A stretch of DNA of 64,000 nt. Source: Candidatus Saccharimonadota bacterium (lineage in GTDB: Bacteria > Patescibacteriota > Saccharimonadia > Saccharimonadales > Saccharimonadaceae). The notes beneath the pieces were generated by a model. The model saw nothing but the letters and a program-made list of their open reading frames with translations. It was not told the DNA's origin and ran no database searches. The position numbers and the translations under genes are program-made. This document shows, one piece after another, positions 1 through 64,000 of the stretch. The stretch spans positions 1-64,000 of the forward strand of contig JAECRG010000003.1 of NCBI GenBank assembly GCA_015999875.1, read 5' to 3'. Each line of letters opens with the position of its first letter. The first letter of the stretch is position 1.

Positions 1-52
1 TGTTAGGCACGCCGCCAGCATTCATCCTGAGCCAGGATCAAACTCTCCATAA
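1..52 (-). rRNA. rrs: 16S ribosomal RNA, 5' end only
   Basis: The minus strand reads GAGAGTTTGATCCTGGCTC followed by AGGATGAATGCTGGCGGCG, the universal start of bacterial 16S rRNA. Only about 50 nt lie in the window; the gene continues leftwards beyond position 1. The exact mature 5' end cannot be read from the sequence, and 52 is an estimate from the usual short lead before GAGAGTTTGATC. The GATGAATGCTGGCGGCG wording fits Saccharibacteria but is too short to place the organism. Confidence 0.95.
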
Positions 53-227
53 AAGTATCGTGTTACCGATACAGCTCACTAAACATAAATATTAACTGAC
101 GATGATTTGCATAACCTAATTGTTAATGAACATTCTAAATCTGCTCGCAACTCCACGAAAAAACCGAATTGTTTTTGCCGCTTCCTTGAGGCCTTTGTGT
201 GCCCCGCTCACGACCAGACTGATACTT

Positions 228-257
228 AGCTTACCTCACGAACACTGGTTGCGTCAA
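228..257 (-). promoter_or_regulatory. Candidate rRNA operon promoter
   Basis: On the minus strand TTGACG (252-257) is followed after 18 nt by TAAGCT (228-233). It lies about 175 nt upstream of the 16S start, so the transcript would have a leader of roughly that length. The -35 is good and the -10 is weak. No other -35 of similar quality was seen between the 16S gene and the PAP2 gene. Confidence 0.4.
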
Positions 258-270
258 TACTTTTCTCGCA

Positions 271-693
271 CTAAATTGTAGCTAAAAACACAATGTAGCC
301 AACCAGCCCACCAAGGAGTGCGCCCACAAGCACTTCCAGGGGCTCATGACCCTTAGCAACTTTCGCCATTTTCAATGTACTTTTCACCTCTGTTATAAGC
401 TCTCGTAATGCTTCTCCTTGGAGTCCACTTGAGCGGCGCACCATAACAGCGTCATACATGACTATTCCAGTCACCAAAACCGAGAGCCCAAACAGTCCAG
501 TTTCCACCCCATCCTTAAGACCGATCACGGTTGTCAACGCAACCATTGTCGCACTATGTGCACTCGGCATGCCACCGGAGGTGTAGAGCTGTCGCCAATC
601 TGCCAACGAGCGTGTTCGTGCCACCTGAAACACATACTTAGCCCCCTGTGACGAGATCCATGCCGCCAATGCTGCAAGGATATACACCGACAT
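271..693 (-). CDS. Divergent PAP2 family membrane protein (DUF212)
   Basis: This is a 140-residue membrane protein of the divergent PAP2 (DUF212, YuiD-like) family. Visible family marks are GGMPSAHSATM, the counterpart of the PAP2 PSGH loop, and GHEPLEVLVGALLG near the C-terminus. About four hydrophobic segments are present. PAP2 enzymes remove phosphate from lipids, but the substrate here is unknown. An upstream in-frame start at 726 would overlap gyrA by 32 nt. I prefer the ATG at 693, which starts 1 nt after the gyrA TAG and has GAGGAAG just upstream. It is therefore probably the last gene of the gyrB-gyrA transcript. Confidence 0.8.
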   Translation of the reverse strand: MSVYILAALAAWISSQGAKYVFQVARTRSLADWRQLYTSGGMPSAHSATMVALTTVIGLKDGVETGLFGLSVLVTGIVMYDAVMVRRSSGLQGEALRELITEVKSTLKMAKVAKGHEPLEVLVGALLGGLVGYIVFLATI

Positions 694-694
694 C

Positions 695-3214
695 CTACTC
701 TTCCTCGTCGTCTTTCTTCTCGGCAATCATACCGATAGAAGAAACACTATCCCCCTCGGCAAGTCGCATAATTGTTACACCTTGTGTGGTACGTCCAAGC
801 AACTTGATGTCACCAAGTCCCAAACGAATTGTTTGTCCGTTTTTCGAAATCAATATTGCTTCAGTTATTTCCGGATCAATAGACTGTACAGAAATGATTG
901 GCCCGGTTTTTGCAGTCACAACAGCCGCCTTGATACCAACGCCACCACGCTTATGGCTAGGGAAATTCACGACCTTAGTCTTCTTACCGAAACCTTTTTC
1001 ACTGATGACAAGTAGTGTCTGATCGGGATCCGTTACTACATCCATACCGACGACCCAATCATCTGGACGAAGGCGTGCACCGCGTACACCGCGTGCAGAC
1101 CGACCCATTGGTCGAGCGTCTTTCTCGCTAAAGCGCACCGCTTGTCCTGCTGACGTAGAGATGATGATATCGTTCTCGCCAGTAGTTTTCTTGATCCAAC
1201 GAAGGTCATCGCCGTCATCAAGCTTGATAGCAATCAGGCCGTTAGTACGAATATTTGCATAATCCTTGAACGGCGTCTTCTTGATCGTACCCTTCACAGT
1301 AGCCATGAAAAGATATCCGTCATCATTTGCGTTCTTCTCGTGCCGAATAATAGACGTAATTTTCTCTTCTGGCTGCAACTGCAAGAGGTTGACTACAGCT
1401 ACACCCTTAGCCGCAAGTCCAGCCGCAGGTACTTCGTACGCCTTCAGGCGGAATACACGACCACGGTTAGTGAAGAAGAGCAGGAAGTCATGCGTACTTG
1501 CTGGCACCAGCTGCTCGATAATATCTTCTTCCTTGGTTGTCATCCCGCGCTTACCCTTGCCGCCGCGATTTTGACGTCGATACTCGCTTGCAAGCGTGCG
1601 CTTAATATAGTTTTCGCCGGTCAAAAGAATCACCGATTCTTCTTCTGGGATTAGCTCTTCGTCGCTAAACTTACCAAGTTCATGATTGATGATTTGGCTT
1701 CGACGTTCATCGCCGTACTTCTCTTTCATCTCAAGTAGCTCTGTCTTGATAACCTTCAAAATCTCATTTTCATCAGCCAATATACCTTCGAGCTTTGCAA
1801 TTAGCTTCAGGAGTTCATTAAGTTCGTTTTCGATAGCGTCGCGCTCTAGTCCCGTCAGTCGACGGAGCTGCATTGCCAAGATGGCTTTTGCCTGTATCAC
1901 GCTCAAGTCAAACTTCACAATCAAAGACTTCTCTGCCTCGTCTTGAGTTTTACTTGCGCGAATCGTCTTAATCACTTCATCGATATGGTCAAGCGCAATC
2001 TTATATCCTTCAAGAATATGTGCTCGTTCTTTCGCCTTTCGTAGTTCAAACTCCGTACGACGACGCACAACTTTTTGGCGATGTTTAATAAACTCACTCA
2101 GCATTTCATGGAGACCGAGAATTTTCGGCTGAATACCATCAAGAAGCGCAAGCATATTGTAATTAAAGCTTGTCTGCAGTGATGTCATCTTATACAGCTG
2201 GTTGAGTACTTTCTTTGGATATCCATCCTTTTTGACCTCTATAACAACACGAACAGAGCCTCTGGCACTCTCATCGCGAAGATCGCTAATCGCGGTGATC
2301 TTTTTGTCCTTTACAAGCTCCGCAATCTTTTCGATCAGCGTTGCTTTGTTTACGCCATACGGCACTTCGGTTACCACGATTTGATGCCGACCTTTTTTGG
2401 TCTCTTCGATATCAGCAACAGCGCGAATAGTTACGCTACCACGACCCGTAAGATACGCTTGTTTCATCGGCGCGCCGCCATACACTACAGCACCTGTCGG
2501 AAAATCCGGTCCTTTTACATGCTTCAATAGATCGTCAAGTGTTGCTTCAGAGTTATCGATAAGCTCGATCGATGCATCGACAAGCTCGCCAAGGTTGTGC
2601 GGTGGAATATTGGTCGCCATACCCACGGCGATACCAATTTGACCGTTCAACAATAGGTTCGGGACCTTTGCAGGCAGTACGACCGGCTCCTGCTTTGAGC
2701 CGTCATAGTTATCGCGAAAATCAACAGTTTCTTTTTCAATATCAGCAACCATCTCATCAGCGATTTTCTGCAAACGCGCCTCTGTGTAGCGATACGCAGC
2801 GGCTGGATCACCGTCCATCGAGCCAAAGTTACCCTGACCCTCAACCATCGGGTAGCGAAGCGCCCATGGCTGTGCAAGGCGGACCATTGCGTCATAGATA
2901 GACGAGTCGCCGTGTGGGTGAAAGTCACCCATCACCGAACCAACTACGGTCGCACTTTTACGAAACTTCGCTCCGGCACGGAGACCGTCGCGGTTCATGG
3001 TGTGCATAATACGACGGTGTACCGGCTTCAGACCATCACGCACATCAGGAAGAGCGCGATCAATGATCACACTCATTGAATATTTCATAAAACTGTCTTC
3101 CATTACGTCTTCGACAGTTAAATGCTCTATACCCTGCACTGGTTCTGGTGTATCATCCGCGCGGATATTGGCGTCTAGAATCTCTTCGTTTGGTAGTGTC
3201 GTTTCTTCGTCCAT
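695..3214 (-). CDS. gyrA: DNA gyrase subunit A
   Basis: At 839 residues this is a full-length type IIA topoisomerase A subunit, which breaks and rejoins DNA with GyrB to introduce negative supercoils. The catalytic tyrosine is Tyr143 in AAYRYTEAR. The quinolone pocket reads [10 protein letters not shown], with Ser104 and Asp108 at the positions of E. coli Ser83 and Asp87, so it looks wild type. The GyrA box reads QNRGGKG rather than Q(R/K)RGGKG. It is followed by a beta-pinwheel C-terminal domain with repeated G-R/K-RL blades. An acidic 30-residue N-terminal extension precedes the core. The ATG lies 1 nt after the gyrB stop, so the two genes are translationally linked. Confidence 0.97.
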
Positions 3215-3215
3215 A

Positions 3216-5198
<1,983 letters not shown>

Positions 5199-5237
5199 TC
5201 ACTTGTTTCTCGAATTTCAGCTATTTACAACTCTTCT

Positions 5238-5266
5238 ATTATACCGCACAACTATTGTTCACTCAA
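5238..5266 (-). promoter_or_regulatory. gyrB promoter
   Basis: The minus strand carries TTGAGT (5261-5266), a 17-nt spacer and a perfect TATAAT (5238-5243), with a predicted start about 40 nt upstream of gyrB. It lies back to back with the promoter of the rightward gene at 5342. Confidence 0.75.
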
Positions 5267-5270
5267 GTAA

Positions 5271-5300
5271 TTGTACTGAACATATTTCTTATGCTAAAAT
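5271..5300 (+). promoter_or_regulatory. Promoter of the 5342-6963 gene pair
   Basis: TTGTAC (5271-5276), an 18-nt spacer and TAAAAT (5295-5300) with an extended -10 TG. It gives a leader of roughly 35 nt that contains a GGGTGGGAA ribosome site before the ATG at 5342. Confidence 0.65.
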
Positions 5301-5341
5301 AATAAGTAATTTTCTAGAGTACGTCTAAGGGTGGGAATAAT

Positions 5342-6523
5342 ATGTTTCAAAAATTAGTTGCCAATCTGTCATTTAGCCCCAGCCTCGTTGGCGAACTTGG
5401 GTTTTATGCAAAACAGCTCAAGCGAGAAGAGATAATACGACTCTACGGGCTGCTTGGTGCCCTAGCCCTGCTACTACTCCAACTAGTAATTGCAGCACAC
5501 CCTACAGAATCTGCCAACACGACACACGCCAACGACTTACTCTACGGTGGATTCCACGACAAAAAAGAGTTGCTAGAGAAATATGATCGCAATGAACAAA
5601 ACTTTCAAGATATTCTTTCATCATTTTCTATTAATCGATCTGCGATAGTATCGACTAACCCAGGTACTATTGTATCGAATACTACACTCTCTACGGCAGG
5701 ACGACTATCCGTATTCTCGTACAGCTCTAGCGAACAACCCCACGCGTACACCAAAAAATCCGGCGGGAGTGGAAGCATTTACCTGACCCCTCTTTCGCTA
5801 CATGATGCAGGACACACACCCATGCGCTATGCTGCGCTCATCGGCAACACTAGCACTAGTGAGCGCTTCGCTATCATCCAATCATCTGGCAACCTCGTCG
5901 TCAAAACATCATCCATCGAAAACTCTAGCCGATGCCAAGATACATCCTGTGATCCGAGACTTGAGTACCGTAGCAGTGTTATTAATACTACTCAAGGTCG
6001 TGCCGCGGATACTACTCACGCACGTCCATCAGATCGCATAACCTATAGACTGTATACCAAAAATATCAGTAATGAAGATGTTACCACAACACCCACTGGT
6101 CAATTCAAAGACACGCTCGAATATGCCGATATCATCGACACCGACGGAGGCACGCTTGATGCCTCGTCAGGCACAATCAGCTGGCCCGCCAGCACACTTG
6201 CAGCCAACCAGGCAGTTATAAAGAGTGTTTCCATGCGCATGCAGCCACATCTTGCAGCTACCGCAAGAGGTTTAAGCAATCCAACTTCGTACGATTGCGC
6301 CCTAAGTAGTGGGTACGGAAACATAGTTAGAGTCTACGTCGCATGCCCTGTGCCCAAATATATTGAAGCTACGGCGAGCAGTTTGCCACACACACCCAGT
6401 ACACTGCCGCTTGCCGCGAACGGCGTGCTAGTACTAGTGACTGGGTTCTTTTATCTTCGAGCTCGTCAACAGCGCGAAGAGATTAGGCTGATACGCAAAG
6501 ATATTAACACGAGTACATTCTAG
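5342..6523 (+). CDS. Membrane-anchored exported protein of unknown function
   Basis: I do not recognise this 393-residue protein. It has a hydrophobic segment at about residues 34-52, a long Ser/Thr/Asn-rich outside region, and a second hydrophobic segment near 356-372 followed by a basic tail (RARQQREEIRLIRK). Residues 230-310 (DRITYRLYTKNISNEDV, then a GTLDASSGTISWPASTLAANQ stretch) resemble the DUF11-type repeat that is common in surface proteins: text about tension-free non-covalent beta folds cannot be taken further by eye. The gene is the first of a pair with the membrane protein 11 nt downstream, so the two may act together at the cell envelope. It has its own promoter and ribosome site. 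Confidence 0.75.
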   Translation: MFQKLVANLSFSPSLVGELGFYAKQLKREEIIRLYGLLGALALLLLQLVIAAHPTESANTTHANDLLYGGFHDKKELLEKYDRNEQNFQDILSSFSINRSAIVSTNPGTIVSNTTLSTAGRLSVFSYSSSEQPHAYTKKSGGSGSIYLTPLSLHDAGHTPMRYAALIGNTSTSERFAIIQSSGNLVVKTSSIENSSRCQDTSCDPRLEYRSSVINTTQGRAADTTHARPSDRITYRLYTKNISNEDVTTTPTGQFKDTLEYADIIDTDGGTLDASSGTISWPASTLAANQAVIKSVSMRMQPHLAATARGLSNPTSYDCALSSGYGNIVRVYVACPVPKYIEATASSLPHTPSTLPLAANGVLVLVTGFFYLRARQQREEIRLIRKDINTSTF

Positions 6524-6534
6524 GAATTATTTAT

Positions 6535-6963
6535 ATGGCAAGCACAAATACACCCTCATCACCAAAAAAAGACAGCACGCAGCCCAAACGTGTCGCGCCA
6601 AAGTCACCACATGCCATTTCAGAGAGTGAGCGTATGCAAGCATTTCATGACACCATGCGACAAGCCCAGGGTCATATGAATCCTCCCCAGAAGCTATTCA
6701 GTCGCACACTGCACTCTCGGCCGGTTAGAATAATAAGTGATGTCATAGGTAGCACTCTCGCACGCCCTACCGCCCTACTCTCCGGGGTACTTATCTCCAT
6801 TATAGCAACGACTATCATGTACATACCAGCAAAATACTACGGCTACACATTGTCCGGCTCGGAACCCCTAGTAGCCTTTGGCGCGGGGTGGATAGTTGGT
6901 ATCATTATAGAATATACTCAGATGCTAGTGCGTGGTGGCCGACTTAAAAATAGACGCTCGTAG
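6535..6963 (+). CDS. Small membrane protein of unknown function
   Basis: This 142-residue protein starts with a hydrophilic Ser/Lys/Pro-rich region of about 70 residues. Two hydrophobic segments follow (about 78-98 and 103-121), then a short basic end, RGGRLKNRRS. No family is recognised. It lies 11 nt after the exported protein at 5342 and is probably cotranscribed with it. The stop codon sits inside the terminator hairpin that ends the unit. Confidence 0.7.
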   Translation: MASTNTPSSPKKDSTQPKRVAPKSPHAISESERMQAFHDTMRQAQGHMNPPQKLFSRTLHSRPVRIISDVIGSTLARPTALLSGVLISIIATTIMYIPAKYYGYTLSGSEPLVAFGAGWIVGIIIEYTQMLVRGGRLKNRRS

Positions 6964-6974
6964 CGTCTATTTTT
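6946..6974. terminator. Bidirectional terminator
   Basis: A 13-bp perfect stem (AAAAATAGACGCT / AGCGTCTATTTTT) with a 3-nt loop. It has T runs on both strands and lies between the convergent genes ending at 6963 and 6990. Confidence 0.85.
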
Positions 6975-6989
6975 AATTGCTAAGGAGAT

Positions 6990-9900
6990 CTAGCGAAATT
7001 TAACCGATACTTCATCATCGGCCACTTGAGCCGCACGCGGACTTATACTCTGCGGGGATGACGCTACGGGCTGCGCAGATAGCTGCTGAGGCACCGCTGC
7101 GTCAATAGTCGATACAGATTGCGATTGGAGCTGCTGAGGCTGAGAAAAAGCGGGATAAGCGCTCTGAGGCTGAGACTGCATCAGCTGTTGCTGCGGAATA
7201 TTCGACATCTGGGGTTGTCCCGGAGACTGTTGCTGTGGGACAAACCCACCAGAAGCATACTGTTGGGGCTGCTGGATGGGCATTCCAGGCTGAGAGCCAG
7301 GGTTAAACACAGGAGCTGGACTAGCTTGCGTGACCGACTGCTGCCCTGCACCAGGCATGCCCGGCGCACCAAACTGTTGTGGCTGACCTGGTTGACGCAC
7401 CACGCCCGGCCGTCCCGCACCTGCCTGTTGACGCTTCGCAAGCCATTCGTCAAGAAATGAACCCCCGGGCTTCTGAGCCCCTGGCGCGCCAATTCGATTG
7501 CCCGTCGGAGGTCCACCAGGACCGACGATAGCTGCCGGCTTACTAGCGATACGCTTTGCTATATCAATCTCCACTTCAGCGCGTGGGCGTCCATGTTTCG
7601 TAGCAGAAAGCTTCTTCATCGCATCAGCCAATTTCTCATTGGATTTAGCGAGCGGCGGAGTAAACGACATACTGAATGGTGCCGAAGGAGTATTGCTAAT
7701 CATTACGCTAGTGATTCCCTGGAAGTTTGGAAGCTTAGTCAGGTCATCTTCCGTGAACACTGGACGAAACTTCTTAATCATCACTTCGGCATCGGTCGTG
7801 CCAATACGACCCGATACAACAGTACCGACGTTACCGATAATCGCTTCTCTGATTTTGTCTGTCAGTTGCGTCGTAAACTGGTTGGCCATAATTAGACTCA
7901 AACGATACTTTCGAGCCTCTGACAAAATAGACTCAAAACTCTCAGTCATAAAGTTCTGGAACTCATCAACATACAAACTAAAATCTTGACGCTGGTCTTC
8001 GGGAGTGTCGGCGCGCGCCATTGCTGCTGCCTGAAATTTCATCACAAAGATAATACCAAGTAATTTCGAGTTCATCTCACCCATCTTGCCCTTAGAAAGG
8101 TTTACAATCAGAATCTTCTTATTATCCATGATGTCGCGCAGATTAAACCCGCTCTTTGTCTGGCCGATAATATTGCGCATTGCATCGTTGGAGAGGAAAG
8201 GACCAAACTTTGATGCCACCCAGCTTACGAGCTCACCAGCTTCGCTTGATTTCTGAGACGCTGGCCACTCTTTAGTCCAAAACTCTAGTACGGTTGGGTC
8301 TGTCACGTATTTCAGCTTACTCTTCATAAACTCAGTGTCAACGAGCACCTTCGGAATATCGATGAACGTACCGCCTTCTGGATCAGCCATCAACAGTAAC
8401 GCTGCATTGCGAAAAATATGCTCCAAGCGAGGGCCCACAATACCCGTATGCCCCGGGTCATACAATCCGTAGAGCATATTAATCGCCTCCTGCACCAAAA
8501 AGTCTTTTTGGTCTGGTGTGCTGTACTCAAACATGTTGAGTCCGATAGGATTGTCCATATCTGCTGGATTGAAATAAATTATGTCTTCAACACGTTCTTT
8601 TGGTACCGCACCCATGAGCACTTCCGCCGAGTCACCATGTGGGTCAATAAATGCAAAACCTTTACCGTCCATCATGTCTTGGTACGCAAGGTTCTCTAGG
8701 AACTTAGATTTACCAGTACCAGTCTGACCAATCATATACACGTGACGACGTCGATCATTTGTACTCAGGCGAATTGGCTTTTTGATACCACGAAATTCGT
8801 TATAACCAATCAAGAAACCTTCGTCCATTATGTCCGTCGGCCCATCTACCTGTTTACTCATCTGGCGTTTCACTTGGGCAGTTGGTATATTCTTTTGATC
8901 CGGTAAATGAAACAACGTTGCAAGTTCTATGGTGTTGAGGATATTACTACGTAAGCTTTGGGGGAAGAATCGGAAAATAAAAGAAGTAACCAGTTCGTCT
9001 ACATTGCGGGTTGGCGTAAATGTAAAACCATTGTTTGACGGAGAATCAAAAAGAGAGAATGCCGCCACTACATTTTTCAGTAGCGTCTGAGAACGTACGG
9101 CTGTAGATGAAGATACAACAACTCGTATTAACACCTCATAGCCTGGGTACCGCGTCTTCTCTTCGACAGCGTCAATCCCCTGTTGCTCCAGTGATGTCAA
9201 TTGTCGCTCCACCCCTTTTTCCTCAGAATGATCATCGGCGGATGGCGGCTTCCAGAGAGCCGCAGCCAAATCTTTAGCCCCACCAATCCCTAGCTTCGAA
9301 GAGTGCTTGCCTGTCGCACGATCTTTTTTCGTTTGCTCTACTGTATGGATCGAACTCTTTATCCAGCCTTCACTCGCCGGGCGCATCAGTATCTGTATAC
9401 CCACGCCGTCTTCACGACCAATCGTAGACAAAGCGTTTAGTATCGCACGTGATGCATCTCGTTTTGTGTCCTGGTAGGTGGCGATGGGATACACATAGCT
9501 TTTCTTGAGACCAAACTCTCCCCCGATAACCGAGCTCATGCTAGTATCTTTCGTGAATATATTGTGTTCTTCAACCTCTTCAAGCCGCGCCGACGGGTAC
9601 GCCGCAATCACCGCCTGACGCACAACATCGACCAAGACCACAGGGACTACTGTGTAGTAATATATGAGCCCCTCTTTAGCTATTATTTCAAACGAAATAT
9701 GTCGCTGACCATAAATACGATGCTTAAAGCCTCGCTGAGCTGTACTTGCAATAATGTTATACATCACTTGCGCTTGTGATAGAAGCTCATCAGTTACTTC
9801 ACGCTCATCTCGCCCTCCGCGATCTAAATCCTCGCTGGTAGGTGGTAAATGAATCATCATCGGGATCATCTTAAGGCCACGCTCGTAATTCTTCGCCTCT

Positions 9901-9992
9901 CTGAGCATATTGCGATAGACCATATACACCAAAGTTGCCGTCACAGAAGCAATGACGAGAAACGCGAATACCAGTATGATTGCATTTAACAT
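6990..9992 (-). CDS. TraD/HerA-like type IV secretion or conjugation ATPase
   Basis: This is a roughly 1000-residue membrane-anchored ATPase. One N-terminal transmembrane helix (about residues 2-25) is followed by a long partner region. The ATPase core has a Walker A GQTGTGKS near residue 422, FAFIDPHGDS, a Walker B LYVDEFQNF, and a sensor-like IMANQFTTQL. It resembles DUF87 / type IV secretion DNA-binding (TraG/TraD) proteins, which push DNA or protein through a membrane channel. The last 200 residues are Gln/Pro/Gly-rich and probably unstructured. A TTG start at 10007 is possible, but the ATG at 9992 has GGTGGGG five bases upstream. No other secretion genes flank it, only a small Pro-rich partner directly upstream. 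Confidence 0.8.
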   Translation of the reverse strand: MLNAIILVFAFLVIASVTATLVYMVYRNMLREAKNYERGLKMIPMMIHLPPTSEDLDRGGRDEREVTDELLSQAQVMYNIIASTAQRGFKHRIYGQRHISFEIIAKEGLIYYYTVVPVVLVDVVRQAVIAAYPSARLEEVEEHNIFTKDTSMSSVIGGEFGLKKSYVYPIATYQDTKRDASRAILNALSTIGREDGVGIQILMRPASEGWIKSSIHTVEQTKKDRATGKHSSKLGIGGAKDLAAALWKPPSADDHSEEKGVERQLTSLEQQGIDAVEEKTRYPGYEVLIRVVVSSSTAVRSQTLLKNVVAAFSLFDSPSNNGFTFTPTRNVDELVTSFIFRFFPQSLRSNILNTIELATLFHLPDQKNIPTAQVKRQMSKQVDGPTDIMDEGFLIGYNEFRGIKKPIRLSTNDRRRHVYMIGQTGTGKSKFLENLAYQDMMDGKGFAFIDPHGDSAEVLMGAVPKERVEDIIYFNPADMDNPIGLNMFEYSTPDQKDFLVQEAINMLYGLYDPGHTGIVGPRLEHIFRNAALLLMADPEGGTFIDIPKVLVDTEFMKSKLKYVTDPTVLEFWTKEWPASQKSSEAGELVSWVASKFGPFLSNDAMRNIIGQTKSGFNLRDIMDNKKILIVNLSKGKMGEMNSKLLGIIFVMKFQAAAMARADTPEDQRQDFSLYVDEFQNFMTESFESILSEARKYRLSLIMANQFTTQLTDKIREAIIGNVGTVVSGRIGTTDAEVMIKKFRPVFTEDDLTKLPNFQGITSVMISNTPSAPFSMSFTPPLAKSNEKLADAMKKLSATKHGRPRAEVEIDIAKRIASKPAAIVGPGGPPTGNRIGAPGAQKPGGSFLDEWLAKRQQAGAGRPGVVRQPGQPQQFGAPGMPGAGQQSVTQASPAPVFNPGSQPGMPIQQPQQYASGGFVPQQQSPGQPQMSNIPQQQLMQSQPQSAYPAFSQPQQLQSQSVSTIDAAVPQQLSAQPVASSPQSISPRAAQVADDEVSVKFR

Positions 9993-10007
9993 ATACACCC
10001 CACCCAA

Positions 10008-10433
10008 CTAGTCATCATTTACACCAATTTGGCGACCATAACGCTTGGAGAGATAGTCTCTCTGGAGCTCACCGATAGCTTTTTCACGCGCATAGGGATT
10101 ATCTTTCGTCTGTATAATAACCTGCTTGGCGCGGTCTACCCACTCTTTTTCAATATCATCGTCATCATTTGCCGTGGTCGGGTTTACTGCCGTCGGTGCC
10201 ATAGGAGTAGGTATTGCTTGAGGTAATGGTTGTGGCACAACAGGCACAACAACTGGCGCAGGCATGATAGGTGGTGGCGCTAGCTCGATTGCACTACGCT
10301 GCTCAACACGCTCAGGGGATACCCCAGGAAAAGTCTCCGGGGACGCAAAATTGGGTGGAATCTCATAAGACTCCACCTGTGGCACTGGGTTTTGCTCCGG
10401 TGAGCGTGGACCTGGTGATAACTCTGGCTGCAT
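10008..10433 (-). CDS. Proline-rich hypothetical protein
   Basis: This 141-residue protein is not recognised. Residues 1-90 are rich in Pro, Gln, Val and Ala and look disordered. Residues 95-141 (acidic DDDDIEKEWVDRAKQVI, then ELQRDYLSKRYG) look helical. It lies directly upstream of the TraD-like ATPase in the same direction, which suggests a partner or adaptor role; that is inference. A TATACT box ends 7 nt before the ATG, so it may be transcribed as a leaderless message. An AGG within those 7 nt gives weak support for a ribosome site instead. Confidence 0.7.
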   Translation of the reverse strand: MQPELSPGPRSPEQNPVPQVESYEIPPNFASPETFPGVSPERVEQRSAIELAPPPIMPAPVVVPVVPQPLPQAIPTPMAPTAVNPTTANDDDDIEKEWVDRAKQVIIQTKDNPYAREKAIGELQRDYLSKRYGRQIGVNDD

Positions 10434-10474
10434 ACCTGTCAGTATACCATAAACACAAGCGATACAGAGCTAGT

Positions 10475-10861
10475 TCAAGAAGCCTGTCTAGAAACGTATA
10501 AGCAGCCTATTGCAAGTAGCACTAATACCAAAATAAGCTCCACAGGGCCGGCCTTACCTACCGACCTCAAGCTAACAAGCACAACAGGCGCAAGTGCCAG
10601 AATTGACGAGTAATAATACGCCTTACGCATACTCACTTCATCGGCCGCATGACCGGTTCTATCGCTATAAAGAAGCCTTAGGACTAGTTTATGTGTCAAG
10701 AAAATAAAAAAAGTCAGCACAATTGCTGACACGATATAGGACAAGAGAAACACCGCAAGAACCGCCATAGCGCCTGCTTCCGCCGGAGAAGTGGCAGTTA
10801 CTACATAACCCAGCGCGATTGCTGCTGCTACACCGATAAGTACTAAAATCTTTGTAAACAT
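10475..10861 (-). CDS. Small polytopic membrane protein
   Basis: This 128-residue protein has about four hydrophobic segments (1-20, 28-55, 80-95, 105-122) and no recognised family. The start is taken as the ATG at 10861 because TATACT (10868-10873) ends 6 nt upstream, which would place the transcript start on the ATG itself. A longer in-frame version from 10924 would run through this promoter. The function is unknown; the protein shares direction with the ATPase unit that follows. Confidence 0.65.
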   Translation of the reverse strand: MFTKILVLIGVAAAIALGYVVTATSPAEAGAMAVLAVFLLSYIVSAIVLTFFIFLTHKLVLRLLYSDRTGHAADEVSMRKAYYYSSILALAPVVLVSLRSVGKAGPVELILVLVLLAIGCLYVSRQAS

Positions 10862-10932
10862 AAGCTTAGTATACAGTATACCAAGGGTGTCCGAGTAGTA
10901 GCCTGTATAGATACCGATCGGCAACCACCGCT

Positions 10933-11296
10933 AAAAATTAATAAAAGGGCGGGCGATACGAATATCCGACTACCACTCGAGACGACTGACCGCTCGAGAA
11001 TGTTCTCGAGCATAGTTGCTTAGAGATGCGTTCCTCGCTTCACGCTCAGTATGCTGATGATTTATTTCGCTATCGCAGAAAATCACAAGTAGTACTGAGC
11101 GTAAAGCTGTACAAGCAGCTCTGCGCTCAACATCAAGTAGTTTGATGGAGCTTCGGCAGTACCATGATACAAAGATTGTAGACATGCTACCACCGAATTT
11201 CCGCCAAACAATTTTGGCTCTGATGCAGCACCGGGTTGGCTGGTGAATATTGAATTGTTAAGGTTTTTTGTGCTTTGTTTGTGTTTGTAAAAGCTT
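10933..11296 (-). ncRNA. Candidate structured noncoding RNA, about 360 nt
   Basis: A very good minus-strand promoter (TTGACA, 17 nt, TACAGT) starts a transcript near 11296. It runs through three strong hairpins to a T-rich end (TTTTATTAATTTTT, 10933-10946). The hairpins are: GCTC/GAGC plus CATCAA/TTGATG (11125-11151); a 9-bp perfect stem CGCTCAGTA/TACTGAGCG (11043-11101) with a further TGATTT/AAATCA inside; and a 9-bp perfect stem GCTCGAGAA/TTCTCGAGC (10992-11011). CGCTC can also pair with a GAGCG further upstream in the transcript (11124-11128), so alternative folds exist. No known RNA family is recognised. A 71-codon ORF inside it has little support. Confidence 0.55.
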
Positions 11297-11302
11297 AGGT
11301 CT

Positions 11303-11331
11303 ACTGTAGCAAATTACTTATGGTTTGTCAA
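11303..11331 (-). promoter_or_regulatory. Promoter of the structured RNA candidate
   Basis: On the minus strand a consensus TTGACA (11326-11331), a 17-nt spacer and TACAGT (11303-11308). It is one of the strongest promoter matches in the window, yet no protein gene with a good ribosome site follows within 400 nt. Confidence 0.75.
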
Positions 11332-11339
11332 TAATCTAG

Positions 11340-12388
11340 GCGATAAGTTCTATACTTTCTATACAACAATCTTTTTAGGTAACACATTTTACAGATATAA
11401 AATATACATGTGGTATATAAGTCTACAATATAATTATAACAACGTTATTGATATGGCCAACTGAAAAAATTATAATATTAGCACGTAGTAGCTACATAGG
11501 CGTAGATAATATCGAATTTTCCCGCAGCACAGCGAGCCGCTTAAGTACTCTGCACGCTAGAATGTTTTAAAACAAAGAATTTGCTACTGTCGAGTTGACG
11601 AGAGATTCTTTACCCATCTATTCAGCAGACAACATCAGCATCCTTCTGCATAACACCCAAAAAGACCTTCACGATACTACACTACGCTCCGGATGATTGA
11701 CATCAAGAACAACACACATAAGACACTTGATTCACACAGCGGGTGCCGTCCGCACATGATATAGCACATATCGTAGAACTCTCCCCTTTTATCTAGATAG
11801 TATTGACTGGCGACGTGCTCGATAACCAGACAGCGGCTCCACTGCCCTACTCCGTATAAACCAAAAAATCCAAATCAAAACCCCACATGCCAACAGCCAT
11901 GGTGCAGCACACAGCCCCTCCCGACCACAAGGAGATGCGCTGCGCGTCCAGAAAACTGTCGCCCATACCAAACCTAGATAGACTTAAACCGCTAGAAGCG
12001 TAGAATAGATTCGTACAATAATCAACGCATCGGAGTGGCTTCAGTGAACACCAAGTCACTCAACTTTCCGCAGAAGCTGGCGACAAAGTGTCGCCAAAAA
12101 AAGTAGGCTATACTGGCAGTGTGTACGAACTATACGACCAAGCAAGTGCTTCCGACATATAGCCTCATGACTTTTTTAAAGGATATGCCCGATTTAAGTT
12201 TGCTAGTAGCTAACCCCTCCAACCGAACACCATATATAGCTTTTCCACACACTAAAAAACTTTATCGAAAAAACTTCTGTAAAATCATTGACACAAGCGC
12301 TTTGGCATCATAATATAGGGGTAGCTCCTGAATAAAAAAGTTGTCCAAGAGCCAAAAATAAACAGCACACTCTAAAAAACTCCACACT
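11340..12388. other. About 1 kb without a convincing gene
   Basis: The left part (11340-11520) is very A/T-rich. The rest is of normal composition but has only short open frames (under 71 codons), with weak starts and no family resemblance. A minus-strand frame at 11789-12059 has a hydrophobic stretch and could be the remnant of a membrane protein gene. A hairpin TGGCGACA/TGTCGCCA near 12079-12097 is followed by A rather than T on the plus strand. I see no tRNA, rRNA, CRISPR or mobile element here. Confidence 0.5.
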
Positions 12389-12419
12389 GAAACGACCGTT
12401 CCTCGCAGGCGGTCGTTTC
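12389..12419. terminator. Hairpin, possible terminator
   Basis: A 10-bp perfect stem GAAACGACCG / CGGTCGTTTC with an 11-nt loop. It is followed on the plus strand only by GCTTTAC, so terminator activity is uncertain. No clear gene ends here. Confidence 0.4.
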
Positions 12420-12457
12420 GCTTTACAAACACCATCTCAAACCTTTATTGATCTACG

Positions 12458-12483
12458 AAAAAACCTCCCGTACGGGAGGTTTT
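12458..12483. terminator. Terminator downstream of ssrA
   Basis: A palindromic stem AAAACCTCCCG / CGGGAGGTTTT, 9 nt beyond the 3' end of ssrA on the minus strand, with T tracts in both directions. Confidence 0.8.
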
Positions 12484-12491
12484 AATAATTC

Positions 12492-12880
12492 TGGTGGAGC
12501 TGCGGGGTACTGCCCCCCGGTCCGACAGGTAACATGGATATTCGTCTACAAGCTTAGGCTATATTAAATTGTTTTATAACTCGTTGTGACTAAAATATAG
12601 TCAGAAACATCACACCGAGTTACGCGGAAAAAGTCCCACATACAGGCCGCTTCCCTATATACAGCGAGCGACATAAATATAACACTCAAAGTTCGCTATG
12701 TCGCCTAGTGAACTCGAATGGTTGCGCTATTAGGCAGCAACAGCCGAAAGGCTCTTCTGTGGGAAGAGATCCTTAAGGAATGCAAGTTTGTTGTTTGCAA
12801 TTAAAAATGTACGTATACGTGTACGGTCGACTTGCAAAATATCCTGTTAAATTCCCATCGTCGAAAGCTATGTCAGCCCC
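12492..12880 (-). ncRNA. ssrA: Transfer-messenger RNA (tmRNA)
   Basis: This is a 389-nt one-piece tmRNA, which rescues stalled ribosomes and tags the unfinished protein. The 5' end GGGGCTG pairs with CAGCTCC of the 3' end, which continues with an encoded ACCA. The tag frame on the minus strand begins GCAAACAACAAACTTGCA and ends in GCTGTTGCTGCCTAA. It reads ANNKLAFLKDLF through QKSLSAVAA, a 22-residue degradation tag with the typical Ala-rich end. CCTAAGC(T)TGTAGA near the 3' half also matches the family. The T stem CGGGG/CCCCG is intact, but the T loop reads GGCAGTA instead of the usual TTCRANY. A terminator follows directly. Confidence 0.93.
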
Positions 12881-12938
12881 AAACCAATGTGATTATTATA
12901 CCAGATAATGACCGCTTATGATATGCTAAAAAGTACTT

Positions 12939-13520
12939 ATGGTTGCCAAAGTTACCTGTGTCGCACCAGTTGGGTTCTCGGGGTCTCTTGTAGAGGTTGA
13001 GTGTGACGCAAAGAAAGGTCTCCCTGCGCTCCAAATTGTTGGCATGGGGAATAAAGCGATCGATGAAGCGAAGGAGCGAGTGCGTAGCGCTATTACTAAT
13101 TCCCTACTGGACTTTCCCTCTACAAAAATCACTATCAACCTTGCACCTGCAGAGCTACCGAAAGACGGCTCCCATTATGACCTGGCGATTGCAGTTGCCA
13201 TACTGACAGTCAGCGGCCAGCTCAAACAAGCGCAAGTCGACAGCAGTATCTTCATCGGAGAGCTCGCCCTCGACGGCACTATACGACCCGTGCGAGGCAT
13301 TATCAATGCCGTCGAATGTGCGACGAAACAGCAGTTCAAACAAATCTTTCTACCCGAAGGCAATCTCGAACAAGCGTTATTAGTTGAAGGTGTGGCTATC
13401 ATTCCCGTGCGCGACCTCAAACAGCTGTTTCTCCACCTTAAACAAGAGCTAGTCCTTCAGCACGCAGTTGCGACTGCCATTAGCCCCCCCACAAGACACC
13501 GTGCCATCTCATACGCTTGA
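12939..13520 (+). CDS. comM: ComM/YifB Mg-chelatase-like protein, N-terminal part (frameshifted)
   Basis: The first 180 or so residues match the N-terminal ChlI/Lon-like domain of YifB/ComM: it starts MVAKVTCVAPVGFSG, with GLPALQIVGMGNKAIDEAKERVR and ITINLAPAELPKDGSHYDL. ComM is a hexameric helicase that extends heteroduplex during natural transformation. The frame leaves the family at a C7 run (13484-13490) and stops at 13520. The rest of the gene continues in the +1 frame from that run. Either the copy is truly frameshifted, or the run is phase-variable, slipped by the ribosome, or misread. A TATGCT box at 12922-12927 gives a very short leader. Confidence 0.85.
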   Translation: MVAKVTCVAPVGFSGSLVEVECDAKKGLPALQIVGMGNKAIDEAKERVRSAITNSLLDFPSTKITINLAPAELPKDGSHYDLAIAVAILTVSGQLKQAQVDSSIFIGELALDGTIRPVRGIINAVECATKQQFKQIFLPEGNLEQALLVEGVAIIPVRDLKQLFLHLKQELVLQHAVATAISPPTRHRAISYA

Positions 13521-14454
13521 TGCGATTAGTGGACAAGATCAAGCCAAGCGAGCACTGATTATTGCCACTGCCGGCCGACACAACATACTCCTTAACGGAC
13601 CTCCAGGTTCCGGCAAGACACTACTGGCGCGCACAATGACAAGTCTATTACCTGCCCTCTCTCCCAAAGAGCGCATAGCAGTCACCAAACTCCACAGCCT
13701 GTCGGGCGAATCCACCGAAGAGATCGTCTCCACTAGACCATTTCGCTCACCGCACCACACCGCCAGTCGAGCCGCACTCATAGGCGGGGGTACGAAGCCA
13801 AAACCCGGCGAAATAAGCCTTGCCCACCATGGTGTATTATTTCTCGATGAAATTCCCGAATACCCTCGTTCTGTACTCGAGGCACTCCGACAGCCACTCG
13901 AAGACCGTCGGGTATCAATTGATCGAGCTCAGGGTCACTTGTCATACCCAGCAGACTTCATGATGGTCGCAACCATGAATCCCTGCCCTTGTGGCTATTA
14001 CGGAGACCAGACCAAAGAATGTTCCTGCAGCTTACAACAAATCACTAGTTACCAAAAACGCCTTTCAGGCCCCTTGCTAGACCGCATCGATCTTACACTT
14101 ACTGTGCCCCGGGTGGCAACCCAAGATTTCTTACGACACACACCTACACACTTTCCACAACATTCAACAGCACTTGGGCTTATAGAAAAAGCCACCGTTC
14201 ACCAACATAACAGATATCGAAGTAGTGATAAATACAACTCTTCCCTCTCGAGCCACAATATCTCCAAGATCACCAAGTTGAGTGCAGCCGCAACCGAGAT
14301 TCTCAATCGCGCCAATGACTCACTTTTACTTAGCGCTCGTAGTTATTTCAAAACAATCAAAGTAGCTCGTACAATCGCGGATTTAGCCGACTCCGACACA
14401 ATCGAGCCAGCTCATATCGCAGAAGCACTACAATACCGTCAGTCGTTCGCATAA
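13468..14454 (+). CDS. comM: ComM/YifB AAA+ ATPase, C-terminal part (frameshifted)
   Basis: This frame carries the AAA+ core of ComM: GQDQAKRALIIATAGRHN, Walker A GPPGSGKT, Walker B VLFLDEIPEY, ATMNPCPCGYYGD with the zinc-binding cysteines, and the C-terminal Mg-chelatase lid ending EALQYRQSFA. The true sequence joins the upstream frame within the C7 run near 13484-13490. The ATG at 13468 is therefore unlikely to be a natural start, and the first 10 or so residues are out of frame. Joined, the two parts give about 505 residues, the usual ComM length. No second frameshift was seen. Confidence 0.85.
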   Translation: MRLPLAPPQDTVPSHTLDAISGQDQAKRALIIATAGRHNILLNGPPGSGKTLLARTMTSLLPALSPKERIAVTKLHSLSGESTEEIVSTRPFRSPHHTASRAALIGGGTKPKPGEISLAHHGVLFLDEIPEYPRSVLEALRQPLEDRRVSIDRAQGHLSYPADFMMVATMNPCPCGYYGDQTKECSCSLQQITSYQKRLSGPLLDRIDLTLTVPRVATQDFLRHTPTHFPQHSTALGLIEKATVHQHNRYRSSDKYNSSLSSHNISKITKLSAAATEILNRANDSLLLSARSYFKTIKVARTIADLADSDTIEPAHIAEALQYRQSFA

Positions 14455-14459
14455 ACCCC

Positions 14460-14488
14460 TTGCGATCACACCTCAAATCTGTTAATAT
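14460..14488 (+). promoter_or_regulatory. infC operon promoter
   Basis: TTGCGA (14460-14465), 17 nt, TAATAT (14483-14488). The leader of about 45 nt contains a small hairpin CGAGTA/TACTCG (near 14494-14513) just before the ribosome site TAAGGAG. Confidence 0.6.
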
Positions 14489-14540
14489 GGTATTCGAGTA
14501 ATTTCGACTACTCGTTAACAAGTTATATAAGGAGACGACG

Positions 14541-15047
14541 ATTAACAAATCAGTTCGTGTTAACGAGCAGATCCGAGCTAAGGAACTGCGCGTTATAGGT
14601 ACAGAAGGTGAACAATTAGGAGTAATATCTCTCGTCGAGGCCAGGCGTCTCGCGGATGAAGCAGGTGTTGACCTAGTAGAGATTTCACCAAACGCTGACC
14701 CTCCTGTTGCAAAAATTGTCGACTGGGGCAAATTTCAGTACCAGAAGATGAAAGAGCAGCAAAAAAATCGCAAAAAAGCGAAGATTAGCGAATTAAAACA
14801 GATGCGCCTTGGACTCAAGATCGGAGCAAACGATCTCGAAATCAAACTGCGCAAGATTCGCAAGTTCCTCGCAGATGGTAACAAGGTTAAAATCATGATT
14901 TTCTTTCGTGGTCGCGAGATGGCCCACAAAGAATTAGGCTTTGATCTTATGAACCAAATTATCGCGAAACTTGAAGACGATGCGGTAGTCGAGCAAAAGC
15001 CTCAGATGGCTGGCCGCAATCTGAGCATAACCGTAAGGAGTAAATAA
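14541..15047 (+). CDS. infC: Translation initiation factor IF-3 (AUU start)
   Basis: This 168-residue IF-3 keeps 30S subunits free and checks start codons. Translated from an ATT codon at 14541 it begins (M)[19 protein letters not shown], the standard family N-terminus. It continues with [27 protein letters not shown] and the C-domain [16 protein letters not shown] and [18 protein letters not shown] lies 6 nt upstream of the ATT. No ATG or GTG is available at this place; the next ATG (14748) would delete the whole N-domain. The rare AUU start is the classic means of IF-3 self-regulation. It is first in the infC-rpmI-rplT operon and overlaps rpmI by 1 nt. Confidence 0.95.
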
Positions 15048-15244
15048 TGCCAAAGCTAAAGACGCACAAAGGAACCGCGAAGCGGGTCAAGCTGACAGGT
15101 ACGGGTAAAATCACTCGTCAGCGTGCATTTGGCGGTCACCTGCTCGCAAAAAAGAGCAAAAGCCGCAAACGTGCTATCAACACGACTGCTGTCGTAACTG
15201 GTGGCATGGCTAAAAACGTTAAACGAGCCCTAGGAGTAAAATAG
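15047..15244 (+). CDS. rpmI: 50S ribosomal protein L35
   Basis: This 65-residue basic protein begins [20 protein letters not shown] and contains [14 protein letters not shown], both typical for L35. It sits in the conserved infC-rpmI-rplT order. The start overlaps the infC stop by one base (TAATG), which points to translational coupling. The ribosome site AAGGAG lies inside the infC end. Confidence 0.97.
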
Positions 15245-15245
15245 T

Positions 15246-15587
15246 ATGCGAGTCAAACGAGGCGTCACCGCACGTGCTAAGCACAAAAAGATTCTCAAAG
15301 CTGCCAAAGGCATGCAGCATAACCGCACACGCAGTTTTCGCATGGCGAAACAAGCTGTTACTCGTGCACTCCAGTATGCATATCGTGATCGTCGCAACAA
15401 AAAACGCGACCTCCGTGGCCTCTGGATTACCCGTATTAACGCAGCAGCTCGTCTACAGGGTACAACTTATAGCAAGCTTATGTCTGGACTTAAAAAAGCC
15501 AACATCGAACTTGATCGTAAGATCCTTGCAGACCTAGCCGCAAAAGAACCAGCTGCTTTTAACGCAGTTGCCAAAAGCGCAAAATAA
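15246..15587 (+). CDS. rplT: 50S ribosomal protein L20
   Basis: This 113-residue 23S-binding assembly protein starts [20 protein letters not shown] and carries the family stretch [20 protein letters not shown]. Length and sequence are standard. The ATG follows the rpmI stop by 1 nt. It is last in the operon, with a strong terminator 17 nt downstream. In other bacteria L20 represses this operon by binding its mRNA; no L20-binding structure could be identified by eye. Confidence 0.97.
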
Positions 15588-15604
15588 TCTGCACGTCAAC
15601 AACT

Positions 15605-15632
15605 TAAAAGCCCCGCTACTCGCGGGGTTTTT
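15605..15632. terminator. Terminator of infC operon and rnpB
   Basis: A stem CCCCGC/GCGGGG flanked by AAAAG and TTTTT, lying between the rightward rplT and the leftward rnpB. It can serve both strands. Confidence 0.85.
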
Positions 15633-15636
15633 AAGT

Positions 15637-15985
15637 TGGCAGCCTGCCTGTAAGCCGGGTTCTGTCGAGGACGATCATCTATCTAGCCATATAGTTGCCT
15701 ATATGATCGAGCGGATCTTGACGATACACGAGCGGACGAACAGCCCATACTACTCGCGCATCTCCTTGCAGCGGACAGGGTTTACCTCCTCCGTGCGTCA
15801 CCGCACGTCGCTGTGAGCTCTTACCTCACTCCTTTCACCCTTACCTCCGAAGAGGCGGTATCGTTTCTGTGGCACTTTCCCTAGGGTTGCCCCCGGTCGC
15901 CGTTAGCGACTGTCCCGTTCTACGCTGCCCGGACTTTCCTCTTATGTGGCTATACCTCACAAGCGATCGTCCAGCACGCTGCCTA
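15637..15985 (-). ncRNA. rnpB: RNase P RNA
   Basis: The catalytic RNA that trims tRNA 5' leaders. On the minus strand the conserved 5' motif GAGGAAAGTCCGGGC is at 15927-15941 and the 3' motif ACAGAACCCGGCTTA at 15651-15665. The ends pair as GGCAGC (15978-15983) with GCTGCC (15638-15643), forming P1. Length is about 349 nt. A TATAAT box (15992-15997) lies 6 nt before the estimated start, so the ends are good to within a few bases. The -35 is weak. Confidence 0.95.
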
Positions 15986-16028
15986 GTTGATATTATACCA
16001 CGAGAACAGCACGCACATGATGTAGCGA

Positions 16029-16895
16029 TTACGGTTTTATACGTGCATCGAGAATTCGGTTTACCTCACTATCGGCAATAGTATTAAACTCACGGCGTAC
16101 ATGCACAAAGAGTACGTCCTCAAATTGCGTCAAGAGATCAATGATCCTTTCATTGATTGGCCAGAGCTCTCTGTTTTTGACCGTATATATACCCTTCATC
16201 TGATTCACAACCATCAAGCTATCGAGTCGATACTCAAGCCTCGTATATCCCAGCTCAAGCGCGCGTTCAAGTCCCAGCAGAAGCCCATGATACTCAGCTT
16301 GATAGCTAGTAGTGATGCCCAGGTACTCCCCACCTTTTTCCACTACTTCACCCGTCGGTGTTTCAATAACATACGCTGCTGCAGAGCTTCCAGGATTACC
16401 CCGTGATCCTCCGTCTGAATAAATAATTATTCGCTCATCTGATGTAATATTATCATTAATACTGATGATGTTTTTACCACTCTCATCTGTAACTAACTGC
16501 TGTTCGCTTAGTCCTAACAAAACTTGTGATGATTCGGTTATCTCTCTGTGTTGTATTTTCGACTTACTTTGCCAAATTGCCTTGTCGTAGTTTTCGCTCA
16601 AGATTACGCGCGTTTCTTCCACTCTCACTAGATACACAATAAACACATACTGAAGATCTGAGTCGTCAGAGTCAATATACGTAATCACATCAAATAGTTG
16701 CATAGAAAGCGGTACAAGCCCCGCATCCTTTGCTAGATATCTTCGCAGCGCGTCTTCTGGCTGTTCGTGATATTCGATCTTGCCTCCGGGCAACTCGAAT
16801 CTACCAAGAATTGATTCACGACCATTTGCGCGACGGAGTAATAAAGTCTGATCATGCTTACGGACAAGTGCGCGAACAGCAGTACGTTGTTTCAT
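16029..16895 (-). CDS. Nudix-like domain fused to RNase HI
   Basis: A 288-residue two-domain protein. Residues 1-125 form a Nudix fold: FELPGGKIEYHEQPEDALRR. The Nudix box is damaged, because the REUxEExGU part reads RYLAKDAGL, so several metal-binding glutamates are missing. Residues 153-288 are RNase HI with IIIYSDGGSRGNPGSSAAAYV. The four acidic catalytic residues are present: Asp161, Glu201, Asp225 and Asp275. The C-terminal half should cut RNA in RNA-DNA hybrids. The N-terminal half may only bind nucleotides. It ends about 40 nt before the rnpB promoter in the same direction. Confidence 0.85.
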   Translation of the reverse strand: MKQRTAVRALVRKHDQTLLLRRANGRESILGRFELPGGKIEYHEQPEDALRRYLAKDAGLVPLSMQLFDVITYIDSDDSDLQYVFIVYLVRVEETRVILSENYDKAIWQSKSKIQHREITESSQVLLGLSEQQLVTDESGKNIISINDNITSDERIIIYSDGGSRGNPGSSAAAYVIETPTGEVVEKGGEYLGITTSYQAEYHGLLLGLERALELGYTRLEYRLDSLMVVNQMKGIYTVKNRELWPINERIIDLLTQFEDVLFVHVRREFNTIADSEVNRILDARIKP

Positions 16896-16967
16896 GTTAT
16901 TTATTTTTAGGCTACCTTCTAGCTTTTAGTATACCATCGCTCTTACGCGACATATAGTGTCTGTATC

Positions 16968-16995
16968 AAATAAAAAATAACCCCGACGTCCGGAG
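16968..16995 (-). terminator. Terminator after tRNA-Pro
   Basis: On the minus strand CTCCG-GACGT-CGGGG followed by TTATTTTTTATTT, starting 9 nt after the tRNA-Pro 3' end. An alternative pairing of GTCGGG with the CCCGAC of the tRNA end is also possible. Confidence 0.65.
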
Positions 16996-17003
16996 CTTCT
17001 GAA

Positions 17004-17079
17004 TGGTCGGGATGACTGGACTCGAACCAGCGGCCTCACCACCCCCAGCGGTGCGCGCTACCAACTGCGCCACATCCCG
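17004..17079 (-). tRNA. tRNA-Pro (anticodon GGG)
   Basis: A full cloverleaf on the minus strand: acceptor CGGGATG/CATCCCG, D stem GCGC/GCGC, anticodon loop CTGGGGG in stem CACCG/TGGTG, T loop TTCGAGT, discriminator A and an encoded CCA. It reads CCC and CCU proline codons. A terminator follows, and a structured leader or separate RNA with a good promoter precedes it. Confidence 0.95.
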
Positions 17080-17097
17080 ATTTCTAGATATCAAAAA

Positions 17098-17230
17098 GTC
17101 CAGGATCGGCGCTTGATATATCCCCGCGTATATGCAAGGTGGGTCATCTCATAGCACCTCCACGGAGGTACAGAATATTGATAACCCTATCAAATGACGT
17201 TAGGAAATCATATACGCCGATTACCTGAAC
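17098..17230 (-). ncRNA. 6S-RNA-like rod-shaped RNA candidate
   Basis: The region between a TTGATT-N18-TATAAT promoter and tRNA-Pro folds end to end. GTTCAGG at the predicted start pairs with CCTGGAC at the end, which is followed by TTTTT. ATCGGCG pairs with CGCCGAT. Then comes a large bubble of about 27 and 29 nt. GGGTTATC pairs with GATGACCC, and a terminal hairpin GTACCTC-CGTG-GAGGTGC closes the rod. A closed base, central open bubble and long apical arm is the layout of 6S RNA, which mimics an open promoter. At 133 nt it is shorter than most 6S RNAs. It could instead be a processed leader of tRNA-Pro. Confidence 0.45.
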
Positions 17231-17237
17231 ACCTCTT

Positions 17238-17267
17238 ATTATACACCCTGTCTGCTGCCCAAATCAA
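17238..17267 (-). promoter_or_regulatory. Promoter of the rod RNA and tRNA-Pro
   Basis: On the minus strand TTGATT (17262-17267), 18 nt, TATAAT (17238-17243). The predicted start falls at about 17230, on the first base of the closing stem of the rod RNA. It overlaps the last codons of the site-2 protease gene. Confidence 0.7.
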
Positions 17268-17905
17268 ACGCCAAATATTGTAGTAAACACCTGCAAGATT
17301 GCTTGAATTACTGTCGACATAATCTGACCGAGCAATGATCCTGCGAGGAAAACTAGCGCAAAAACAATAATCAAACCTGCCTGCTCCATCGCTTCCATCC
17401 CGCGACGGACAAAGTCCGGTGCCAGTGCATACAGCACGCGCGAACCGTCGAGTGGAGGTATAGGCAACATATTAAACACAAAGAACCCAAGGTTAATCAC
17501 AACAAAATACTGCAGAATCACACCCAGCAAGTCACCGCCAAGTGAACCATAGCCCAGTATAACCATCAATCCGAACGCAATAAATGCGATCACTAAATTT
17601 GATAATGGACCCGCAATCGCCACAAGAGCCGCGCCCCACTCTCCGTAACGCACGCGATTTGGGTTAAAGGGTACAGGCTTAGCTCCACCAAATATAGGAG
17701 CTTGGAGTATAGCTAACATTACCGGTAACATAATCGTCAAAAACGGATCGATGTGTTTAATAGGATTAAGCGTCAGGCGACCCTCATCTTTAGCGGTATC
17801 ATCGCCTAGCCAATATGCCACGAAACCATGCATAGCCTCATGAATCGTCATAGACACGAGGATTACACCTATCGTTATGGCGATCGTTGTAATAATACTT
17901 TCCAT
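17264..17905 (-). CDS. Site-2 protease family metalloprotease (M50)
   Basis: A 213-residue membrane zinc protease. The zinc motif HEAMH (His22-His26) is in the first transmembrane region, and the third ligand lies in FNMLPIPPLDGSRVLY, the NPxPPLDG motif of the family. About five to six hydrophobic segments are visible. There is no PDZ domain, so it is the short M50B type. Such enzymes cut membrane proteins to release regulators; the target is unknown. TATAAT ends 7 nt before the ATG and no ribosome site fits in between, so the message is probably leaderless. Confidence 0.88.
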   Translation of the reverse strand: MESIITTIAITIGVILVSMTIHEAMHGFVAYWLGDDTAKDEGRLTLNPIKHIDPFLTIMLPVMLAILQAPIFGGAKPVPFNPNRVRYGEWGAALVAIAGPLSNLVIAFIAFGLMVILGYGSLGGDLLGVILQYFVVINLGFFVFNMLPIPPLDGSRVLYALAPDFVRRGMEAMEQAGLIIVFALVFLAGSLLGQIMSTVIQAILQVFTTIFGV

Positions 17906-17929
17906 TGCTCTTATTATAGCGCAAGAAGG

Positions 17930-18640
17930 TTAATATTCAGAGCTGTCGTAATAAAACTCCTCCTCGATAAATGTCTCACCCGTGTCTATTAGCCGGTCGA
18001 ACTCGTTTACGCTGCCAAACAGCTTCTCTTTCGAATTAAACTCTTCAGATGTCAGCCATTCGTTATGCCCTCCTTCGAAGTCAGTCATCAATTCACCACG
18101 AGGACTTGAAGCAACAACACAAAGGAAGATCTTATCTTCAAGCAACTTCTTCGATGTAGTATCAAAATCTCGCTTATGGAATAGTAATTTGTACGAGAAG
18201 TCCGCATCAAGTCCCGCCTCCTCTTTAAGTTCACGTCGCGCGGCATCTAGTACCGACTCACCCCACCGCATCTTGCCACCAAGCCTACCCCAGAAGCCAA
18301 AATAAGGATTCTTTAGGCGCTGCTGATAGAGCGACTCGCGTATACCTTCACTGTTTATGCGCTCAACAATTATCACGACCGACACCTTCGGTTGCTTCTC
18401 GATCTCATTTTCATCAGTGTCCATCCGATTTGCATACTCCTTACCCTTCACACTTAAGCGATAGCGTCCATTCTGCTTTTCCAGATACCCTTCATCTACT
18501 AGCTTCTTAACATGAAAGGTAAAGTGATCGCTAGTTAATTCGGTCGACTTCTGAATCTCCGCGAATCCCGCATCAGGAGTAAACAGTAAATGACGCATAA
18601 TACTCGTTTGCGCAGGGTGCGCGTTTGGTTCATAACTCAT
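17930..18640 (-). CDS. Winged-helix and Nudix hydrolase protein
   Basis: A 236-residue protein with an N-terminal winged-helix domain (residues about 12-70: IMRHLLFTPDAGFAEIQKST, then HVKKLVDEGYLEKQNGRYRL). A Nudix domain with an intact box follows, GGKMRWGE...RRELKEEAGL, with the catalytic glutamates present. It could be a regulator that senses a nucleotide metabolite such as ADP-ribose, like NrtR, but the order here is reversed from NrtR (DNA-binding part first). AGGAG sits 9 nt before the ATG at 18640; a second ATG at 18649 is too close to it. It lies upstream of the protease gene in the same direction. Confidence 0.85.
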   Translation of the reverse strand: MSYEPNAHPAQTSIMRHLLFTPDAGFAEIQKSTELTSDHFTFHVKKLVDEGYLEKQNGRYRLSVKGKEYANRMDTDENEIEKQPKVSVVIIVERINSEGIRESLYQQRLKNPYFGFWGRLGGKMRWGESVLDAARRELKEEAGLDADFSYKLLFHKRDFDTTSKKLLEDKIFLCVVASSPRGELMTDFEGGHNEWLTSEEFNSKEKLFGSVNEFDRLIDTGETFIEEEFYYDSSEY

Positions 18641-18731
18641 ATCTAACATCTCCTATTTTATCTGTCATGATTGTTTCTATCACAAGCATACGCCCTAATA
18701 GTTGCGTCAGGCTAGTAAACTACAGTTCACC

Positions 18732-18760
18732 TTGACGCTTTGACCTCTATGCGATACAAT
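18732..18760 (+). promoter_or_regulatory. rpmB promoter
   Basis: TTGACG (18732-18737), 17 nt, TACAAT (18755-18760), with a leader of about 33 nt before the rpmB ATG. Confidence 0.75.
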
Positions 18761-18799
18761 AGGTCACATTGATTAAATAATAAGTGGAAGTAAAAGATT

Positions 18800-19027
18800 A
18801 TGGCATCACGATGCGACCTCACAGGTAAACGCGCACAGTACGGACACAACGTCAGCTTCTCTTTGCGACGCACTAAGCGTACTTTCAAACCAAATCTACA
18901 GAAGAAAACCTTTATCGTAGATGGTCAGAAAGTTACTATGAACCTGAGTACTCAGGCGATTCGTACGCTTAAGAAAAAAGGCATTTTGCCACGTTCCGGC
19001 AAAGCCGTTCTAGAAGCAGCTAAGTAA
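18800..19027 (+). CDS. rpmB: 50S ribosomal protein L28
   Basis: A 75-residue L28. It begins MASRCDLTGKRAQYGHNVSF and continues with RRTKRTFKPNLQKKTF, the standard family signature, and ends with a run typical of the longer L28 forms (AIRTLKKKGILPRSGK). It stands alone with its own promoter and terminator. Confidence 0.96.
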   Translation: MASRCDLTGKRAQYGHNVSFSLRRTKRTFKPNLQKKTFIVDGQKVTMNLSTQAIRTLKKKGILPRSGKAVLEAAK

Positions 19028-19048
19028 TACTCAGCCGCTACTGCACTT

Positions 19049-19084
19049 AATAACCCTCGTCACATTGACGAGGGTTATTATATT
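19049..19084. terminator. rpmB terminator
   Basis: A 12-bp stem TAACCCTCGTCA / TGACGAGGGTTA with a 3-nt loop, followed by TTATATT. It lies between rpmB and the convergent MBL-fold gene. Confidence 0.8.
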
Positions 19085-19096
19085 CACACGCGCTAT

Positions 19097-19735
19097 CTAG
19101 CTACGCACCAAAGGCACGACAGTCAGAACCTGCGGTATCGAAGAAGCAGACTTAATCTTGTACTTAGAAATAGGCTCTTCTACAGGCGCTCCAAGCTCTT
19201 TAGTAAAAGTCTCGAAAGTGTCCTGCGCAACCTCATACTTAAGCGCGTCATCAGCATAGTGAATAGGAATCACGACCTTAGGCTCAATCTGCCGCACAAC
19301 TGTAGCAGCCCCGGTTGCATCGAGCGTATAGCCAGTACCACCGACAGGCACGATCAATATATCTATGACACCGAGAGCCTCTAGCTCATTTTCGGTTAAT
19401 TTGGGTGCAATGTTGCCAATGAGCGCTATACGTACATCGTTGATCCCAACACGATAGATAGTCGCCAGCTTCTCTTGCTCAACAGTATCTATATGACGCT
19501 GCGCCGGTATACCACTGATCGAAAAGGCACCGATTTCATATTCCCCTGGCCCCTCAATAACTAGCTTCGCATCCGCATGGTTCGTCAAAAAACGTGCCTC
19601 GGTACCCAGCTCAATGGCGTCTTTAGTCACCATATCCTTGAGACCTACAACAGACGATTTTGGGTCAGCTACAACAGTGTTAGCTTTTGTCGAGAACACA
19701 ACAGTGTTTCCGCCTTTATATTCTATATCAAACAT
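19097..19735 (-). CDS. MBL-fold protein, metal site not evident
   Basis: A 212-residue protein that looks like the UlaG-type metallo-beta-lactamase fold (Lactamase_B_3): GPGEYEIGAFSISGIPA, DILIVPVGGTGYTLDATGAA and VVIPIHY are recognisable. The HxHxDH zinc motif is absent: the region after the second strand reads FLTNHADAKL. It may therefore be inactive or have an altered metal site. GGAGGATCTGAAA gives a ribosome site. It follows the HTH regulator at 19748 by 12 nt and is probably cotranscribed with it. Confidence 0.75.
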   Translation of the reverse strand: MFDIEYKGGNTVVFSTKANTVVADPKSSVVGLKDMVTKDAIELGTEARFLTNHADAKLVIEGPGEYEIGAFSISGIPAQRHIDTVEQEKLATIYRVGINDVRIALIGNIAPKLTENELEALGVIDILIVPVGGTGYTLDATGAATVVRQIEPKVVIPIHYADDALKYEVAQDTFETFTKELGAPVEEPISKYKIKSASSIPQVLTVVPLVRS

Positions 19736-19747
19736 TTTCAGATCCTC

Positions 19748-20344
19748 CTATTTGGTCAGTAATTTGTCGGTATCCACCAGAACCGTATGTTTGCCATTAA
19801 TTATCTCTGTAACAAATTTATCACGAACGCTCCATCGATAATAGAACTCTTCGTACGGCATAGTCGTATAGTTAAGCTCACGACCCTCGGCCTTTTCGGC
19901 CACTTTCACAGCAGCCTTAAGCTTTGCCACGGGTACATCTCCTACTATCAATACATCAACTGCGCTCGCAGAACCTCTCACGAGCACGCCTGCTGCCACA
20001 GCAAGACGCAAACCAGGCAAGCCCTCGAATCCATCGGCCCAGCTCTTCGTAGCCGTCGCATGGACGGCCGCTGCCTTCGTCTCGACTTGCTCGTCGGCAA
20101 AAATAGCCCTAAGCGGAACATAATACTCATAACGTTGATTTACTTCGTAATATAATTTGTTATCATCCGTCTGGCTCGTGATAATGCCAACGTTCATCAT
20201 ATTTGATAACTCACGGCGTACAGAATTTATTTGTTCATCTATGAGTCGGGTAATTTCTCGAACATAAAAAGCCTTTCCTGGATTGTTCAGGAATAGATGT
20301 AATAGTTTTACCCTTGTTTTTGAGCCAAATAACGCGTCTATCAT
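19748..20344 (-). CDS. Winged-helix regulator with nucleotidyltransferase-like domain
   Basis: A 198-residue protein. Residues 1-70 form an ArsR/MarR-like winged helix (KTRVKLLHLFLNNPGKAFYVREITR, read across two pieces). Residues 110-198 resemble the minimal nucleotidyltransferase domain often attached to such regulators in CPR and archaea (AAGVLVRGSASAVDVLIVGDVP). The GS...D-x-D catalytic pattern is only partly present (SASAVDVLIV). The role is probably DNA-binding regulation; the target is unknown. It is cotranscribed with the MBL-fold gene. Confidence 0.7.
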   Translation of the reverse strand: MIDALFGSKTRVKLLHLFLNNPGKAFYVREITRLIDEQINSVRRELSNMMNVGIITSQTDDNKLYYEVNQRYEYYVPLRAIFADEQVETKAAAVHATATKSWADGFEGLPGLRLAVAAGVLVRGSASAVDVLIVGDVPVAKLKAAVKVAEKAEGRELNYTTMPYEEFYYRWSVRDKFVTEIINGKHTVLVDTDKLLTK

Positions 20345-20380
20345 GTTCGTCTCTCTGTAGATTTATACGTTACTATAGTA

Positions 20381-21259
20381 TCACGAATTAGCACTCTCGA
20401 CGAGTAGCTCGGACAAATAGTGTTCAGCTTCAACGAGAGGCTTCCATTGGATAAACTTATTTCTTTTGAGCCACGTAAGTTGACGCTTCGCAAGTCGCCA
20501 GTCAAGTATTACAAATCTCTGCTGTAATTCCATCATCGATAGTTCTTTGTCCAAATACCGACGAACAAGCGGATAGATATTTCCAGTCATAGCTTCACTA
20601 TCCCATCCATATCTTTTGCCCAACATTATTGATTCCTCTACAACACCATTTTCAAATAATTGTTCAGCTCTGTGCTCAATTCTTGTTCGAAGTAAGTCTC
20701 TGTCTGTTGATATCCCTACAATAACACTTGTGCTTATTGGATCACTTCTTCTCCTACCATTCTTACCACGCCGCTCTATTGCACGAATAATATGACGTTT
20801 ATTTTTATCATTTTCCGGTAGCTTTATGTTGTTATCAAAACAATATTCGTGAAGCTCTTCAATCGATAACACATCGAGTCTCTGGCGCTCTGAATCATCA
20901 GCAACACTTCCAAATTCGTAATCAAATACAACACCGTCGACATACAGCCCAGTGCCGCCCACAAGAAATGGCACATGACCACGCGCACGAATCTCAGCGA
21001 TCTTTGCGAGCGCATAACGCTTAAAATCAGCTGCGGTAAATCGCTCACCCGGCGAAACGACGTCCAACCCCCAGTGGGGCACCAGTGCGCGTTCCGCAGA
21101 AGTGGGCTTTGCGGTACCGACATCCATATCCCGATATACAGTACGACTATCCGCACAAATAATTTCACCCTGATACTTTCGAGCAAGCTTAATCGCAAGT
21201 GAGGTTTTACCACTTGCCGTAGGTCCAACGATAACGACTAAAGGAAGCTTGGTCGCCAT
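20381..21259 (-). CDS. miaA: tRNA dimethylallyltransferase
   Basis: A 292-residue enzyme that adds dimethylallyl to A37 of tRNAs reading UNN codons. The P-loop GPTASGKTSLAIKLA is at the N-terminus, followed by ADSRTVYRDMDVGTAKPT, PHWGLDVVSPGERFTAADF and GGTGLYVDGVVFDYEF, all family landmarks. Slightly shorter than typical (about 300-310). It ends in TGA and overlaps the ATL gene upstream by 22 nt, inside an operon-like run with the ATL, HAD and thrS genes. Confidence 0.95.
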   Translation of the reverse strand: MATKLPLVVIVGPTASGKTSLAIKLARKYQGEIICADSRTVYRDMDVGTAKPTSAERALVPHWGLDVVSPGERFTAADFKRYALAKIAEIRARGHVPFLVGGTGLYVDGVVFDYEFGSVADDSERQRLDVLSIEELHEYCFDNNIKLPENDKNKRHIIRAIERRGKNGRRRSDPISTSVIVGISTDRDLLRTRIEHRAEQLFENGVVEESIMLGKRYGWDSEAMTGNIYPLVRRYLDKELSMMELQQRFVILDWRLAKRQLTWLKRNKFIQWKPLVEAEHYLSELLVESANS

Positions 21260-21552
21260 CTGAGTTCCTCGAACTTATCAATTATTTGATTCGTACAGGT
21301 TATACCGTCGTGTAGCAATAGCTGCTCTTGTACTTCCCGGCCACCAGGAAACCCGGCGGCAAGCCCGCCGAAACGATTTACAAGCCTATGCCAAGGTAGA
21401 TTGGGATTGCCATAATGTGCGATACCTCCAACAATCCGACTAGCATGAGCGCTCCCCGCCATCGCTGCCACATCCCCATAAGTGGTGACTAGCCCTTCCG
21501 GCAGTTGCGAAATTATACGTTCCACCTCCACACGAAATTGCCCGTCAGCCAT
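21238..21552 (-). CDS. Alkyltransferase-like protein (ATL, MGMT fold)
   Basis: A 104-residue protein with the DNA-binding half of O6-methylguanine methyltransferase: EGLVTTYGDVAAMAG, RIVGGIAHYGNPNLPWHRLVN. The active-site PCHR is replaced by PWHR, with Trp for the alkyl-accepting Cys. That is the mark of ATL proteins, which bind O6-alkylguanine and hand it to nucleotide excision repair. It overlaps miaA by 22 nt and the HAD gene by 8 nt. Confidence 0.88.
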   Translation of the reverse strand: MADGQFRVEVERIISQLPEGLVTTYGDVAAMAGSAHASRIVGGIAHYGNPNLPWHRLVNRFGGLAAGFPGGREVQEQLLLHDGITCTNQIIDKFEELRWRPSFL

Positions 21553-22147
21553 AGAGTACCTCCACTAGCTCGCCCCAAGTACGACATTGTTTAACTGGCG
21601 CAGTCGCACCGTGATGCCACCCATATCTGCCAAATAATATCGCATCAACACCTTCATCAAGCGCAGTTTGACAATGTGATGCATTATCATCCACTAATAG
21701 CTGGACACCCAGCTCCTTACAGAGACGCCCTTTTGTTTTAGCTTTTTCGTCTACATGACTCGTGCAAAAGTAAAGCTGGATATCTTCAGCGCCAAAATGA
21801 TGCGCAAACCATTCTCGCGTTGCGCCCTCGCAAGATGGATCCCGTGAGGTAACCAGTAATACTTCTGCATCACGCGCGAGACGATGAACCGCGACCTGCG
21901 CCCCTTCTATAAGTGACACATGCGATTGATCAATAGCCATCTGCTGATTCAACTGTTTGAAGCTAAGCTGATCGGCAACTCCGTGTTGACGCCAAACTCT
22001 CTCATAATAACCCCAGTACTCACCAGGAGTCCTGTAGTCGTCCTGCGTAAGATTAGCTCCCAACTGACTATTTACCACCCTACGCAGTGCCTCAGTGGTG
22101 TCAGCAATCGTATCGTCAATATCAAGGGCTATACGAGTATATTGCAT
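21545..22147 (-). CDS. HAD-family 5' nucleotidase-like protein
   Basis: A 200-residue HAD phosphatase. Motif I is ALDIDDTIADTTEALR, motif II EVLLVTSRDPS, and the acidic motif QLLVDDNASHCQTALDEGVDAILFG. This fits the 5'(3')-deoxyribonucleotidase / NT5C-like group. It probably removes phosphate from nucleoside monophosphates. It starts 1 nt after the thrS stop and overlaps the ATL gene at its end. Confidence 0.8.
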   Translation of the reverse strand: MQYTRIALDIDDTIADTTEALRRVVNSQLGANLTQDDYRTPGEYWGYYERVWRQHGVADQLSFKQLNQQMAIDQSHVSLIEGAQVAVHRLARDAEVLLVTSRDPSCEGATREWFAHHFGAEDIQLYFCTSHVDEKAKTKGRLCKELGVQLLVDDNASHCQTALDEGVDAILFGRYGWHHGATAPVKQCRTWGELVEVLYG

Positions 22148-22148
22148 A

Positions 22149-23960
22149 CTAAAGACCCCTAAGATACTCGCTCAGCTGACTTAGGGCTATCTTCCCCTCA
22201 CCGGACTGTGTGCGCACACTCACCTCTCGTGCTTCTTGATCTTTTGGCCCGACAATTAGCTGCACGGGAATTTTCCACTGAGCTGCTTCACGAATTTTTT
22301 TACCTAGACTCTCGTTTCGATCATCTGTTGTAAAACGTACCTCGTTAAATTTAACAGGCTTATCAAGCGCTACATCAGATAGAATCGTTTTAATTTCCTC
22401 AACATAATCCATGACAGTATCATTGATGGTCAAGATACGCACCTGCTCTGGAGCAGCCCACACAGGAAACCAGCCAGCCGTATGTTCGATAAATACACTC
22501 AAAAAGCGCTCAATTGATCCGAGTAGCGCGCAGTGAATCATCACAGGTGTTTGCGGGTTACTCTCGGCGTCCGTGTACTGCAGACCGAATCGACCAGGTT
22601 GCACAAAATCTAGCTGCGCTGTTGCCAACTGGTGTTCGCGACCGATAGCATCGGTCGCCATAAAATCTATCTTCGGGCCATAAAAAGCAGCTTCGCCGTC
22701 TTGCTCGAAATATTCAAGATCGTTTGCAATCACCGCACTCTTTAGCTGTGACTGTGCAGATTCCCATAGCTCATTATCACCGAGATACCCGTCGCCACTA
22801 TCCCGATAGCTCAATCGCACACGAAGTTTCATGCCAAGCGTTCCGTAAAGTTCTTTCACACTAGCGAGAAGGCCGTTTATCTCCTCTTCAATCTGGTCGT
22901 GACGACAAAATACATGGCTATCATCTTGAGTAAGCGACCGAACACGATTAAGGCCGCCAAGTTCACCGGTTTTTTCATCACGATAGTCTGTAGTTGTCTC
23001 GAGATATCTTACTGGCATATCTTTGTAACTCCTCGGCCTACTCGCAAAGATTTGCGTATGATGCGGACAATTCATCGGCTTAAGCGCCATTTTATCATCC
23101 GTCTCTTGACTAGCTACGAGAAAAAGCTCGTCACCAAACTTATCCCAGTGACCAGATGCCTCGTATAATGAAGTCTTAGTAATGTGTGGTGTCCATACCT
23201 TCTCAAACCCGCGCGCCTGGCGAAGCTGGTTTGAATACTGAGCCAACACGTCTCGCAAAACTGTCCCTCGAGGAGTAAACATAGGTAGACCAGCTCCTAC
23301 AAGCTGCGAGGTCGTATAGAGATCAAGTTCTTTGCCTAGCTTACGATGGTCACGTAATTTTGCCTGCTCGAGATTCTCAAGGTATTGATCCAGCTCTTCC
23401 TGGGTAGCAAACGCGACGCCATACAGCCGCTGCATTTGCGGATTGTTCTCATTACCACGCCAATACGCACCAGCAACACGGAGTAATTTAAATACGCCTA
23501 CGTCTTTGGTGTTTGCTACGTGTGGACCCCGACACAGATCAGTAAAAATACCATTCTTGTAGAAGGAGACATTCTCGACAGCCGCATCACCATCAGTGGC
23601 AAGTCCCAGCTCACTAACATCTAAATCCTTGGCGATAGTCGTGCCACTTCGCTTAAGATCGTTTAAGAGCTCTTCTTTATATGGCTGGTTATTTTCTTTT
23701 GCCCAGTCGATCGCCTGGTCTATCGGCATTTCGAATCGTTCAAAATCATCGCCATATTCGATGATGCCGCGCATCGTTTTCTCTATCTTGGCAAAATTTG
23801 CTTCTGATATCTTACGCTCTCCCAGATCAATATCGTAGTAAAAGCCATTTTCCACTACCGGACCCACGCCAAACTTTGCTTCCGGCCATAGTCGCTTTAC
23901 AGCCGCCGCAGTGATGTGCGCAAGACTGTGTCGCATTGCGTATAATTGTTCATTTTTCAT
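22149..23960 (-). CDS. thrS: Threonyl-tRNA synthetase without TGS domain
   Basis: A 603-residue ThrRS that charges tRNA-Thr. It starts at MKNEQLYAMRHSLAHITAAA, so the N-terminal TGS domain of about 60 residues is missing. The editing domain is complete: HSLAH at the start and TDLCRGPH later provide the zinc-like ligands. The catalytic core shows MNCPHH, RVRSLTQDDSHVFCR and MIHCALLGSIERF, which supply the Cys/His/His zinc site. The anticodon-binding domain ends the protein. GAGGTAAAAT precedes the ATG. A T-box-like leader and terminator lie upstream. Confidence 0.96.
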   Translation of the reverse strand: MKNEQLYAMRHSLAHITAAAVKRLWPEAKFGVGPVVENGFYYDIDLGERKISEANFAKIEKTMRGIIEYGDDFERFEMPIDQAIDWAKENNQPYKEELLNDLKRSGTTIAKDLDVSELGLATDGDAAVENVSFYKNGIFTDLCRGPHVANTKDVGVFKLLRVAGAYWRGNENNPQMQRLYGVAFATQEELDQYLENLEQAKLRDHRKLGKELDLYTTSQLVGAGLPMFTPRGTVLRDVLAQYSNQLRQARGFEKVWTPHITKTSLYEASGHWDKFGDELFLVASQETDDKMALKPMNCPHHTQIFASRPRSYKDMPVRYLETTTDYRDEKTGELGGLNRVRSLTQDDSHVFCRHDQIEEEINGLLASVKELYGTLGMKLRVRLSYRDSGDGYLGDNELWESAQSQLKSAVIANDLEYFEQDGEAAFYGPKIDFMATDAIGREHQLATAQLDFVQPGRFGLQYTDAESNPQTPVMIHCALLGSIERFLSVFIEHTAGWFPVWAAPEQVRILTINDTVMDYVEEIKTILSDVALDKPVKFNEVRFTTDDRNESLGKKIREAAQWKIPVQLIVGPKDQEAREVSVRTQSGEGKIALSQLSEYLRGL

Positions 23961-23982
23961 ATTTTACCTCTGTTATGTTGTT

Positions 23983-24147
23983 AAAATAAAAACATGCGAT
24001 CTCGAGATTTAATATATTAAATCTATCTATCGCATGTCTCGGGCCTAATTATTAGGCGGTTCCACCGGACTTTTACTTATGAGGTTACGTTTCGTACGTC
24101 ACCACGTCCCACGAAGCTCGGCAGGCGGTTACCCCGCGTCATCACTT
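23983..24147 (-). promoter_or_regulatory. T-box-like riboswitch leader of thrS
   Basis: The thrS leader contains a classic antiterminator: GTC-CGG, a 7-nt bulge TGGAACC (24058-24064), GCCTAAT-A-ATTAGGC, CCG-A-GAC. It is followed by a strong terminator with outer arms ACATGCGAT (24029-24037) and ATCGCATGT (23992-24000) and a T-rich tail TTTTATTTT. T-box RNAs bind uncharged tRNA and read its anticodon. A possible specifier ACC (Thr) lies at 24083-24085, on the 3' side of a basal stem. The bulge UGGA pairs with UCCA, and the tRNA-Thr at 29841 does end in U-CCA. Stem I is shorter than in Firmicutes and its fold is uncertain. Confidence 0.7.
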
Positions 24148-24153
24148 ATCCTT

Positions 24154-24183
24154 ATACTACCCTATCTACCCCCGTTATTGCAA
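24154..24183 (-). promoter_or_regulatory. thrS leader promoter
   Basis: On the minus strand TTGCAA (24178-24183), 18 nt, TAGTAT (24154-24159). The palindromic -35 box is shared with the divergent tRNA-Val promoter. Confidence 0.55.
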
Positions 24184-24206
24184 CACTTTGGAATATCTGC
24201 TAAGAT
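24178..24206 (+). promoter_or_regulatory. tRNA-Val promoter
   Basis: TTGCAA (24178-24183), 17 nt, TAAGAT (24201-24206), about 35 nt upstream of the tRNA. GATAAT at 24204-24209 is an alternative -10. Confidence 0.55.
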
Positions 24207-24240
24207 AATGAAGCTTGGGATTTTCCATACAGCAAAGTAT

Positions 24241-24317
24241 GGGCGATTAGCTCAGTTGGCTAGAGCGCGTCATTGACGTTGACGAGGTCGGGGATTCGAG
24301 CTCCTCATCGCCCACCA
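24241..24317 (+). tRNA. tRNA-Val (anticodon GAC)
   Basis: Acceptor GGGCGAT/ATCGCCC, D stem GCTC/GAGC, anticodon loop TTGACGT in stem CGTCA/TGACG, T-arm loop ATTCGAG region, discriminator A and encoded CCA. It reads GUC and GUU codons. A terminator follows 11 nt later. Confidence 0.95.
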
Positions 24318-24327
24318 TGACATTATA

Positions 24328-24360
24328 AAAAAGACTGCCCTTATATCGGACAGTCTTTTT
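24328..24360. terminator. Terminator between tRNA-Val and flavoprotein gene
   Basis: Stem AAAAAGACTG / CAGTCTTTTT with an inner CC/GG pair and T5 tail, serving tRNA-Val on the plus strand and the convergent gene on the minus strand. Confidence 0.8.
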
Positions 24361-24373
24361 AATTATCGAAAAA

Positions 24374-26065
24374 CTACTTTGTAACCGCAGTTTTATCTAT
24401 TGTATCAAGAGGACGCGGAGGCTGACTTGCATGAAGTGCCCCCAAGAACCCGAAGACTCCCGCAGGAGCAATCGTGCTACCTGGGCCAGGATACGTATGC
24501 CCCATCACACTCGCGGTATTGTTACCAGCGGCATAAAGACCGGTTATCACCGAGCCATCTTTTCGCAGAACGCGCGCCCACTCATCCGTCACCAAGCCTC
24601 CCTTAGTGCCAAGGTCGCCTGGGTAAATCTTTTGGGCCACAAAAGGACCTTTTTCAATCGTACCGAGATTTGGGTTCGGCTTAACTAGCGGATTGCCGTA
24701 ATAGTTATCATATGTCGTACGACCTCGCTGAAAGTCTTTATCAACTCCATCTCGAGCAAACCCGTTAAAGCGCGTAACTGTCGCATCGAGAGTCTTTTTG
24801 TCTACTTTCATCTTTTCTGCCAGCTCCTCTAACGTATCAGCCTCCACGACCTCGCCCATAGAAGAAAGCTTCTTTTTAGCTCCTGGTATCATCAACGAGG
24901 AGTTCAAGAAGTGCGTCGTATGACGGTGGTCATATATAATCCACGAATGGATCGCCGGCACGGTCTTGTCTCGTTCCAAAATATGATGACCAAAATCAAT
25001 GTACGACTCCGATTCATTCAAAAACCTGTTACCACGTTGGTCGACCACGATACTCCATGGGTCGGAGCGCTCATTTAAGAGAAACCCATGCATATAGGGA
25101 CTTCCGTTGGTATTAGCAGTTGTGCCACCCCACCATGCATCGTCCATCATACCAAGCTCACCACCGGCTTTTTCTCCAATTTCAATCCCTTGACCAAGTT
25201 GACCCTCCGGGGCACTAGACCATCCCGGTACGCCATGATATTTAAGGCGCCACTCCTTGTTGTGCGCGAAACCACCAGCGCCAAGCATCACACCATGACT
25301 AGCGTGAACCCTCACGGTCTTGCGCCCTTTCTGTATAATACCTCCGACCACTCGTCCGTCTTCGATGATCAAGTCTTTCAGAGGAGATTTAAGCCACACC
25401 GGCGTGCCTTGGCGTAACACGATCTCCATAAGTGAACCCGTGAGTGCTACACCCATTCCCATCTTGAGCTGACCAGTTGCGAGTCCAAATATTGTACGAA
25501 AAACAAACTGCGCCCCTCGGATAAATCCCCCGGGCGTCGACCATGCACGCGACAGCAGCCATACATCATTAGTCATCAAAGGAGCTGGGATGCTAATTCG
25601 CTGCGTTTTACGCCACTTGCCAAGCCGACGTGTATTATACGGCTTCACCTCAAGGGCGCGACCAGTCCGACCACCAGGTAAATCAGGGTAGTAGTCTGGG
25701 TAATCTTTTGAACGAGCCCAATGGACCCCTTCCTCTGCTAGCGCTCTGACATAATGATCAATGCCGATAAGAAAGGCTCTTTTGCGCGCCTCACTCGTCC
25801 ACGGACCAACTTGACCGATTGTTTGATTCATGTAGTCCAGCGCCTCTTCGATAGAGTCGTGCGCACGACCATCTTCTTTCATCAGAGGGTTGTTCGGCAT
25901 CCAAAGTCCACCTCCAGAGATAGCAGTTGTGCCACCCCATTTGTCCGTACTCTCGACTACTATTGTGTCGAGCCCGTTGCGTTTGGCAGTAATTGCCGCA
26001 GACAAGCCAGCAGCACCGGTACCCACTACCAGGTAGTCCGTTTCATAATCCCATTGTTTTTTCAT
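24374..26065 (-). CDS. KstD-like FAD-binding dehydrogenase
   Basis: A 563-residue flavoprotein of the FAD_binding_2 family. The N-terminal dinucleotide site is DYLVVGTGAAGLSAAITA, then ESTDKWGGTTAISGGG. The C-terminus GLYAAGNNTASVMGHTYPG and GPGSTIAPAGVFGFLGA closely follows 3-ketosteroid delta-1-dehydrogenases, including the Tyr and Gly of the TYPG...G region. Those enzymes are typical of Actinobacteria that break down steroids. No other steroid gene is near, so the true substrate is open; transfer from an actinobacterial host is a fair guess. The ATG at 26065 gives the family N-terminus but its AGGAG is 15 nt away; an ATG at 26107 would add 14 residues. Confidence 0.82.
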   Translation of the reverse strand: MKKQWDYETDYLVVGTGAAGLSAAITAKRNGLDTIVVESTDKWGGTTAISGGGLWMPNNPLMKEDGRAHDSIEEALDYMNQTIGQVGPWTSEARKRAFLIGIDHYVRALAEEGVHWARSKDYPDYYPDLPGGRTGRALEVKPYNTRRLGKWRKTQRISIPAPLMTNDVWLLSRAWSTPGGFIRGAQFVFRTIFGLATGQLKMGMGVALTGSLMEIVLRQGTPVWLKSPLKDLIIEDGRVVGGIIQKGRKTVRVHASHGVMLGAGGFAHNKEWRLKYHGVPGWSSAPEGQLGQGIEIGEKAGGELGMMDDAWWGGTTANTNGSPYMHGFLLNERSDPWSIVVDQRGNRFLNESESYIDFGHHILERDKTVPAIHSWIIYDHRHTTHFLNSSLMIPGAKKKLSSMGEVVEADTLEELAEKMKVDKKTLDATVTRFNGFARDGVDKDFQRGRTTYDNYYGNPLVKPNPNLGTIEKGPFVAQKIYPGDLGTKGGLVTDEWARVLRKDGSVITGLYAAGNNTASVMGHTYPGPGSTIAPAGVFGFLGALHASQPPRPLDTIDKTAVTK

Positions 26066-26113
26066 GTTTGTATTTTTGTTCTCCTGCCATAAGCATAATG
26101 CCGACAACAGCTT

Positions 26114-26143
26114 TTGTAAACACTCTACGACATCCGTTATACT
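26114..26143 (+). promoter_or_regulatory. Leaderless promoter of DUF4342 gene
   Basis: TTGTAA (26114-26119), 18 nt, TATACT (26138-26143), then exactly 6 nt to the ATG at 26150. Confidence 0.6.
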
Positions 26144-26149
26144 AAGCGT

Positions 26150-26440
26150 ATGACAAAGAAAACCACCAAAGAAGAATTCAAAGTAAGCGGCGACGCCCTA
26201 CTAGGTAAAGTTAAAGAAATTATCAACGAAGGAAATGTCCGTCGCATAATAATTAAAAACAAGGATGGCAAACAGCTTATCGAGCTGCCACTAACCATAG
26301 GAGTAGTTGGTGCTGTACTTGCACCAGTTCTCGCGGCCGTAGGTGCAATTGCCGCTCTTGTAACAGAGTGTAGTATTATTGTTGAGCGTGAGGTTGAAGA
26401 ATCGACTTCTGACGCGAAACAAACGCCTTCATCAAAATAA
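26150..26440 (+). CDS. DUF4342 domain protein
   Basis: A 96-residue protein matching DUF4342: KEEFKVSGDALLGKVKEIIN, the signature NVRRIIIKNKDGKQLIELPL, then a hydrophobic segment at about 48-72 (TIGVVGAVLAPVLAAVGAIA) and a charged tail. The function of the family is unknown. The ATG follows TATACT by 6 nt with no ribosome site, so the message is probably leaderless. It is followed 10 nt later by the CIRCE operator of the small RNA candidate, which may be its 3' neighbour by chance. Confidence 0.85.
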   Translation: MTKKTTKEEFKVSGDALLGKVKEIINEGNVRRIIIKNKDGKQLIELPLTIGVVGAVLAPVLAAVGAIAALVTECSIIVEREVEESTSDAKQTPSSK

Positions 26441-26450
26441 TTACCCATAG

Positions 26451-26477
26451 TTGGCACTCTTGACTTAGGAGTGCTAA
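26451..26477. promoter_or_regulatory. CIRCE operator (HrcA binding site)
   Basis: TTGGCACTC, 9 nt, GAGTGCTAA. It matches the CIRCE consensus TTAGCACTC-N9-GAGTGCTAA at 17 of 18 positions (G for A at position 3 of the left arm). HrcA binds this to repress heat-shock promoters until heat stress. It overlaps the -35 box of the promoter at 26460-26488, the right place to block it. No heat-shock protein gene follows. Confidence 0.88.
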
Positions 26478-26488
26478 TTATCTACACT
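26460..26488 (+). promoter_or_regulatory. Promoter inside the CIRCE element
   Basis: TTGACT (26460-26465) in the CIRCE spacer, 17 nt, TACACT (26483-26488). The predicted start, 26495, is exactly the first base of a 10-bp RNA stem. Confidence 0.75.
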
Positions 26489-26494
26489 AGATAT

Positions 26495-26584
26495 ATAGGC
26501 GGCGTTCGCCCACTCACCCCACACCTGCGAGGCGCCGTCTATCCCCCCTGAATATTCGACAGTAATTATGCTGTCGTTTTTTTT
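26495..26584 (+). ncRNA. Candidate heat-shock-controlled small RNA, about 90 nt
   Basis: From the predicted start the RNA folds at once. ATAGGCGGCG (26495-26504) pairs with CGCCGTCTAT (26533-26542) over 10 bp with one G-U. TCGC/GCGA extends it, leaving the C-rich loop CCACTCACCCCACACCT. A single-stranded CCCCCC (26543-26548) follows. A perfect terminator stem CGACAG/CTGTCG with eight T residues ends it. There is no ATG, GTG or TTG that could open a frame before the terminator. C-rich loops of this kind pair with G-rich ribosome sites in Gram-positive small RNAs. The terminator overlaps the last codons of the convergent gene at 26566. Confidence 0.65.
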
Positions 26585-26934
26585 CTTTCGTTAAGTCGCA
26601 CTACTAGCAGTACAAGCCCTGTGACAAACGATATGGGGCCGATGACAACACTCGAGGACCCAATCAGAAACAGTACTACATTGAAAATAGTCGTGAAAAC
26701 ATTCTGACTGACAAACAATGCATCATCGCTTCCGCTCGTAGCCTCCTGCGAGGATTGCCCCGCCAGATATGCCATGGTTGCATAGAGCAATATCGCAATC
26801 ACAAAAGCGACCGCAGGCCATACCATGAGAATTAGCGGCACTTTAATGCTCGCCTCCTTGGTATTCGTGTAAGATGTGGCTGCCGGCTCTCTGTTCAATG
26901 TTGGCGGACTATATGCTGGTTGTTGATCATTCAT
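26566..26934 (-). CDS. Two-helix membrane protein of unknown function
   Basis: A 122-residue protein: a Pro/Tyr/Asn-rich N-terminus of about 30 residues, a hydrophobic segment at 31-54, a short outside loop rich in Ser/Gln, and a second segment at about 84-113 with a basic end. No family is recognised. The last codons, including the AAAAAA for Lys-Lys, lie within the terminator of the convergent small RNA. A weak TAGGCT box 6 nt before the ATG might give a leaderless message. Confidence 0.65.
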   Translation of the reverse strand: MNDQQPAYSPPTLNREPAATSYTNTKEASIKVPLILMVWPAVAFVIAILLYATMAYLAGQSSQEATSGSDDALFVSQNVFTTIFNVVLFLIGSSSVVIGPISFVTGLVLLVVRLNERKKTTA

Positions 26935-27045
26935 GCATTCAGCCTAGCACATTTTTCCACTCCCAATAAAACTTATCCACATGTATTTTTGATACTTTTA
27001 CACTTCTCGAGTCACCTCATGATATATTATTTTCATATACCCGTA

Positions 27046-27074
27046 TTGACAAAGTAAAGAGCTTATGCTATATT
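27046..27074 (+). promoter_or_regulatory. Consensus promoter of the 38-codon ORF
   Basis: TTGACA (27046-27051), 17 nt, TATATT (27069-27074). The expected start falls on the A of the ATG at 27081. Confidence 0.8.
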
Positions 27075-27080
27075 GTAAAC

Positions 27081-27197
27081 ATGGCTAACGGAAAAGTAAC
27101 GAAACAAACACACAAGCCATCTGCGCTTGCCAACTTCAAACTCGGCTTTGAGTACGATTTGACGTGGGCTGAAGTGCATAAACAACTCAAAAAATAG
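27081..27197 (+). CDS. Small protein of 38 residues, probably leaderless
   Basis: A short ORF reading MANGKVTKQTHKPSALANF and ending VHKQLKK. It has a near-consensus promoter whose start would be the ATG itself, and a strong terminator 28 nt after the stop, so it is a complete single-gene unit. The protein is basic with a short amphipathic C-terminus (YDLTWAEVHKQLKK). No family is recognised. It might instead be a small RNA with a chance frame, but the codon use looks normal. Confidence 0.6.
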   Translation: MANGKVTKQTHKPSALANFKLGFEYDLTWAEVHKQLKK

Positions 27198-27225
27198 TCG
27201 CGTTATTTATATAAACGGACTTTTT

Positions 27226-27255
27226 ACCACCAGACTTACGTCTGGTGGTTTTTTC
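27226..27255 (+). terminator. Terminator of the 38-codon ORF
   Basis: Perfect 10-bp stem ACCACCAGAC / GTCTGGTGGT with a 4-nt loop and T6 tail. Confidence 0.85.
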
Positions 27256-27328
27256 TTAGTTGAGTTTCCCACACCTTCCGTATGTTTATCCACTAGCATT
27301 TTATATAGCTATATGACAATATATAGAT

Positions 27329-27808
27329 ATGATATGTATTTATTGTTTACACAACAAGACGGTCACACCCAACTCTCGTCCTCATAAAAAGAGTGCTCAG
27401 GTGTGGCGACGTCGACATTGTACAGAATGCTCGCGCACATTTACCACATATGAGCGACCCTCCCTCGAAGATGTGATGGTTGTTGCGCAAGATAGTACAA
27501 AAGAGAGATTTTCAATCGGTCGCTTGACCATAAGCCTACATCAGTCGCTCTCGAGTCAACAAGACGCAGCAACAAGCAGTTACGAGCTTGCACAGACAAT
27601 CGAACTACATCTACTGCAACGCTACGACATTACTACGCCCATAACCTCATCAGCCATAGCCGATGAGGCGTATCGCACCCTGAGGCGCTACGACGAGCTC
27701 TGTGGTCTACAATATGGCGCGAGCCATGGACTTATCGCTTCGATCCGACGTCGCGGGAGGCCTTCCACCACTGCCACCAATGCTGACGATGTCCCTGTAC
27801 GCGATTAA
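27329..27808 (+). CDS. nrdR: NrdR-like ribonucleotide reductase repressor
   Basis: A 159-residue protein with the NrdR plan. An N-terminal zinc ribbon (Cys3, Cys6 in ICIYC and the CTEC pair) with RRRHCTECSRTFTTYERPS is followed by an ATP-cone of about 90 residues (VMVVAQDSTKERFSIGRL). NrdR senses dATP/ATP and represses ribonucleotide reductase genes. A/T-rich palindromes upstream (ATATAGCTATAT at 27303-27314 and CAATATATAG) might be NrdR boxes for self-control, but the spacing is not the usual one. The 3' 77 nt overlap the convergent glycosyltransferase gene. Confidence 0.85.
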   Translation: MICIYCLHNKTVTPNSRPHKKSAQVWRRRHCTECSRTFTTYERPSLEDVMVVAQDSTKERFSIGRLTISLHQSLSSQQDAATSSYELAQTIELHLLQRYDITTPITSSAIADEAYRTLRRYDELCGLQYGASHGLIASIRRRGRPSTTATNADDVPVRD

Positions 27809-29432
27809 TCTCACCTACTGTCGCTTTTTCGGTCACGTCAAACTTATCCAAGTAACGGCCAAAAAGTAGATGCATCTGCGCATTTAGCGCTGACATCGCA
27901 CCGTATGCAATAGCGGTGACCGGCATAAGTATCCACTGTGCAACCATAAATATTGTCCGATGACGCTTGTAACGTGCAGGACGTGGCGGCAACATCTTAA
28001 GAGAGAAGAAAATTGAGATACAAAGCCCTACGAGTGCAATCTGCTGCAGACTACTCACCACTACAGGGAGCTGATGGGCTGGCACACTGCGGGCGGATTC
28101 AGGGCTAAACAAGAGTGGTATCCAGCCACCAAACGCAATGAGAATCGAGATGCTTGCGAGCGTGACATGCCCGTCGAGCAATTCATAGAACTTCACAAGT
28201 GAATCACCGAACGGAACCTTTCGCTTCTTTGTAAAAACACGTACAGCGACATACGGTACATCAGACGCACCATATGCCCATCGCCTCAACTGCTTGAACT
28301 GAGCGACCAGTGTTTTCTTGTACGTTTCAGAGAGTACGGCATCTTGGTAGATCGGTGCATAGATTGGCGTAACCGCATAGTCGCCGTTGAAATAGAAATA
28401 ACTTCGCCAGAATTGGTGACCGTCCTCGACAATCGAACGTTTACTCCAAAAATTCATACCGACAAGCGCAGTCAGCGGCTGCGAATGCGACGCAAAGTTA
28501 CGCAGCTGATCAGGCTTCATGGATGATATGATATTCCAAAACGAATTACCTGTCGCGATCACACGCATTGGCGCGGGAACATCCCATATGTTGTTGAGAA
28601 AGAGTGATATCGGCTGATATGAGAGATTCTGACGATTTGTGTGTACGATGTATTCATATGAAACATAATCAAAATACACAGGATGCGGGCGGTTATCACA
28701 GTCCAGCGTCGTCACAATCACGTCATCAAAGTTAAGCTTCTTTTTCTTAAGCTCGCGCGCAAGAAATTCACCTGCATATGTAATGTTTCCGCCCTTGCCT
28801 ACCACTTCATCGGGTAGATCTTTCGGATGCTCCACCGTATAGAACATACCAAACTGATCACCGTATCGTTCTTTCAGTGTTTTAGCAGTTTGTTTAATAC
28901 CTTCCCCCCCGCGCTGCTCATAGGCAAACGCGATGATAAGCTGCTTACTATCTATAGTAGTAGCAAGAAGCGACTGTATGGTCGGCTCGATAACTTCAAT
29001 CGATTCGTTGTACGCGGCCACGATAACTGCATGACGCAGCTGTGAGGGCTTCGGGTACTGAGTAGGGTCCGTCACAATAGCCCGTAAGTTGCGCATATGT
29101 GTCGCTTGCCCAAACTGTGAAGAGCGATACCTCTCTTCATGCGCCAAGCTATCTGCAGGGTGCTCAAGATCCAATAAGCGTCGATGCCAGTCAACCTTCT
29201 GCGCACCCATAAGATGGCGATAGCCCCGTATAGTGTGCGTTGCAATCACGACCGCACGTGCCAACGCAACCAGAATAATAAGCAACAAGTACATGCTAGC
29301 CAGCGCAGTATTAAACCAAGCGAGTACAAATAACATACCGACAACCGTGAGGCTCATTATCCCCGGAAGCATCTCAAAAAGTCGATATTTTTTGGTTCGC
29401 TTTCCAAGTGGTAGCTCGAGCGACTGTGCCAT
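27732..29432 (-). CDS. Membrane glycosyltransferase, family 2
   Basis: A 566-residue protein. Two hydrophobic segments near the N-terminus are followed by a GT-A domain with VIVAAYNESIEVIEPTI, the metal-binding TLDCDNRPHP, and QFKQLRRWAYG, the QxxRW motif of processive GT2 enzymes. About four more membrane segments follow. It probably makes or exports a surface polysaccharide or glycolipid; the sugar is unknown. The C-terminal 25 codons overlap nrdR on the other strand. A small membrane protein gene lies 2 nt upstream and is likely cotranscribed. Confidence 0.85.
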   Translation of the reverse strand: MAQSLELPLGKRTKKYRLFEMLPGIMSLTVVGMLFVLAWFNTALASMYLLLIILVALARAVVIATHTIRGYRHLMGAQKVDWHRRLLDLEHPADSLAHEERYRSSQFGQATHMRNLRAIVTDPTQYPKPSQLRHAVIVAAYNESIEVIEPTIQSLLATTIDSKQLIIAFAYEQRGGEGIKQTAKTLKERYGDQFGMFYTVEHPKDLPDEVVGKGGNITYAGEFLARELKKKKLNFDDVIVTTLDCDNRPHPVYFDYVSYEYIVHTNRQNLSYQPISLFLNNIWDVPAPMRVIATGNSFWNIISSMKPDQLRNFASHSQPLTALVGMNFWSKRSIVEDGHQFWRSYFYFNGDYAVTPIYAPIYQDAVLSETYKKTLVAQFKQLRRWAYGASDVPYVAVRVFTKKRKVPFGDSLVKFYELLDGHVTLASISILIAFGGWIPLLFSPESARSVPAHQLPVVVSSLQQIALVGLCISIFFSLKMLPPRPARYKRHRTIFMVAQWILMPVTAIAYGAMSALNAQMHLLFGRYLDKFDVTEKATVGEINRVQGHRQHWWQWWKASRDVGSKR

Positions 29433-29434
29433 AG

Positions 29435-29812
29435 CTAGAGAGGAAACGCTACGTTAACGATATTGTTGAGCGTAATTGCCGCAAAAACGACCAATCCCAC
29501 AGAAAAGAGACCGAAGCCTAAAACAATTTGTCTAGTCTTAAGTGCATAAAGTTTCACAGCAATCGCAGTATGCAGTACCGCAATCACCAAAAACACTAGC
29601 ACAAATGCCACCGCATACCACCACTGGTTTGTATAGAAGTTCACACCACCGTACGAGGTATAATGCGTTGGCACCTGTATGTCAGATGCTTCGATACGAA
29701 TACCGAAATAAATAGCACAGACAACACAGAGTAGCGACAACACCACAAAAACAGCCGCAACGGCTCTGTCTTGGAATATGTGTCGCATGGATGTGGTGAT
29801 GGTTTCTCGCAT
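29435..29812 (-). CDS. Small membrane protein upstream of the glycosyltransferase
   Basis: A 125-residue protein with three hydrophobic segments (about 14-34, 60-82, 96-118) and an outside loop with Tyr/Asn residues (THYTSYGGVNFYTNQWWY). No family is recognised. It is likely part of the glycosyltransferase unit. The start at 29812 is the only ATG with the full first segment; no strong ribosome site is seen. Confidence 0.65.
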   Translation of the reverse strand: MRETITTSMRHIFQDRAVAAVFVVLSLLCVVCAIYFGIRIEASDIQVPTHYTSYGGVNFYTNQWWYAVAFVLVFLVIAVLHTAIAVKLYALKTRQIVLGFGLFSVGLVVFAAITLNNIVNVAFPL

Positions 29813-29840
29813 ATGCTTATGTATCAGTATATCAAATTTA

Positions 29841-29916
29841 TGGAGCCGCTATCCGGAATTGAACCGGAGACCTACGCTTTACGAAAGCGCCGCTCTACCA
29901 GCTGAGCTATAGCGGC
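29841..29916 (-). tRNA. tRNA-Thr (anticodon CGU)
   Basis: Minus strand: acceptor GCCGCTA/TAGCGGC, D stem GCTC/GAGC, anticodon loop TTCGTAA in stem GCGCT/AGCGT, T loop TTCAATT, discriminator U and encoded CCA. It reads ACG. The U discriminator is the base expected by the UGGA bulge of the thrS leader. TACAAT lies about 20 nt upstream. Confidence 0.95.
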
Positions 29917-29954
29917 AAGCTTTAGACCTTCACTATTGTAGCACATCACCCCTT

Positions 29955-29983
29955 GCATGAGCATGATTTCTCTGCTATGATTG
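29955..29983 (+). promoter_or_regulatory. tRNA-Asp promoter
   Basis: TTGCAT, 17 nt, TATGAT, ending about 12 nt before the tRNA start. Confidence 0.6.
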
Positions 29984-29993
29984 TGTAAGTTCT

Positions 29994-30069
29994 GCGCTCG
30001 TAGTGAAGGGGTTATCACGCCTCCCTGTCACGGAGGAGATCGCCGGTTCAAATCCGGTCGAGCGCGCCA
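29994..30069 (+). tRNA. tRNA-Asp (anticodon GUC)
   Basis: Acceptor GCGCTCG/CGAGCGC, anticodon loop CTGTCAC in stem CCTCC/GGAGG, T loop TTCAAAT, discriminator G and encoded CCA. It has its own promoter and terminator. Confidence 0.96.
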
Positions 30070-30077
30070 CAGAAAAT

Positions 30078-30101
30078 AGTTCACCCCTGGTGGACTTTTT
30101 T
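30078..30101 (+). terminator. tRNA-Asp terminator
   Basis: Stem AGTTCACC / GGTGGACT (8 bp with one G-U), 3-nt loop, T-rich tail. Confidence 0.75.
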
Positions 30102-30206
30102 CATAGCAAAACCCAAGAGGTAGCAAGTGCGTGAAAGCCAGTCCCCTTTATGATTGGTGCTACATCTGTTACACTATACTTACACCCAACCATAACCAAA
30201 ATCAAC

Positions 30207-32135
30207 ATGAAACAAATATTTAAGTTGGCTATACCTATCTTCACCGCACTCGGTGTATTTATCTATGCTATTACCTCTACCCCAGTACACGCAGTTCAGG
30301 GCACAATCTATTTTGCGCCAGGATCCGGCACGTACAACCCTGGCGCTACCTTCACGGTTGAAGTAAAGGGCAAAGTACCAAGCAGTGGCTTTGGCGGCGG
30401 TGCTACTGTCAACGTAACGTACCCAGTCAATCTCTTGCAGGCAACCGCTGTCAGCGTGGACGGTGGAGTGCTCGGCGGAAACAACCCCACCATCAACAAC
30501 GGAACAATCAGCTACAGTGTATTTACCGTGCCTAGCCGCGCAGTGAATGATCAGAGGTTATTTACCATCACCTTCAAAACCCTTGCCACGGGTAGCGCCA
30601 CGCTCAATTTTTCTGCTAACACCAATATCAATAACGGACCGACGACCAAGCAGCCTGCCGTAATATCTATTATCAACCCGACATGTCCGGCTGGTCAAGT
30701 TGGCACACCGCCTAACTGCACAACGCCGACACCGACACCGACGCCGACACCGACGCCGACACCGACGCCGACACCGGTTGCCCCAAAGCCAACTCCAGCG
30801 GTTCCTAAACCTAGCCCCACACCCACTGTCGCAGCTCCAAACGCGAGTCAGCCCGAACAGCCAACCGAACCAACAGCAACCTCGCAAACTGACAAAAAAG
30901 TACTCACGATAGATGATGTCGAGACACGCCCATCATACGACGCAGCTGTTGTGACATGGACTATAAATAATTCAACCGCGGTCGCATTTAACTATGGCAT
31001 ATCATCAAGTAAACTCGACAACACTGCTACAGTAGAAAAAGATGAAGACAAAAGTACATTTAGTGCACGCCTATCAAAACTACAGCTCGCTACTACTTAT
31101 CATTATAGTATTGTTGCACAAAATGCATCAGGAGAAGCTATTTCCAAAAAAGGCTCATTCACCACAAAAGCGTATCCCGTATTACTTCGCTTGATGCAAG
31201 ATAACCAGCCACTTACGGGGGCTCGCATCCAAATACAGGGTTCAGAAAACACCTACACCACAGGCACAAAGGGAGAAACTACACTTTCGCTAAAACCAGG
31301 CGATTTTACTGCAAAAATTACTAAAGAAAATTTGACCGAAGAACAGAAATTTACCATAAAAGCACTCTCATTCGCACCGGGTAAAACTCCTGACACTCAA
31401 GTCATCGAAATAAAGCTCGCTACACCCATTGCCACCCCTGGCTCAAACAACAACCCTCTGCCCTACGCCATAGCCGCAGTACTCGCGCTTATCGTGCTAG
31501 GAAGTGTCATCGCATTTCTCGTGTGGAAGCGGCATCGCGACTCTCAGGCAGCACTCGGCTACCAGTCAGTATTGGATTTTGACACCTCACCGCCACCGGA
31601 ATACAGCAATTACACCGCACAGATAGCAAACCTCGAGGAGGAAACATATCAACAACCCTACATCGGCTCGGTACCCGGTAATGCAGTAACAGAGATACCA
31701 TATCAACAACAGCCTAGCCAGATGAACACTGCGTACCCGACAGCACCAATCTACCCGCAATCGAGTTACACTGCAGCCACACTGCCCACAGAAGCTATTC
31801 CGATGGCCGTAGTCCCCGCTCAAGAAGAGCCAACAGATATATGGAGTGCCCCAACAAATCAGTACCCCACTCTACCGGATCCGACAGTACCGAATAACAC
31901 TCCCGGGGCATTCGATACACAGACGCCACCGAGCTACTCTACGACCGGTGCAAATATGGAAGTTAGCTCACTATATTACGAAGGAAATGCCGAGCCAAAT
32001 CTCGCCGACACCGCGCCCGTACTCGCAACGGCTGAGCAGTCAGTTGCGACCGTAGTGCCTGCCGACAACAGCTCGCTCGCGCAAGAGTATAGGGACAATG
32101 ACGACAACACTATGACAATTCACCATCAAGCATAG
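30207..32135 (+). CDS. Cell-surface protein with cohesin-like and FN3-like domains
   Basis: A 642-residue protein from the ATG at 30207. A signal peptide (MKQIFKLAIPIFTALGVF, cut near HAVQG) is followed by a cohesin-like beta domain to about residue 145, then a Pro/Thr linker of PT repeats. A fibronectin-III-like domain (VTWTINNSTAVAFNYGIS; TYHYSIVAQNASGE) and a carboxypeptidase-regulatory-like beta domain follow. One membrane helix (YAIAAVLALIVLGSVIAFLVW) precedes a cytoplasmic tail of about 180 residues rich in Pro, Tyr, Gln and Thr. It is probably an adhesin or scaffold. An ATG at 30150 lies in the promoter (TATACT near 30174). The long inside tail is unusual. Confidence 0.8.
   Translation: MKQIFKLAIPIFTALGVFIYAITSTPVHAVQGTIYFAPGSGTYNPGATFTVEVKGKVPSSGFGGGATVNVTYPVNLLQATAVSVDGGVLGGNNPTINNGTISYSVFTVPSRAVNDQRLFTITFKTLATGSATLNFSANTNINNGPTTKQPAVISIINPTCPAGQVGTPPNCTTPTPTPTPTPTPTPTPTPVAPKPTPAVPKPSPTPTVAAPNASQPEQPTEPTATSQTDKKVLTIDDVETRPSYDAAVVTWTINNSTAVAFNYGISSSKLDNTATVEKDEDKSTFSARLSKLQLATTYHYSIVAQNASGEAISKKGSFTTKAYPVLLRLMQDNQPLTGARIQIQGSENTYTTGTKGETTLSLKPGDFTAKITKENLTEEQKFTIKALSFAPGKTPDTQVIEIKLATPIATPGSNNNPLPYAIAAVLALIVLGSVIAFLVWKRHRDSQAALGYQSVLDFDTSPPPEYSNYTAQIANLEEETYQQPYIGSVPGNAVTEIPYQQQPSQMNTAYPTAPIYPQSSYTAATLPTEAIPMAVVPAQEEPTDIWSAPTNQYPTLPDPTVPNNTPGAFDTQTPPSYSTTGANMEVSSLYYEGNAEPNLADTAPVLATAEQSVATVVPADNSSLAQEYRDNDDNTMTIHHQA
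30724..30777 (+). repeat. 12-bp tandem repeat coding Pro-Thr
   Basis: About four copies of ACGCCGACACCG with small variants inside the surface protein gene, encoding a (Pro-Thr)n linker. Repeats of this kind change length by slippage in steps that keep the frame. Confidence 0.9.
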
Positions 32136-32155
32136 CCATCCATCTACTTTAGAGT

Positions 32156-32755
32156 TTAGGATGCGTGCTGATATCGCTCAGCGACAGCTTGCCAGTCTAC
32201 AACATCCCACCAAGCTTTGATATAGTCCGCTCGGACATTCTTGTAGTCAAGATAGTACGCATGCTCCCACACATCAAGTCCAAGCAGAGGCGCATCAAGT
32301 CCTTGCATCAAAGGATTGTCTTGATTCGGTAGCGCAAGCAGACTAAGGTCTGGCTGTAGCCACACCCAACCGCTTCCAAAGAGTCCAGTTGCCTGAGCAC
32401 TAAACTCATCCACAAATGACTGAAAGTCCCCGTATTTCTCACCAAGCGCTGCCGACAAATCACCAGTTGGCTCTCCGCCACCAGACGGGCTCATCCACTG
32501 CCAAAAGAGCGAATGATTATAGTGGCCACCTCCATTGTTGCGCACTGCCGTACGTATATCTTCAGGTAGGTCTTCGAGCTTGCCGAGCAAGTCCGTGAGA
32601 CTGTCATCTGCCCGACCATTCCCTTCAAGGGCAGTATTTAGCTTATCAACATACGCCTGATGATGCTTACTGTGATGTAGTTGCATGATATCTTGACTGA
32701 TACTACGCGACAAAGCGTCATAGCCATAGCCAAGTGTTGGTAGTGTAAAGGCCAT
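32156..32755 (-). CDS. sodA: Superoxide dismutase (Mn/Fe)
   Basis: A 199-residue SOD that turns superoxide into peroxide and oxygen. Metal ligands are His27 (QLHHSKHH), His81 (GGGHYNHSLFW), Asp161 and His165 (DVWEHAYYLDY). The Gln in LPNQDNPL fits the Mn type better than the Fe type. No signal peptide is present, so it acts in the cytoplasm. AGGAGGAATTTT upstream is a strong ribosome site. It follows the foldase gene at 32768 by 12 nt, in the same direction. Confidence 0.96.
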   Translation of the reverse strand: MAFTLPTLGYGYDALSRSISQDIMQLHHSKHHQAYVDKLNTALEGNGRADDSLTDLLGKLEDLPEDIRTAVRNNGGGHYNHSLFWQWMSPSGGGEPTGDLSAALGEKYGDFQSFVDEFSAQATGLFGSGWVWLQPDLSLLALPNQDNPLMQGLDAPLLGLDVWEHAYYLDYKNVRADYIKAWWDVVDWQAVAERYQHAS

Positions 32756-32767
32756 AAAATTCCTCCT

Positions 32768-33847
32768 CTAGTTAGTTTGAGCTTGCGACTGCACCTCTGG
32801 CACAGTGATATAGTACGTAATCTTACCTGACTGTTTCAGGCTGTCAATCTGTTGTTTAAACTCTTTGAGCGAGACTTTTATAAACTGATAGTTTATTTCG
32901 TCCTGAGTATTAACATCGAGAAGGCGAATAAAATAATAGCCGTCCCCTTTAGCCGGCTTAATCGGGCCAGAAATTTGACCTTTTTCAAGCTTTGATGCCG
33001 CTTCAGTAATACCGCCATCGGGACTAGTCTTTTTTACCCATCCAGTTGTTGCTACTTGCACAGAGTCAGCGGCGCGCTTGTTTTGTTGCTCTACAATTGC
33101 GTCAAACGACGTAGCTGGATCTTTCTTGAGTATATTCTCAATATCAGTCGCTGCTCTTTTTGCACTGTCGTCCACTTGATACGAGACAGCGTTTCGCAGC
33201 AGACTCTTCTTCATCAAGTAACGACTATCTGCTGGCGTGAGTCCGAAGAATTGTTCATTTGAGCGATCCACGACCTCCTGGCTAATCTGTGTGCCATTTG
33301 AAAGCTTCCTCGTAAGCACAAACGCATCATCAATCTGCTTATCTGTAATCGTGATATCATAGTCATCAGCCAATTTCTGAGCATACGTATCAGTTACAGC
33401 ATCGGACATTGCCTGAGCCTTATGATAGTCATAGATACTCTGGCCGCCTGCACCTCCAGCGTATTGCGCCTCATTGGCTTTTTCTGCTGTATTGAGATAG
33501 GTCTCTGCCTTTTTATAATTCAAGAGATAATCGCCATACTGCACATAACTGCCGTCGACTTGCGCAACAGGTAGCGGAAGAATTCGCGTTACACGATAAT
33601 AGAACGCATCAGTTGTACGCGCCTGATACAGCTGCCACCACGATACGGCAAGAAATAGTGACAACACCACAAAGCCGATCGCGATAGCCGTCCACACCAA
33701 TCGATGCTTGGTGTATTGCACAGGGTATTTAAAGCGACGGCCTCCTGCTAGGATGCGTTCACGATGCTCAGCGACCGTTTCGTTGGTTATTCGACTCGGC
33801 TTCTCGCTCTTCTTCGAGCGTTTCAGTTTCGATGTAAACTTCTTCAT
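32768..33847 (-). CDS. Membrane-anchored SurA/PpiC-like foldase
   Basis: A 359-residue protein with a basic inside N-terminus, one membrane helix at about 51-71, and an outside part. A SurA_N-like helical region is followed by a parvulin-type PPIase region at about 225-335 (FDAIVEQQNKRAADSVQVATTG; GWVKK; KLEKGQISGPIKPAKGDGYYFIRL). It probably helps exported proteins fold, as PrsA does. Its first 80 nt overlap the end of the PH-domain gene in another frame, so the two are coupled; ATG starts at 33847. Confidence 0.85.
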   Translation of the reverse strand: MKKFTSKLKRSKKSEKPSRITNETVAEHRERILAGGRRFKYPVQYTKHRLVWTAIAIGFVVLSLFLAVSWWQLYQARTTDAFYYRVTRILPLPVAQVDGSYVQYGDYLLNYKKAETYLNTAEKANEAQYAGGAGGQSIYDYHKAQAMSDAVTDTYAQKLADDYDITITDKQIDDAFVLTRKLSNGTQISQEVVDRSNEQFFGLTPADSRYLMKKSLLRNAVSYQVDDSAKRAATDIENILKKDPATSFDAIVEQQNKRAADSVQVATTGWVKKTSPDGGITEAASKLEKGQISGPIKPAKGDGYYFIRLLDVNTQDEINYQFIKVSLKEFKQQIDSLKQSGKITYYITVPEVQSQAQTN

Positions 33848-34361
33848 TCACTCCTCGTTCTGCGTCCTCTACTGCGTCTTGCAAGAGGTTGTATATCTTT
33901 TGTGGATGCTCTGCGTTACGAATCGTTAAATCGCCGACATATGTCTGGATTACGATTGTCCCAAACCCGAAGAGTTCACCACTCATTCCTGGTATATTAT
34001 AGCTTATGTTATGGATTTTTGACAGCTTGAGCTCTACGACGTCACTGCCGAAGAAGCCATGTTGCGTCACTTGGCGGAGTCGCTGGTCTGTCAGGATAAA
34101 TACAGTGAAGTACCACATAAGGAACTGATATGAGAACAATATAAGCCCGAGCACCAAGCCAGCAATTGGCAACAAGAAGAGTTCGAGTTGCGACTGCCAT
34201 ATAAGAGGCGGGATCGCGCTGAGGGCAAACGGAATAAGTAATAAGTAGAAGCCCTTACGCATGGCAATTATATGGCGACGGAAGACAAGAATTAGCTGCT
34301 CATCATCACGCTGACCGTCAAAAGCCTTTAGGGTATCTTGATTTTTGTTTTTGCGAGACAT
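33768..34361 (-). CDS. Bacterial PH-domain membrane protein (YdbS/YdbT-like)
   Basis: A 197-residue protein. Two close hydrophobic segments (about 37-80) are followed by a bPH2 domain: FTVFILTDQRLRQVTQHGFFGSDVVELKLSKIHNIS is recognisable in pieces (ILTDQRLRQ, LSKIHNISY, GTIVIQTYVGDLTIRN). The tail is highly acidic (ETETLEEEREAE) and is encoded where the gene overlaps the foldase gene by 80 nt. TATAAT ends 6 nt before the ATG at 34361, so the message is probably leaderless. Function unknown. Confidence 0.8.
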   Translation of the reverse strand: MSRKNKNQDTLKAFDGQRDDEQLILVFRRHIIAMRKGFYLLLIPFALSAIPPLIWQSQLELFLLPIAGLVLGLILFSYQFLMWYFTVFILTDQRLRQVTQHGFFGSDVVELKLSKIHNISYNIPGMSGELFGFGTIVIQTYVGDLTIRNAEHPQKIYNLLQDAVEDAERGVNEEVYIETETLEEEREAESNNQRNGR

Positions 34362-34422
34362 ATCCAAATTATACTACAGTTGCCACACCATAGGCTTGTA
34401 AAATCATCTCCATCAGGGGGCT

Positions 34423-34470
34423 GTACCAAAATAAAAGACTAGCGCGAAGTCTAGTCTTTTATTTTGGTAC
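34423..34470. terminator. 20-bp inverted repeat reaching into tRNA-Arg
   Basis: A perfect 20-bp stem from GTACCAAAATAAAAGACTAG and its complement, with an 8-nt loop. The arm at 34451-34470 contains the CCA and last bases of tRNA-Arg. The T-rich arm could end transcription leftwards, so it is the likely tRNA terminator. Confidence 0.75.
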
Positions 34471-34541
34471 CCCGGGAGGGAATCGAACCCCCAACCTTAT
34501 CCTTAGGACGGATCTGCTCTATCCAATTGAGCTACCGAGGC
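34465..34541 (-). tRNA. tRNA-Arg (anticodon CCU)
   Basis: Minus strand: acceptor GCCTCGG/CCGGGGT with G-U pairs at both weak places, D stem GCTC/GAGC, anticodon loop GTCCTAA, T loop TTCGATT, discriminator A and encoded CCA. It reads AGG. The first anticodon-stem pair is G-A. Confidence 0.92.
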
Positions 34542-34605
34542 ATAGTCATGATTATAGCACTAAAACAGGGGTGATTCACACCCCTGTTTCTAAACGTGCA
34601 ATAAG

Positions 34606-35136
34606 TTACTTCTTGTTTTTTGGCACACGACCGCGAACGATAGGGCTACTCGCCGTCTCGTAATCGCTATACACCTCTTCTTCTGTAAACCACAGGTTGA
34701 TCTCCTGTGACGCCTCTTCTGCGTTGCCAGAGGCATGGAGAATATTTGGCAATGTCGCACCGATAGGGTTTGTATACGCACGCGTAACATGTGTAAAGTC
34801 ACCGCGAATTGTACCTGGCGCAGAATCTTTAGGGTCTGTCGTACCGACAAGTTTACGTACATACGAAACAGCTTCTACACCTTCAAGTACGAATACGATC
34901 ACTGGCGTCTCAGTCATCTGACTAAGTGTGACGTTATAGATATCTTCACCCCATCGGCTAATAAGACTGCTAATACCCTCGTAGTGCTTGTGGAAATGCA
35001 ACTCATCAGGAGACACCATCTTCATCGCAACGATCTTGAGGCCTGCTCGCTCAAAACGAGAGATGACCTCTCCTACTAGTCCACGTTGGATAGTATCCGG
35101 TTTTAGTATCACTAGGGTTTTTTCAAAGTCGCTCAT
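34606..35136 (-). CDS. ndk: Nucleoside diphosphate kinase
   Basis: A 176-residue NDK that passes phosphate from ATP to other NDPs through a phospho-histidine. MSDFEKTLVILKPDTIQRGLV is the standard start, and PGTIRGDF is conserved. The active histidine is His134 in NILHASGNAEEA, where the usual HGSDS reads HASGN. An insertion of about 12 residues (THVTRAYTNPIGATLP) precedes it, and there is a C-terminal extension. GGAG lies 7 nt before the ATG at 35136; an upstream in-frame start at 35190 lacks family support. Confidence 0.93.
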   Translation of the reverse strand: MSDFEKTLVILKPDTIQRGLVGEVISRFERAGLKIVAMKMVSPDELHFHKHYEGISSLISRWGEDIYNVTLSQMTETPVIVFVLEGVEAVSYVRKLVGTTDPKDSAPGTIRGDFTHVTRAYTNPIGATLPNILHASGNAEEASQEINLWFTEEEVYSDYETASSPIVRGRVPKNKK

Positions 35137-35235
35137 GTATGCTCCTGCTGTTAATTGACTGTCTAGACTATTATAGCAAACCACCTCCACTACCTCTATA
35201 TTTGAGTTACTATATGCGCTACACTGATACTTGTA

Positions 35236-36147
35236 ATGTATATTTCCGAACTAATGTACGACTTCGTGGAATCGCTAGAAGTTGAAGGTGGTCGCTCAAG
35301 TAAGACTGCTGAGAATTACACACACTATCTCGCAAGGTTTGTGGATTTCACTGGTGACATCGAAGTGCACAAGATTACTTCAGATATAATCCGAAAATAC
35401 AGACTATGGTTGAATCGCTACAAAAACGACAATGATGAAGCACTGTCTCTTAAAACTCAGAGTTATCACCTGATTGCGCTTCGTGGCTTCCTGCAATACC
35501 TTGCCAAGCGAGATATCGAGTCACTCTCCCCTAATAAGATCGAGTTGCCAAAAACCGTTCGCAAACAAGTTACTTTCCTACATTTTGATGAGGTGGAACG
35601 TATGCGCGAACAAATCAATACTTCAGATGAAGCGGGCTTACGAGATCGAGCGATAGTAGAGCTACTCTTCTCGAGCGGATTGCGCGTATCGGAACTTATC
35701 AATCTTAACCGTGACCATCTCAATACAACGCGAAGAGAATTTATGGTGCGTGGAAAAGGCCAAAAAGATCGACCCGTATTCATTAGTAACGCCGCAGCGG
35801 AACACCTAGAAAATTATCTTGATGCTCGAAACGACAGCCTGGTGCCTTTGTTTATAAGCTATAGTCGTAACGCGGGCCTTGTCGATACATCCGGTGAGTA
35901 TCGACGCCTGACCGCTCGAAGCGTCCAGCGCATGATCAGTAAGTACGCACGCCTCGCGGGCATCACAAAACACGTAAGCCCCCACACTATGCGACACAGC
36001 TTCGCCACCGACCTCTTGATGAACGGAGCTGATATCCGTAGCGTACAGACGATGCTGGGACATAGCGACATCAGTACAACACAGGTGTATACACACGTCA
36101 CAGATGAACATCTACGCGAAGTGCACGAAAAGTTTCATAGCGACTAA
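35236..36147 (+). CDS. xerC: Tyrosine recombinase XerC/XerD type
   Basis: A 303-residue integrase-family recombinase. The SAM-like N-terminal core-binding domain is residues 1-95; the catalytic domain has Arg150, Lys174, His250, Arg253, His276 and Tyr285 (SGLRVSEL, HTMRHSFATDL, LGHSDISTTQVYTHV). Size and lack of neighbours fit chromosome-dimer resolution with FtsK rather than a mobile element. I cannot tell XerC from XerD by eye. TACACT and GATACT boxes lie 4-10 nt before the ATG, so the leader is nearly absent. A strong terminator follows. Confidence 0.92.
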   Translation: MYISELMYDFVESLEVEGGRSSKTAENYTHYLARFVDFTGDIEVHKITSDIIRKYRLWLNRYKNDNDEALSLKTQSYHLIALRGFLQYLAKRDIESLSPNKIELPKTVRKQVTFLHFDEVERMREQINTSDEAGLRDRAIVELLFSSGLRVSELINLNRDHLNTTRREFMVRGKGQKDRPVFISNAAAEHLENYLDARNDSLVPLFISYSRNAGLVDTSGEYRRLTARSVQRMISKYARLAGITKHVSPHTMRHSFATDLLMNGADIRSVQTMLGHSDISTTQVYTHVTDEHLREVHEKFHSD

Positions 36148-36174
36148 AAATACCGGCATTATGCCGGTATTTTT
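36146..36174. terminator. Terminator between xer and pilus locus
   Basis: Stem AAAAATACCGGCAT / ATGCCGGTATTTTT, with T tracts in both directions; it ends both convergent units. Confidence 0.88.
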
Positions 36175-36192
36175 CATGATCACTCTGCAATC

Positions 36193-37509
36193 CTAGAAGG
36201 TTGTTAGCGATCGGCAACTTCCGCCTTGTGCAATAGCATCTGTCGCCGCATCATCTTTGTAGTCATCTGGTGCATCAGTCACTACGAAGTTCTTACACAC
36301 ATCACCTGCCACCCCTAGTGCAGCGCGTGGATACGGAGCCTCGCTTGCATCTGCAGACTCAACGCGCGAGACTACGCGGCGGAATACATTATTTGCACGA
36401 CCCGTCACATCGATTTCCGGCTGAACGTTTTTGAACTCAACACAGCCTGTCTCGGCGGTATTATTTTTGCATGGAGTGCTATCCGTACTATTTATGAGGC
36501 TTACTTCAAAACTAGTATCCCTATAGACAGACGCAAGCGTCAAATAATGGAGTTGATTCGGCGTCATACCACTTGGCAACCGCACGTACGTATGACACAT
36601 GAAGCCCTGCGGAGCGTCTCCGCACCGTACTTCAGCTGGATAGTTGACAGCCAGGCCACTCAAATTACTCTGATCGGCAGCAGTCAACGGACGATGATTG
36701 TCTACATTGTTGAGATCGATTGCGTTCGCTTGCTGATTTCCGAGGCCAGCCCTGCCGGAATATAAGAAAACTGCCCGAGACTTGTCGTCAAGCTCATTTA
36801 GATTAACACCACCAGCCTGATACTGAAGTGCGCCGACGCGCAGGACTGCTCCGCGATTTTGCTCACGCCATTCAGTTTTAGTAAGTAAGCGCTGGTATGG
36901 CTCAGGGGCCCCAGTCACCGCATCATCGTTTGGTGGTGTGAACTCTGGAGTATCACCAGCGCCAAGCTCCATATCTTCTCGTTTGAGCCAGCTAATCTTG
37001 ACGACGTCAAACTGTGCGCCATCCGTCTTTAGTGGTATAAGTCGTATGTCACCTTCGTTGCGTGTCTTACCCACATACGTCTCTGTATTAGGGGTGATTT
37101 TGACGCATGTATATGCCTGTTGCAGGGCACTGGCATTGTCGTTAGCTTCAGATTGCTGAATTTTTCGCTCAGATTGATCTCCACTCGCAGAGCCAAGGGC
37201 CACGTTAATCGTATTACACTCGTTGCGATTTACTGCTGTGCGAATCTTTTCACAGTTAGAACCGGGTGTAGTGAGAGCTCGCTCCTGGCAGTCAGCATAC
37301 TGAGCCAAGACACGCTTGGCATCTTCAGTCCCTGCGTTAGCCGAATCAAGCGCACTCTGAGCAAGGTCATTGTCTGTCGCTGCTTGTTGGTCCGACAACA
37401 TAAGAACCGTAAAGCCCACAGTAACTGCCACAAACAACAACGCAGTAAAGATTACGACGAACAGCGATACTGCTCCATTTTGCTCATTTCGCATATGTTG
37501 ATATTTCAT
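36193..37509 (-). CDS. PilX-like pilus assembly protein
   Basis: A protein of about 438 residues with an N-terminal hydrophobic segment like that of PilX (NGAVSLFVVIFTALLFVAVT) but no clear GFTLIE cleavage motif. A long, mostly beta outer part follows with several Cys (CKNNTAETGC, CGDAPQGFMC). It is the last gene of the pilus locus and probably a minor pilin that primes assembly or sits at the tip. GGGGGAAGG directly precedes the ATG at 37509; the ATG at 37494 would be better spaced. A further in-frame start exists at 37533. Confidence 0.75.
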   Translation of the reverse strand: MKYQHMRNEQNGAVSLFVVIFTALLFVAVTVGFTVLMLSDQQAATDNDLAQSALDSANAGTEDAKRVLAQYADCQERALTTPGSNCEKIRTAVNRNECNTINVALGSASGDQSERKIQQSEANDNASALQQAYTCVKITPNTETYVGKTRNEGDIRLIPLKTDGAQFDVVKISWLKREDMELGAGDTPEFTPPNDDAVTGAPEPYQRLLTKTEWREQNRGAVLRVGALQYQAGGVNLNELDDKSRAVFLYSGRAGLGNQQANAIDLNNVDNHRPLTAADQSNLSGLAVNYPAEVRCGDAPQGFMCHTYVRLPSGMTPNQLHYLTLASVYRDTSFEVSLINSTDSTPCKNNTAETGCVEFKNVQPEIDVTGRANNVFRRVVSRVESADASEAPYPRAALGVAGDVCKNFVVTDAPDDYKDDAATDAIAQGGSCRSLTTF

Positions 37510-37539
37510 CCTTCCCCCTTTTGCTTTTATCATATCATA

Positions 37540-38460
37540 TTACCTGCTTATCCTTCCGGTTCGTGCCACAAAGTCGATCTTATTTACAGCACAGTACTCA
37601 CCCTCGTTCATTTGTGCGGTCGCCGGCGGCTTACAGTCCCCGCCTGTAGACGCGATAAATCCATCTTCGTCGTTTTCGTCACCATTTTGAGTACCTAGAG
37701 TAAGCGCAACATGATAAAACGAAGATGCCGCAGTAATGTACGCGTCAGATGACTGACCGCTAGATGTTATCCCATTGTCAGTAATTTCGAATCTGTATAG
37801 CACAAGATTATTGTTCCCAGTCCCGAATACATTGAGAAAATCACGCCCAGCCGTAGCAGCGAGGAATTGTGCGTGCTTGTCAATATCAACAGTGGTGGCT
37901 GGTGTACCACTTGCGGTTGCAGGTGCTCGGCAAAATTGCTTAGCTGGATCTCGTACTTTGATAAAACGCACTGGCTCTTCCCGACCATCGGCGTATTTTA
38001 TAAACTGAATAGGATAATCGACAGTACCCCCGGCACCCCTAAACGTTCGACGGTCTTCTGAGCCAGCAAATAAGGTATTGCGAGATTTGAGTGCTGCACC
38101 CGTATTCCACACATACGTGTACACACCCGTGCAGAGACGTCCGCCCGCTGGATTACTGTAGTAGTCGGCATCACGGCCTGATTCAACGGCATCTTGTAGC
38201 GACTTAGCTGCAGTTGGCGCGCCATCCTTAGAATACTGAATACGGAACGCATCCGCACTCGTAATACTCTGTTGCATATCGCGAACTACTACGCGAGACA
38301 CTTCGTTTACCTCTTTGAGCGTCAACCCTTTGTTGTAGAGACCCATAATCTGAATAGTGATAAGTGCAATCAATACGAGCAATGAGCCGACGAAGGCAAC
38401 CGACAACATAAGCTCAATTAAAGTGAACCCTTTTTGTTGTTTTTTATTGTTTCGGAACAT
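37540..38460 (-). CDS. Minor prepilin, PilW-like
   Basis: A 306-residue prepilin with the type III signal KQQKGFTLIELMLSVAF, cut after Gly, then a hydrophobic helix to about residue 36. The outer domain includes Cys pairs (GGDCKPPATAQMNEGEYC). It is likely a minor pilin, based on size and its place between the PilV-like and PilX-like genes. It overlaps the PilV-like gene by 17 nt. Confidence 0.85.
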   Translation of the reverse strand: MFRNNKKQQKGFTLIELMLSVAFVGSLLVLIALITIQIMGLYNKGLTLKEVNEVSRVVVRDMQQSITSADAFRIQYSKDGAPTAAKSLQDAVESGRDADYYSNPAGGRLCTGVYTYVWNTGAALKSRNTLFAGSEDRRTFRGAGGTVDYPIQFIKYADGREEPVRFIKVRDPAKQFCRAPATASGTPATTVDIDKHAQFLAATAGRDFLNVFGTGNNNLVLYRFEITDNGITSSGQSSDAYITAASSFYHVALTLGTQNGDENDEDGFIASTGGDCKPPATAQMNEGEYCAVNKIDFVARTGRISR

Positions 38461-39118
38461 AGAGCCTCACAATCGTACCAAGTTTCATTACGCCACCTCC
38501 CGCACCTGGTGAGTCCCAACATGCACGAATATGAAAATCGTAGTAGTTGGTTAACGGCAACAGCGTGTTCGATGACGAGTCTCTAGTGGAAGCGACGGGC
38601 TGTATCCAGAGCATATTTGCCACCGGTAGAGCACTGGCTGTCTCCCCCGGCTGCACTTGCGCAAAGACGTTAGCCTCCACGATCTTCGCTTTACGCTGAA
38701 CATAGTTATCATCACCACTTGAACTTGGCTTTGGGTTTAAGAAGAAGGCATTGTCTGGTAGTTGATCAGGCTTACAATCTGCAAAGCTTTCAATCTGATC
38801 ATACGGATCAGCTTCAGCGCTCGGCTGATAGGAGGCGTTTCCCTTTGAGGAACCTTGGCCTACGAGATTATCCCATTCCGCAGATTCATTTGTGCCATTA
38901 CGGCCAATCGACGTAAGCTTGGCATTATTGAGATGGCGAAGCAGTTCCGCTTGAGTATCGATCTGATTACGTACGAGGTTGATTTCAAGTGCGTTTTGCG
39001 CCGAAGCGATACCCTGGTTCATGATGACGATAGTACCGACCATAATAGCGGCGAAAATTGATACAGCGAATAGTACTTCGATCAAAGTATCTCCCCGCTG
39101 TCGCATATTCTTTAGCAT
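38444..39118 (-). CDS. Minor prepilin, PilV-like
   Basis: A 224-residue prepilin: RQRGDTLIEVLFAVSIFAAI, with Asp in place of Phe after the cleavage Gly but the key Glu5 kept. One N-terminal helix and an outer domain with two or three Cys. It overlaps its neighbours by 17 and 7 nt, which points to coupled translation in the minor pilin set. Confidence 0.85.
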   Translation of the reverse strand: MLKNMRQRGDTLIEVLFAVSIFAAIMVGTIVIMNQGIASAQNALEINLVRNQIDTQAELLRHLNNAKLTSIGRNGTNESAEWDNLVGQGSSKGNASYQPSAEADPYDQIESFADCKPDQLPDNAFFLNPKPSSSGDDNYVQRKAKIVEANVFAQVQPGETASALPVANMLWIQPVASTRDSSSNTLLPLTNYYDFHIRACWDSPGAGGGVMKLGTIVRLYVPKQ

Positions 39119-39954
39119 TCCGGTGCTCCCGACCCATCATTCAGACGGGTCTCTATGTCGCCCGGCCCTGTTGCGGCCTTGTGCACAACTATAGCCATGC
39201 GCTGCGGCGGATCGAGTGAGCCTGTTGGGTTACCGTTTAAATCTGCCACACAGAACTTCACGTCCGTAAGGCTTGCAACATTTAGACGGTCGCCTAAATT
39301 GTCATAATCAATCGAACCCGGACTCGTCGCTAGTAGATTATAGGTTTGTACGGTGCCGTCTATAGGCGAGCGCAGCACAAGTATAGCTACTTCAATCTGA
39401 TCTCGCACCGTACCCGGTGCCACAGCAGCGAGCCCCCACTCTAGCTCTTTGTCAATTACGAGGTCTTTGTTTGTGTCATATCGCGCAATCCGGTATCGCT
39501 CCGCCAGTGAATTACTACTTTCGTTAGCGTAGCCGCCAGCAGTCTGTTGATTGCTATAAATTCTACTTGGGTTGGCAGGTTTAGGTTTAGCGATAACTGG
39601 AGACACAAGCAATCTCGAAGCATTTGAACCTGGCTCGGCCTTGATCTGAATCAATCGTCCCACATACAAACAATTCGAGGTACCTCGCCGAAGCGAGACA
39701 GTGTCAACACCCTCGATAACCTGGCAAGGATCGAGGTTTGTTGTGTCGCCGCCGGTATTTCCATTTGTAAGACTATACACCTTAGCAAACTGAGCACTGA
39801 TCTGATTTTTCGTAGATTCCACGCCATCCCTGTAATGCTGATCGTTGAGAGATGTCGCTGCGCTCACTAATATACCCGCTATCAATAGCCCTGTGATTGC
39901 CAGAAACAGCATCAGCTCGATAATCGTAAAACCAGATGAAAATTTGCTGCCCAT
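39112..39954 (-). CDS. Minor prepilin, GspH/FimT-like
   Basis: A 280-residue prepilin with the signal KFSSGFTIIELMLFLAITGL and Glu5 present. The outer domain contains DPCQVIEG, NCLYVG and a C-terminal APEC. First of the four minor pilin genes, 31 nt after pilD. Probably needed for pilus priming. Confidence 0.85.
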   Translation of the reverse strand: MGSKFSSGFTIIELMLFLAITGLLIAGILVSAATSLNDQHYRDGVESTKNQISAQFAKVYSLTNGNTGGDTTNLDPCQVIEGVDTVSLRRGTSNCLYVGRLIQIKAEPGSNASRLLVSPVIAKPKPANPSRIYSNQQTAGGYANESSNSLAERYRIARYDTNKDLVIDKELEWGLAAVAPGTVRDQIEVAILVLRSPIDGTVQTYNLLATSPGSIDYDNLGDRLNVASLTDVKFCVADLNGNPTGSLDPPQRMAIVVHKAATGPGDIETRLNDGSGAPEC

Positions 39955-39985
39955 TTGTGTCTGATTATAGCATAAGCACTACTTT

Positions 39986-40888
39986 TTAGAACAAAAAAGC
40001 ACCAAAGTAGAGATCGAGGATTCGTCGACCAAACAAGAATGTGATAATAAATGCCGCAATAATGAACGGGCCGAACGGCACGCGCGTAGAGCGAGTCAGT
40101 TTTTTACTCAGCATAGCGGGCAGTAACGTCAAGCTACCGATGAGATTTGCGAGAAATATAAGCAGTACACCGTATTCCCATGATGGTAACATGAGTGCAA
40201 ATGGCACTAGTAGCTTCACGTCGCCAAGTCCGATCCAAGCGCCCCGAGAGATCAGGTACAGCGCCCCGTAAAAACCGGGGAGTACAAGAATTGTTAATCC
40301 AATACCAGTCAAACTACCAACCAGCAACTGACCTGGCTGGTCTGCGAATGTAAATGCCATGAATAATACCGCCACGACAGTAATGACGACCGTTACCTTA
40401 TCGAGCAACAAAAACCAACGTGCATCATACATCCAATGAATAGCCAATGCGACAAGTACTATAAACCAGAGCCCTAGTAGCACGAGTCCCAGCGTATTGA
40501 CGTCGTACGGCCAAAACAAATATGACACTACAAACGCAGCGCCAAGTACCACCTCGGCCAAAATCTCCATCTTACCGATAGGCTTCTTGCAAGTTCGACA
40601 CTTCCCGCCTACGGCAAGCCAGCTTACTACTGGTATTAGTTCCTGCCAACTCAGCTGACGACCACAGTGCAAGCACACTGAACGATCAGAGGAGATCTTA
40701 CGTTGCTTTTCGGTCAACTTTTTGACCTCACTCGCTTCTTGCGTACTCACCTTCACTCCGTGAGCGACGTCGGCCTGCAGCTGGCGAGCGCGCAACCGCC
40801 ATACCGTCGCTGCAGCGAAGCTACCAAGCGCAGCACCAAGTACAAACAAGCCTACAGATATAACTAGTTCAATCATAAGCTCTATCAT
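39986..40888 (-). CDS. pilD: Prepilin peptidase (A24)
   Basis: A 300-residue membrane aspartic peptidase that cuts and N-methylates prepilins. The zinc-like CxxC pairs CLHC and CRTC lie in the N-terminal loop. The catalytic aspartates are in HWMYDARW and in GLGDVKLL (GxGD). About eight hydrophobic segments. The first gene after the pilin terminator. TATGAT lies 7 nt before an in-frame ATG at 40876, so translation could start there without a leader; AGGAG favours 40888. Confidence 0.93.
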   Translation of the reverse strand: MIELMIELVISVGLFVLGAALGSFAAATVWRLRARQLQADVAHGVKVSTQEASEVKKLTEKQRKISSDRSVCLHCGRQLSWQELIPVVSWLAVGGKCRTCKKPIGKMEILAEVVLGAAFVVSYLFWPYDVNTLGLVLLGLWFIVLVALAIHWMYDARWFLLLDKVTVVITVVAVLFMAFTFADQPGQLLVGSLTGIGLTILVLPGFYGALYLISRGAWIGLGDVKLLVPFALMLPSWEYGVLLIFLANLIGSLTLLPAMLSKKLTRSTRVPFGPFIIAAFIITFLFGRRILDLYFGAFLF

Positions 40889-40907
40889 ACGCTACTTCTC
40901 CTCAAAT

Positions 40908-40940
40908 TAAAAACCCCGACTCACATGCGGTCGGGGTTTT
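40908..40940. terminator. Major pilin terminator
   Basis: Stem AAAAACCCCGAC / GTCGGGGTTTTT with a 9-nt loop, right after the major pilin gene. It separates the pilin transcript from pilD and the minor pilins. Confidence 0.85.
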
Positions 40941-40955
40941 TGAGAAAGATGCTAC

Positions 40956-41435
40956 CTACGCTTCTGCGCAGTGTCGTCCGCCACCTTCAAGTGGTTTCAC
41001 AATAGCAATCTTGCGAGAGCCTGAAGACAGAGGTCCGACTGCGTTCTCTCCGTTACATGTCGCACCTACATAAATATAGATCTTTCCAGCATTGGCATCA
41101 TCATAATCAGGATTACTCACAGCCCCAGAATCAGAGACATCCGCTGTATAATCACCGCCCGACGGGTCGGCAAACTGGTCGTTACTTCGACGCAAATCAC
41201 TCGTAAAGAATGTGGTATAGTTTGTTGGCAATGCGCCACGGTTACGTGACTTATAGTTGCTGACTGCAGACTGAAGTCGACTTATGTCGTTTTTACGCGT
41301 AGTATCCCGCTGATTTCGTTGCAATGCAGGAAGTGCGATGAAGACCATCAGCATAATCAGTGCTGCGATAGCAAGCACGAGCACAACTTCGATGATGGTA
41401 AATCCCTCATCCTGTTGTTTGTGTGTAGTACTCAT
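40956..41435 (-). CDS. pilA: Major type IV pilin
   Basis: A 159-residue prepilin: QQDEGFTIIEVVLVLAIAAL with Glu5, a long N-terminal helix, a short beta domain, and one disulfide pair (ATCNGE and RHCAEA). Size, own promoter and own terminator mark it as the main subunit. AAGGTGG lies 10 nt before the ATG at 41435 and overlaps an alternative ATG at 41456, so the shorter form is preferred. Confidence 0.9.
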   Translation of the reverse strand: MSTTHKQQDEGFTIIEVVLVLAIAALIMLMVFIALPALQRNQRDTTRKNDISRLQSAVSNYKSRNRGALPTNYTTFFTSDLRRSNDQFADPSGGDYTADVSDSGAVSNPDYDDANAGKIYIYVGATCNGENAVGPLSSGSRKIAIVKPLEGGGRHCAEA

Positions 41436-41507
41436 AGAATTTTTTCCACCTTTCATATGAATAGATGTTTAGTTTATGTTGCCTGCGCATATACGGCGCT
41501 TATGTTT

Positions 41508-41536
41508 ATCATAGCGTAAGCTCACTAGACTGTCTA
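41508..41536 (-). promoter_or_regulatory. Major pilin promoter
   Basis: On the minus strand TAGACA (41531-41536), 17 nt, TATGAT (41508-41513), with a 5' leader of about 65 nt. It allows the pilin to be made at a higher level than the machine genes. Confidence 0.7.
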
Positions 41537-41540
41537 TAGC

Positions 41541-42758
41541 CTAGTTAAGGTTACCGCCAGTAACTGTTACCAGGCTATAAATCGGGAATAGAATCGCCAC
41601 CACGATACCACCCGCAAATACCGCCATCACTACCATGAGCAGTGGCTCGATGATCGTTGAAATTGCCTTGATTTGTTCATCGAGCTCGTCCTCATATACC
41701 TTTGCGACCTTGCCAAGCATCTGGTCGATCCGGCCAGATTGTTCACCGATTTTAATCATCTGTGGAATAAGTGGCGCAATATAGTCTTGGTCTTTGATGG
41801 CCTTAGAAAGCGCGACACCGCCTTTTACCTGCTCTTCGGCCGCATGGATACTCTGAGCCACAAAGGTATTGTTGACTGATTCGCCAGATATATTGAGCAT
41901 GTCGAGCATCGGCACACCAGTACTCAGGAGTGTTTCCCCTGTTCGAGTGAAACGTGCCATGTAGAGCTTGCGAAAAAGACCTTTGATAATCGGTGCGTTG
42001 AGCTTAATCCTATCAGCAAAGCGAATTCCAGATTCAGTTAGTAGGTACTGACGGAAGAAATAAATAGCAAATCCCGCCACAATCAACACCAACCACCAGA
42101 ACTTTGTAATGAAAGCTGACGTCGCAACTAGCGCAGCTGTCAGAAATGGCAAATCCTTGCCAAGTCCATCATATAGCTGAGCGACCTGCGGCACGATAGA
42201 CACCATCATGAATACGACAACTGCAAGAATCACAATCATAACAATCGCAGGATAATACATCGCACCGCGAACCTTACTCATCGTCTCGCTATCTTTTTCC
42301 TGCTGATCAGCGATACGACGCAATGCCATGTCGAGCGTACCAGATATCTCACCTGCACGAATCAGCGCCAGAAAGACACGGTTGAATACCTGTGGATGCT
42401 TGGCAAATGAATCGCCCAGCGAATGCCCCCCTTCAATCGACACAATAATATCCTGCACTACTTGGCGCATTTTTGGATTCGATGTTTGTTCAACAATTGT
42501 GTTCAAAGCCTGCGAAAGTGGCAAGCCCGCCTCAATCAGTGTTGCGAGAGATCGAGTAAAATTAACTTTATCTTTAGTGGTAATATGCTGCGTGAGACGC
42601 GTAAGAATATTACCCTCCGCCTCTTCTTGTATTGTTAGGGGCGATAGGCCCTGAGCGATCAACAGCTTCGCAGCTTCACGCTCGGAGTCAGCCTGCACTA
42701 CAGACTTAACAACCTTTTGCGTCTGTTCATCTTTGGCCGAGTAAACAAATCGTTGCAT
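41541..42758 (-). CDS. pilC: Type IV pilus platform protein PilC
   Basis: A 405-residue inner-membrane protein of the GspF/PilC family, which links the motor ATPases to the growing pilus. Two T2SSF domains are visible: FTRSLATLIEAGLPLSQALN and FTRTGETLLSTGVPMLDML. Three membrane segments lie near 165-190, 210-230 and 370-395. It follows pilT by 3 nt. Confidence 0.95.
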   Translation of the reverse strand: MQRFVYSAKDEQTQKVVKSVVQADSEREAAKLLIAQGLSPLTIQEEAEGNILTRLTQHITTKDKVNFTRSLATLIEAGLPLSQALNTIVEQTSNPKMRQVVQDIIVSIEGGHSLGDSFAKHPQVFNRVFLALIRAGEISGTLDMALRRIADQQEKDSETMSKVRGAMYYPAIVMIVILAVVVFMMVSIVPQVAQLYDGLGKDLPFLTAALVATSAFITKFWWLVLIVAGFAIYFFRQYLLTESGIRFADRIKLNAPIIKGLFRKLYMARFTRTGETLLSTGVPMLDMLNISGESVNNTFVAQSIHAAEEQVKGGVALSKAIKDQDYIAPLIPQMIKIGEQSGRIDQMLGKVAKVYEDELDEQIKAISTIIEPLLMVVMAVFAGGIVVAILFPIYSLVTVTGGNLN

Positions 42759-42761
42759 AGT

Positions 42762-43832
42762 CTAGCCTCTCACTATCCTTTCGAATTCACCCAAATCAAC
42801 TGCGTAATTGCGTGCTTCGTCATAAGTGATAGTACCCGCCTGCACCAGCCCCGCCAGCGTGCGATCCATTGTCTGCATACCAAGTTCAGCACCAGTCTGT
42901 ATGACCGCATCGAGCTGGTGACTCTTGCCTTCGCGAATAATATTTCGAACCGCCGAGTTCGCTATCAGGACTTCGGCGGCGACAACTCGCCCGCCACCTA
43001 TTGCTGGCACTAGCCGCTGTGAACAGATAGCCATCAAGATATTTGCAAGCTGAGACCGAATCTGAGGTTGCTGATGCGGAGGGAACACATCGATCATGCG
43101 GTCAATTGACTGTGCTGCCGAGTTTGTATGCAGTGTTGCGAACACAAGGTGCCCGGTTTCGGCGATAGTAACCGCAGCAGAGATGGTCTCAAGGTCTCGC
43201 ATCTCACCAATCAACACAACATCCGGATCTTGGCGCAAGCTTGAGCGCAGCGCTGCAGAATAGCTATATGTATCATAGTGAATCTCTCGCTGCACGATAA
43301 CTGATTTCTTGGATTTGTGAGTAAACTCGATTGGATCTTCAATCGTAATGATATGGTGTGCTCGCTCGGTGTTGATCTTGTCCACGATAGCGGCGAGTGT
43401 CGTCGATTTGCCGGATCCTGTAGGGCCAGTTACCAACACAAGCCCCCTTGGATAGTCGGCAAACTTCATAACCACAGGAGGCATACCGAGCTCTGTAACT
43501 GATTTAATCTCATTTGGAATCAAACGTAGCGCTGCCGCAAGGTTGCCACGCTCGTGAAACGCATTCACACGGAAACGGCCCAGGGTACCAAAAGCAAAGC
43601 TGAAGTCAAATTCTTTATCTTTCATCAGTACTTGCTGCTGGTCTTCGTCAAGAATTGTAAAGACGAGCCGCTCTACCGTAGCTTCATCGAGCTTATCAGT
43701 ACCAGGCACAGGGATAAGCGAGCCGTCGACGCGGAGCATAGGTGGTAAATCTACTTGAATATGAAGGTCTGAGGCCCTCTTGCGTACAACTTCTTCGAGC
43801 AGTACTTCGATTCTGAGTTCTTGATTTGTCAT
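42762..43832 (-). CDS. pilT: Twitching motility ATPase PilT
   Basis: A 356-residue retraction ATPase. Walker A GPTGSGKSTTLAAIVDKI, the Asp box IITIEDPIEF, Walker B DPDVVLIGEMRDLETI and the His box GHLVFATLHT are present. The C-terminal AIRxGK-like region reads VRNIIREGK. It retracts the pilus for movement or DNA uptake. It lies 18 nt after pilB. Confidence 0.95.
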   Translation of the reverse strand: MTNQELRIEVLLEEVVRKRASDLHIQVDLPPMLRVDGSLIPVPGTDKLDEATVERLVFTILDEDQQQVLMKDKEFDFSFAFGTLGRFRVNAFHERGNLAAALRLIPNEIKSVTELGMPPVVMKFADYPRGLVLVTGPTGSGKSTTLAAIVDKINTERAHHIITIEDPIEFTHKSKKSVIVQREIHYDTYSYSAALRSSLRQDPDVVLIGEMRDLETISAAVTIAETGHLVFATLHTNSAAQSIDRMIDVFPPHQQPQIRSQLANILMAICSQRLVPAIGGGRVVAAEVLIANSAVRNIIREGKSHQLDAVIQTGAELGMQTMDRTLAGLVQAGTITYDEARNYAVDLGEFERIVRG

Positions 43833-43850
43833 ATATATCTCCCCTTACCC

Positions 43851-45608
43851 TTAAACCGTCACACGGTTCACTTCTTCTAATGTTGTAATACCGTTGAGCG
43901 CTTTAAGGTACCCGTCCTGTTTCATCGTCACCATACCCTGAGAAACTGCCATGCGCTGGATCTCCGCACTTGTTGCTCGAGTGGTGATCAATTTTTGAAT
44001 TTCCTCGCTGATATCCATCACCTCATACAAACCAGCTCGGCCGCTATACCCACCTGGGCTTGCTGGCGTATCCTTACCGGCCGCCAGGTCATAGCTCGCT
44101 TGGCCCGCGAGTGGCAAACTCTCGTATCCCATATCCTCGGCGGCTCGCGCAACCTCTTCTTTTGTCTTTGGAAGTAAGTGGCCGATAGTGGTACCGATGT
44201 TTTGAGTCTCAATAGCCGTAGATTGATAGATGTCACGCTTTTTTGCAGTACGACGCACCAATCGCTGACCAATAACCGTATTGACCGTACTTGCAATCAA
44301 AAATGGCTCGATACCCATGTCAAGAAGTCGCGGCAAGACACCCGCTGCTGAGTTGGTGTGCAATGTGCTAAATACCAAGTGACCTGTAAGTGCAGCCTGT
44401 ACTGCCAAGTTGGCCGTTTCCGAGTCTCGAATCTCCCCTACCATGACTACATCCGGGTCCTGACGCAAGATAGAACGAAGACCGTTTGCGAACGTAAGTC
44501 CTACTTCTGCATTCACCTGAATTTGGTTTACACCATTCATCTTGTACTCTACAGGATCTTCAAGTGTTACGATGTTAATTGATTCATCTTTAATCTCTTT
44601 AATAAGTGCGTACAGGCTTGTTGACTTACCCGAACCGGTCGGACCAGAGGTAAGCACCATGCCGTTTGGACGGTGTACACCTTTTCGGATCGTTCGTAGC
44701 GCACGTCCAGCGTAACCCATCTCTTGAAGATCAAATGTATTGCCCGTCTTATCGAGCAGACGAATCACGACTTGTTCACCCCATATCACTGGGCTTATCG
44801 CGATACGAAGGTCTACCTCTTTGCCTGATACATTAACCCCAAACTGACCATCTTGTGGCACGCGATGCTCATCGATTTTGAGCTCAGAGAGAATTTTGAT
44901 ACGACTTACGAGTGCTGGCTCAATACTCTTCGGTAACTTCATCACTTCGCGAAGGACGCCGTCAATACGGAAACGAATCATCAATACAGTCTCAAGTGGC
45001 TCCACGTGGATGTCGCTGGCACGTGTCTTGATAGCGTACTCCAAAATCGTACTCAATGCCCTACTGATTGGAGAGTCTTGTACGATAGTCTTCACGCTTG
45101 CTGCCGCAGCAGACTGACTCTCCGTCTGAGAAACCTCAGCGGCTTCATCTACAGTGCTTAGATCGGTTTTGTACTGCTCAAGAATATGGCGAACGCTTGT
45201 TTCCGAAGCCATGAACACCTTGATTGGGCGCTGAATTACATTTGCTAGATAGTCTACAGCCTGTACGTTATTCGCATCAATCATTGCGACAGCAAGGCGG
45301 TTTTGTACTTCAGCGAGCGGTACGGCCATAAACCTCTCCGCCGTATCAGCACTCAATAGCGAAAGCACGTCCTGACTAATAAGCGTAGAAGTAAGGTTTA
45401 CATATGGGACGCCGGACACATACGCAATAGAGTGCGTGAGCAACTCTTCATCAATAATCTTTTTTTCTACAAGGACCGCTACAAGTTGGCGATTGGTACT
45501 CATCGCGTCTTGTTCAGCTTCTTCAATAACGCTGCTCGCAACTAACCCTTCCTCTATGAGGACATTCCTGAGTTTATCCTGGATGTCGGTGGTTAGTAAT
45601 GATGACAT
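43851..45608 (-). CDS. pilB: Pilus assembly ATPase PilB
   Basis: A 585-residue GspE/PilB ATPase. The N-terminal MshEN domain (about 1-150) is followed by the core with GPTGSGKSTSLYALIKEI, INIVTLEDPVEY, DPDVVMVGEIRD and GHLVFSTLHT. The usual zinc CxxC...CxxC insertion is not seen; the place reads VRRTAKKRDIYQSTA. It powers pilus extension. It lies 11 nt after the small protein at 45620. Confidence 0.95.
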   Translation of the reverse strand: MSSLLTTDIQDKLRNVLIEEGLVASSVIEEAEQDAMSTNRQLVAVLVEKKIIDEELLTHSIAYVSGVPYVNLTSTLISQDVLSLLSADTAERFMAVPLAEVQNRLAVAMIDANNVQAVDYLANVIQRPIKVFMASETSVRHILEQYKTDLSTVDEAAEVSQTESQSAAAASVKTIVQDSPISRALSTILEYAIKTRASDIHVEPLETVLMIRFRIDGVLREVMKLPKSIEPALVSRIKILSELKIDEHRVPQDGQFGVNVSGKEVDLRIAISPVIWGEQVVIRLLDKTGNTFDLQEMGYAGRALRTIRKGVHRPNGMVLTSGPTGSGKSTSLYALIKEIKDESINIVTLEDPVEYKMNGVNQIQVNAEVGLTFANGLRSILRQDPDVVMVGEIRDSETANLAVQAALTGHLVFSTLHTNSAAGVLPRLLDMGIEPFLIASTVNTVIGQRLVRRTAKKRDIYQSTAIETQNIGTTIGHLLPKTKEEVARAAEDMGYESLPLAGQASYDLAAGKDTPASPGGYSGRAGLYEVMDISEEIQKLITTRATSAEIQRMAVSQGMVTMKQDGYLKALNGITTLEEVNRVTV

Positions 45609-45619
45609 ACGTTCCCCTG

Positions 45620-45946
45620 TTAGTTATTAGTTGTTGGCTTTGTTTCTTCGGTTGTCGCAGCTGGCTCCTGCTCACTGGATGTAGGAGTGGCTACGCACGT
45701 GCTAGAATTAGCAGCAGCTCCGTCCTGCTGGTTTGACTCTACACAAACCTCCACCGTCGGGTTGATTGCCTGGGCGTTGAACACTCGTTTGGCCGGTTGT
45801 TCAAGATCTTCTGATATAGCCTTGGTCTGCTCTACACTTGCTGTTTGCTTCACCTTATCACCCAACAACGACTGCGCCAGCGTAAAGGTGAAGAGCATAC
45901 TTAAAGAAGCGATTAGAATAATCATAGCGATTTCACTGCGTTTCAT
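45620..45946 (-). CDS. Small pilus-locus membrane protein
   Basis: A 108-residue protein with one N-terminal hydrophobic segment (AMIILIASLSMLFTFTLA), a polar region with two Cys, and a Thr/Glu/Pro-rich tail. No family is recognised. It takes the place of pilP in the classic pilMNOP order, between pilO and pilB, and shares one base with pilO. A link between the PilMNO platform and the outside is a guess from position. Confidence 0.7.
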   Translation of the reverse strand: MKRSEIAMIILIASLSMLFTFTLAQSLLGDKVKQTASVEQTKAISEDLEQPAKRVFNAQAINPTVEVCVESNQQDGAAANSSTCVATPTSSEQEPAATTEETKPTTNN

Positions 45947-46626
45947 TATTGTTTCATCTCCTTTTTGGTTAGCTCTAGATTTGGAGCCGGCAGATAATAC
46001 GCAGAGCCAGAAATCTGAAGTGAAACACTTGTGCCCGAGCTAATTGCATTGATCTCTTTCACATTGACCGCTCGAATAGATTTTTCAAGCCGCTGCAATG
46101 CGAGCTTCAACGAATCTGCACTTCCTGAGATGGACGCAGCAAACGCAAGCTCTTTCACTCCATCTGGCGAGTCTTCTTCTGCGACAACCTGCGAATCACC
46201 TGCAGCGGGGTCGATCGATAGAGAATCTACTGTCAGGCCGGGTACACCTGCAAAAAGCTTTTGCTGCAAAGACGCACCCAGAGCTAGCCGATTTTCGTCC
46301 GCCGGTAGCGCATCAAGGATTGACTGTAGAGGACGCGAGTCAGTGCTCAGGCTAACCGTTTTTAATTCCTCGTTTGTATTAAGCTGACGAATACTCGCTT
46401 CAAGCTCATGCACAACCTTGATGTTGCTCTCGATTGTCTGCAGAGTATCTTTTTTCTTGCTAATCACTTCGCCGCCAAAGATAATGTTCTGGATCAGCAT
46501 AAATGCGATGACCACCGTTATACCAAGTGCGCATGATGCACCCGCCACCCAAAACATTACCGTCTTGCGTGTTTTTGCTATTAAATTGCGTTTGCGTATT
46601 ACGCCGTCAATATCTTTTTTCATCAC
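45946..46626 (-). CDS. pilO: PilO-like pilus alignment protein
   Basis: A 226-residue protein with a short cytoplasmic start, one membrane helix (about 22-46), a coiled coil (KKKDTLQTIESNIKVVHELEAS) and a ferredoxin-like outer domain. This is the PilO plan; PilO pairs with PilN in the membrane. It overlaps pilN by 4 nt. Confidence 0.8.
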   Translation of the reverse strand: MMKKDIDGVIRKRNLIAKTRKTVMFWVAGASCALGITVVIAFMLIQNIIFGGEVISKKKDTLQTIESNIKVVHELEASIRQLNTNEELKTVSLSTDSRPLQSILDALPADENRLALGASLQQKLFAGVPGLTVDSLSIDPAAGDSQVVAEEDSPDGVKELAFAASISGSADSLKLALQRLEKSIRAVNVKEINAISSGTSVSLQISGSAYYLPAPNLELTKKEMKQ

Positions 46627-47399
46627 TGTCCTCCGTTCGATCCTGTTGATTCAAATAGTGATCCTGGGAGGCGCTTGTATGAGTCTGTCACGTTGCCTCG
46701 AGCTAGTCCGCGAATACGCAAGATGTCGATCGTCTCATCAAATAACAACGGATTATAGGTAAAGGTTAGGCGGAAGCTTACGGTTTTTCGCTTATCTTTG
46801 TCTGACTCTGAATAGGCAAGATCAGAAAGTGAAACATCCTGTGCTATAAGCTCCGACTTTTCGCCACGCTGTTGCAATACTGGCTCAGACTTAAACTCAT
46901 TTGGAACCGTGTCTTTGTTGGCCGGTATATAGTATAGCTGCATACCCTCGATATTTTTGCGAAATACTTCTGCAGCATCAAATCCACGTTTATCCGTCTG
47001 CACAACCAATGAGATAGTTTTTTCTGTCGAGTCGATCGTAAATGAATTGAAGGTGACACTGTTGTCTGTGTCTTTTGCTGTAGCCTCAAGGAGTACATCA
47101 AATATACGTGACGTCATAGCCTTCTGTTCATGTGTTGCTTGAATACTCTTTAGCTGATTTTGAATGGTAACCATCTTTGCAATATCTGGTTTTTTGCGAA
47201 ACTCTTCGTCTCGATCTTTGATTTGCCCTGTGAGGAATGTTGTGCGCACAGCCTGATAACCAATAGCAACCCCCAGAAGTACAACGATACCCACAGAGGC
47301 AATCATCACAAGAATTGCCGTAGAGATTACAATATTTCGATGCCGCTGCGCGCGAATAAGCTCAAGTTTAACATCAGGAACAAGGTTAATCTGGACCAT
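46623..47399 (-). CDS. pilN: PilN-like pilus alignment protein
   Basis: A 258-residue protein beginning MVQINLVPDVKLELIRAQRH. The INLVP start is the PilN motif that docks on PilM. One membrane helix (about 25-50), a coiled region and an outer domain follow. It starts right after the pilM stop. Confidence 0.88.
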   Translation of the reverse strand: MVQINLVPDVKLELIRAQRHRNIVISTAILVMIASVGIVVLLGVAIGYQAVRTTFLTGQIKDRDEEFRKKPDIAKMVTIQNQLKSIQATHEQKAMTSRIFDVLLEATAKDTDNSVTFNSFTIDSTEKTISLVVQTDKRGFDAAEVFRKNIEGMQLYYIPANKDTVPNEFKSEPVLQQRGEKSELIAQDVSLSDLAYSESDKDKRKTVSFRLTFTYNPLLFDETIDILRIRGLARGNVTDSYKRLPGSLFESTGSNGGQ

Positions 47400-48446
47400 T
47401 TACTCGATCTCCCTTTGCGCCAAGCCTACGGCTGTCGCAAACTCAAATTCTGTTGCCAAAATCTTCTGCTTGTCAGCCTCGGCAATCGCTACTTTTTGCC
47501 ACGGACTTGTCACTTCTGTAGAAAGCTGGGTTTTGCTCGCGATATAATCCGCGAGAAGTGGAATTATCCCAGCATAGCCAGACAAATGTATCTTCGACAC
47601 GGACTCACTCACATATTTGTTTTGGAAAAACTTAATTGATTTCACTATCTCGGCTACGAAATTGTCTAACACACCTTCAATCGCACGAAATACCTGGCCC
47701 TCGAGACGGTCAGGAGCCAAGCCAAACTTAATAACGAATTGCGTTGCCTGATCTTCTTTGATATTGAGGTTTTGCACAATCGCACTTACAAGCGCCTTAA
47801 GGCCCATCGGGAGTGTGCGCACAAGCACAGGTCGATCGCCGACTGTCACAACGATATCTGTCGACATCTCGCCAATATCCAGGATAACATGGGCGCCAGT
47901 AGGCTGATTTGGTAGCAGTGAACGCGTGAGCGCAATAGGATCGGGCTCGGCCGCGATCACGTTAAAGCCCAGTGAATCGATTGTCTCAATTAGCCCTTCC
48001 ACATAATTTTGGGCGGTACTCGCGAGTAATATCTCTTGCTTCTTTGCGTCGTTTGGCGATGGGCCAAGCTTTGCCCAGTCAACCTTCGCATCATCGAGCG
48101 GCATAGGGATATATTGGTCCGCTTGATACTTCAAAGTACTGCGGAGTTCGGCGTCACTCATTGTTGGCACTTCGATAATCGTCGTGAACGTCTTCGTCGA
48201 AGGCAATCCAAGTGCGACGTCTTTGGTATGTATACCCGCCTGCCCTATTGTCGACATCAGGGCGTTGCCAAGTTTTTTGCGACTCTCGGGAGAGTCGCTT
48301 GCCAAGATCTTGGCGTCTAGTCCGGTATACCCGACGTGATCAAGCTTCCAATGCCCTTCTGACACTTTTGATAATTGTACGACGCGTATTGATTTTGTCC
48401 CGATATCAAGCGCAAAGAATTCGCCCAGCCCTTTAAATATATTCAT
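47400..48446 (-). CDS. pilM: Pilus assembly ATPase-like protein PilM
   Basis: A 348-residue actin-fold protein. FFALDIGTKSIRVVQL and HVILDIGEMSTDIVV are the phosphate-binding loops; LSGYAGIIPLLADYIA is the adenosine motif. It sits on the cytoplasmic side and binds PilN. The ATG at 48446 gives the family start; an ATG at 48458 lies within a TATAATG sequence, so TATAAT probably serves as a -10 with almost no leader. Confidence 0.92.
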   Translation of the reverse strand: MNIFKGLGEFFALDIGTKSIRVVQLSKVSEGHWKLDHVGYTGLDAKILASDSPESRKKLGNALMSTIGQAGIHTKDVALGLPSTKTFTTIIEVPTMSDAELRSTLKYQADQYIPMPLDDAKVDWAKLGPSPNDAKKQEILLASTAQNYVEGLIETIDSLGFNVIAAEPDPIALTRSLLPNQPTGAHVILDIGEMSTDIVVTVGDRPVLVRTLPMGLKALVSAIVQNLNIKEDQATQFVIKFGLAPDRLEGQVFRAIEGVLDNFVAEIVKSIKFFQNKYVSESVSKIHLSGYAGIIPLLADYIASKTQLSTEVTSPWQKVAIAEADKQKILATEFEFATAVGLAQREIE

Positions 48447-48502
48447 GTTGCTTATCATTATACATAAGCGTCATACCAGATTGCAAGCGTATTACAGATA
48501 AA

Positions 48503-48533
48503 TCAAAACTCCCGCTTTAAACGGGAGTTTTGA
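48503..48533. terminator. Terminator upstream of pilM
   Basis: Stem TCAAAACTCCCG / CGGGAGTTTTGA with a 7-nt loop, right after the 1121-codon gene. It should limit read-through into pilM. Confidence 0.8.
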
Positions 48534-48545
48534 TGCGTCTATATC

Positions 48546-51500
48546 CTAGTAGCGCGGCGGGAGATCTACTGAGTTTGTCGTGATGTATTTCTTGCTTGCG
48601 CCATCTACATAGTTGGCTGCCCATATATAGGCATCTGGTCGCAAGTTGAAGTTTTCAGCAGGCTCACTCTGGCGAACAGTTGTCTCGTCACCTTGATCCT
48701 TGCCTCCGTTACGTCGCAGCAACAGCTCCTTAGCCGCTACAGGTCCGTTAACCGTCAATGTATTGTCACAAAGACCTCGTGAACGTGGTGTGTTTTCAAT
48801 ACTACCGTTTGGCTGAGCGGTTCGGCAAGTATTTATCAACCCGTTCGGGTTTACCAGCCAGGAGTCAAGCCGTCCAACATTGTGGTCTACGTTAATAGTG
48901 TATGCCGATGTCTCGGTAGCAGGCGCTATCACCACCTGAGAAATCTCTCCAATTGATCCATAGGCTGTTGGAATTTCTATGTTAGAAGCAACATTTATCG
49001 TTGTCCCTGCCTCTGCAAGCAAGATGATTGATCGATTGGCTGGCAACACACTGCTAGCAGTGATTGTGACTGTCGCGTTGTTCGGCTTAAGTTTATATAC
49101 ACCGCTTTCTGGTATCTCAGTAGCCAGGTCGACAGTATCTTTTCCTACTACATCCGCCCTCGCTTGCCCACTCATCGCAGTAAACTGTCGAGCAACTTGG
49201 CCAAATCCAGTGTTTACATCATCGGCATAGCGACCATAGTCAGCCTTGTTAGAACTATTGCGTTTATTTGTAAAGGAGAGTGAGCCAAACTCTTCCAGTA
49301 ATGGCACCGGCATACCAGTTCGATACGAAGCACCGCTACCAAGGTTCACAACAGCACCTGAAGCGATTACACCATATTCAACCCAGCTTCCATAGCGTCG
49401 TAACTCTTTTGGATCAGAAGTCGAAGCGAGGAAATCTTTTGTATTCGTACCAGTAAATACACCGCCGTTTACAATCAGATCTCCGCCACGCACCTGCATG
49501 CTTGGCTTGTAGCCTGAGATGATACATTTTGCTTTTGAAAGATAGCGCTTGTCTTGCTCTGCGTTGTAGTTAGGGTTGTAGTTCACAGCTCCTTGGCGAG
49601 CGGCAGAATTACGATTGCCCCACCATTCGCTACCCTGAAACTTAACATCATTGCCATAGCTATCGTAGTACACTGCGTAGCAATATTTAGTACCCGGCTC
49701 TACCTCTGCAGGTATCTTCTCAGCGATATTATATAGCTCTTGAAGTTTTGCACCGCTACCCATGCGTATTTCGACATCTCGTACTGGAGTACCGTCTGCT
49801 CGCTTTGCGTAGTCACATTGGACCGCGTCAGCAGGCGCAAATTCTGGCCTCCCGTTGTTTGCATTGCTATTTGTCACCTGCGAAACGCTCGCTCGCGTCT
49901 GGCTTGCTGGATCCGTGTCACCATCTGCCAATTTCTGACGCAAGAATGCACATGAATCTGTAGCTCCGGCGAGCTGCGAACCTGTATAGGCAGCCTTCGT
50001 GCCAACGACACGTTTATCGACATCGATAGCATTTGGAATCACACCTGGTTTCATAATGATACGATATACACTTGCACGCGTAAATGATCGATTAGTTCCG
50101 CCTGCATTGTCGTCGTATGTCGGCCCACCACCGTCAGTAGTTGAAGGACGATAGACGTTGGTAGCATCACGAGGAGCGGTTGTTTTTCCTGTATCAAAGC
50201 CTGACTTTTGGTTGTTGATACTTACTTGCACTGTCGAGCCATCGAGCTTATCTCGTCGTGCACCCGGATCTGGATTATTGTCTATGGAGAACTGTGGTGC
50301 GAGCTCATATGGCTTCTTAAGCTTGACGTAGAGGTCTGGGTTAAATTGCTTACCATTTTGTGACAGGGCGTGATTCGTACCGTCCGAGCCTATCAGATAC
50401 GTACCGTTAATACTAAATGTTCCCGAATTATTATAGTCAATTACCCTGTTCGCCAGATGGGTTGGTAGCCGCTTTACGCCATTTGGCTCAATCAAGAAGC
50501 CAAATGCGAAACCGCTCGTATACGTCTCATAGGCCGTCTCCAATGCAGGAAGTCGGAAAGCAACTCCTGCCACTGCCGACCCACTGCCTGGCGCAGCCAC
50601 ATCCGCAGCAGCTCCTGCTGCCGCGATAGCTGTCGCTATTGCAGTATTAACAATCATAGTGCCGACCCCTACCCCATGCAAGAGAGCGTTGATCTGTCCG
50701 ATTATAGGCAGGCCAAACATTGCACTTGCTCCTGCATACGGAAGGACTGCGAAATCACCCATCTTAAATCTGCCTGATCCAGTTACCATCGGCTGAGTAC
50801 CACGCCCATAGCAGTCAAGAAGATCTTTATCATTTATACTACCCGGAGGGTACAGCGTCATACCAGATGCAGAGAATCCTTTTCCATCAATCAGAGTAAT
50901 AGGGGTATAGAGCCAGCCAGGTATAGTAATAGGAATTGCCGTATCGAGCACAGAGAACGCATAAGACGGTACCTTTTTTGTACCCGACAGTGACTCATAG
51001 CACATATCATTGCGTGCAGAATTGTTTTGATTATAGTCACCATTTACGTTGTACTTTACAGTAGCCGGTGCGAGCAACGGTGAGTTAATCAATAGGTTCG
51101 CCGCCGACCCTGCAAGTCCGGCCGAAGACGTATTGATATTACCTACAATCTGTTTAATATCTCCATTTTTTACATCATCTATAACACCACTATTTTGAGA
51201 CAGCAAATCATCGCCAGCGCCAAGTACGCCTTGAAGATTTGTCAGTAATGTTCCGGGATTCAAACTACTAAGCCAGTTACCTGAACCTTGAGGGTTAGTA
51301 AGCGGGCCAGTAATAGCTTGTACCCTTGGGGTGCCGCTAGGAAATATAATTGCCCCCTGCTGGTAGATGAATGGATTAGCAATGAACGGATTTGCTCGGC
51401 TATCACCAATACCAGAATTAGCTAATGGGTTCGTGCCTCCAGCTAGCAGGGAGAGCTGACCAATGTCATACGGTAATTGTTTTGTAAAATACTGCGTCAT

Positions 51501-51911
51501 CCACAACAAATTCGGCACAGGGGTAACTTTGAAATCAAAATCATGCGCATAGCCCACTACGTCACCGCCCATGTTACCCCGCAATCCAGATGCAGGTGTG
51601 TGAGACTGGACAGAGAAGGCCGTATCGGGAGCTTGGTCCCAGTCATACACAGGAGCATTCACTACTGCGTTCACCAGTCCAAAGCTTGCGCCGCCCAATA
51701 GACTTGAGATATTACTCACGGTGCCCAGGGTGCTATAGCAACCATCGTCCCGCATCGACATAGGCGTACTATAAGGAGGGCCGGGTCGTTTATTAGCGGC
51801 TGCTGGCGAGGCGAGCCACATCGCAGAGATAGTACTCACAGAAAAAGCAAGTAGCGTCACAATTACTATGAGAGGTACATTTAATGATTCAATTGCTTTA
51901 CTAATTGACAT
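48546..51911 (-). CDS. Large exported pilus-locus protein of unknown function
   Basis: An 1121-residue protein with an N-terminal membrane or signal segment (VPLIVIVTLLAFSVSTISAMWL) and no C-terminal anchor. The rest is rich in Asn, Gly, Ser and Thr and looks mostly beta. Around residues 440-475 there is an Ala-rich hydrophobic stretch (TAIATAIAAAGAAADVAAPG). At least ten cysteines are spread along it. Its place between a foldase-like gene and pilM suggests a pilus-linked adhesin, in the role of PilY1 in other bacteria. No sequence match to PilY1 is visible. It overlaps the foldase-like gene by 11 nt. Confidence 0.75.
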   Translation of the reverse strand: MSISKAIESLNVPLIVIVTLLAFSVSTISAMWLASPAAANKRPGPPYSTPMSMRDDGCYSTLGTVSNISSLLGGASFGLVNAVVNAPVYDWDQAPDTAFSVQSHTPASGLRGNMGGDVVGYAHDFDFKVTPVPNLLWMTQYFTKQLPYDIGQLSLLAGGTNPLANSGIGDSRANPFIANPFIYQQGAIIFPSGTPRVQAITGPLTNPQGSGNWLSSLNPGTLLTNLQGVLGAGDDLLSQNSGVIDDVKNGDIKQIVGNINTSSAGLAGSAANLLINSPLLAPATVKYNVNGDYNQNNSARNDMCYESLSGTKKVPSYAFSVLDTAIPITIPGWLYTPITLIDGKGFSASGMTLYPPGSINDKDLLDCYGRGTQPMVTGSGRFKMGDFAVLPYAGASAMFGLPIIGQINALLHGVGVGTMIVNTAIATAIAAAGAAADVAAPGSGSAVAGVAFRLPALETAYETYTSGFAFGFLIEPNGVKRLPTHLANRVIDYNNSGTFSINGTYLIGSDGTNHALSQNGKQFNPDLYVKLKKPYELAPQFSIDNNPDPGARRDKLDGSTVQVSINNQKSGFDTGKTTAPRDATNVYRPSTTDGGGPTYDDNAGGTNRSFTRASVYRIIMKPGVIPNAIDVDKRVVGTKAAYTGSQLAGATDSCAFLRQKLADGDTDPASQTRASVSQVTNSNANNGRPEFAPADAVQCDYAKRADGTPVRDVEIRMGSGAKLQELYNIAEKIPAEVEPGTKYCYAVYYDSYGNDVKFQGSEWWGNRNSAARQGAVNYNPNYNAEQDKRYLSKAKCIISGYKPSMQVRGGDLIVNGGVFTGTNTKDFLASTSDPKELRRYGSWVEYGVIASGAVVNLGSGASYRTGMPVPLLEEFGSLSFTNKRNSSNKADYGRYADDVNTGFGQVARQFTAMSGQARADVVGKDTVDLATEIPESGVYKLKPNNATVTITASSVLPANRSIILLAEAGTTINVASNIEIPTAYGSIGEISQVVIAPATETSAYTINVDHNVGRLDSWLVNPNGLINTCRTAQPNGSIENTPRSRGLCDNTLTVNGPVAAKELLLRRNGGKDQGDETTVRQSEPAENFNLRPDAYIWAANYVDGASKKYITTNSVDLPPRY

Positions 51912-52803
51912 AGTCTACCACCCTTATCTCGCTCTTTTCCTTACTTATAATTTCCGCTAGATTATCACGCTTCTTCTGTTCGTACATAACGTTCACGAAG
52001 AACGCACTCTGCTTGTTGAAATCTTGCACCGCAGTCAAACCTGGTTTTTTATCCTTAAGGTAGGGCAACATAAATGCAGGATCGAGCAGCCGAGTATATA
52101 CACCGCCGCCATACCGACTAAGCACAGCGCCGTCATCTTTGCGTATAAAGTACATTCCTGTCTGCGCAGGCTGACCAATATTTTCTTGCTGAGCCTTTTC
52201 TACGGCTGCCACGGTGTCGATAGTCTTATCTGTAAGTTGTGTGTGTATCTTTTTTGCCGCTGTCTGTGCTCGCGCGATAGATCCAGCTTCGTCGTTTGAT
52301 GGTATGACCGGGATATCATAGAGTACGACTCCCCAACCATCATTGTCGGAAAGCTGCACAAAACTACTAAATGCAACATTATAGAGTCGAAGCTTTGTAA
52401 AATCGTCGTTTGCGGTCCTCAAAGCTTCAATACTTCCGCCAAGCTCTGAAGCAGAGACCACAAGATCTTGCCTGCTCAATTCTGCGTACGCCTCGGGAAC
52501 GGCAAGATTGTGCTTTTCAGCAGAGATCTTGTTCTTTTCATAATCAATTATTTGCTGCTTAACGGTAGCTACTGGGGTATTTGTTTTTTTACCAAGCTCA
52601 ACGTATTCGTCAAACTGCTCCTTGCTGACCTCTCGACCTCCGATAACAAGCGCCGCAGGCGTTGCAATGTTTGTTGCCTTGAGCAAAAAGAACACTACTG
52701 CAACCAATACAAGCACCGCAACAGCTAGGCTTACGCCTATAATTAATGAGCCTTTTTTCAGGCCCTTCTTGTCGTTTTTATCTTCACGCAGGTTATCACT
52801 CAT
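51901..52803 (-). CDS. Membrane-anchored SurA_N-like protein
   Basis: A 300-residue protein with a basic inside start, one membrane helix (about 18-43) and an outer helical region (ALVIGGREVSKEQFDEYVELG) like the SurA/PpiC N-terminal part. No PPIase core motif is clear in the C-terminal half. It overlaps the start of the 1121-codon gene by 11 nt, so it may be its dedicated foldase. GGAGTGG lies upstream of the ATG at 52803. Confidence 0.75.
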   Translation of the reverse strand: MSDNLREDKNDKKGLKKGSLIIGVSLAVAVLVLVAVVFFLLKATNIATPAALVIGGREVSKEQFDEYVELGKKTNTPVATVKQQIIDYEKNKISAEKHNLAVPEAYAELSRQDLVVSASELGGSIEALRTANDDFTKLRLYNVAFSSFVQLSDNDGWGVVLYDIPVIPSNDEAGSIARAQTAAKKIHTQLTDKTIDTVAAVEKAQQENIGQPAQTGMYFIRKDDGAVLSRYGGGVYTRLLDPAFMLPYLKDKKPGLTAVQDFNKQSAFFVNVMYEQKKRDNLAEIISKEKSEIRVVDYVN

Positions 52804-52915
52804 CCCTACTACCACTCCTTCGTCGATTTGCGAACTGATTTCATAAATGACATTCCTTGGCGCTAGTATACTATGCTAGTGCTTAGGAAGTAAAGCTATT
52901 TTACCCCTTTTCGTG

Positions 52916-52921
52916 TATAAT
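52916..52921 (+). promoter_or_regulatory. ychF -10 box
   Basis: TATAAT ending 12 nt before the ychF ATG, which leaves a leader of about 6 nt with no ribosome site. Confidence 0.55.
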
Positions 52922-52933
52922 ACATAACTGATT

Positions 52934-54016
52934 ATGAGTTCACTTTCCATCGGCATCGTAGGCCTACCAAACGTCGGCAAATCAACACTATTCAATGCAC
53001 TGACCAACAATGATATATTGGCAGCAAATTATCCATTCGCCACTATCGAACCGAATACAGGTATCGTACCTGTGCCCGACGCACGACTCGATGTGCTACA
53101 AAATATGTATTCAGCAGAGAAGCTTATCCCTGCAACAGTGACATTCGTAGATATCGCAGGTCTCGTAGAGGGTGCAAGCAAAGGCGAAGGACTCGGCAAC
53201 AAATTCCTTGCAAACATCCGCGAATGCAACGCGATTGTACATGTAGTACGTGCGTTTGAAAACGATGACATACTTCGTCACGACGAAGGCAAGGTAAATC
53301 CGAAAGCGGATATTGAGATTATCAATACTGAACTCATCCTGTCTGATATGCAATCGATCGAAAATCGCCTGCCAAAACTCCAGAAAGAAGCGAAAGCTAG
53401 ACCGGCTGCACGCGAGCAAGCTAGCTATTTGGAGTCGCTTCTACGACATCTAGAATCTGGCACACCTCTCTCGGCACTTCCTTCACTTGATCATGAGCTG
53501 ATTGCCGACATGCACCTCCTCACAGCGAAACCTGTCATATATCTCTTTAACGTTGATGAGACTACACTTACTGACGAAGCTAAGCACCAGGAGCTCACTA
53601 CACTAGTCGCTCCAGCCCGAACAATTTTTGTGTGCGCCAAGGTAGAAGAAGAAGTAAAGGATCTCCCAGAAGAAGATGCGCTTGAACTCCTCGAGAGCTA
53701 TGGCATCAAAGACACTGGCCTCAACCAGCTCATAAAAGCAGCTTATGACACACTCGGTCTACAAAGCTACCTGACAGCCGGACCAAAAGAAGTGCGAGCC
53801 TGGACAATACACCAGGGTGACACCGCCCCACAGGCTGCCGGTGTAATTCATACAGATTTCGAACGTGGTTTCATCGCTGCACAAATCGTCAGCTACCCAG
53901 ATCTTGTCGAAGCCGGCTCAGAGTCAGCCGCACGAAGTACTGGCAAAATTCGCACCGAAGGCAAGACATATGTTATGCAGCCAGATGACGTAGTTGAATT
54001 TCGCTTTAACGTCTAG
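52934..54016 (+). CDS. ychF: Ribosome-binding ATPase YchF
   Basis: A 360-residue Obg-family P-loop protein. GLPNVGKSTLFNALTNN (G1), DIAGLVEGASKGEGLGN (G3) and a C-terminal TGS domain (RTEGKTYVMQPDDVVEFRFNV) are present. The G4 NKxD reads FNVDE, which is why YchF prefers ATP. It binds ribosomes and takes part in stress responses. Single rightward gene between leftward units. Confidence 0.96.
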   Translation: MSSLSIGIVGLPNVGKSTLFNALTNNDILAANYPFATIEPNTGIVPVPDARLDVLQNMYSAEKLIPATVTFVDIAGLVEGASKGEGLGNKFLANIRECNAIVHVVRAFENDDILRHDEGKVNPKADIEIINTELILSDMQSIENRLPKLQKEAKARPAAREQASYLESLLRHLESGTPLSALPSLDHELIADMHLLTAKPVIYLFNVDETTLTDEAKHQELTTLVAPARTIFVCAKVEEEVKDLPEEDALELLESYGIKDTGLNQLIKAAYDTLGLQSYLTAGPKEVRAWTIHQGDTAPQAAGVIHTDFERGFIAAQIVSYPDLVEAGSESAARSTGKIRTEGKTYVMQPDDVVEFRFNV

Positions 54017-54021
54017 TTAAA

Positions 54022-54747
54022 CTATTTGCTTTTAACTGTTTTGAGAAGATAAAACCGCTCGCGATTGCCCTTTGCACCGGCGACTTCACTATCGCGTTTG
54101 TCTTGTACGACGAAGAATTTACGAGACCAATCTTCAAAATCACGGAGAATTTGCCGACGCACTGCGTCGTTTTTGATAACACCTTTGTTCACCTGATCCC
54201 TACCCGCCTCAAATTGAGGTTTTAACATAGCAACTATCTGAGTATCATTGTTGCTCAAATTTTCCGCTATATGAGGTAGAATCTCTCTCAAACTAATGAA
54301 AGATACGTCCATGACCACGATATCTGGCGTACTATGAAGTTTAAAATCACGTATATCAGTCTTTTCGTGAAGTCTGATTCGTTTATCTCCACGAAGACTT
54401 GGATGCAGCTGCTTAGTACCCACATCGACAGCCCATACTTTTGTAGCACCATGCTGTAATGCATAGTCGGTAAATCCACCAGTAGATGACCCTACGTCAA
54501 GCACCGTTCTGCCGCGAAAATCCACCCCTAGCAGCTTAGCAACACTCGCTAACTTGAGCCCTGCCCTACTTACATAGCGTTCTGTCTCATTTAGTTTCAC
54601 CACGTCTTTTTCGCCTATAAATGTTCCTGGTTTAGTTACTACACGACTATTCACCGTCACATCACCAAGACGAATCGCGCTCTCTGCTTGAGAACGTGTG
54701 GGAACTAATTTTCTAAGCGCCAAATACGCATCAAGTCGTTGTTTCAT
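54022..54747 (-). CDS. tlyA: TlyA-type rRNA methyltransferase
   Basis: A 241-residue protein with an N-terminal S4 RNA-binding domain (residues 1-60: RLDAYLALRKLVPTRSQAES) and a Rossmann methyltransferase domain (TVLDVGSSTGGFTDYALQHG, IVVMDVSFISL, MLKPQFEAGRD). TlyA puts 2'-O-methyl groups on cytidines of 16S and 23S rRNA; lack of this gives capreomycin resistance in mycobacteria. It ends 5 nt from the convergent ychF. Confidence 0.93.
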   Translation of the reverse strand: MKQRLDAYLALRKLVPTRSQAESAIRLGDVTVNSRVVTKPGTFIGEKDVVKLNETERYVSRAGLKLASVAKLLGVDFRGRTVLDVGSSTGGFTDYALQHGATKVWAVDVGTKQLHPSLRGDKRIRLHEKTDIRDFKLHSTPDIVVMDVSFISLREILPHIAENLSNNDTQIVAMLKPQFEAGRDQVNKGVIKNDAVRRQILRDFEDWSRKFFVVQDKRDSEVAGAKGNRERFYLLKTVKSK

Positions 54748-54893
54748 AAAAATATTATAACATTTATCAAATATTTATTCAATTATCCGATACTCCTCAC
54801 TATACTCTACATCAGAGCATGGCTGGTACTCACAGGGTATACGGATCGTATCGAAAAACAAAAGACTTCAATCCCATCTAGGCGTCGAAGCTA

Positions 54894-55454
54894 TTACTTC
54901 TTGCGCTCTCGATATTCTCCAGTCGCAGTATCTACGGAAATAATGTCACCCGTTTTTATAAACGATGGAACTTTGGCAACCTTGCCTGTCTCGAGCGTGG
55001 CATCTTTGAGCACACTACTCGTTGTGTCACCCTTTACGACGTCTTCAGCGTAGGTTACTTCGAGGTACACGTTCTTCGGTAGTTCGACATTGATAACTTT
55101 TGCATCAAAAAACTGTAGAGTAAGCTCATCGCCTTCTTTGAGATAGTCAGCGGCGGTATCGACTACATCGACGCCAAGCTCAAATTGCTCAAAAGACTCT
55201 GGATCCATGAAATTAAATGCGTCGCCGCTCTGGTACAGATACTGAACTGTTTTATTGCTCACTTCAGCTCGCTCAATCTTTTCCTGACCTTTGAAGGTCT
55301 TTGGAATCACACTACCATCGATGAGATTTTTGAGCTTTACGTTGACGATAGAGCCTCCGCGACCCATTACTTTTTGGCCGTACTCTACGACACGATATGG
55401 CTTGCCGTCAATCTGGCAGACAGTTCCCTTTTTTAGATCAGTTGGCTGGTACAT
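54894..55454 (-). CDS. efp: Elongation factor P
   Basis: A 186-residue EF-P, which helps ribosomes through polyproline. The KOW-like N-domain, two OB domains and the C-terminal signature (LPKNVYLEVTYAEDVVKGDT) are visible. The residue at the tip of the first loop (GQKVMGRGGSIV) is Arg32 rather than Lys. AAGGAGAAACT precedes the ATG. Several proteins in this window are proline-rich (10008, the ATPase tail, the surface protein) and would need it. Confidence 0.95.
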   Translation of the reverse strand: MYQPTDLKKGTVCQIDGKPYRVVEYGQKVMGRGGSIVNVKLKNLIDGSVIPKTFKGQEKIERAEVSNKTVQYLYQSGDAFNFMDPESFEQFELGVDVVDTAADYLKEGDELTLQFFDAKVINVELPKNVYLEVTYAEDVVKGDTTSSVLKDATLETGKVAKVPSFIKTGDIISVDTATGEYRERKK

Positions 55455-55526
55455 AGTTTCTCCTTATACTATCTTTCGCATATATAGTCAGCGCACCGAA
55501 TACCGATGCGCTGTAATATACGTGAA

Positions 55527-55730
55527 CTAATTACTTGTCACGAATGGCATAAGTGCCAAGTGGCGCGCGCGCTTGATCGCTGTTGCGAGTTGGCGCTGCT
55601 GCTTCACACTGAGGCCTGTTTTGCCGATTGGCTCGATCTTACCGTATGGATCGATATAGCGAAGTAGTGTCTTCGCGTCTTTGTAGTCAAAATACGCTGG
55701 GGTATCTTTTTTGAATCGTTTGATTGCCAT
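55527..55730 (-). CDS. rpsR: 30S ribosomal protein S18
   Basis: A 67-residue S18: [20 protein letters not shown] and [20 protein letters not shown] are the family core. It is a short form without a long N-terminal tail. Third in the rpsF-ssb-rpsR order. Confidence 0.95.
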
Positions 55731-55780
55731 AATATTCGCGCCGAGGGCTTATGAGACAAACCTGCGGTTTTTCTCACCAG

Positions 55781-55820
55781 AGCGGTGTCGCGGAATAAAT
55801 CCGCCGACTCCGGCTGCTCT
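55781..55820 (-). promoter_or_regulatory. Hairpin in the ssb-rpsR gap
   Basis: On the minus strand GAGC...GCTC enclose GTC-G-GCGGA / TCCGC-GAC with a UUUAU loop and an internal loop AGCCGGA opposite ACC. CCG and CACCG sequences flank the loop, as in the S6:S18-binding mRNA motif, though that motif usually precedes rpsF. It may be an r-protein control site. Confidence 0.35.
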
Positions 55821-55856
55821 TTTCCCTCAGTCTGCTCCTTTCCTAAAAATTATTAA

Positions 55857-56297
55857 TTAGAATGGAATCTCGCTCAGATCAATCGGCTTGTCGTCGATAT
55901 CTTCTGGTGCGACATCTTTATTCTGTTTGCTTGATGATGGTGCTGGTGCTGCTGAACCAGTGTTTGATCCACCGTTATCACCGTTTGGTCCATCGAGGAA
56001 CGTCACGTCGTTAGCGATAACCTCAACCTTGCTGCGTTTCTGGCCGTCTTGCTCCCATGAGCGAAAACTTAAACGACCTTGTACGAGACAGCGACGGCCT
56101 TTTGAAAGGTACTGATTAACAAGTTCGCCTGTCTTCTCCCATGCAGTGATATCGAAGAAATCGGCTGAATCGTCGTTACCAGGGCGATCTACGGCGAGAC
56201 TAAAGCTCGTTACGTTTTTGCCACTTGGTGTTGTACGCATCTCTGGATCACGCGTCAGGCGTCCCATCAGTATTACTTGATTGATTGCTCGTGCCAT
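55857..56297 (-). CDS. ssb: Single-stranded DNA-binding protein
   Basis: A 146-residue SSB: MARAINQVILMGRLTRDPEM, FSLAVDRPG, DFFDITAWEKTGE and KGRRCLVQGRLSFRSWEQDG form the OB fold. A Gly/Ser/Ala linker leads to the acidic tip LSEIPF, a variant of DDDIPF that binds partner proteins. Between rpsF and rpsR as in most bacteria. Confidence 0.96.
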   Translation of the reverse strand: MARAINQVILMGRLTRDPEMRTTPSGKNVTSFSLAVDRPGNDDSADFFDITAWEKTGELVNQYLSKGRRCLVQGRLSFRSWEQDGQKRSKVEVIANDVTFLDGPNGDNGGSNTGSAAPAPSSSKQNKDVAPEDIDDKPIDLSEIPF

Positions 56298-56324
56298 TCT
56301 CCCTGTACTCCCCTTGTATCTAAA

Positions 56325-56672
56325 TTATTTCTCTTCTGAGTCGTCAGCTTCAGCGTTTTTTACCTGCTCTGCAAGCGCTGCACGACCTTTTTCGTCAACT
56401 GTTACCAAGAGATAACGAAGCACTTCTTCTGTGATGTTGAGTACATTGCTGATCTTCAGTGGCGCTGCCGATGGCAGTTTCACATCGAAGTAGACATACA
56501 CCGCAAAGTCTTCTTTGTTGATCTTATACGCGAGTTTTTTCTTGCCCCAGTTTTCTTCTTTGACAATTTCGCCACCCGCATTCTTGACAATATCGCGCAC
56601 ACTTGCAAGTGGTTTTTCGATATCTGCCTCGAGATCCGGATGAATGAGTACGGTTAATTCGTATTCTTTCAC
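56325..56672 (-). CDS. rpsF: 30S ribosomal protein S6
   Basis: A 115-residue S6: MKEYELTVLIHPDLEADIEK, ENWGKKKLAYKINKEDFAVY, and an acidic C-terminus EADDSEEK. First of the rpsF-ssb-rpsR operon. AGGAGGAAAACTAGTGAA-like spacing before the ATG gives a strong ribosome site. Confidence 0.95.
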   Translation of the reverse strand: MKEYELTVLIHPDLEADIEKPLASVRDIVKNAGGEIVKEENWGKKKLAYKINKEDFAVYVYFDVKLPSAAPLKISNVLNITEEVLRYLLVTVDEKGRAALAEQVKNAEADDSEEK

Positions 56673-56783
56673 TAGTTTTCCTCCTCTGGAATCCTGTTGG
56701 ATGCTTGTACTGTATATACAAGCTGAGTTAATAACACTAGTTATTATACACGAAAACTGTGGATAAATCCAGCCCGTTACCCA

Positions 56784-59072
56784 CTACTCGGCAGAGTTTA
56801 GTTCATCCACGCTACTGATCAACACATCTCGTGGCCGAGCACCGTCCGCAGGACCAATTACACCCTGCTCTTCCATCTCTTCGATGAGTCGAGCTGCGCG
56901 GGCATATCCTACGCGCAGACGACGCTGGAGCAAGCTTGCGCTCGCCTTTTTGCTCTCAACTACGACACGTACTGCGTCTTTATACATATCATCGCTACTT
57001 CCGCCATCAAAATCCATCACAACACCGCCCTTGCCACCAAGCTGTACTGGCTGTGCGACAATCTCGTCGTTGTACTGTGGCGCACTTTGCATACGGAGGT
57101 GATCTGTAATTTTGATTACTTCTTCGTCCGTCACCCACGCTCCCTGCACACGCTTTGGCTTGCCCATCGAAGCTGTTTTAATAAGCATATCACCCTGACC
57201 AAGCAGCTTCTCTGCGCCCATCACATCTAGAATAGTGCGACTATCAATTTGACTCGCTACCGTAAACGCAATACGTGCAGGCACGTTGGCTTTGATGAGA
57301 CCGGTAATCACATTGACGCTTGGTCGCTGCGTAGCGAGCACAAGATGGATACCTACCGCACGAGCTTTTTGTGCCAAGCGCACGATCAGTGCCTCGACGT
57401 CACGAGCTGCAAGCATCATCAAATCCGCGAGCTCGTCAATCACGATCACGATATACGGCATGGTACCTTCTTCGTGCTCCTGCATGTTACCCTCGTCGTC
57501 TTCGACAGAGATCTTACGGCCACGTTGCGCTAAGCGTTTGTTGTAACTCTCAATCTCACGCACCTTTTCCTCGGCAAGTAGCTTGTAGCGGCGCTCCATC
57601 TCGTTGACTGCCCACTTAAGTGCGCTCACCGTCTTCTCAGGCTCATTGATCACAGGAGTCAGAAGATGAGGGATATCCTCATATGGCGCCATTTCAACCT
57701 GCTTTGGGTCAACAAGAATCAACTTCATCTGGCTTGGGCTATTGCGATACAGAAGGCTCGTGAGAAGTGTATTAATCATCACCGATTTACCAGAACCTGT
57801 CTGTCCGGCAATGAGAAGGTGCGGCATCTTATTGAGCTCACCGACTACAGCGCTGCCAGATATATCCTTACCAATCGCAAAACTCAATGGCTGACGATTT
57901 GTCTTCCACTGCTTGGACTCAAGAATTCCGTAAAGACGTACATCGGCCGCACGAATATTTGGCACTTCTATACCTACCGCACGCTGGCCAGGAATCGGCG
58001 CTTCAATACGCAAACTCTGTGCCGCAAGATTGAGCGCAATATTTGTCTCAAGCGCAGTAATACGAGTTAGCTTCACGCCACTAGGTGGCCTAAGTGTGTA
58101 CTGTGTCACTTTCGGTCCGACGTTAGCACCTTCCATCTCTACATCAATATTGAATTCGTTAAGCGTATCTTTGATTGTCTGGGCGTGTTGCTGCACGTCA
58201 CCTGGATCGGCTGGTTTCTGCTTTTTTTCCAATAACTCCAAGCTAGGTGCTTGCCAATTCGGATCATTGACAGCCACAAGCGCCTGTTTCTCTTCGGCAG
58301 CTTTATCCTGTTGCACGCTTCCGCGCAGACTTGAGAGCCGTGGCTTTGGCTTTTCTTCCTCGGTGCTTTCAGTCGGCACCCCGACATTAAGCTTGATTTC
58401 ACCAATTTCTTTCGACTTTTCCTCAGCAGCTTTCTTATCTTTTTCACTACCACCAAATTTCAAACGAATTCCAGAACTTGCCTTATCTTCGGCATTGGCT
58501 TTTTGCATAATTTCTTTGTTAGTACGCTCTTCTTCGCGCAGATTCGTGCTCATCCAGCTCCAAAGTTTGCTAATAACCGTGAATGGCGACACGCGAAGCA
58601 CAAATAGTGTTGTTACAAGAATAAGCAGCACATACACAAACCCGCCAACCGTCGGGCTCACCATCGGTAGCATCATGTTGTCGTTGAGCATTGCCCCGAT
58701 CCAGCCACCAGTCGCGTGTCCGTCTGCATTTTTCATGAGGCCAAACAATCCGGCAAACCACACAACTAAAAGTGCCGTAGCGAATTTCATGATTAGCGGA
58801 GGCTTGTTGTTTTCAGCACGAAACGTCTCCACTGCGAGGTACACAAACAGTACTGGTAGCACATAGACTGCATACCCGATAAAGTTGAGACTTGTCTGCT
58901 GCACCCAGTCAAGCACTGGGCCACCCGCACCAAACCACGCCACAATATAGAGAATAGAGACCGCGATCAAAGTGACCGCGCCCACTTGCGCCCAAAAGCC
59001 AGCCGGCAGCTTATGCTGCGACTTGGATGGTGCTGTTTTTTTGCCCCTGGTTGTTTTTCTCTTTTTAGCCAT
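56784..59072 (-). CDS. ftsK: DNA translocase FtsK
   Basis: A 762-residue FtsK/SpoIIIE. Four N-terminal membrane helices (about 30-190), a charged linker of about 130 residues, the alpha domain (PSGVKLTRITALETNIALNL), the motor with GQTGSGKSVMINTLLTSLLY and VIVIDELADLMM, and a C-terminal winged-helix gamma domain (SLLQRRLRVGYARAARLIEEM). It pumps chromosomes through the septum and activates Xer recombination; a Xer gene is in this window. The linker is short compared with E. coli. Confidence 0.96.
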   Translation of the reverse strand: MAKKRKTTRGKKTAPSKSQHKLPAGFWAQVGAVTLIAVSILYIVAWFGAGGPVLDWVQQTSLNFIGYAVYVLPVLFVYLAVETFRAENNKPPLIMKFATALLVVWFAGLFGLMKNADGHATGGWIGAMLNDNMMLPMVSPTVGGFVYVLLILVTTLFVLRVSPFTVISKLWSWMSTNLREEERTNKEIMQKANAEDKASSGIRLKFGGSEKDKKAAEEKSKEIGEIKLNVGVPTESTEEEKPKPRLSSLRGSVQQDKAAEEKQALVAVNDPNWQAPSLELLEKKQKPADPGDVQQHAQTIKDTLNEFNIDVEMEGANVGPKVTQYTLRPPSGVKLTRITALETNIALNLAAQSLRIEAPIPGQRAVGIEVPNIRAADVRLYGILESKQWKTNRQPLSFAIGKDISGSAVVGELNKMPHLLIAGQTGSGKSVMINTLLTSLLYRNSPSQMKLILVDPKQVEMAPYEDIPHLLTPVINEPEKTVSALKWAVNEMERRYKLLAEEKVREIESYNKRLAQRGRKISVEDDEGNMQEHEEGTMPYIVIVIDELADLMMLAARDVEALIVRLAQKARAVGIHLVLATQRPSVNVITGLIKANVPARIAFTVASQIDSRTILDVMGAEKLLGQGDMLIKTASMGKPKRVQGAWVTDEEVIKITDHLRMQSAPQYNDEIVAQPVQLGGKGGVVMDFDGGSSDDMYKDAVRVVVESKKASASLLQRRLRVGYARAARLIEEMEEQGVIGPADGARPRDVLISSVDELNSAE

Positions 59073-59107
59073 AACTGTTTCTTATTATATACCCTTAAGG
59101 TAGCTAT

Positions 59108-59136
59108 ATTATAGCAAAAAATACCACAATTTGCAA
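59108..59136 (-). promoter_or_regulatory. ftsK promoter
   Basis: On the minus strand TTGCAA (59131-59136), 17 nt, TATAAT (59108-59113). Confidence 0.7.
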
Positions 59137-59209
59137 GACTCTTATGGTTGCAGACTCGGGGTAGTGCGCGTAGGCTGAGATACAGTGTCCCCTAGTGAGA
59201 GGAATAGAC

Positions 59210-59632
59210 ATGTCCCGTCAAACAGAAGAAAGTGAAGTTGTGAGTCCGCTCAACACACATAGCCTCGTCGTACTCCTCGAAGACATGACGATCAAGTTGC
59301 ACGCAGTCATGACCGATAGCATTGTCTATTTCACACCCGACAATAGCTCCAGCACACCACGCTGGCTAGCTCTGTCGGCAACAGAGATTCGTGATGAAGC
59401 GGTGTTTAGCTCAGCCTACCGACTTCCAGAGACAGAGCAAGCTGCCATAAAAAAGTGGCTTGATCATCTGCATGCTCCACCGCTGGCTGTCATGCAGGCA
59501 ACATCATCCGATGACGCCAGATATGACATCGTAACAGGAGAGGATCTCTCGATTGGCATACCAGGTACATCGCTCAAACGAGAGCTCGGCACTGTGCAAC
59601 GTATCAAGTTCATTCGCACTCACAAGGACTAA
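59210..59632 (+). CDS. Conserved-looking protein of unknown function
   Basis: A 140-residue soluble protein with no recognised family. It mixes beta strands (SLVVLLEDMTIKLHAVMTDS, IVYFTP) and helices and ends in a basic RIKFIRTHKD. No signal or membrane segment. GAGAGGA lies 7 nt before the ATG at 59210; a GTG at 59195 is also in frame. It stands alone between two leftward genes and has its own terminator. Confidence 0.65.
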   Translation: MSRQTEESEVVSPLNTHSLVVLLEDMTIKLHAVMTDSIVYFTPDNSSSTPRWLALSATEIRDEAVFSSAYRLPETEQAAIKKWLDHLHAPPLAVMQATSSDDARYDIVTGEDLSIGIPGTSLKRELGTVQRIKFIRTHKD

Positions 59633-59651
59633 CCCCGCAACCTCCAGCAGC

Positions 59652-59690
59652 AAATCACCCCGCTGCCTGTAGTAGGTAGCGGGGTGATTT
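59652..59690. terminator. Terminator between 59632 and rnj
   Basis: A stem AAATCACCCCGCT...AGCGGGGTGATTT with one mismatch and a 5-nt inner loop, usable from both sides. Confidence 0.8.
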
Positions 59691-59709
59691 TGTTTGCACG
59701 AGTTACTAT

Positions 59710-61878
59710 CTAATAACCGCGAGCATCTGGTCGAGATTTTGGCTCGACGACTTCAGTGTCTGGCACTTGCTTAGGGGGGAACTTCTTCGCTTCAGGAGCA
59801 GTAAAAGGCTTCTGACCCTCAGGCGCTGGTCGCCCACCCTGGTTTTGACCTTGACCCTGCTGTCGCTGTCGTCCGTTTTGGCCACCACCATTACCGCCGT
59901 TACCACCACCAATTTCGTTGATCACTGGTATCACGATTGGAGTACGACGAGTCTGGTCATACAGCAAATGGGTAATTTCATCTTTGAGCTCCTTTTTCAG
60001 TACGTCCATGTCGACACGTCGGCCACCAAAACTACGCTGTACTTTCTGCTTGAGATACTGGCGAATAAGATTCATCAACTCTTCGCTATCGCGCAGGTAG
60101 ATGAAGCCGCGAGAGATGATGTCTGGGCTCGTGAGAAGTCGTCCACTGCCCTTATGAACAGTCAGCACTACTACAAACATACCTTCTTGCGACATGTGGA
60201 TACGGTCTTTGAGAACAACTTCGCTGACAATTGCACCACTATCGTCATACATGATACCGCCGACAGGGATACGGCCGTTTTTGCGGGCTCCTTCGCCAGT
60301 GATTTCTACCACATCACCACTGTCACATACAAAGATATTAGCACGAGGGATCGCACATTCTTTTTCCGCAAGTTCGGCGTTGTGTACGAGCATGTGGAAT
60401 TCGCCGTGAATAGGCATATAGTACGTCGGGTTCAGCGCGTTGATAAGCTTTACGTGATCATCATAGTAGCCGTGTCCCGATACGTGGAGCGGACCAACAC
60501 CCGTGAGGTGTGATTTACCACTCTGGATTACGTCACTACCTTCACGCATCAAGCCGTCAACAGTACGAACTACATATTTCTCGTTACCCGGAATTGGGTT
60601 TGAGCTAAACACTACTACGTCGGTGTTTTTGATCTTGATGTGCTTGTGTGCACCAGATGCCATGCGGTTGAGCACAGCGTTGAGCTCACCCTGGCTACCA
60701 GTACAGACGATCGTCACCTTGCCGTCTGGCAATTTGATAATGTCTTCCATCTTCACTACGACGTCTTTTGGTATTCTGATTGTACCCGTGCGAAGTGCAA
60801 CTTCGACGTTTTGAATCATGCTGTACCCTGCAAATGCAACCTTGCGGTCAAACTTCTTAGCTTCATCAAGTACACCCTGTATACGATGAAGCTGTGAACT
60901 AAAGCTACTGATGATCAATCGGTTGCTAGGAAACTTCTCCATAACCTGGCCGATACTTTTCTGAATCTCAGGCTCGCCGTGGCTATGCGTACCTTCGCTC
61001 TCACAGTTTGTGCTTTCATTCATCAACAAAAGGATGCCTTCTTTTGTAGCAATCTCTGTGAGACGAGCGAGATCAAACTCTTTGCCGTCAACAGGCTTCT
61101 CTTCGAAGCGCCAGTCACCAGTGTCAATAATTACACCTAAAGGTGTACGGATCACTACCGCAGTCGCGTCGGGAATGGAGTGATTCACACGCACAAGTTC
61201 GACGCTGAAACTATCGCCAAGCTGTACTTGCTCATGTGTTTCTGGGTCTAGCTCTGTATAGGCTGGCTCAAAACCACTTGTTGCCTCTTCCATAGTTCGT
61301 TTGAGCATGGCAAGCGTAAACTTGCTACCGTACACAGGCGCAGGAATCTGATGCGCCACATGGCGATATGCACCGATATGGTCAAGGTGTCCATGCGTGA
61401 ACACGTGACCACGAATCTTGTGCTTGTTTTCGAGCAAGTATGAGATATCCGGCGTGATGTAATTGATACCTGGATAGTCTGATCCCGGGAACAAGAAACC
61501 ACAGTCGACGATAACAATGTCATTATCGTATTCGATCGCCATCATGTTTTTTCCAATACCCATTTCACCGAGTCCGCCAATTGGCATAACACGCAGCTTT
61601 GGTCCTTTAGATTTCGGCTGACGCTTCCACTCTGCCATGCTAAACTGGCGTCCATCGTAGCCATTGTAGAGTGATTTGTTTACAGGCACATCTATCATGT
61701 GCTGTGAGGCGCGGAGATTAACGTTTTCCGACGTACGGCGCTGTGCACGAAATACTTCGCCCTTGCGAGTACTTGTCTGATTTAACGCAGCGATGTTAGA
61801 TTTCTTCTTTGGCTGTCCAGATGTAGGACGTTTACTCAGGTCATCCGCCTGAGTGTCTGAGAGTCTTCGTTGACCCAT
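59710..61878 (-). CDS. rnj: Ribonuclease J
   Basis: A 722-residue RNase J, which degrades and matures RNA from the 5' end. The core metallo-beta-lactamase motif HGHLDHIGAYRHV, then beta-CASP motifs (VAFAGYSMIQNVEVALRTG; VTIVCTGSQGELNAVLNRM; SGHGYYDDHVKLI; YMPIHGEFHML) are all present. A basic N-terminal extension of about 100 residues and a Gly/Asn/Gln-rich C-terminal tail (from about 655) are extra to the usual 555-residue core. AAAGGAGAAATATAAC precedes the ATG. Confidence 0.95.
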   Translation of the reverse strand: MGQRRLSDTQADDLSKRPTSGQPKKKSNIAALNQTSTRKGEVFRAQRRTSENVNLRASQHMIDVPVNKSLYNGYDGRQFSMAEWKRQPKSKGPKLRVMPIGGLGEMGIGKNMMAIEYDNDIVIVDCGFLFPGSDYPGINYITPDISYLLENKHKIRGHVFTHGHLDHIGAYRHVAHQIPAPVYGSKFTLAMLKRTMEEATSGFEPAYTELDPETHEQVQLGDSFSVELVRVNHSIPDATAVVIRTPLGVIIDTGDWRFEEKPVDGKEFDLARLTEIATKEGILLLMNESTNCESEGTHSHGEPEIQKSIGQVMEKFPSNRLIISSFSSQLHRIQGVLDEAKKFDRKVAFAGYSMIQNVEVALRTGTIRIPKDVVVKMEDIIKLPDGKVTIVCTGSQGELNAVLNRMASGAHKHIKIKNTDVVVFSSNPIPGNEKYVVRTVDGLMREGSDVIQSGKSHLTGVGPLHVSGHGYYDDHVKLINALNPTYYMPIHGEFHMLVHNAELAEKECAIPRANIFVCDSGDVVEITGEGARKNGRIPVGGIMYDDSGAIVSEVVLKDRIHMSQEGMFVVVLTVHKGSGRLLTSPDIISRGFIYLRDSEELMNLIRQYLKQKVQRSFGGRRVDMDVLKKELKDEITHLLYDQTRRTPIVIPVINEIGGGNGGNGGGQNGRQRQQGQGQNQGGRPAPEGQKPFTAPEAKKFPPKQVPDTEVVEPKSRPDARGY

Positions 61879-62050
61879 ATGTTATATTTCTCCTTTTCAG
61901 CCGCTTCTGAAGCTTCTGATTTGTATTGTTTAAGTGATATTGCAAAAAATTATTAGAGGATTGGGTGGTCAGTAATCAGTCAATTTCCCCTTCGAAAGTA
62001 CCTCTATAATAGCAAACTCGGCCCAAAACGTCAAATTTGAGCTTTTGGAC

Positions 62051-62839
62051 TTACCCAAATAGCCAGCTGGGTTGGATCGAAAAGAGTATTGCCAGAAACA
62101 CACACAAATCAACTATGGCATGGATGATGAGAGTTACGAGCAAGTTTCCTGTCTTGTAATACACGAAGCCTTGGTAGTAGGTATACCACAGCACAAATAT
62201 AAGCACCCATCCACCAAAGCCAAACGCATAAAGAAACATCGTAAACGCACTCGCCTGCAATATGTTTGCCACTCGATACGGCAAATACTTACGCAGTATT
62301 CCAAAGATTGCTGCGATAAAAAACACCTCTTCCCATGCACCGATAATCATAATCGCTGCGAAGCTTACTAGTGTATCCGCAAACGATTCCATATGCCAGC
62401 CATGCCCTGCTCCCGATGTGAGAAAATACAGCACAATCACCGGTGATGTAAGACACGCGGCAAACACGATATACCCCCACTCGCGCTTGGTTGGCCAGCC
62501 CCACCTAAGGCGCAGGTGTAGCAAGTCGGCGTCAACTTTAGATAATTTCTGCACGAGAAATGGCAAGCCGACTGCAACAAGCATGCCGAGCGTCATGATA
62601 GCGCCAGGGTTTATCTCTGTCGATGTCCCAAGTGGGCTTATGCCTAGTACAAGCAACATTGTTGCCACAAGCGTGAGATGGCGACGGCGCGATTCTGGCG
62701 TTGCTGCCACCGCACCGTATGCAGCCAACCAAGCCAACATTGCGCTCCAAAATGGTGCGTCCATCACTGTCACGGCAAACGCAACCACGCTGAGCGTGCC
62801 GGCTAGATATGTCGCGAGATGTGAGACTGAGTGCTTCAT
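62051..62839 (-). CDS. CPBP-like membrane protease paralog 1
   Basis: A 262-residue polytopic membrane protein with about eight hydrophobic segments. GAWEEVFFIAAIFGIL resembles motif 1 of CPBP/Abi proteases (EExxxR), but the Arg is missing. Motif 2 (FxxxH) reads FTMFLY without His. Motif 3 LIIHAIVDLCVF is kept. The enzyme may be inactive or altered. It lies 5 nt after a paralog in the same direction. Confidence 0.7.
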   Translation of the reverse strand: MKHSVSHLATYLAGTLSVVAFAVTVMDAPFWSAMLAWLAAYGAVAATPESRRRHLTLVATMLLVLGISPLGTSTEINPGAIMTLGMLVAVGLPFLVQKLSKVDADLLHLRLRWGWPTKREWGYIVFAACLTSPVIVLYFLTSGAGHGWHMESFADTLVSFAAIMIIGAWEEVFFIAAIFGILRKYLPYRVANILQASAFTMFLYAFGFGGWVLIFVLWYTYYQGFVYYKTGNLLVTLIIHAIVDLCVFLAILFSIQPSWLFG

Positions 62840-62844
62840 GCAGG

Positions 62845-63639
62845 TTACCTTGTGATAAATATTGGTAGTAAATCAGGATGGTGTGCATTGATAAGCGCTA
62901 GATACAGCACAAGGTCGATAGTCAGATGGATCGCGATGATATATACGAGGTTCTTCGTGTACTTAAACACCAGTCCCTGAGATAGTGCAAACGGGAAGAT
63001 AGCATATGGCGCCCAACCCTGAAAACCGAGTTCATACAAAAATGCCGTAAACAATACTGCCTGCACCAGGTTTGCCTGCCAAAACGGAAAATGATGCCGC
63101 AATATACCAAGTGCCGTTACGATAAAGAACAGCTCATCCCAGATGCCGAGTCCATTCGTGCCAAGAAATAGCACAAACAGGCTCTGTGGGTCTGTAGCCA
63201 CCGACCAGTTCATGTATCCGCCTGTCGACTGCATCCAAAACGGCAACAGCAAATAACTTACGACAAGCGCGAGAAAGATATATCCTACTTGGCTACGAGT
63301 AAACGTATGTCTGGAGAAATGATACTGTATAATCTCAGGCTCTTGGTAGATATAACGAAACACTACGTAGGGCACACCTATCGCAAGTAGCAACGGCACG
63401 CCCATGAGCACTATGTGTTGTAAGTCGATGCTTGTATCAATCGGCGTACTTCCCAGGATAGCAAGGGATACAAACAGCAAGAAAACATGCTTAGCAAAAC
63501 GTCGTTCGGCAAGCGCGAGCATTGCGACGCCGGCCAACATCGCACTATAACCTTCAGCTTTTTGTTCTAATGGCAAAATCAACATCGCTGCTACAAGCAG
63601 CAGTGCGACACTTCCATATTTGCCTATCAGTTCACGCAT
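62845..63639 (-). CDS. CPBP-like membrane protease paralog 2
   Basis: A 264-residue polytopic protein with the same plan as its neighbour at 62051: GIWDELFFIVTALGILRHHFP, FTAFLYELGFQGWAPY and AIHLTIDLVLYLAL align with it segment by segment, so the pair is a tandem duplication. Motif 1 here has Asp-Glu for Glu-Glu and again no Arg. Function unknown. First of the two in the transcript, 14 nt after the glycosylase gene. Confidence 0.7.
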   Translation of the reverse strand: MRELIGKYGSVALLLVAAMLILPLEQKAEGYSAMLAGVAMLALAERRFAKHVFLLFVSLAILGSTPIDTSIDLQHIVLMGVPLLLAIGVPYVVFRYIYQEPEIIQYHFSRHTFTRSQVGYIFLALVVSYLLLPFWMQSTGGYMNWSVATDPQSLFVLFLGTNGLGIWDELFFIVTALGILRHHFPFWQANLVQAVLFTAFLYELGFQGWAPYAIFPFALSQGLVFKYTKNLVYIIAIHLTIDLVLYLALINAHHPDLLPIFITR

Positions 63640-63653
63640 TGTGTCTTATTGTA

Positions 63654-64000
63654 CTATATCTTTGGCTCCGGCAGACTACCGGTTTTTGCTACCTGCGCAG
63701 CTAGTAAAAAGTCGTCTATTAATGTCTGCCGCATTGAGCCATTATAGAGTGCCGCCGCAGGGTGATATAGCGGCACTACGAGAAGTTCATGCTCGTGATA
63801 CTTCACGATGCGTGCATGGCCATGATCTCTTGATATTAGCAAGTCTGAGATGAAGCACTTGCCACTATGACGGCCGAGAGTAATCACGACGGTCGGGTTA
63901 ATAATCTCGAGTTGGCGCATGAGGTACGGCCAGAATTCCTGCTTCTCTTCTTCGGACGGGTCACGGTTGTTTGGTGGCCGATATTTAACGATGTTTGTAA
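63654..64000 (-). CDS. Uracil-DNA glycosylase family 4, C-terminal part
   Basis: The frame is open to the right edge, so the N-terminus is outside the window. The visible 115 residues read NIVKYRPPNNRDPSEEEK, QLEIINPTVVITLGRHSG and VVPLYHPAAALYNGSMR, which match family 4 (iron-sulfur) uracil-DNA glycosylases. It removes uracil from DNA. An ATG at 63920 is internal and not the start. Confidence 0.88.
   Translation of the reverse strand, partial: TNIVKYRPPNNRDPSEEEKQEFWPYLMRQLEIINPTVVITLGRHSGKCFISDLLISRDHGHARIVKYHEHELLVVPLYHPAAALYNGSMRQTLIDDFLLAAQVAKTGSLPEPKI

What the first reader, a model, noticed from the sequence alone, without database searches (positions are those of the whole stretch)
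26451..26584. A CIRCE operator drives a tiny structured RNA, not a chaperone gene
Seen: CIRCE (17 of 18 consensus bases) with TTGACT-N17-TACACT inside it. The predicted start 26495 is the first base of a 10-bp stem. The RNA carries a C-rich loop and a free CCCCCC, then a perfect terminator, in 90 nt with no usable start codon. Known: HrcA binds CIRCE to control groEL/dnaK. Inferred: a heat-shock-induced small RNA that pairs through C-rich stretches with G-rich ribosome sites. I know of no such RNA in this phylum.
Basis: partly seen in the sequence, partly recalled or inferred. Interest (0 to 1): 0.88.

Follow-up and report, generated by a model that had tools for sequence, protein, structure and literature searches.

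The report
Heat-shock RNA outliving its lost gene
A short RNA under the heat-shock switch HrcA, in a tiny host-dependent bacterium, turns out to be the control leader of a chaperone gene (clpB) that is gone here but still follows the same leader in a sister species, and the leader has been kept nearly unchanged on its own, which suggests it gained a job of its own.

Summary
In detail: a CIRCE (17/18) with a promoter inside it, a 48-nt hairpin starting at the predicted +1, a free CCCCCC and a terminator, with no gene. hrcA is present in the genome. In the same slot of one congeneric genome (G003) the same CIRCE, promoter and hairpin form the 5' leader of clpB. In another (G001) they are again gene-less and end in a different terminator. 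The window genome, G001 and G002 have no clpB. The hairpin was found in no other genus of 394 family genomes, although clpB leaders elsewhere in the family nearly always start with a CIRCE. Synonymous sites between these species are nearly saturated (~36% identity), yet the hairpin arms are 28/30 identical between the two gene-less copies. This argues that the leader was kept by selection after clpB was lost, as a stand-alone HrcA-controlled RNA. Its trans-acting mechanism (C-run pairing with G-rich ribosome-binding sites) stays inferred. ftsZ, with CAGGGGG as its ribosome site, is the best candidate, found post hoc. Transcription has not been tested.

The parts
26451..26477 (.). CIRCE operator (HrcA site), 17 of 18 consensus bases
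   Evidence: Pattern match, 0.01 expected by chance; same element at the same spacing in G001 and G003
26460..26465 (+). -35 hexamer TTGACT inside the CIRCE spacer
   Evidence: Sequence; promoter scan. A TTGAC in the CIRCE spacer is the common layout in this group
26483..26488 (+). -10 hexamer TACACT, 17 nt after the -35
   Evidence: Sequence; promoter scan; TATACT in G001 and TACACT in G003 at the same position
26495..26542 (+). Leader hairpin: 11-bp stem, one bulged G, 4-bp inner stem (26506-26509 with 26527-26530)
   Evidence: Fold z = -5.7; arms conserved in G001 and G003; three stem differences, each keeping a pair through G-U
26510..26526 (+). C-rich loop CCACTCACCCCACACCT
   Evidence: Fold; C-rich loop of variable length also in G001 and G003
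26521..26534 (+). Near-invariant 3' part of the loop and arm (ACACCTGCGAGGCG; ACCTGCGAGGCG identical in three species)
   Evidence: Alignment
26543..26548 (+). Single-stranded C-run CCCCCC, followed by TG
   Evidence: Fold; CTATCCCCC(C)TG shared by G000 and G001; CTAATTCCCTAG at this spot in G003, just before the clpB SD
26557..26584 (+). Intrinsic terminator (8-bp stem, 4-nt loop, 8 T)
   Evidence: Terminator scan. G001 has an unrelated terminator sequence at the same place; G003 has clpB instead
26150..26440 (+). Upstream DUF4342 gene, same direction, no terminator of its own before the CIRCE; the 26557 terminator may serve it too
   Evidence: Pfam PF14242; present at this spot in G000 and G001 only
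26566..26934 (-). Convergent small membrane protein; its relative in G003 lies directly after clpB, which marks the clpB slot
   Evidence: tblastn, 35% identity, same order

Best explanation
The element is the HrcA-controlled promoter and structured 5' leader of clpB, kept after clpB itself was lost from this lineage and closed off by an intrinsic terminator, so that it would make a roughly 90-nt stand-alone RNA. Shown: homology and synteny with the clpB leader of G003, absence of clpB here, and conservation far above neutral sites. Inferred: HrcA represses the promoter in normal conditions and heat releases it. Inferred: the RNA is stable because its 5' end lies in the stem. Inferred: it acts in trans through its unpaired C-rich segments (loop and CCCCCC) on G-rich ribosome-binding sites, chemistry like that of RoxS.
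For: Same CIRCE, -35, -10 and hairpin, with the same 18-nt spacing from CIRCE to stem, as the leader of clpB in G003. The slot matches: thrS ... [clpB] ... membrane protein (G000, G003), s38, nrdR, glycosyltransferase. G001 is gene-less like the window, with a terminator of unrelated sequence. No clpB in G000, G001 or G002. In the family 23 of 394 genomes hold clpB; of 21 leaders read, 20 carry a strict CIRCE and the other a degenerate one, so the CIRCE belongs to clpB. G003 branches first among the four species, with 95-97% support, which favours loss of clpB in the others. Four-fold sites are ~36% identical while the hairpin arms are 28/30 identical between the two gene-less copies (P 7e-11 under the neutral rate). 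Among the promoter-bearing CIRCE sites examined, the two without a chaperone, protease or hrcA gene are the window's and G001's.
Against: No transcript data. Only three homologues are known, so covariation is limited to G-U exchanges. The topology of G000, G001 and G002 is weak (70-79%), so separate losses of clpB in G000 and G001 are possible, which would shorten the time the RNA stood alone. G002 lacks the element altogether, so it is dispensable there. The different terminators of G000 and G001 could mean separate events. The pairing mechanism has no independent proof.
Confidence: 0.68

Rival explanations
1. Relic: clpB was deleted and its promoter and leader simply have not yet decayed; the RNA, if made, does nothing.
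For: Small genomes lose genes one by one; G002 lost the whole element. Separate recent losses of clpB in G000 and G001 are not excluded by the weak tree.
Against: Four-fold sites between G000 and G001 are ~36% identical while operator, -10 box, stem, 12-nt loop/arm motif and C-run persist in both, and each copy ends in a good terminator. A free-running relic would be unrecognisable if the loss is as old as their split.
Confidence: 0.17
2. DNA-level role only: the CIRCE is kept as an HrcA binding site (a decoy that tunes free HrcA, or a roadblock between DUF4342 and its terminator); the RNA is incidental.
For: The CIRCE is well preserved. DUF4342 ends directly before it without its own terminator and shares the 26557 terminator.
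Against: Does not explain why the -10 box, the hairpin and the C-run downstream are conserved.
Confidence: 0.07
3. Reverse order: an HrcA-controlled small RNA came first, and clpB was later inserted behind it in G003.
For: The hairpin is known only in this genus; clpB is patchy in the family (23 of 394) and its other leaders lack this hairpin.
Against: Nearly every clpB in the family already comes with its own CIRCE promoter, so the CIRCE here is most simply the clpB one. Insertion would have to remove a terminator and place an SD 27 nt behind the hairpin. G003 branches first.
Confidence: 0.08

Closest known systems
HrcA/CIRCE heat-shock regulon (groESL, dnaK, clp genes)
   Same: Same operator, promoter overlapping the operator, hrcA present; the other five CIRCE sites of this genome precede hrcA, dnaK, dnaJ, clpC and clpP.
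   Different: No protein gene follows; the regulated product would be a roughly 90-nt RNA.
clpB 5' leader of sister genome G003
   Same: Homologous CIRCE, -10 box, spacing, hairpin and C-rich loop, same genomic slot.
   Different: In G003 a clpB SD and gene follow within 27 nt; here a C-run and a terminator follow.
RoxS/RsaE-type C-rich small RNAs of Firmicutes
   Same: Short structured RNA with unpaired C-rich regions that could pair with G-rich ribosome sites; in B. subtilis RoxS binds SD sequences (PMC5419742).
   Different: No sequence homology (no Rfam match), different regulator, targets unproven.
UTR-derived small RNAs and conserved spacers of reduced genomes (e.g. Buchnera, PMC3164680)
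   Same: Functional non-coding pieces kept while genes around them are lost.
   Different: Here the piece is the regulated leader of a specific lost chaperone gene, with its operator.

Membership tests
HrcA/CIRCE regulon | CIRCE inverted repeat TTAGCACTC-N9-GAGTGCTAA at a promoter | tested here: met
   17/18, promoter inside
HrcA/CIRCE regulon | hrcA in the same genome | tested here: met
   PF01628 hit above cut-off
HrcA/CIRCE regulon | HrcA binds the site and represses; heat relieves | not testable with these tools
   Needs protein binding and expression assays
HrcA/CIRCE regulon | Controls a chaperone or protease gene | tested here: not met
   No gene between CIRCE and terminator in G000 or G001; met in G003 (clpB)
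clpB leader (G003 type) | Sequence and structure homology | tested here: met
   CM bits 73 here against 70 in G003 (by construction); BLASTN E 3e-15 before any model
clpB leader (G003 type) | Same genomic slot | tested here: met
Trans-acting base-pairing small RNA | Own promoter, structured RNA, own terminator, no ORF | tested here: met
   Predicted from sequence in two species; transcription itself untested
Trans-acting base-pairing small RNA | Pairing with targets supported by coevolution or experiment | tested here: inconclusive
   ftsZ SD complementary; each tail pairs best with its own species' ftsZ, but G002 keeps the ftsZ site without the RNA
RNA thermometer (SD sequestered by the leader) | SD paired more than chance in clpB leaders | tested here: not met
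   SD pairing no higher than in shuffled leaders; the window copy has no SD at all
Known Rfam families | Match at gathering score | tested here: not met

The most novel reading that the evidence does not exclude
A heat-shock small RNA under HrcA that arose when clpB was deleted from its own regulated leader: the leftover leader became a trans-acting RNA whose freed C-run blocks G-rich ribosome sites such as that of ftsZ, pausing division during heat stress.
Probability: 0.2. Interest if true: 0.85.

Novelty: new variant of a known kind. Interest (0 to 1): 0.62.

Why it matters
If made, it would be an HrcA-controlled RNA gene without a protein; none turned up in the papers searched here. It would also give a before/after pair of how a regulatory RNA can be born: gene with leader in one species, leader alone in two others. 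It would open post-transcriptional control in Saccharibacteria, where the searches found no described small RNA, to a direct test.

Tried and rejected
Weak covariance-model hits outside the genus and in G002 (E 7e-5 to 0.09) lie inside coding sequences and were rejected. A genome contigs pattern scan gave 19 stretches; the only Saccharibacteria hit matches the G003 contig in length, the others are unrelated phyla. RNA thermometer in clpB leaders: several have UCCCCUUU facing AAAGGAGGA, but SD pairing is no higher than with shuffled leaders. Rfam at permissive threshold: nothing near a gathering score.

Full report
OBSERVATION. CIRCE 26451-26477 differs from the consensus at one of 18 positions and is the only match in the window, against 0.01 expected. 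TTGACT 26460-26465 and TACACT 26483-26488 are 17 nt apart. From 26495 the RNA folds into an 11-bp stem, a bulged G and a 4-bp inner stem closed by a 17-nt C-rich loop, then CCCCCC, then an 8-bp terminator with 8 T. The fold is far better than shuffles (z -5.7). No ORF of 30 aa or more lies on this strand between the CIRCE and the terminator. Rfam gives nothing. hrcA is in the genome.

THE CIRCE SITES OF THIS GENOME. Six sites with both inner arms intact exist in the assembly. The other five precede clpP, clpC, dnaJ, dnaK and hrcA, judged from the proteins that follow. Among the promoter-bearing CIRCE sites read from relatives, nearly all are followed by hrcA, dnaK, dnaJ, clpC, clpB, clpP or hsp20; the two with no such gene are the window's and that of G001. 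The script also lists sites on the non-promoter strand, which are not meaningful.

RELATIVES. BLASTN with the 146-nt unit gave two matches covering the hairpin, both in the same genus: G001 (E 2.5e-17) and G003 (E 3.4e-15); all other matches cover the CIRCE or short stretches only. In G001 the unit stands in the same place after DUF4342 and ends in a terminator whose sequence is unrelated to the window's. In G003 the same CIRCE, -10 box and hairpin are followed by AAGGAGG-N6-ATG and a 714-aa ORF that scores 1111 bits against ClpB, TIGR03346. It begins at profile position 143, so it lacks the N-terminal domain and stays below the curated cut-off of 1232; Pfam finds the AAA domains and the ClpB D2-small domain. 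The spacing from CIRCE to stem is the same 18 nt in all three.

SYNTENY. Between thrS and nrdR the order is: window, FAD oxidoreductase(-), DUF4342(+), CIRCE-hairpin-terminator, membrane protein(-), s38(+), nrdR. G001 is the same without the membrane protein. G003 has a PH-type gene and a tRNA, CIRCE-hairpin-clpB, membrane protein(-), s38, nrdR. G002 has thrS followed by s38 after about 650 bp, without CIRCE or hairpin. clpB in G003 thus sits exactly where the window has only a C-run and a terminator. Full-length clpB-like hits are absent from G000, G001 and G002.

WHO CAME FIRST. In 394 family genomes 23 have clpB at E 1e-200. Of 21 leaders that could be read, 20 carry a strict CIRCE and one a degenerate one. 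The hairpin itself was found only in this genus (other hits are coding). A tree of 23 concatenated families places G003 first among the four species (95-97%), with G000, G001 and G002 weakly resolved (70-79%) and thrS giving a conflicting signal. The simplest account is CIRCE-hairpin-clpB in the genus ancestor, loss of clpB in the other lineage, and loss of the leader in G002. The reverse, clpB inserted behind an sRNA, is less simple but not excluded.

SELECTION. Four-fold degenerate sites between these species are 33-40% identical, close to saturation. The hairpin arms (30 aligned positions) are 28/30 identical between the two gene-less copies and 27/30 to G003; the chance of 28/30 at 36% is 7e-11. 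The positions were chosen after seeing the alignment, so this P is optimistic, but the contrast is large. The three stem differences all keep a pair by G-U exchange; there is no double change, so covariation support is modest. Downstream of the C-run the next stretch that aligns between G000 and G001 starts near the small ORF s38.

MECHANISM. Shown: homology, synteny, gene absence, conservation. Inferred: HrcA repression and heat release, from established knowledge of HrcA/CIRCE. Inferred: a stand-alone RNA acting in trans. In G003 the bases after the hairpin (AAUUCCCUAG) can pair with the clpB SD, and the gene-less copies have CUAUCCCCC(C)UG there; but SD pairing in clpB leaders is no greater than in shuffles, so a thermometer origin is not supported. 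A scan for CAGGGGG before ATG in G000 gave six sites. Two are the starts of an ftsZ-like gene and an atpD-like gene (identified by reading the translations), a third lies before a GNAT-like ORF, and the rest are not starts of long ORFs. The ftsZ ribosome site is CCAGGGGGAG in G000, G001 and G002 and CUAGGGGGAG in G003. Each species' RNA tail pairs best with its own ftsZ, and G003 shows a matching C-G to U-A change. This is suggestive, post hoc, and weakened by G002, which keeps the ftsZ site without the RNA.

NOVELTY. The library searches showed no HrcA-controlled small RNA and no small RNA described for Saccharibacteria; titles, abstracts and a few passages were read, not every paper, and most subscription papers are not held. 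The parts are known kinds. The combination, a CIRCE-controlled leader kept after its chaperone gene was lost, is a new variant.

LIMITS.

Noticed in passing
window 27046-27194: A 38-aa ORF (MANGKVTKQTHKPSALANFKLGFEYDLTWAEVHKQLKK) with a strong promoter (TTGACA-17-TATATT) precedes nrdR in all four genus members and has relatives in two other genera (G010, G008). It has no Pfam match, and its DNA is unusually conserved (four-fold sites 71% in G000-G001, few sites).
   Followed up: partly
G000 C1:22620 (locus L187) and C3:584416 (locus L195): Ribosome sites of the ftsZ-like and atpD-like genes read CAGGGGGAG, complementary to the free CCCCCUG of the RNA; the ftsZ site is conserved in the genus.
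   Followed up: partly
dnaK leaders, e.g. locus L069 around 1545: A second, degenerate CIRCE-like repeat (TTGGCAATC-N9-GAGTGCTAA) follows the first CIRCE in the dnaK leaders of this genus.
   Followed up: no
window 22149-23960: thrS and its neighbour at 21241-21564 give a different species grouping (G000 with G002, G001 with G003) from most nearby genes, which suggests recombination.
   Followed up: partly
locus L080 about 7130-7480: In G003 the 3' end of a tRNA (GAATTCCTCCGCGTCCACCA) and a terminator-like ATCATATGAT stretch are repeated between the tRNA and the clpB CIRCE.
   Followed up: no
loci L168, L169, L170, L173: Long clpB leaders of other genera carry UAUCCCC(UUU) and later GRGGCGAUA or GAGGCUA, loosely like the C-rich loop and GCGAGGCG of this genus; homology not established.
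   Followed up: partly
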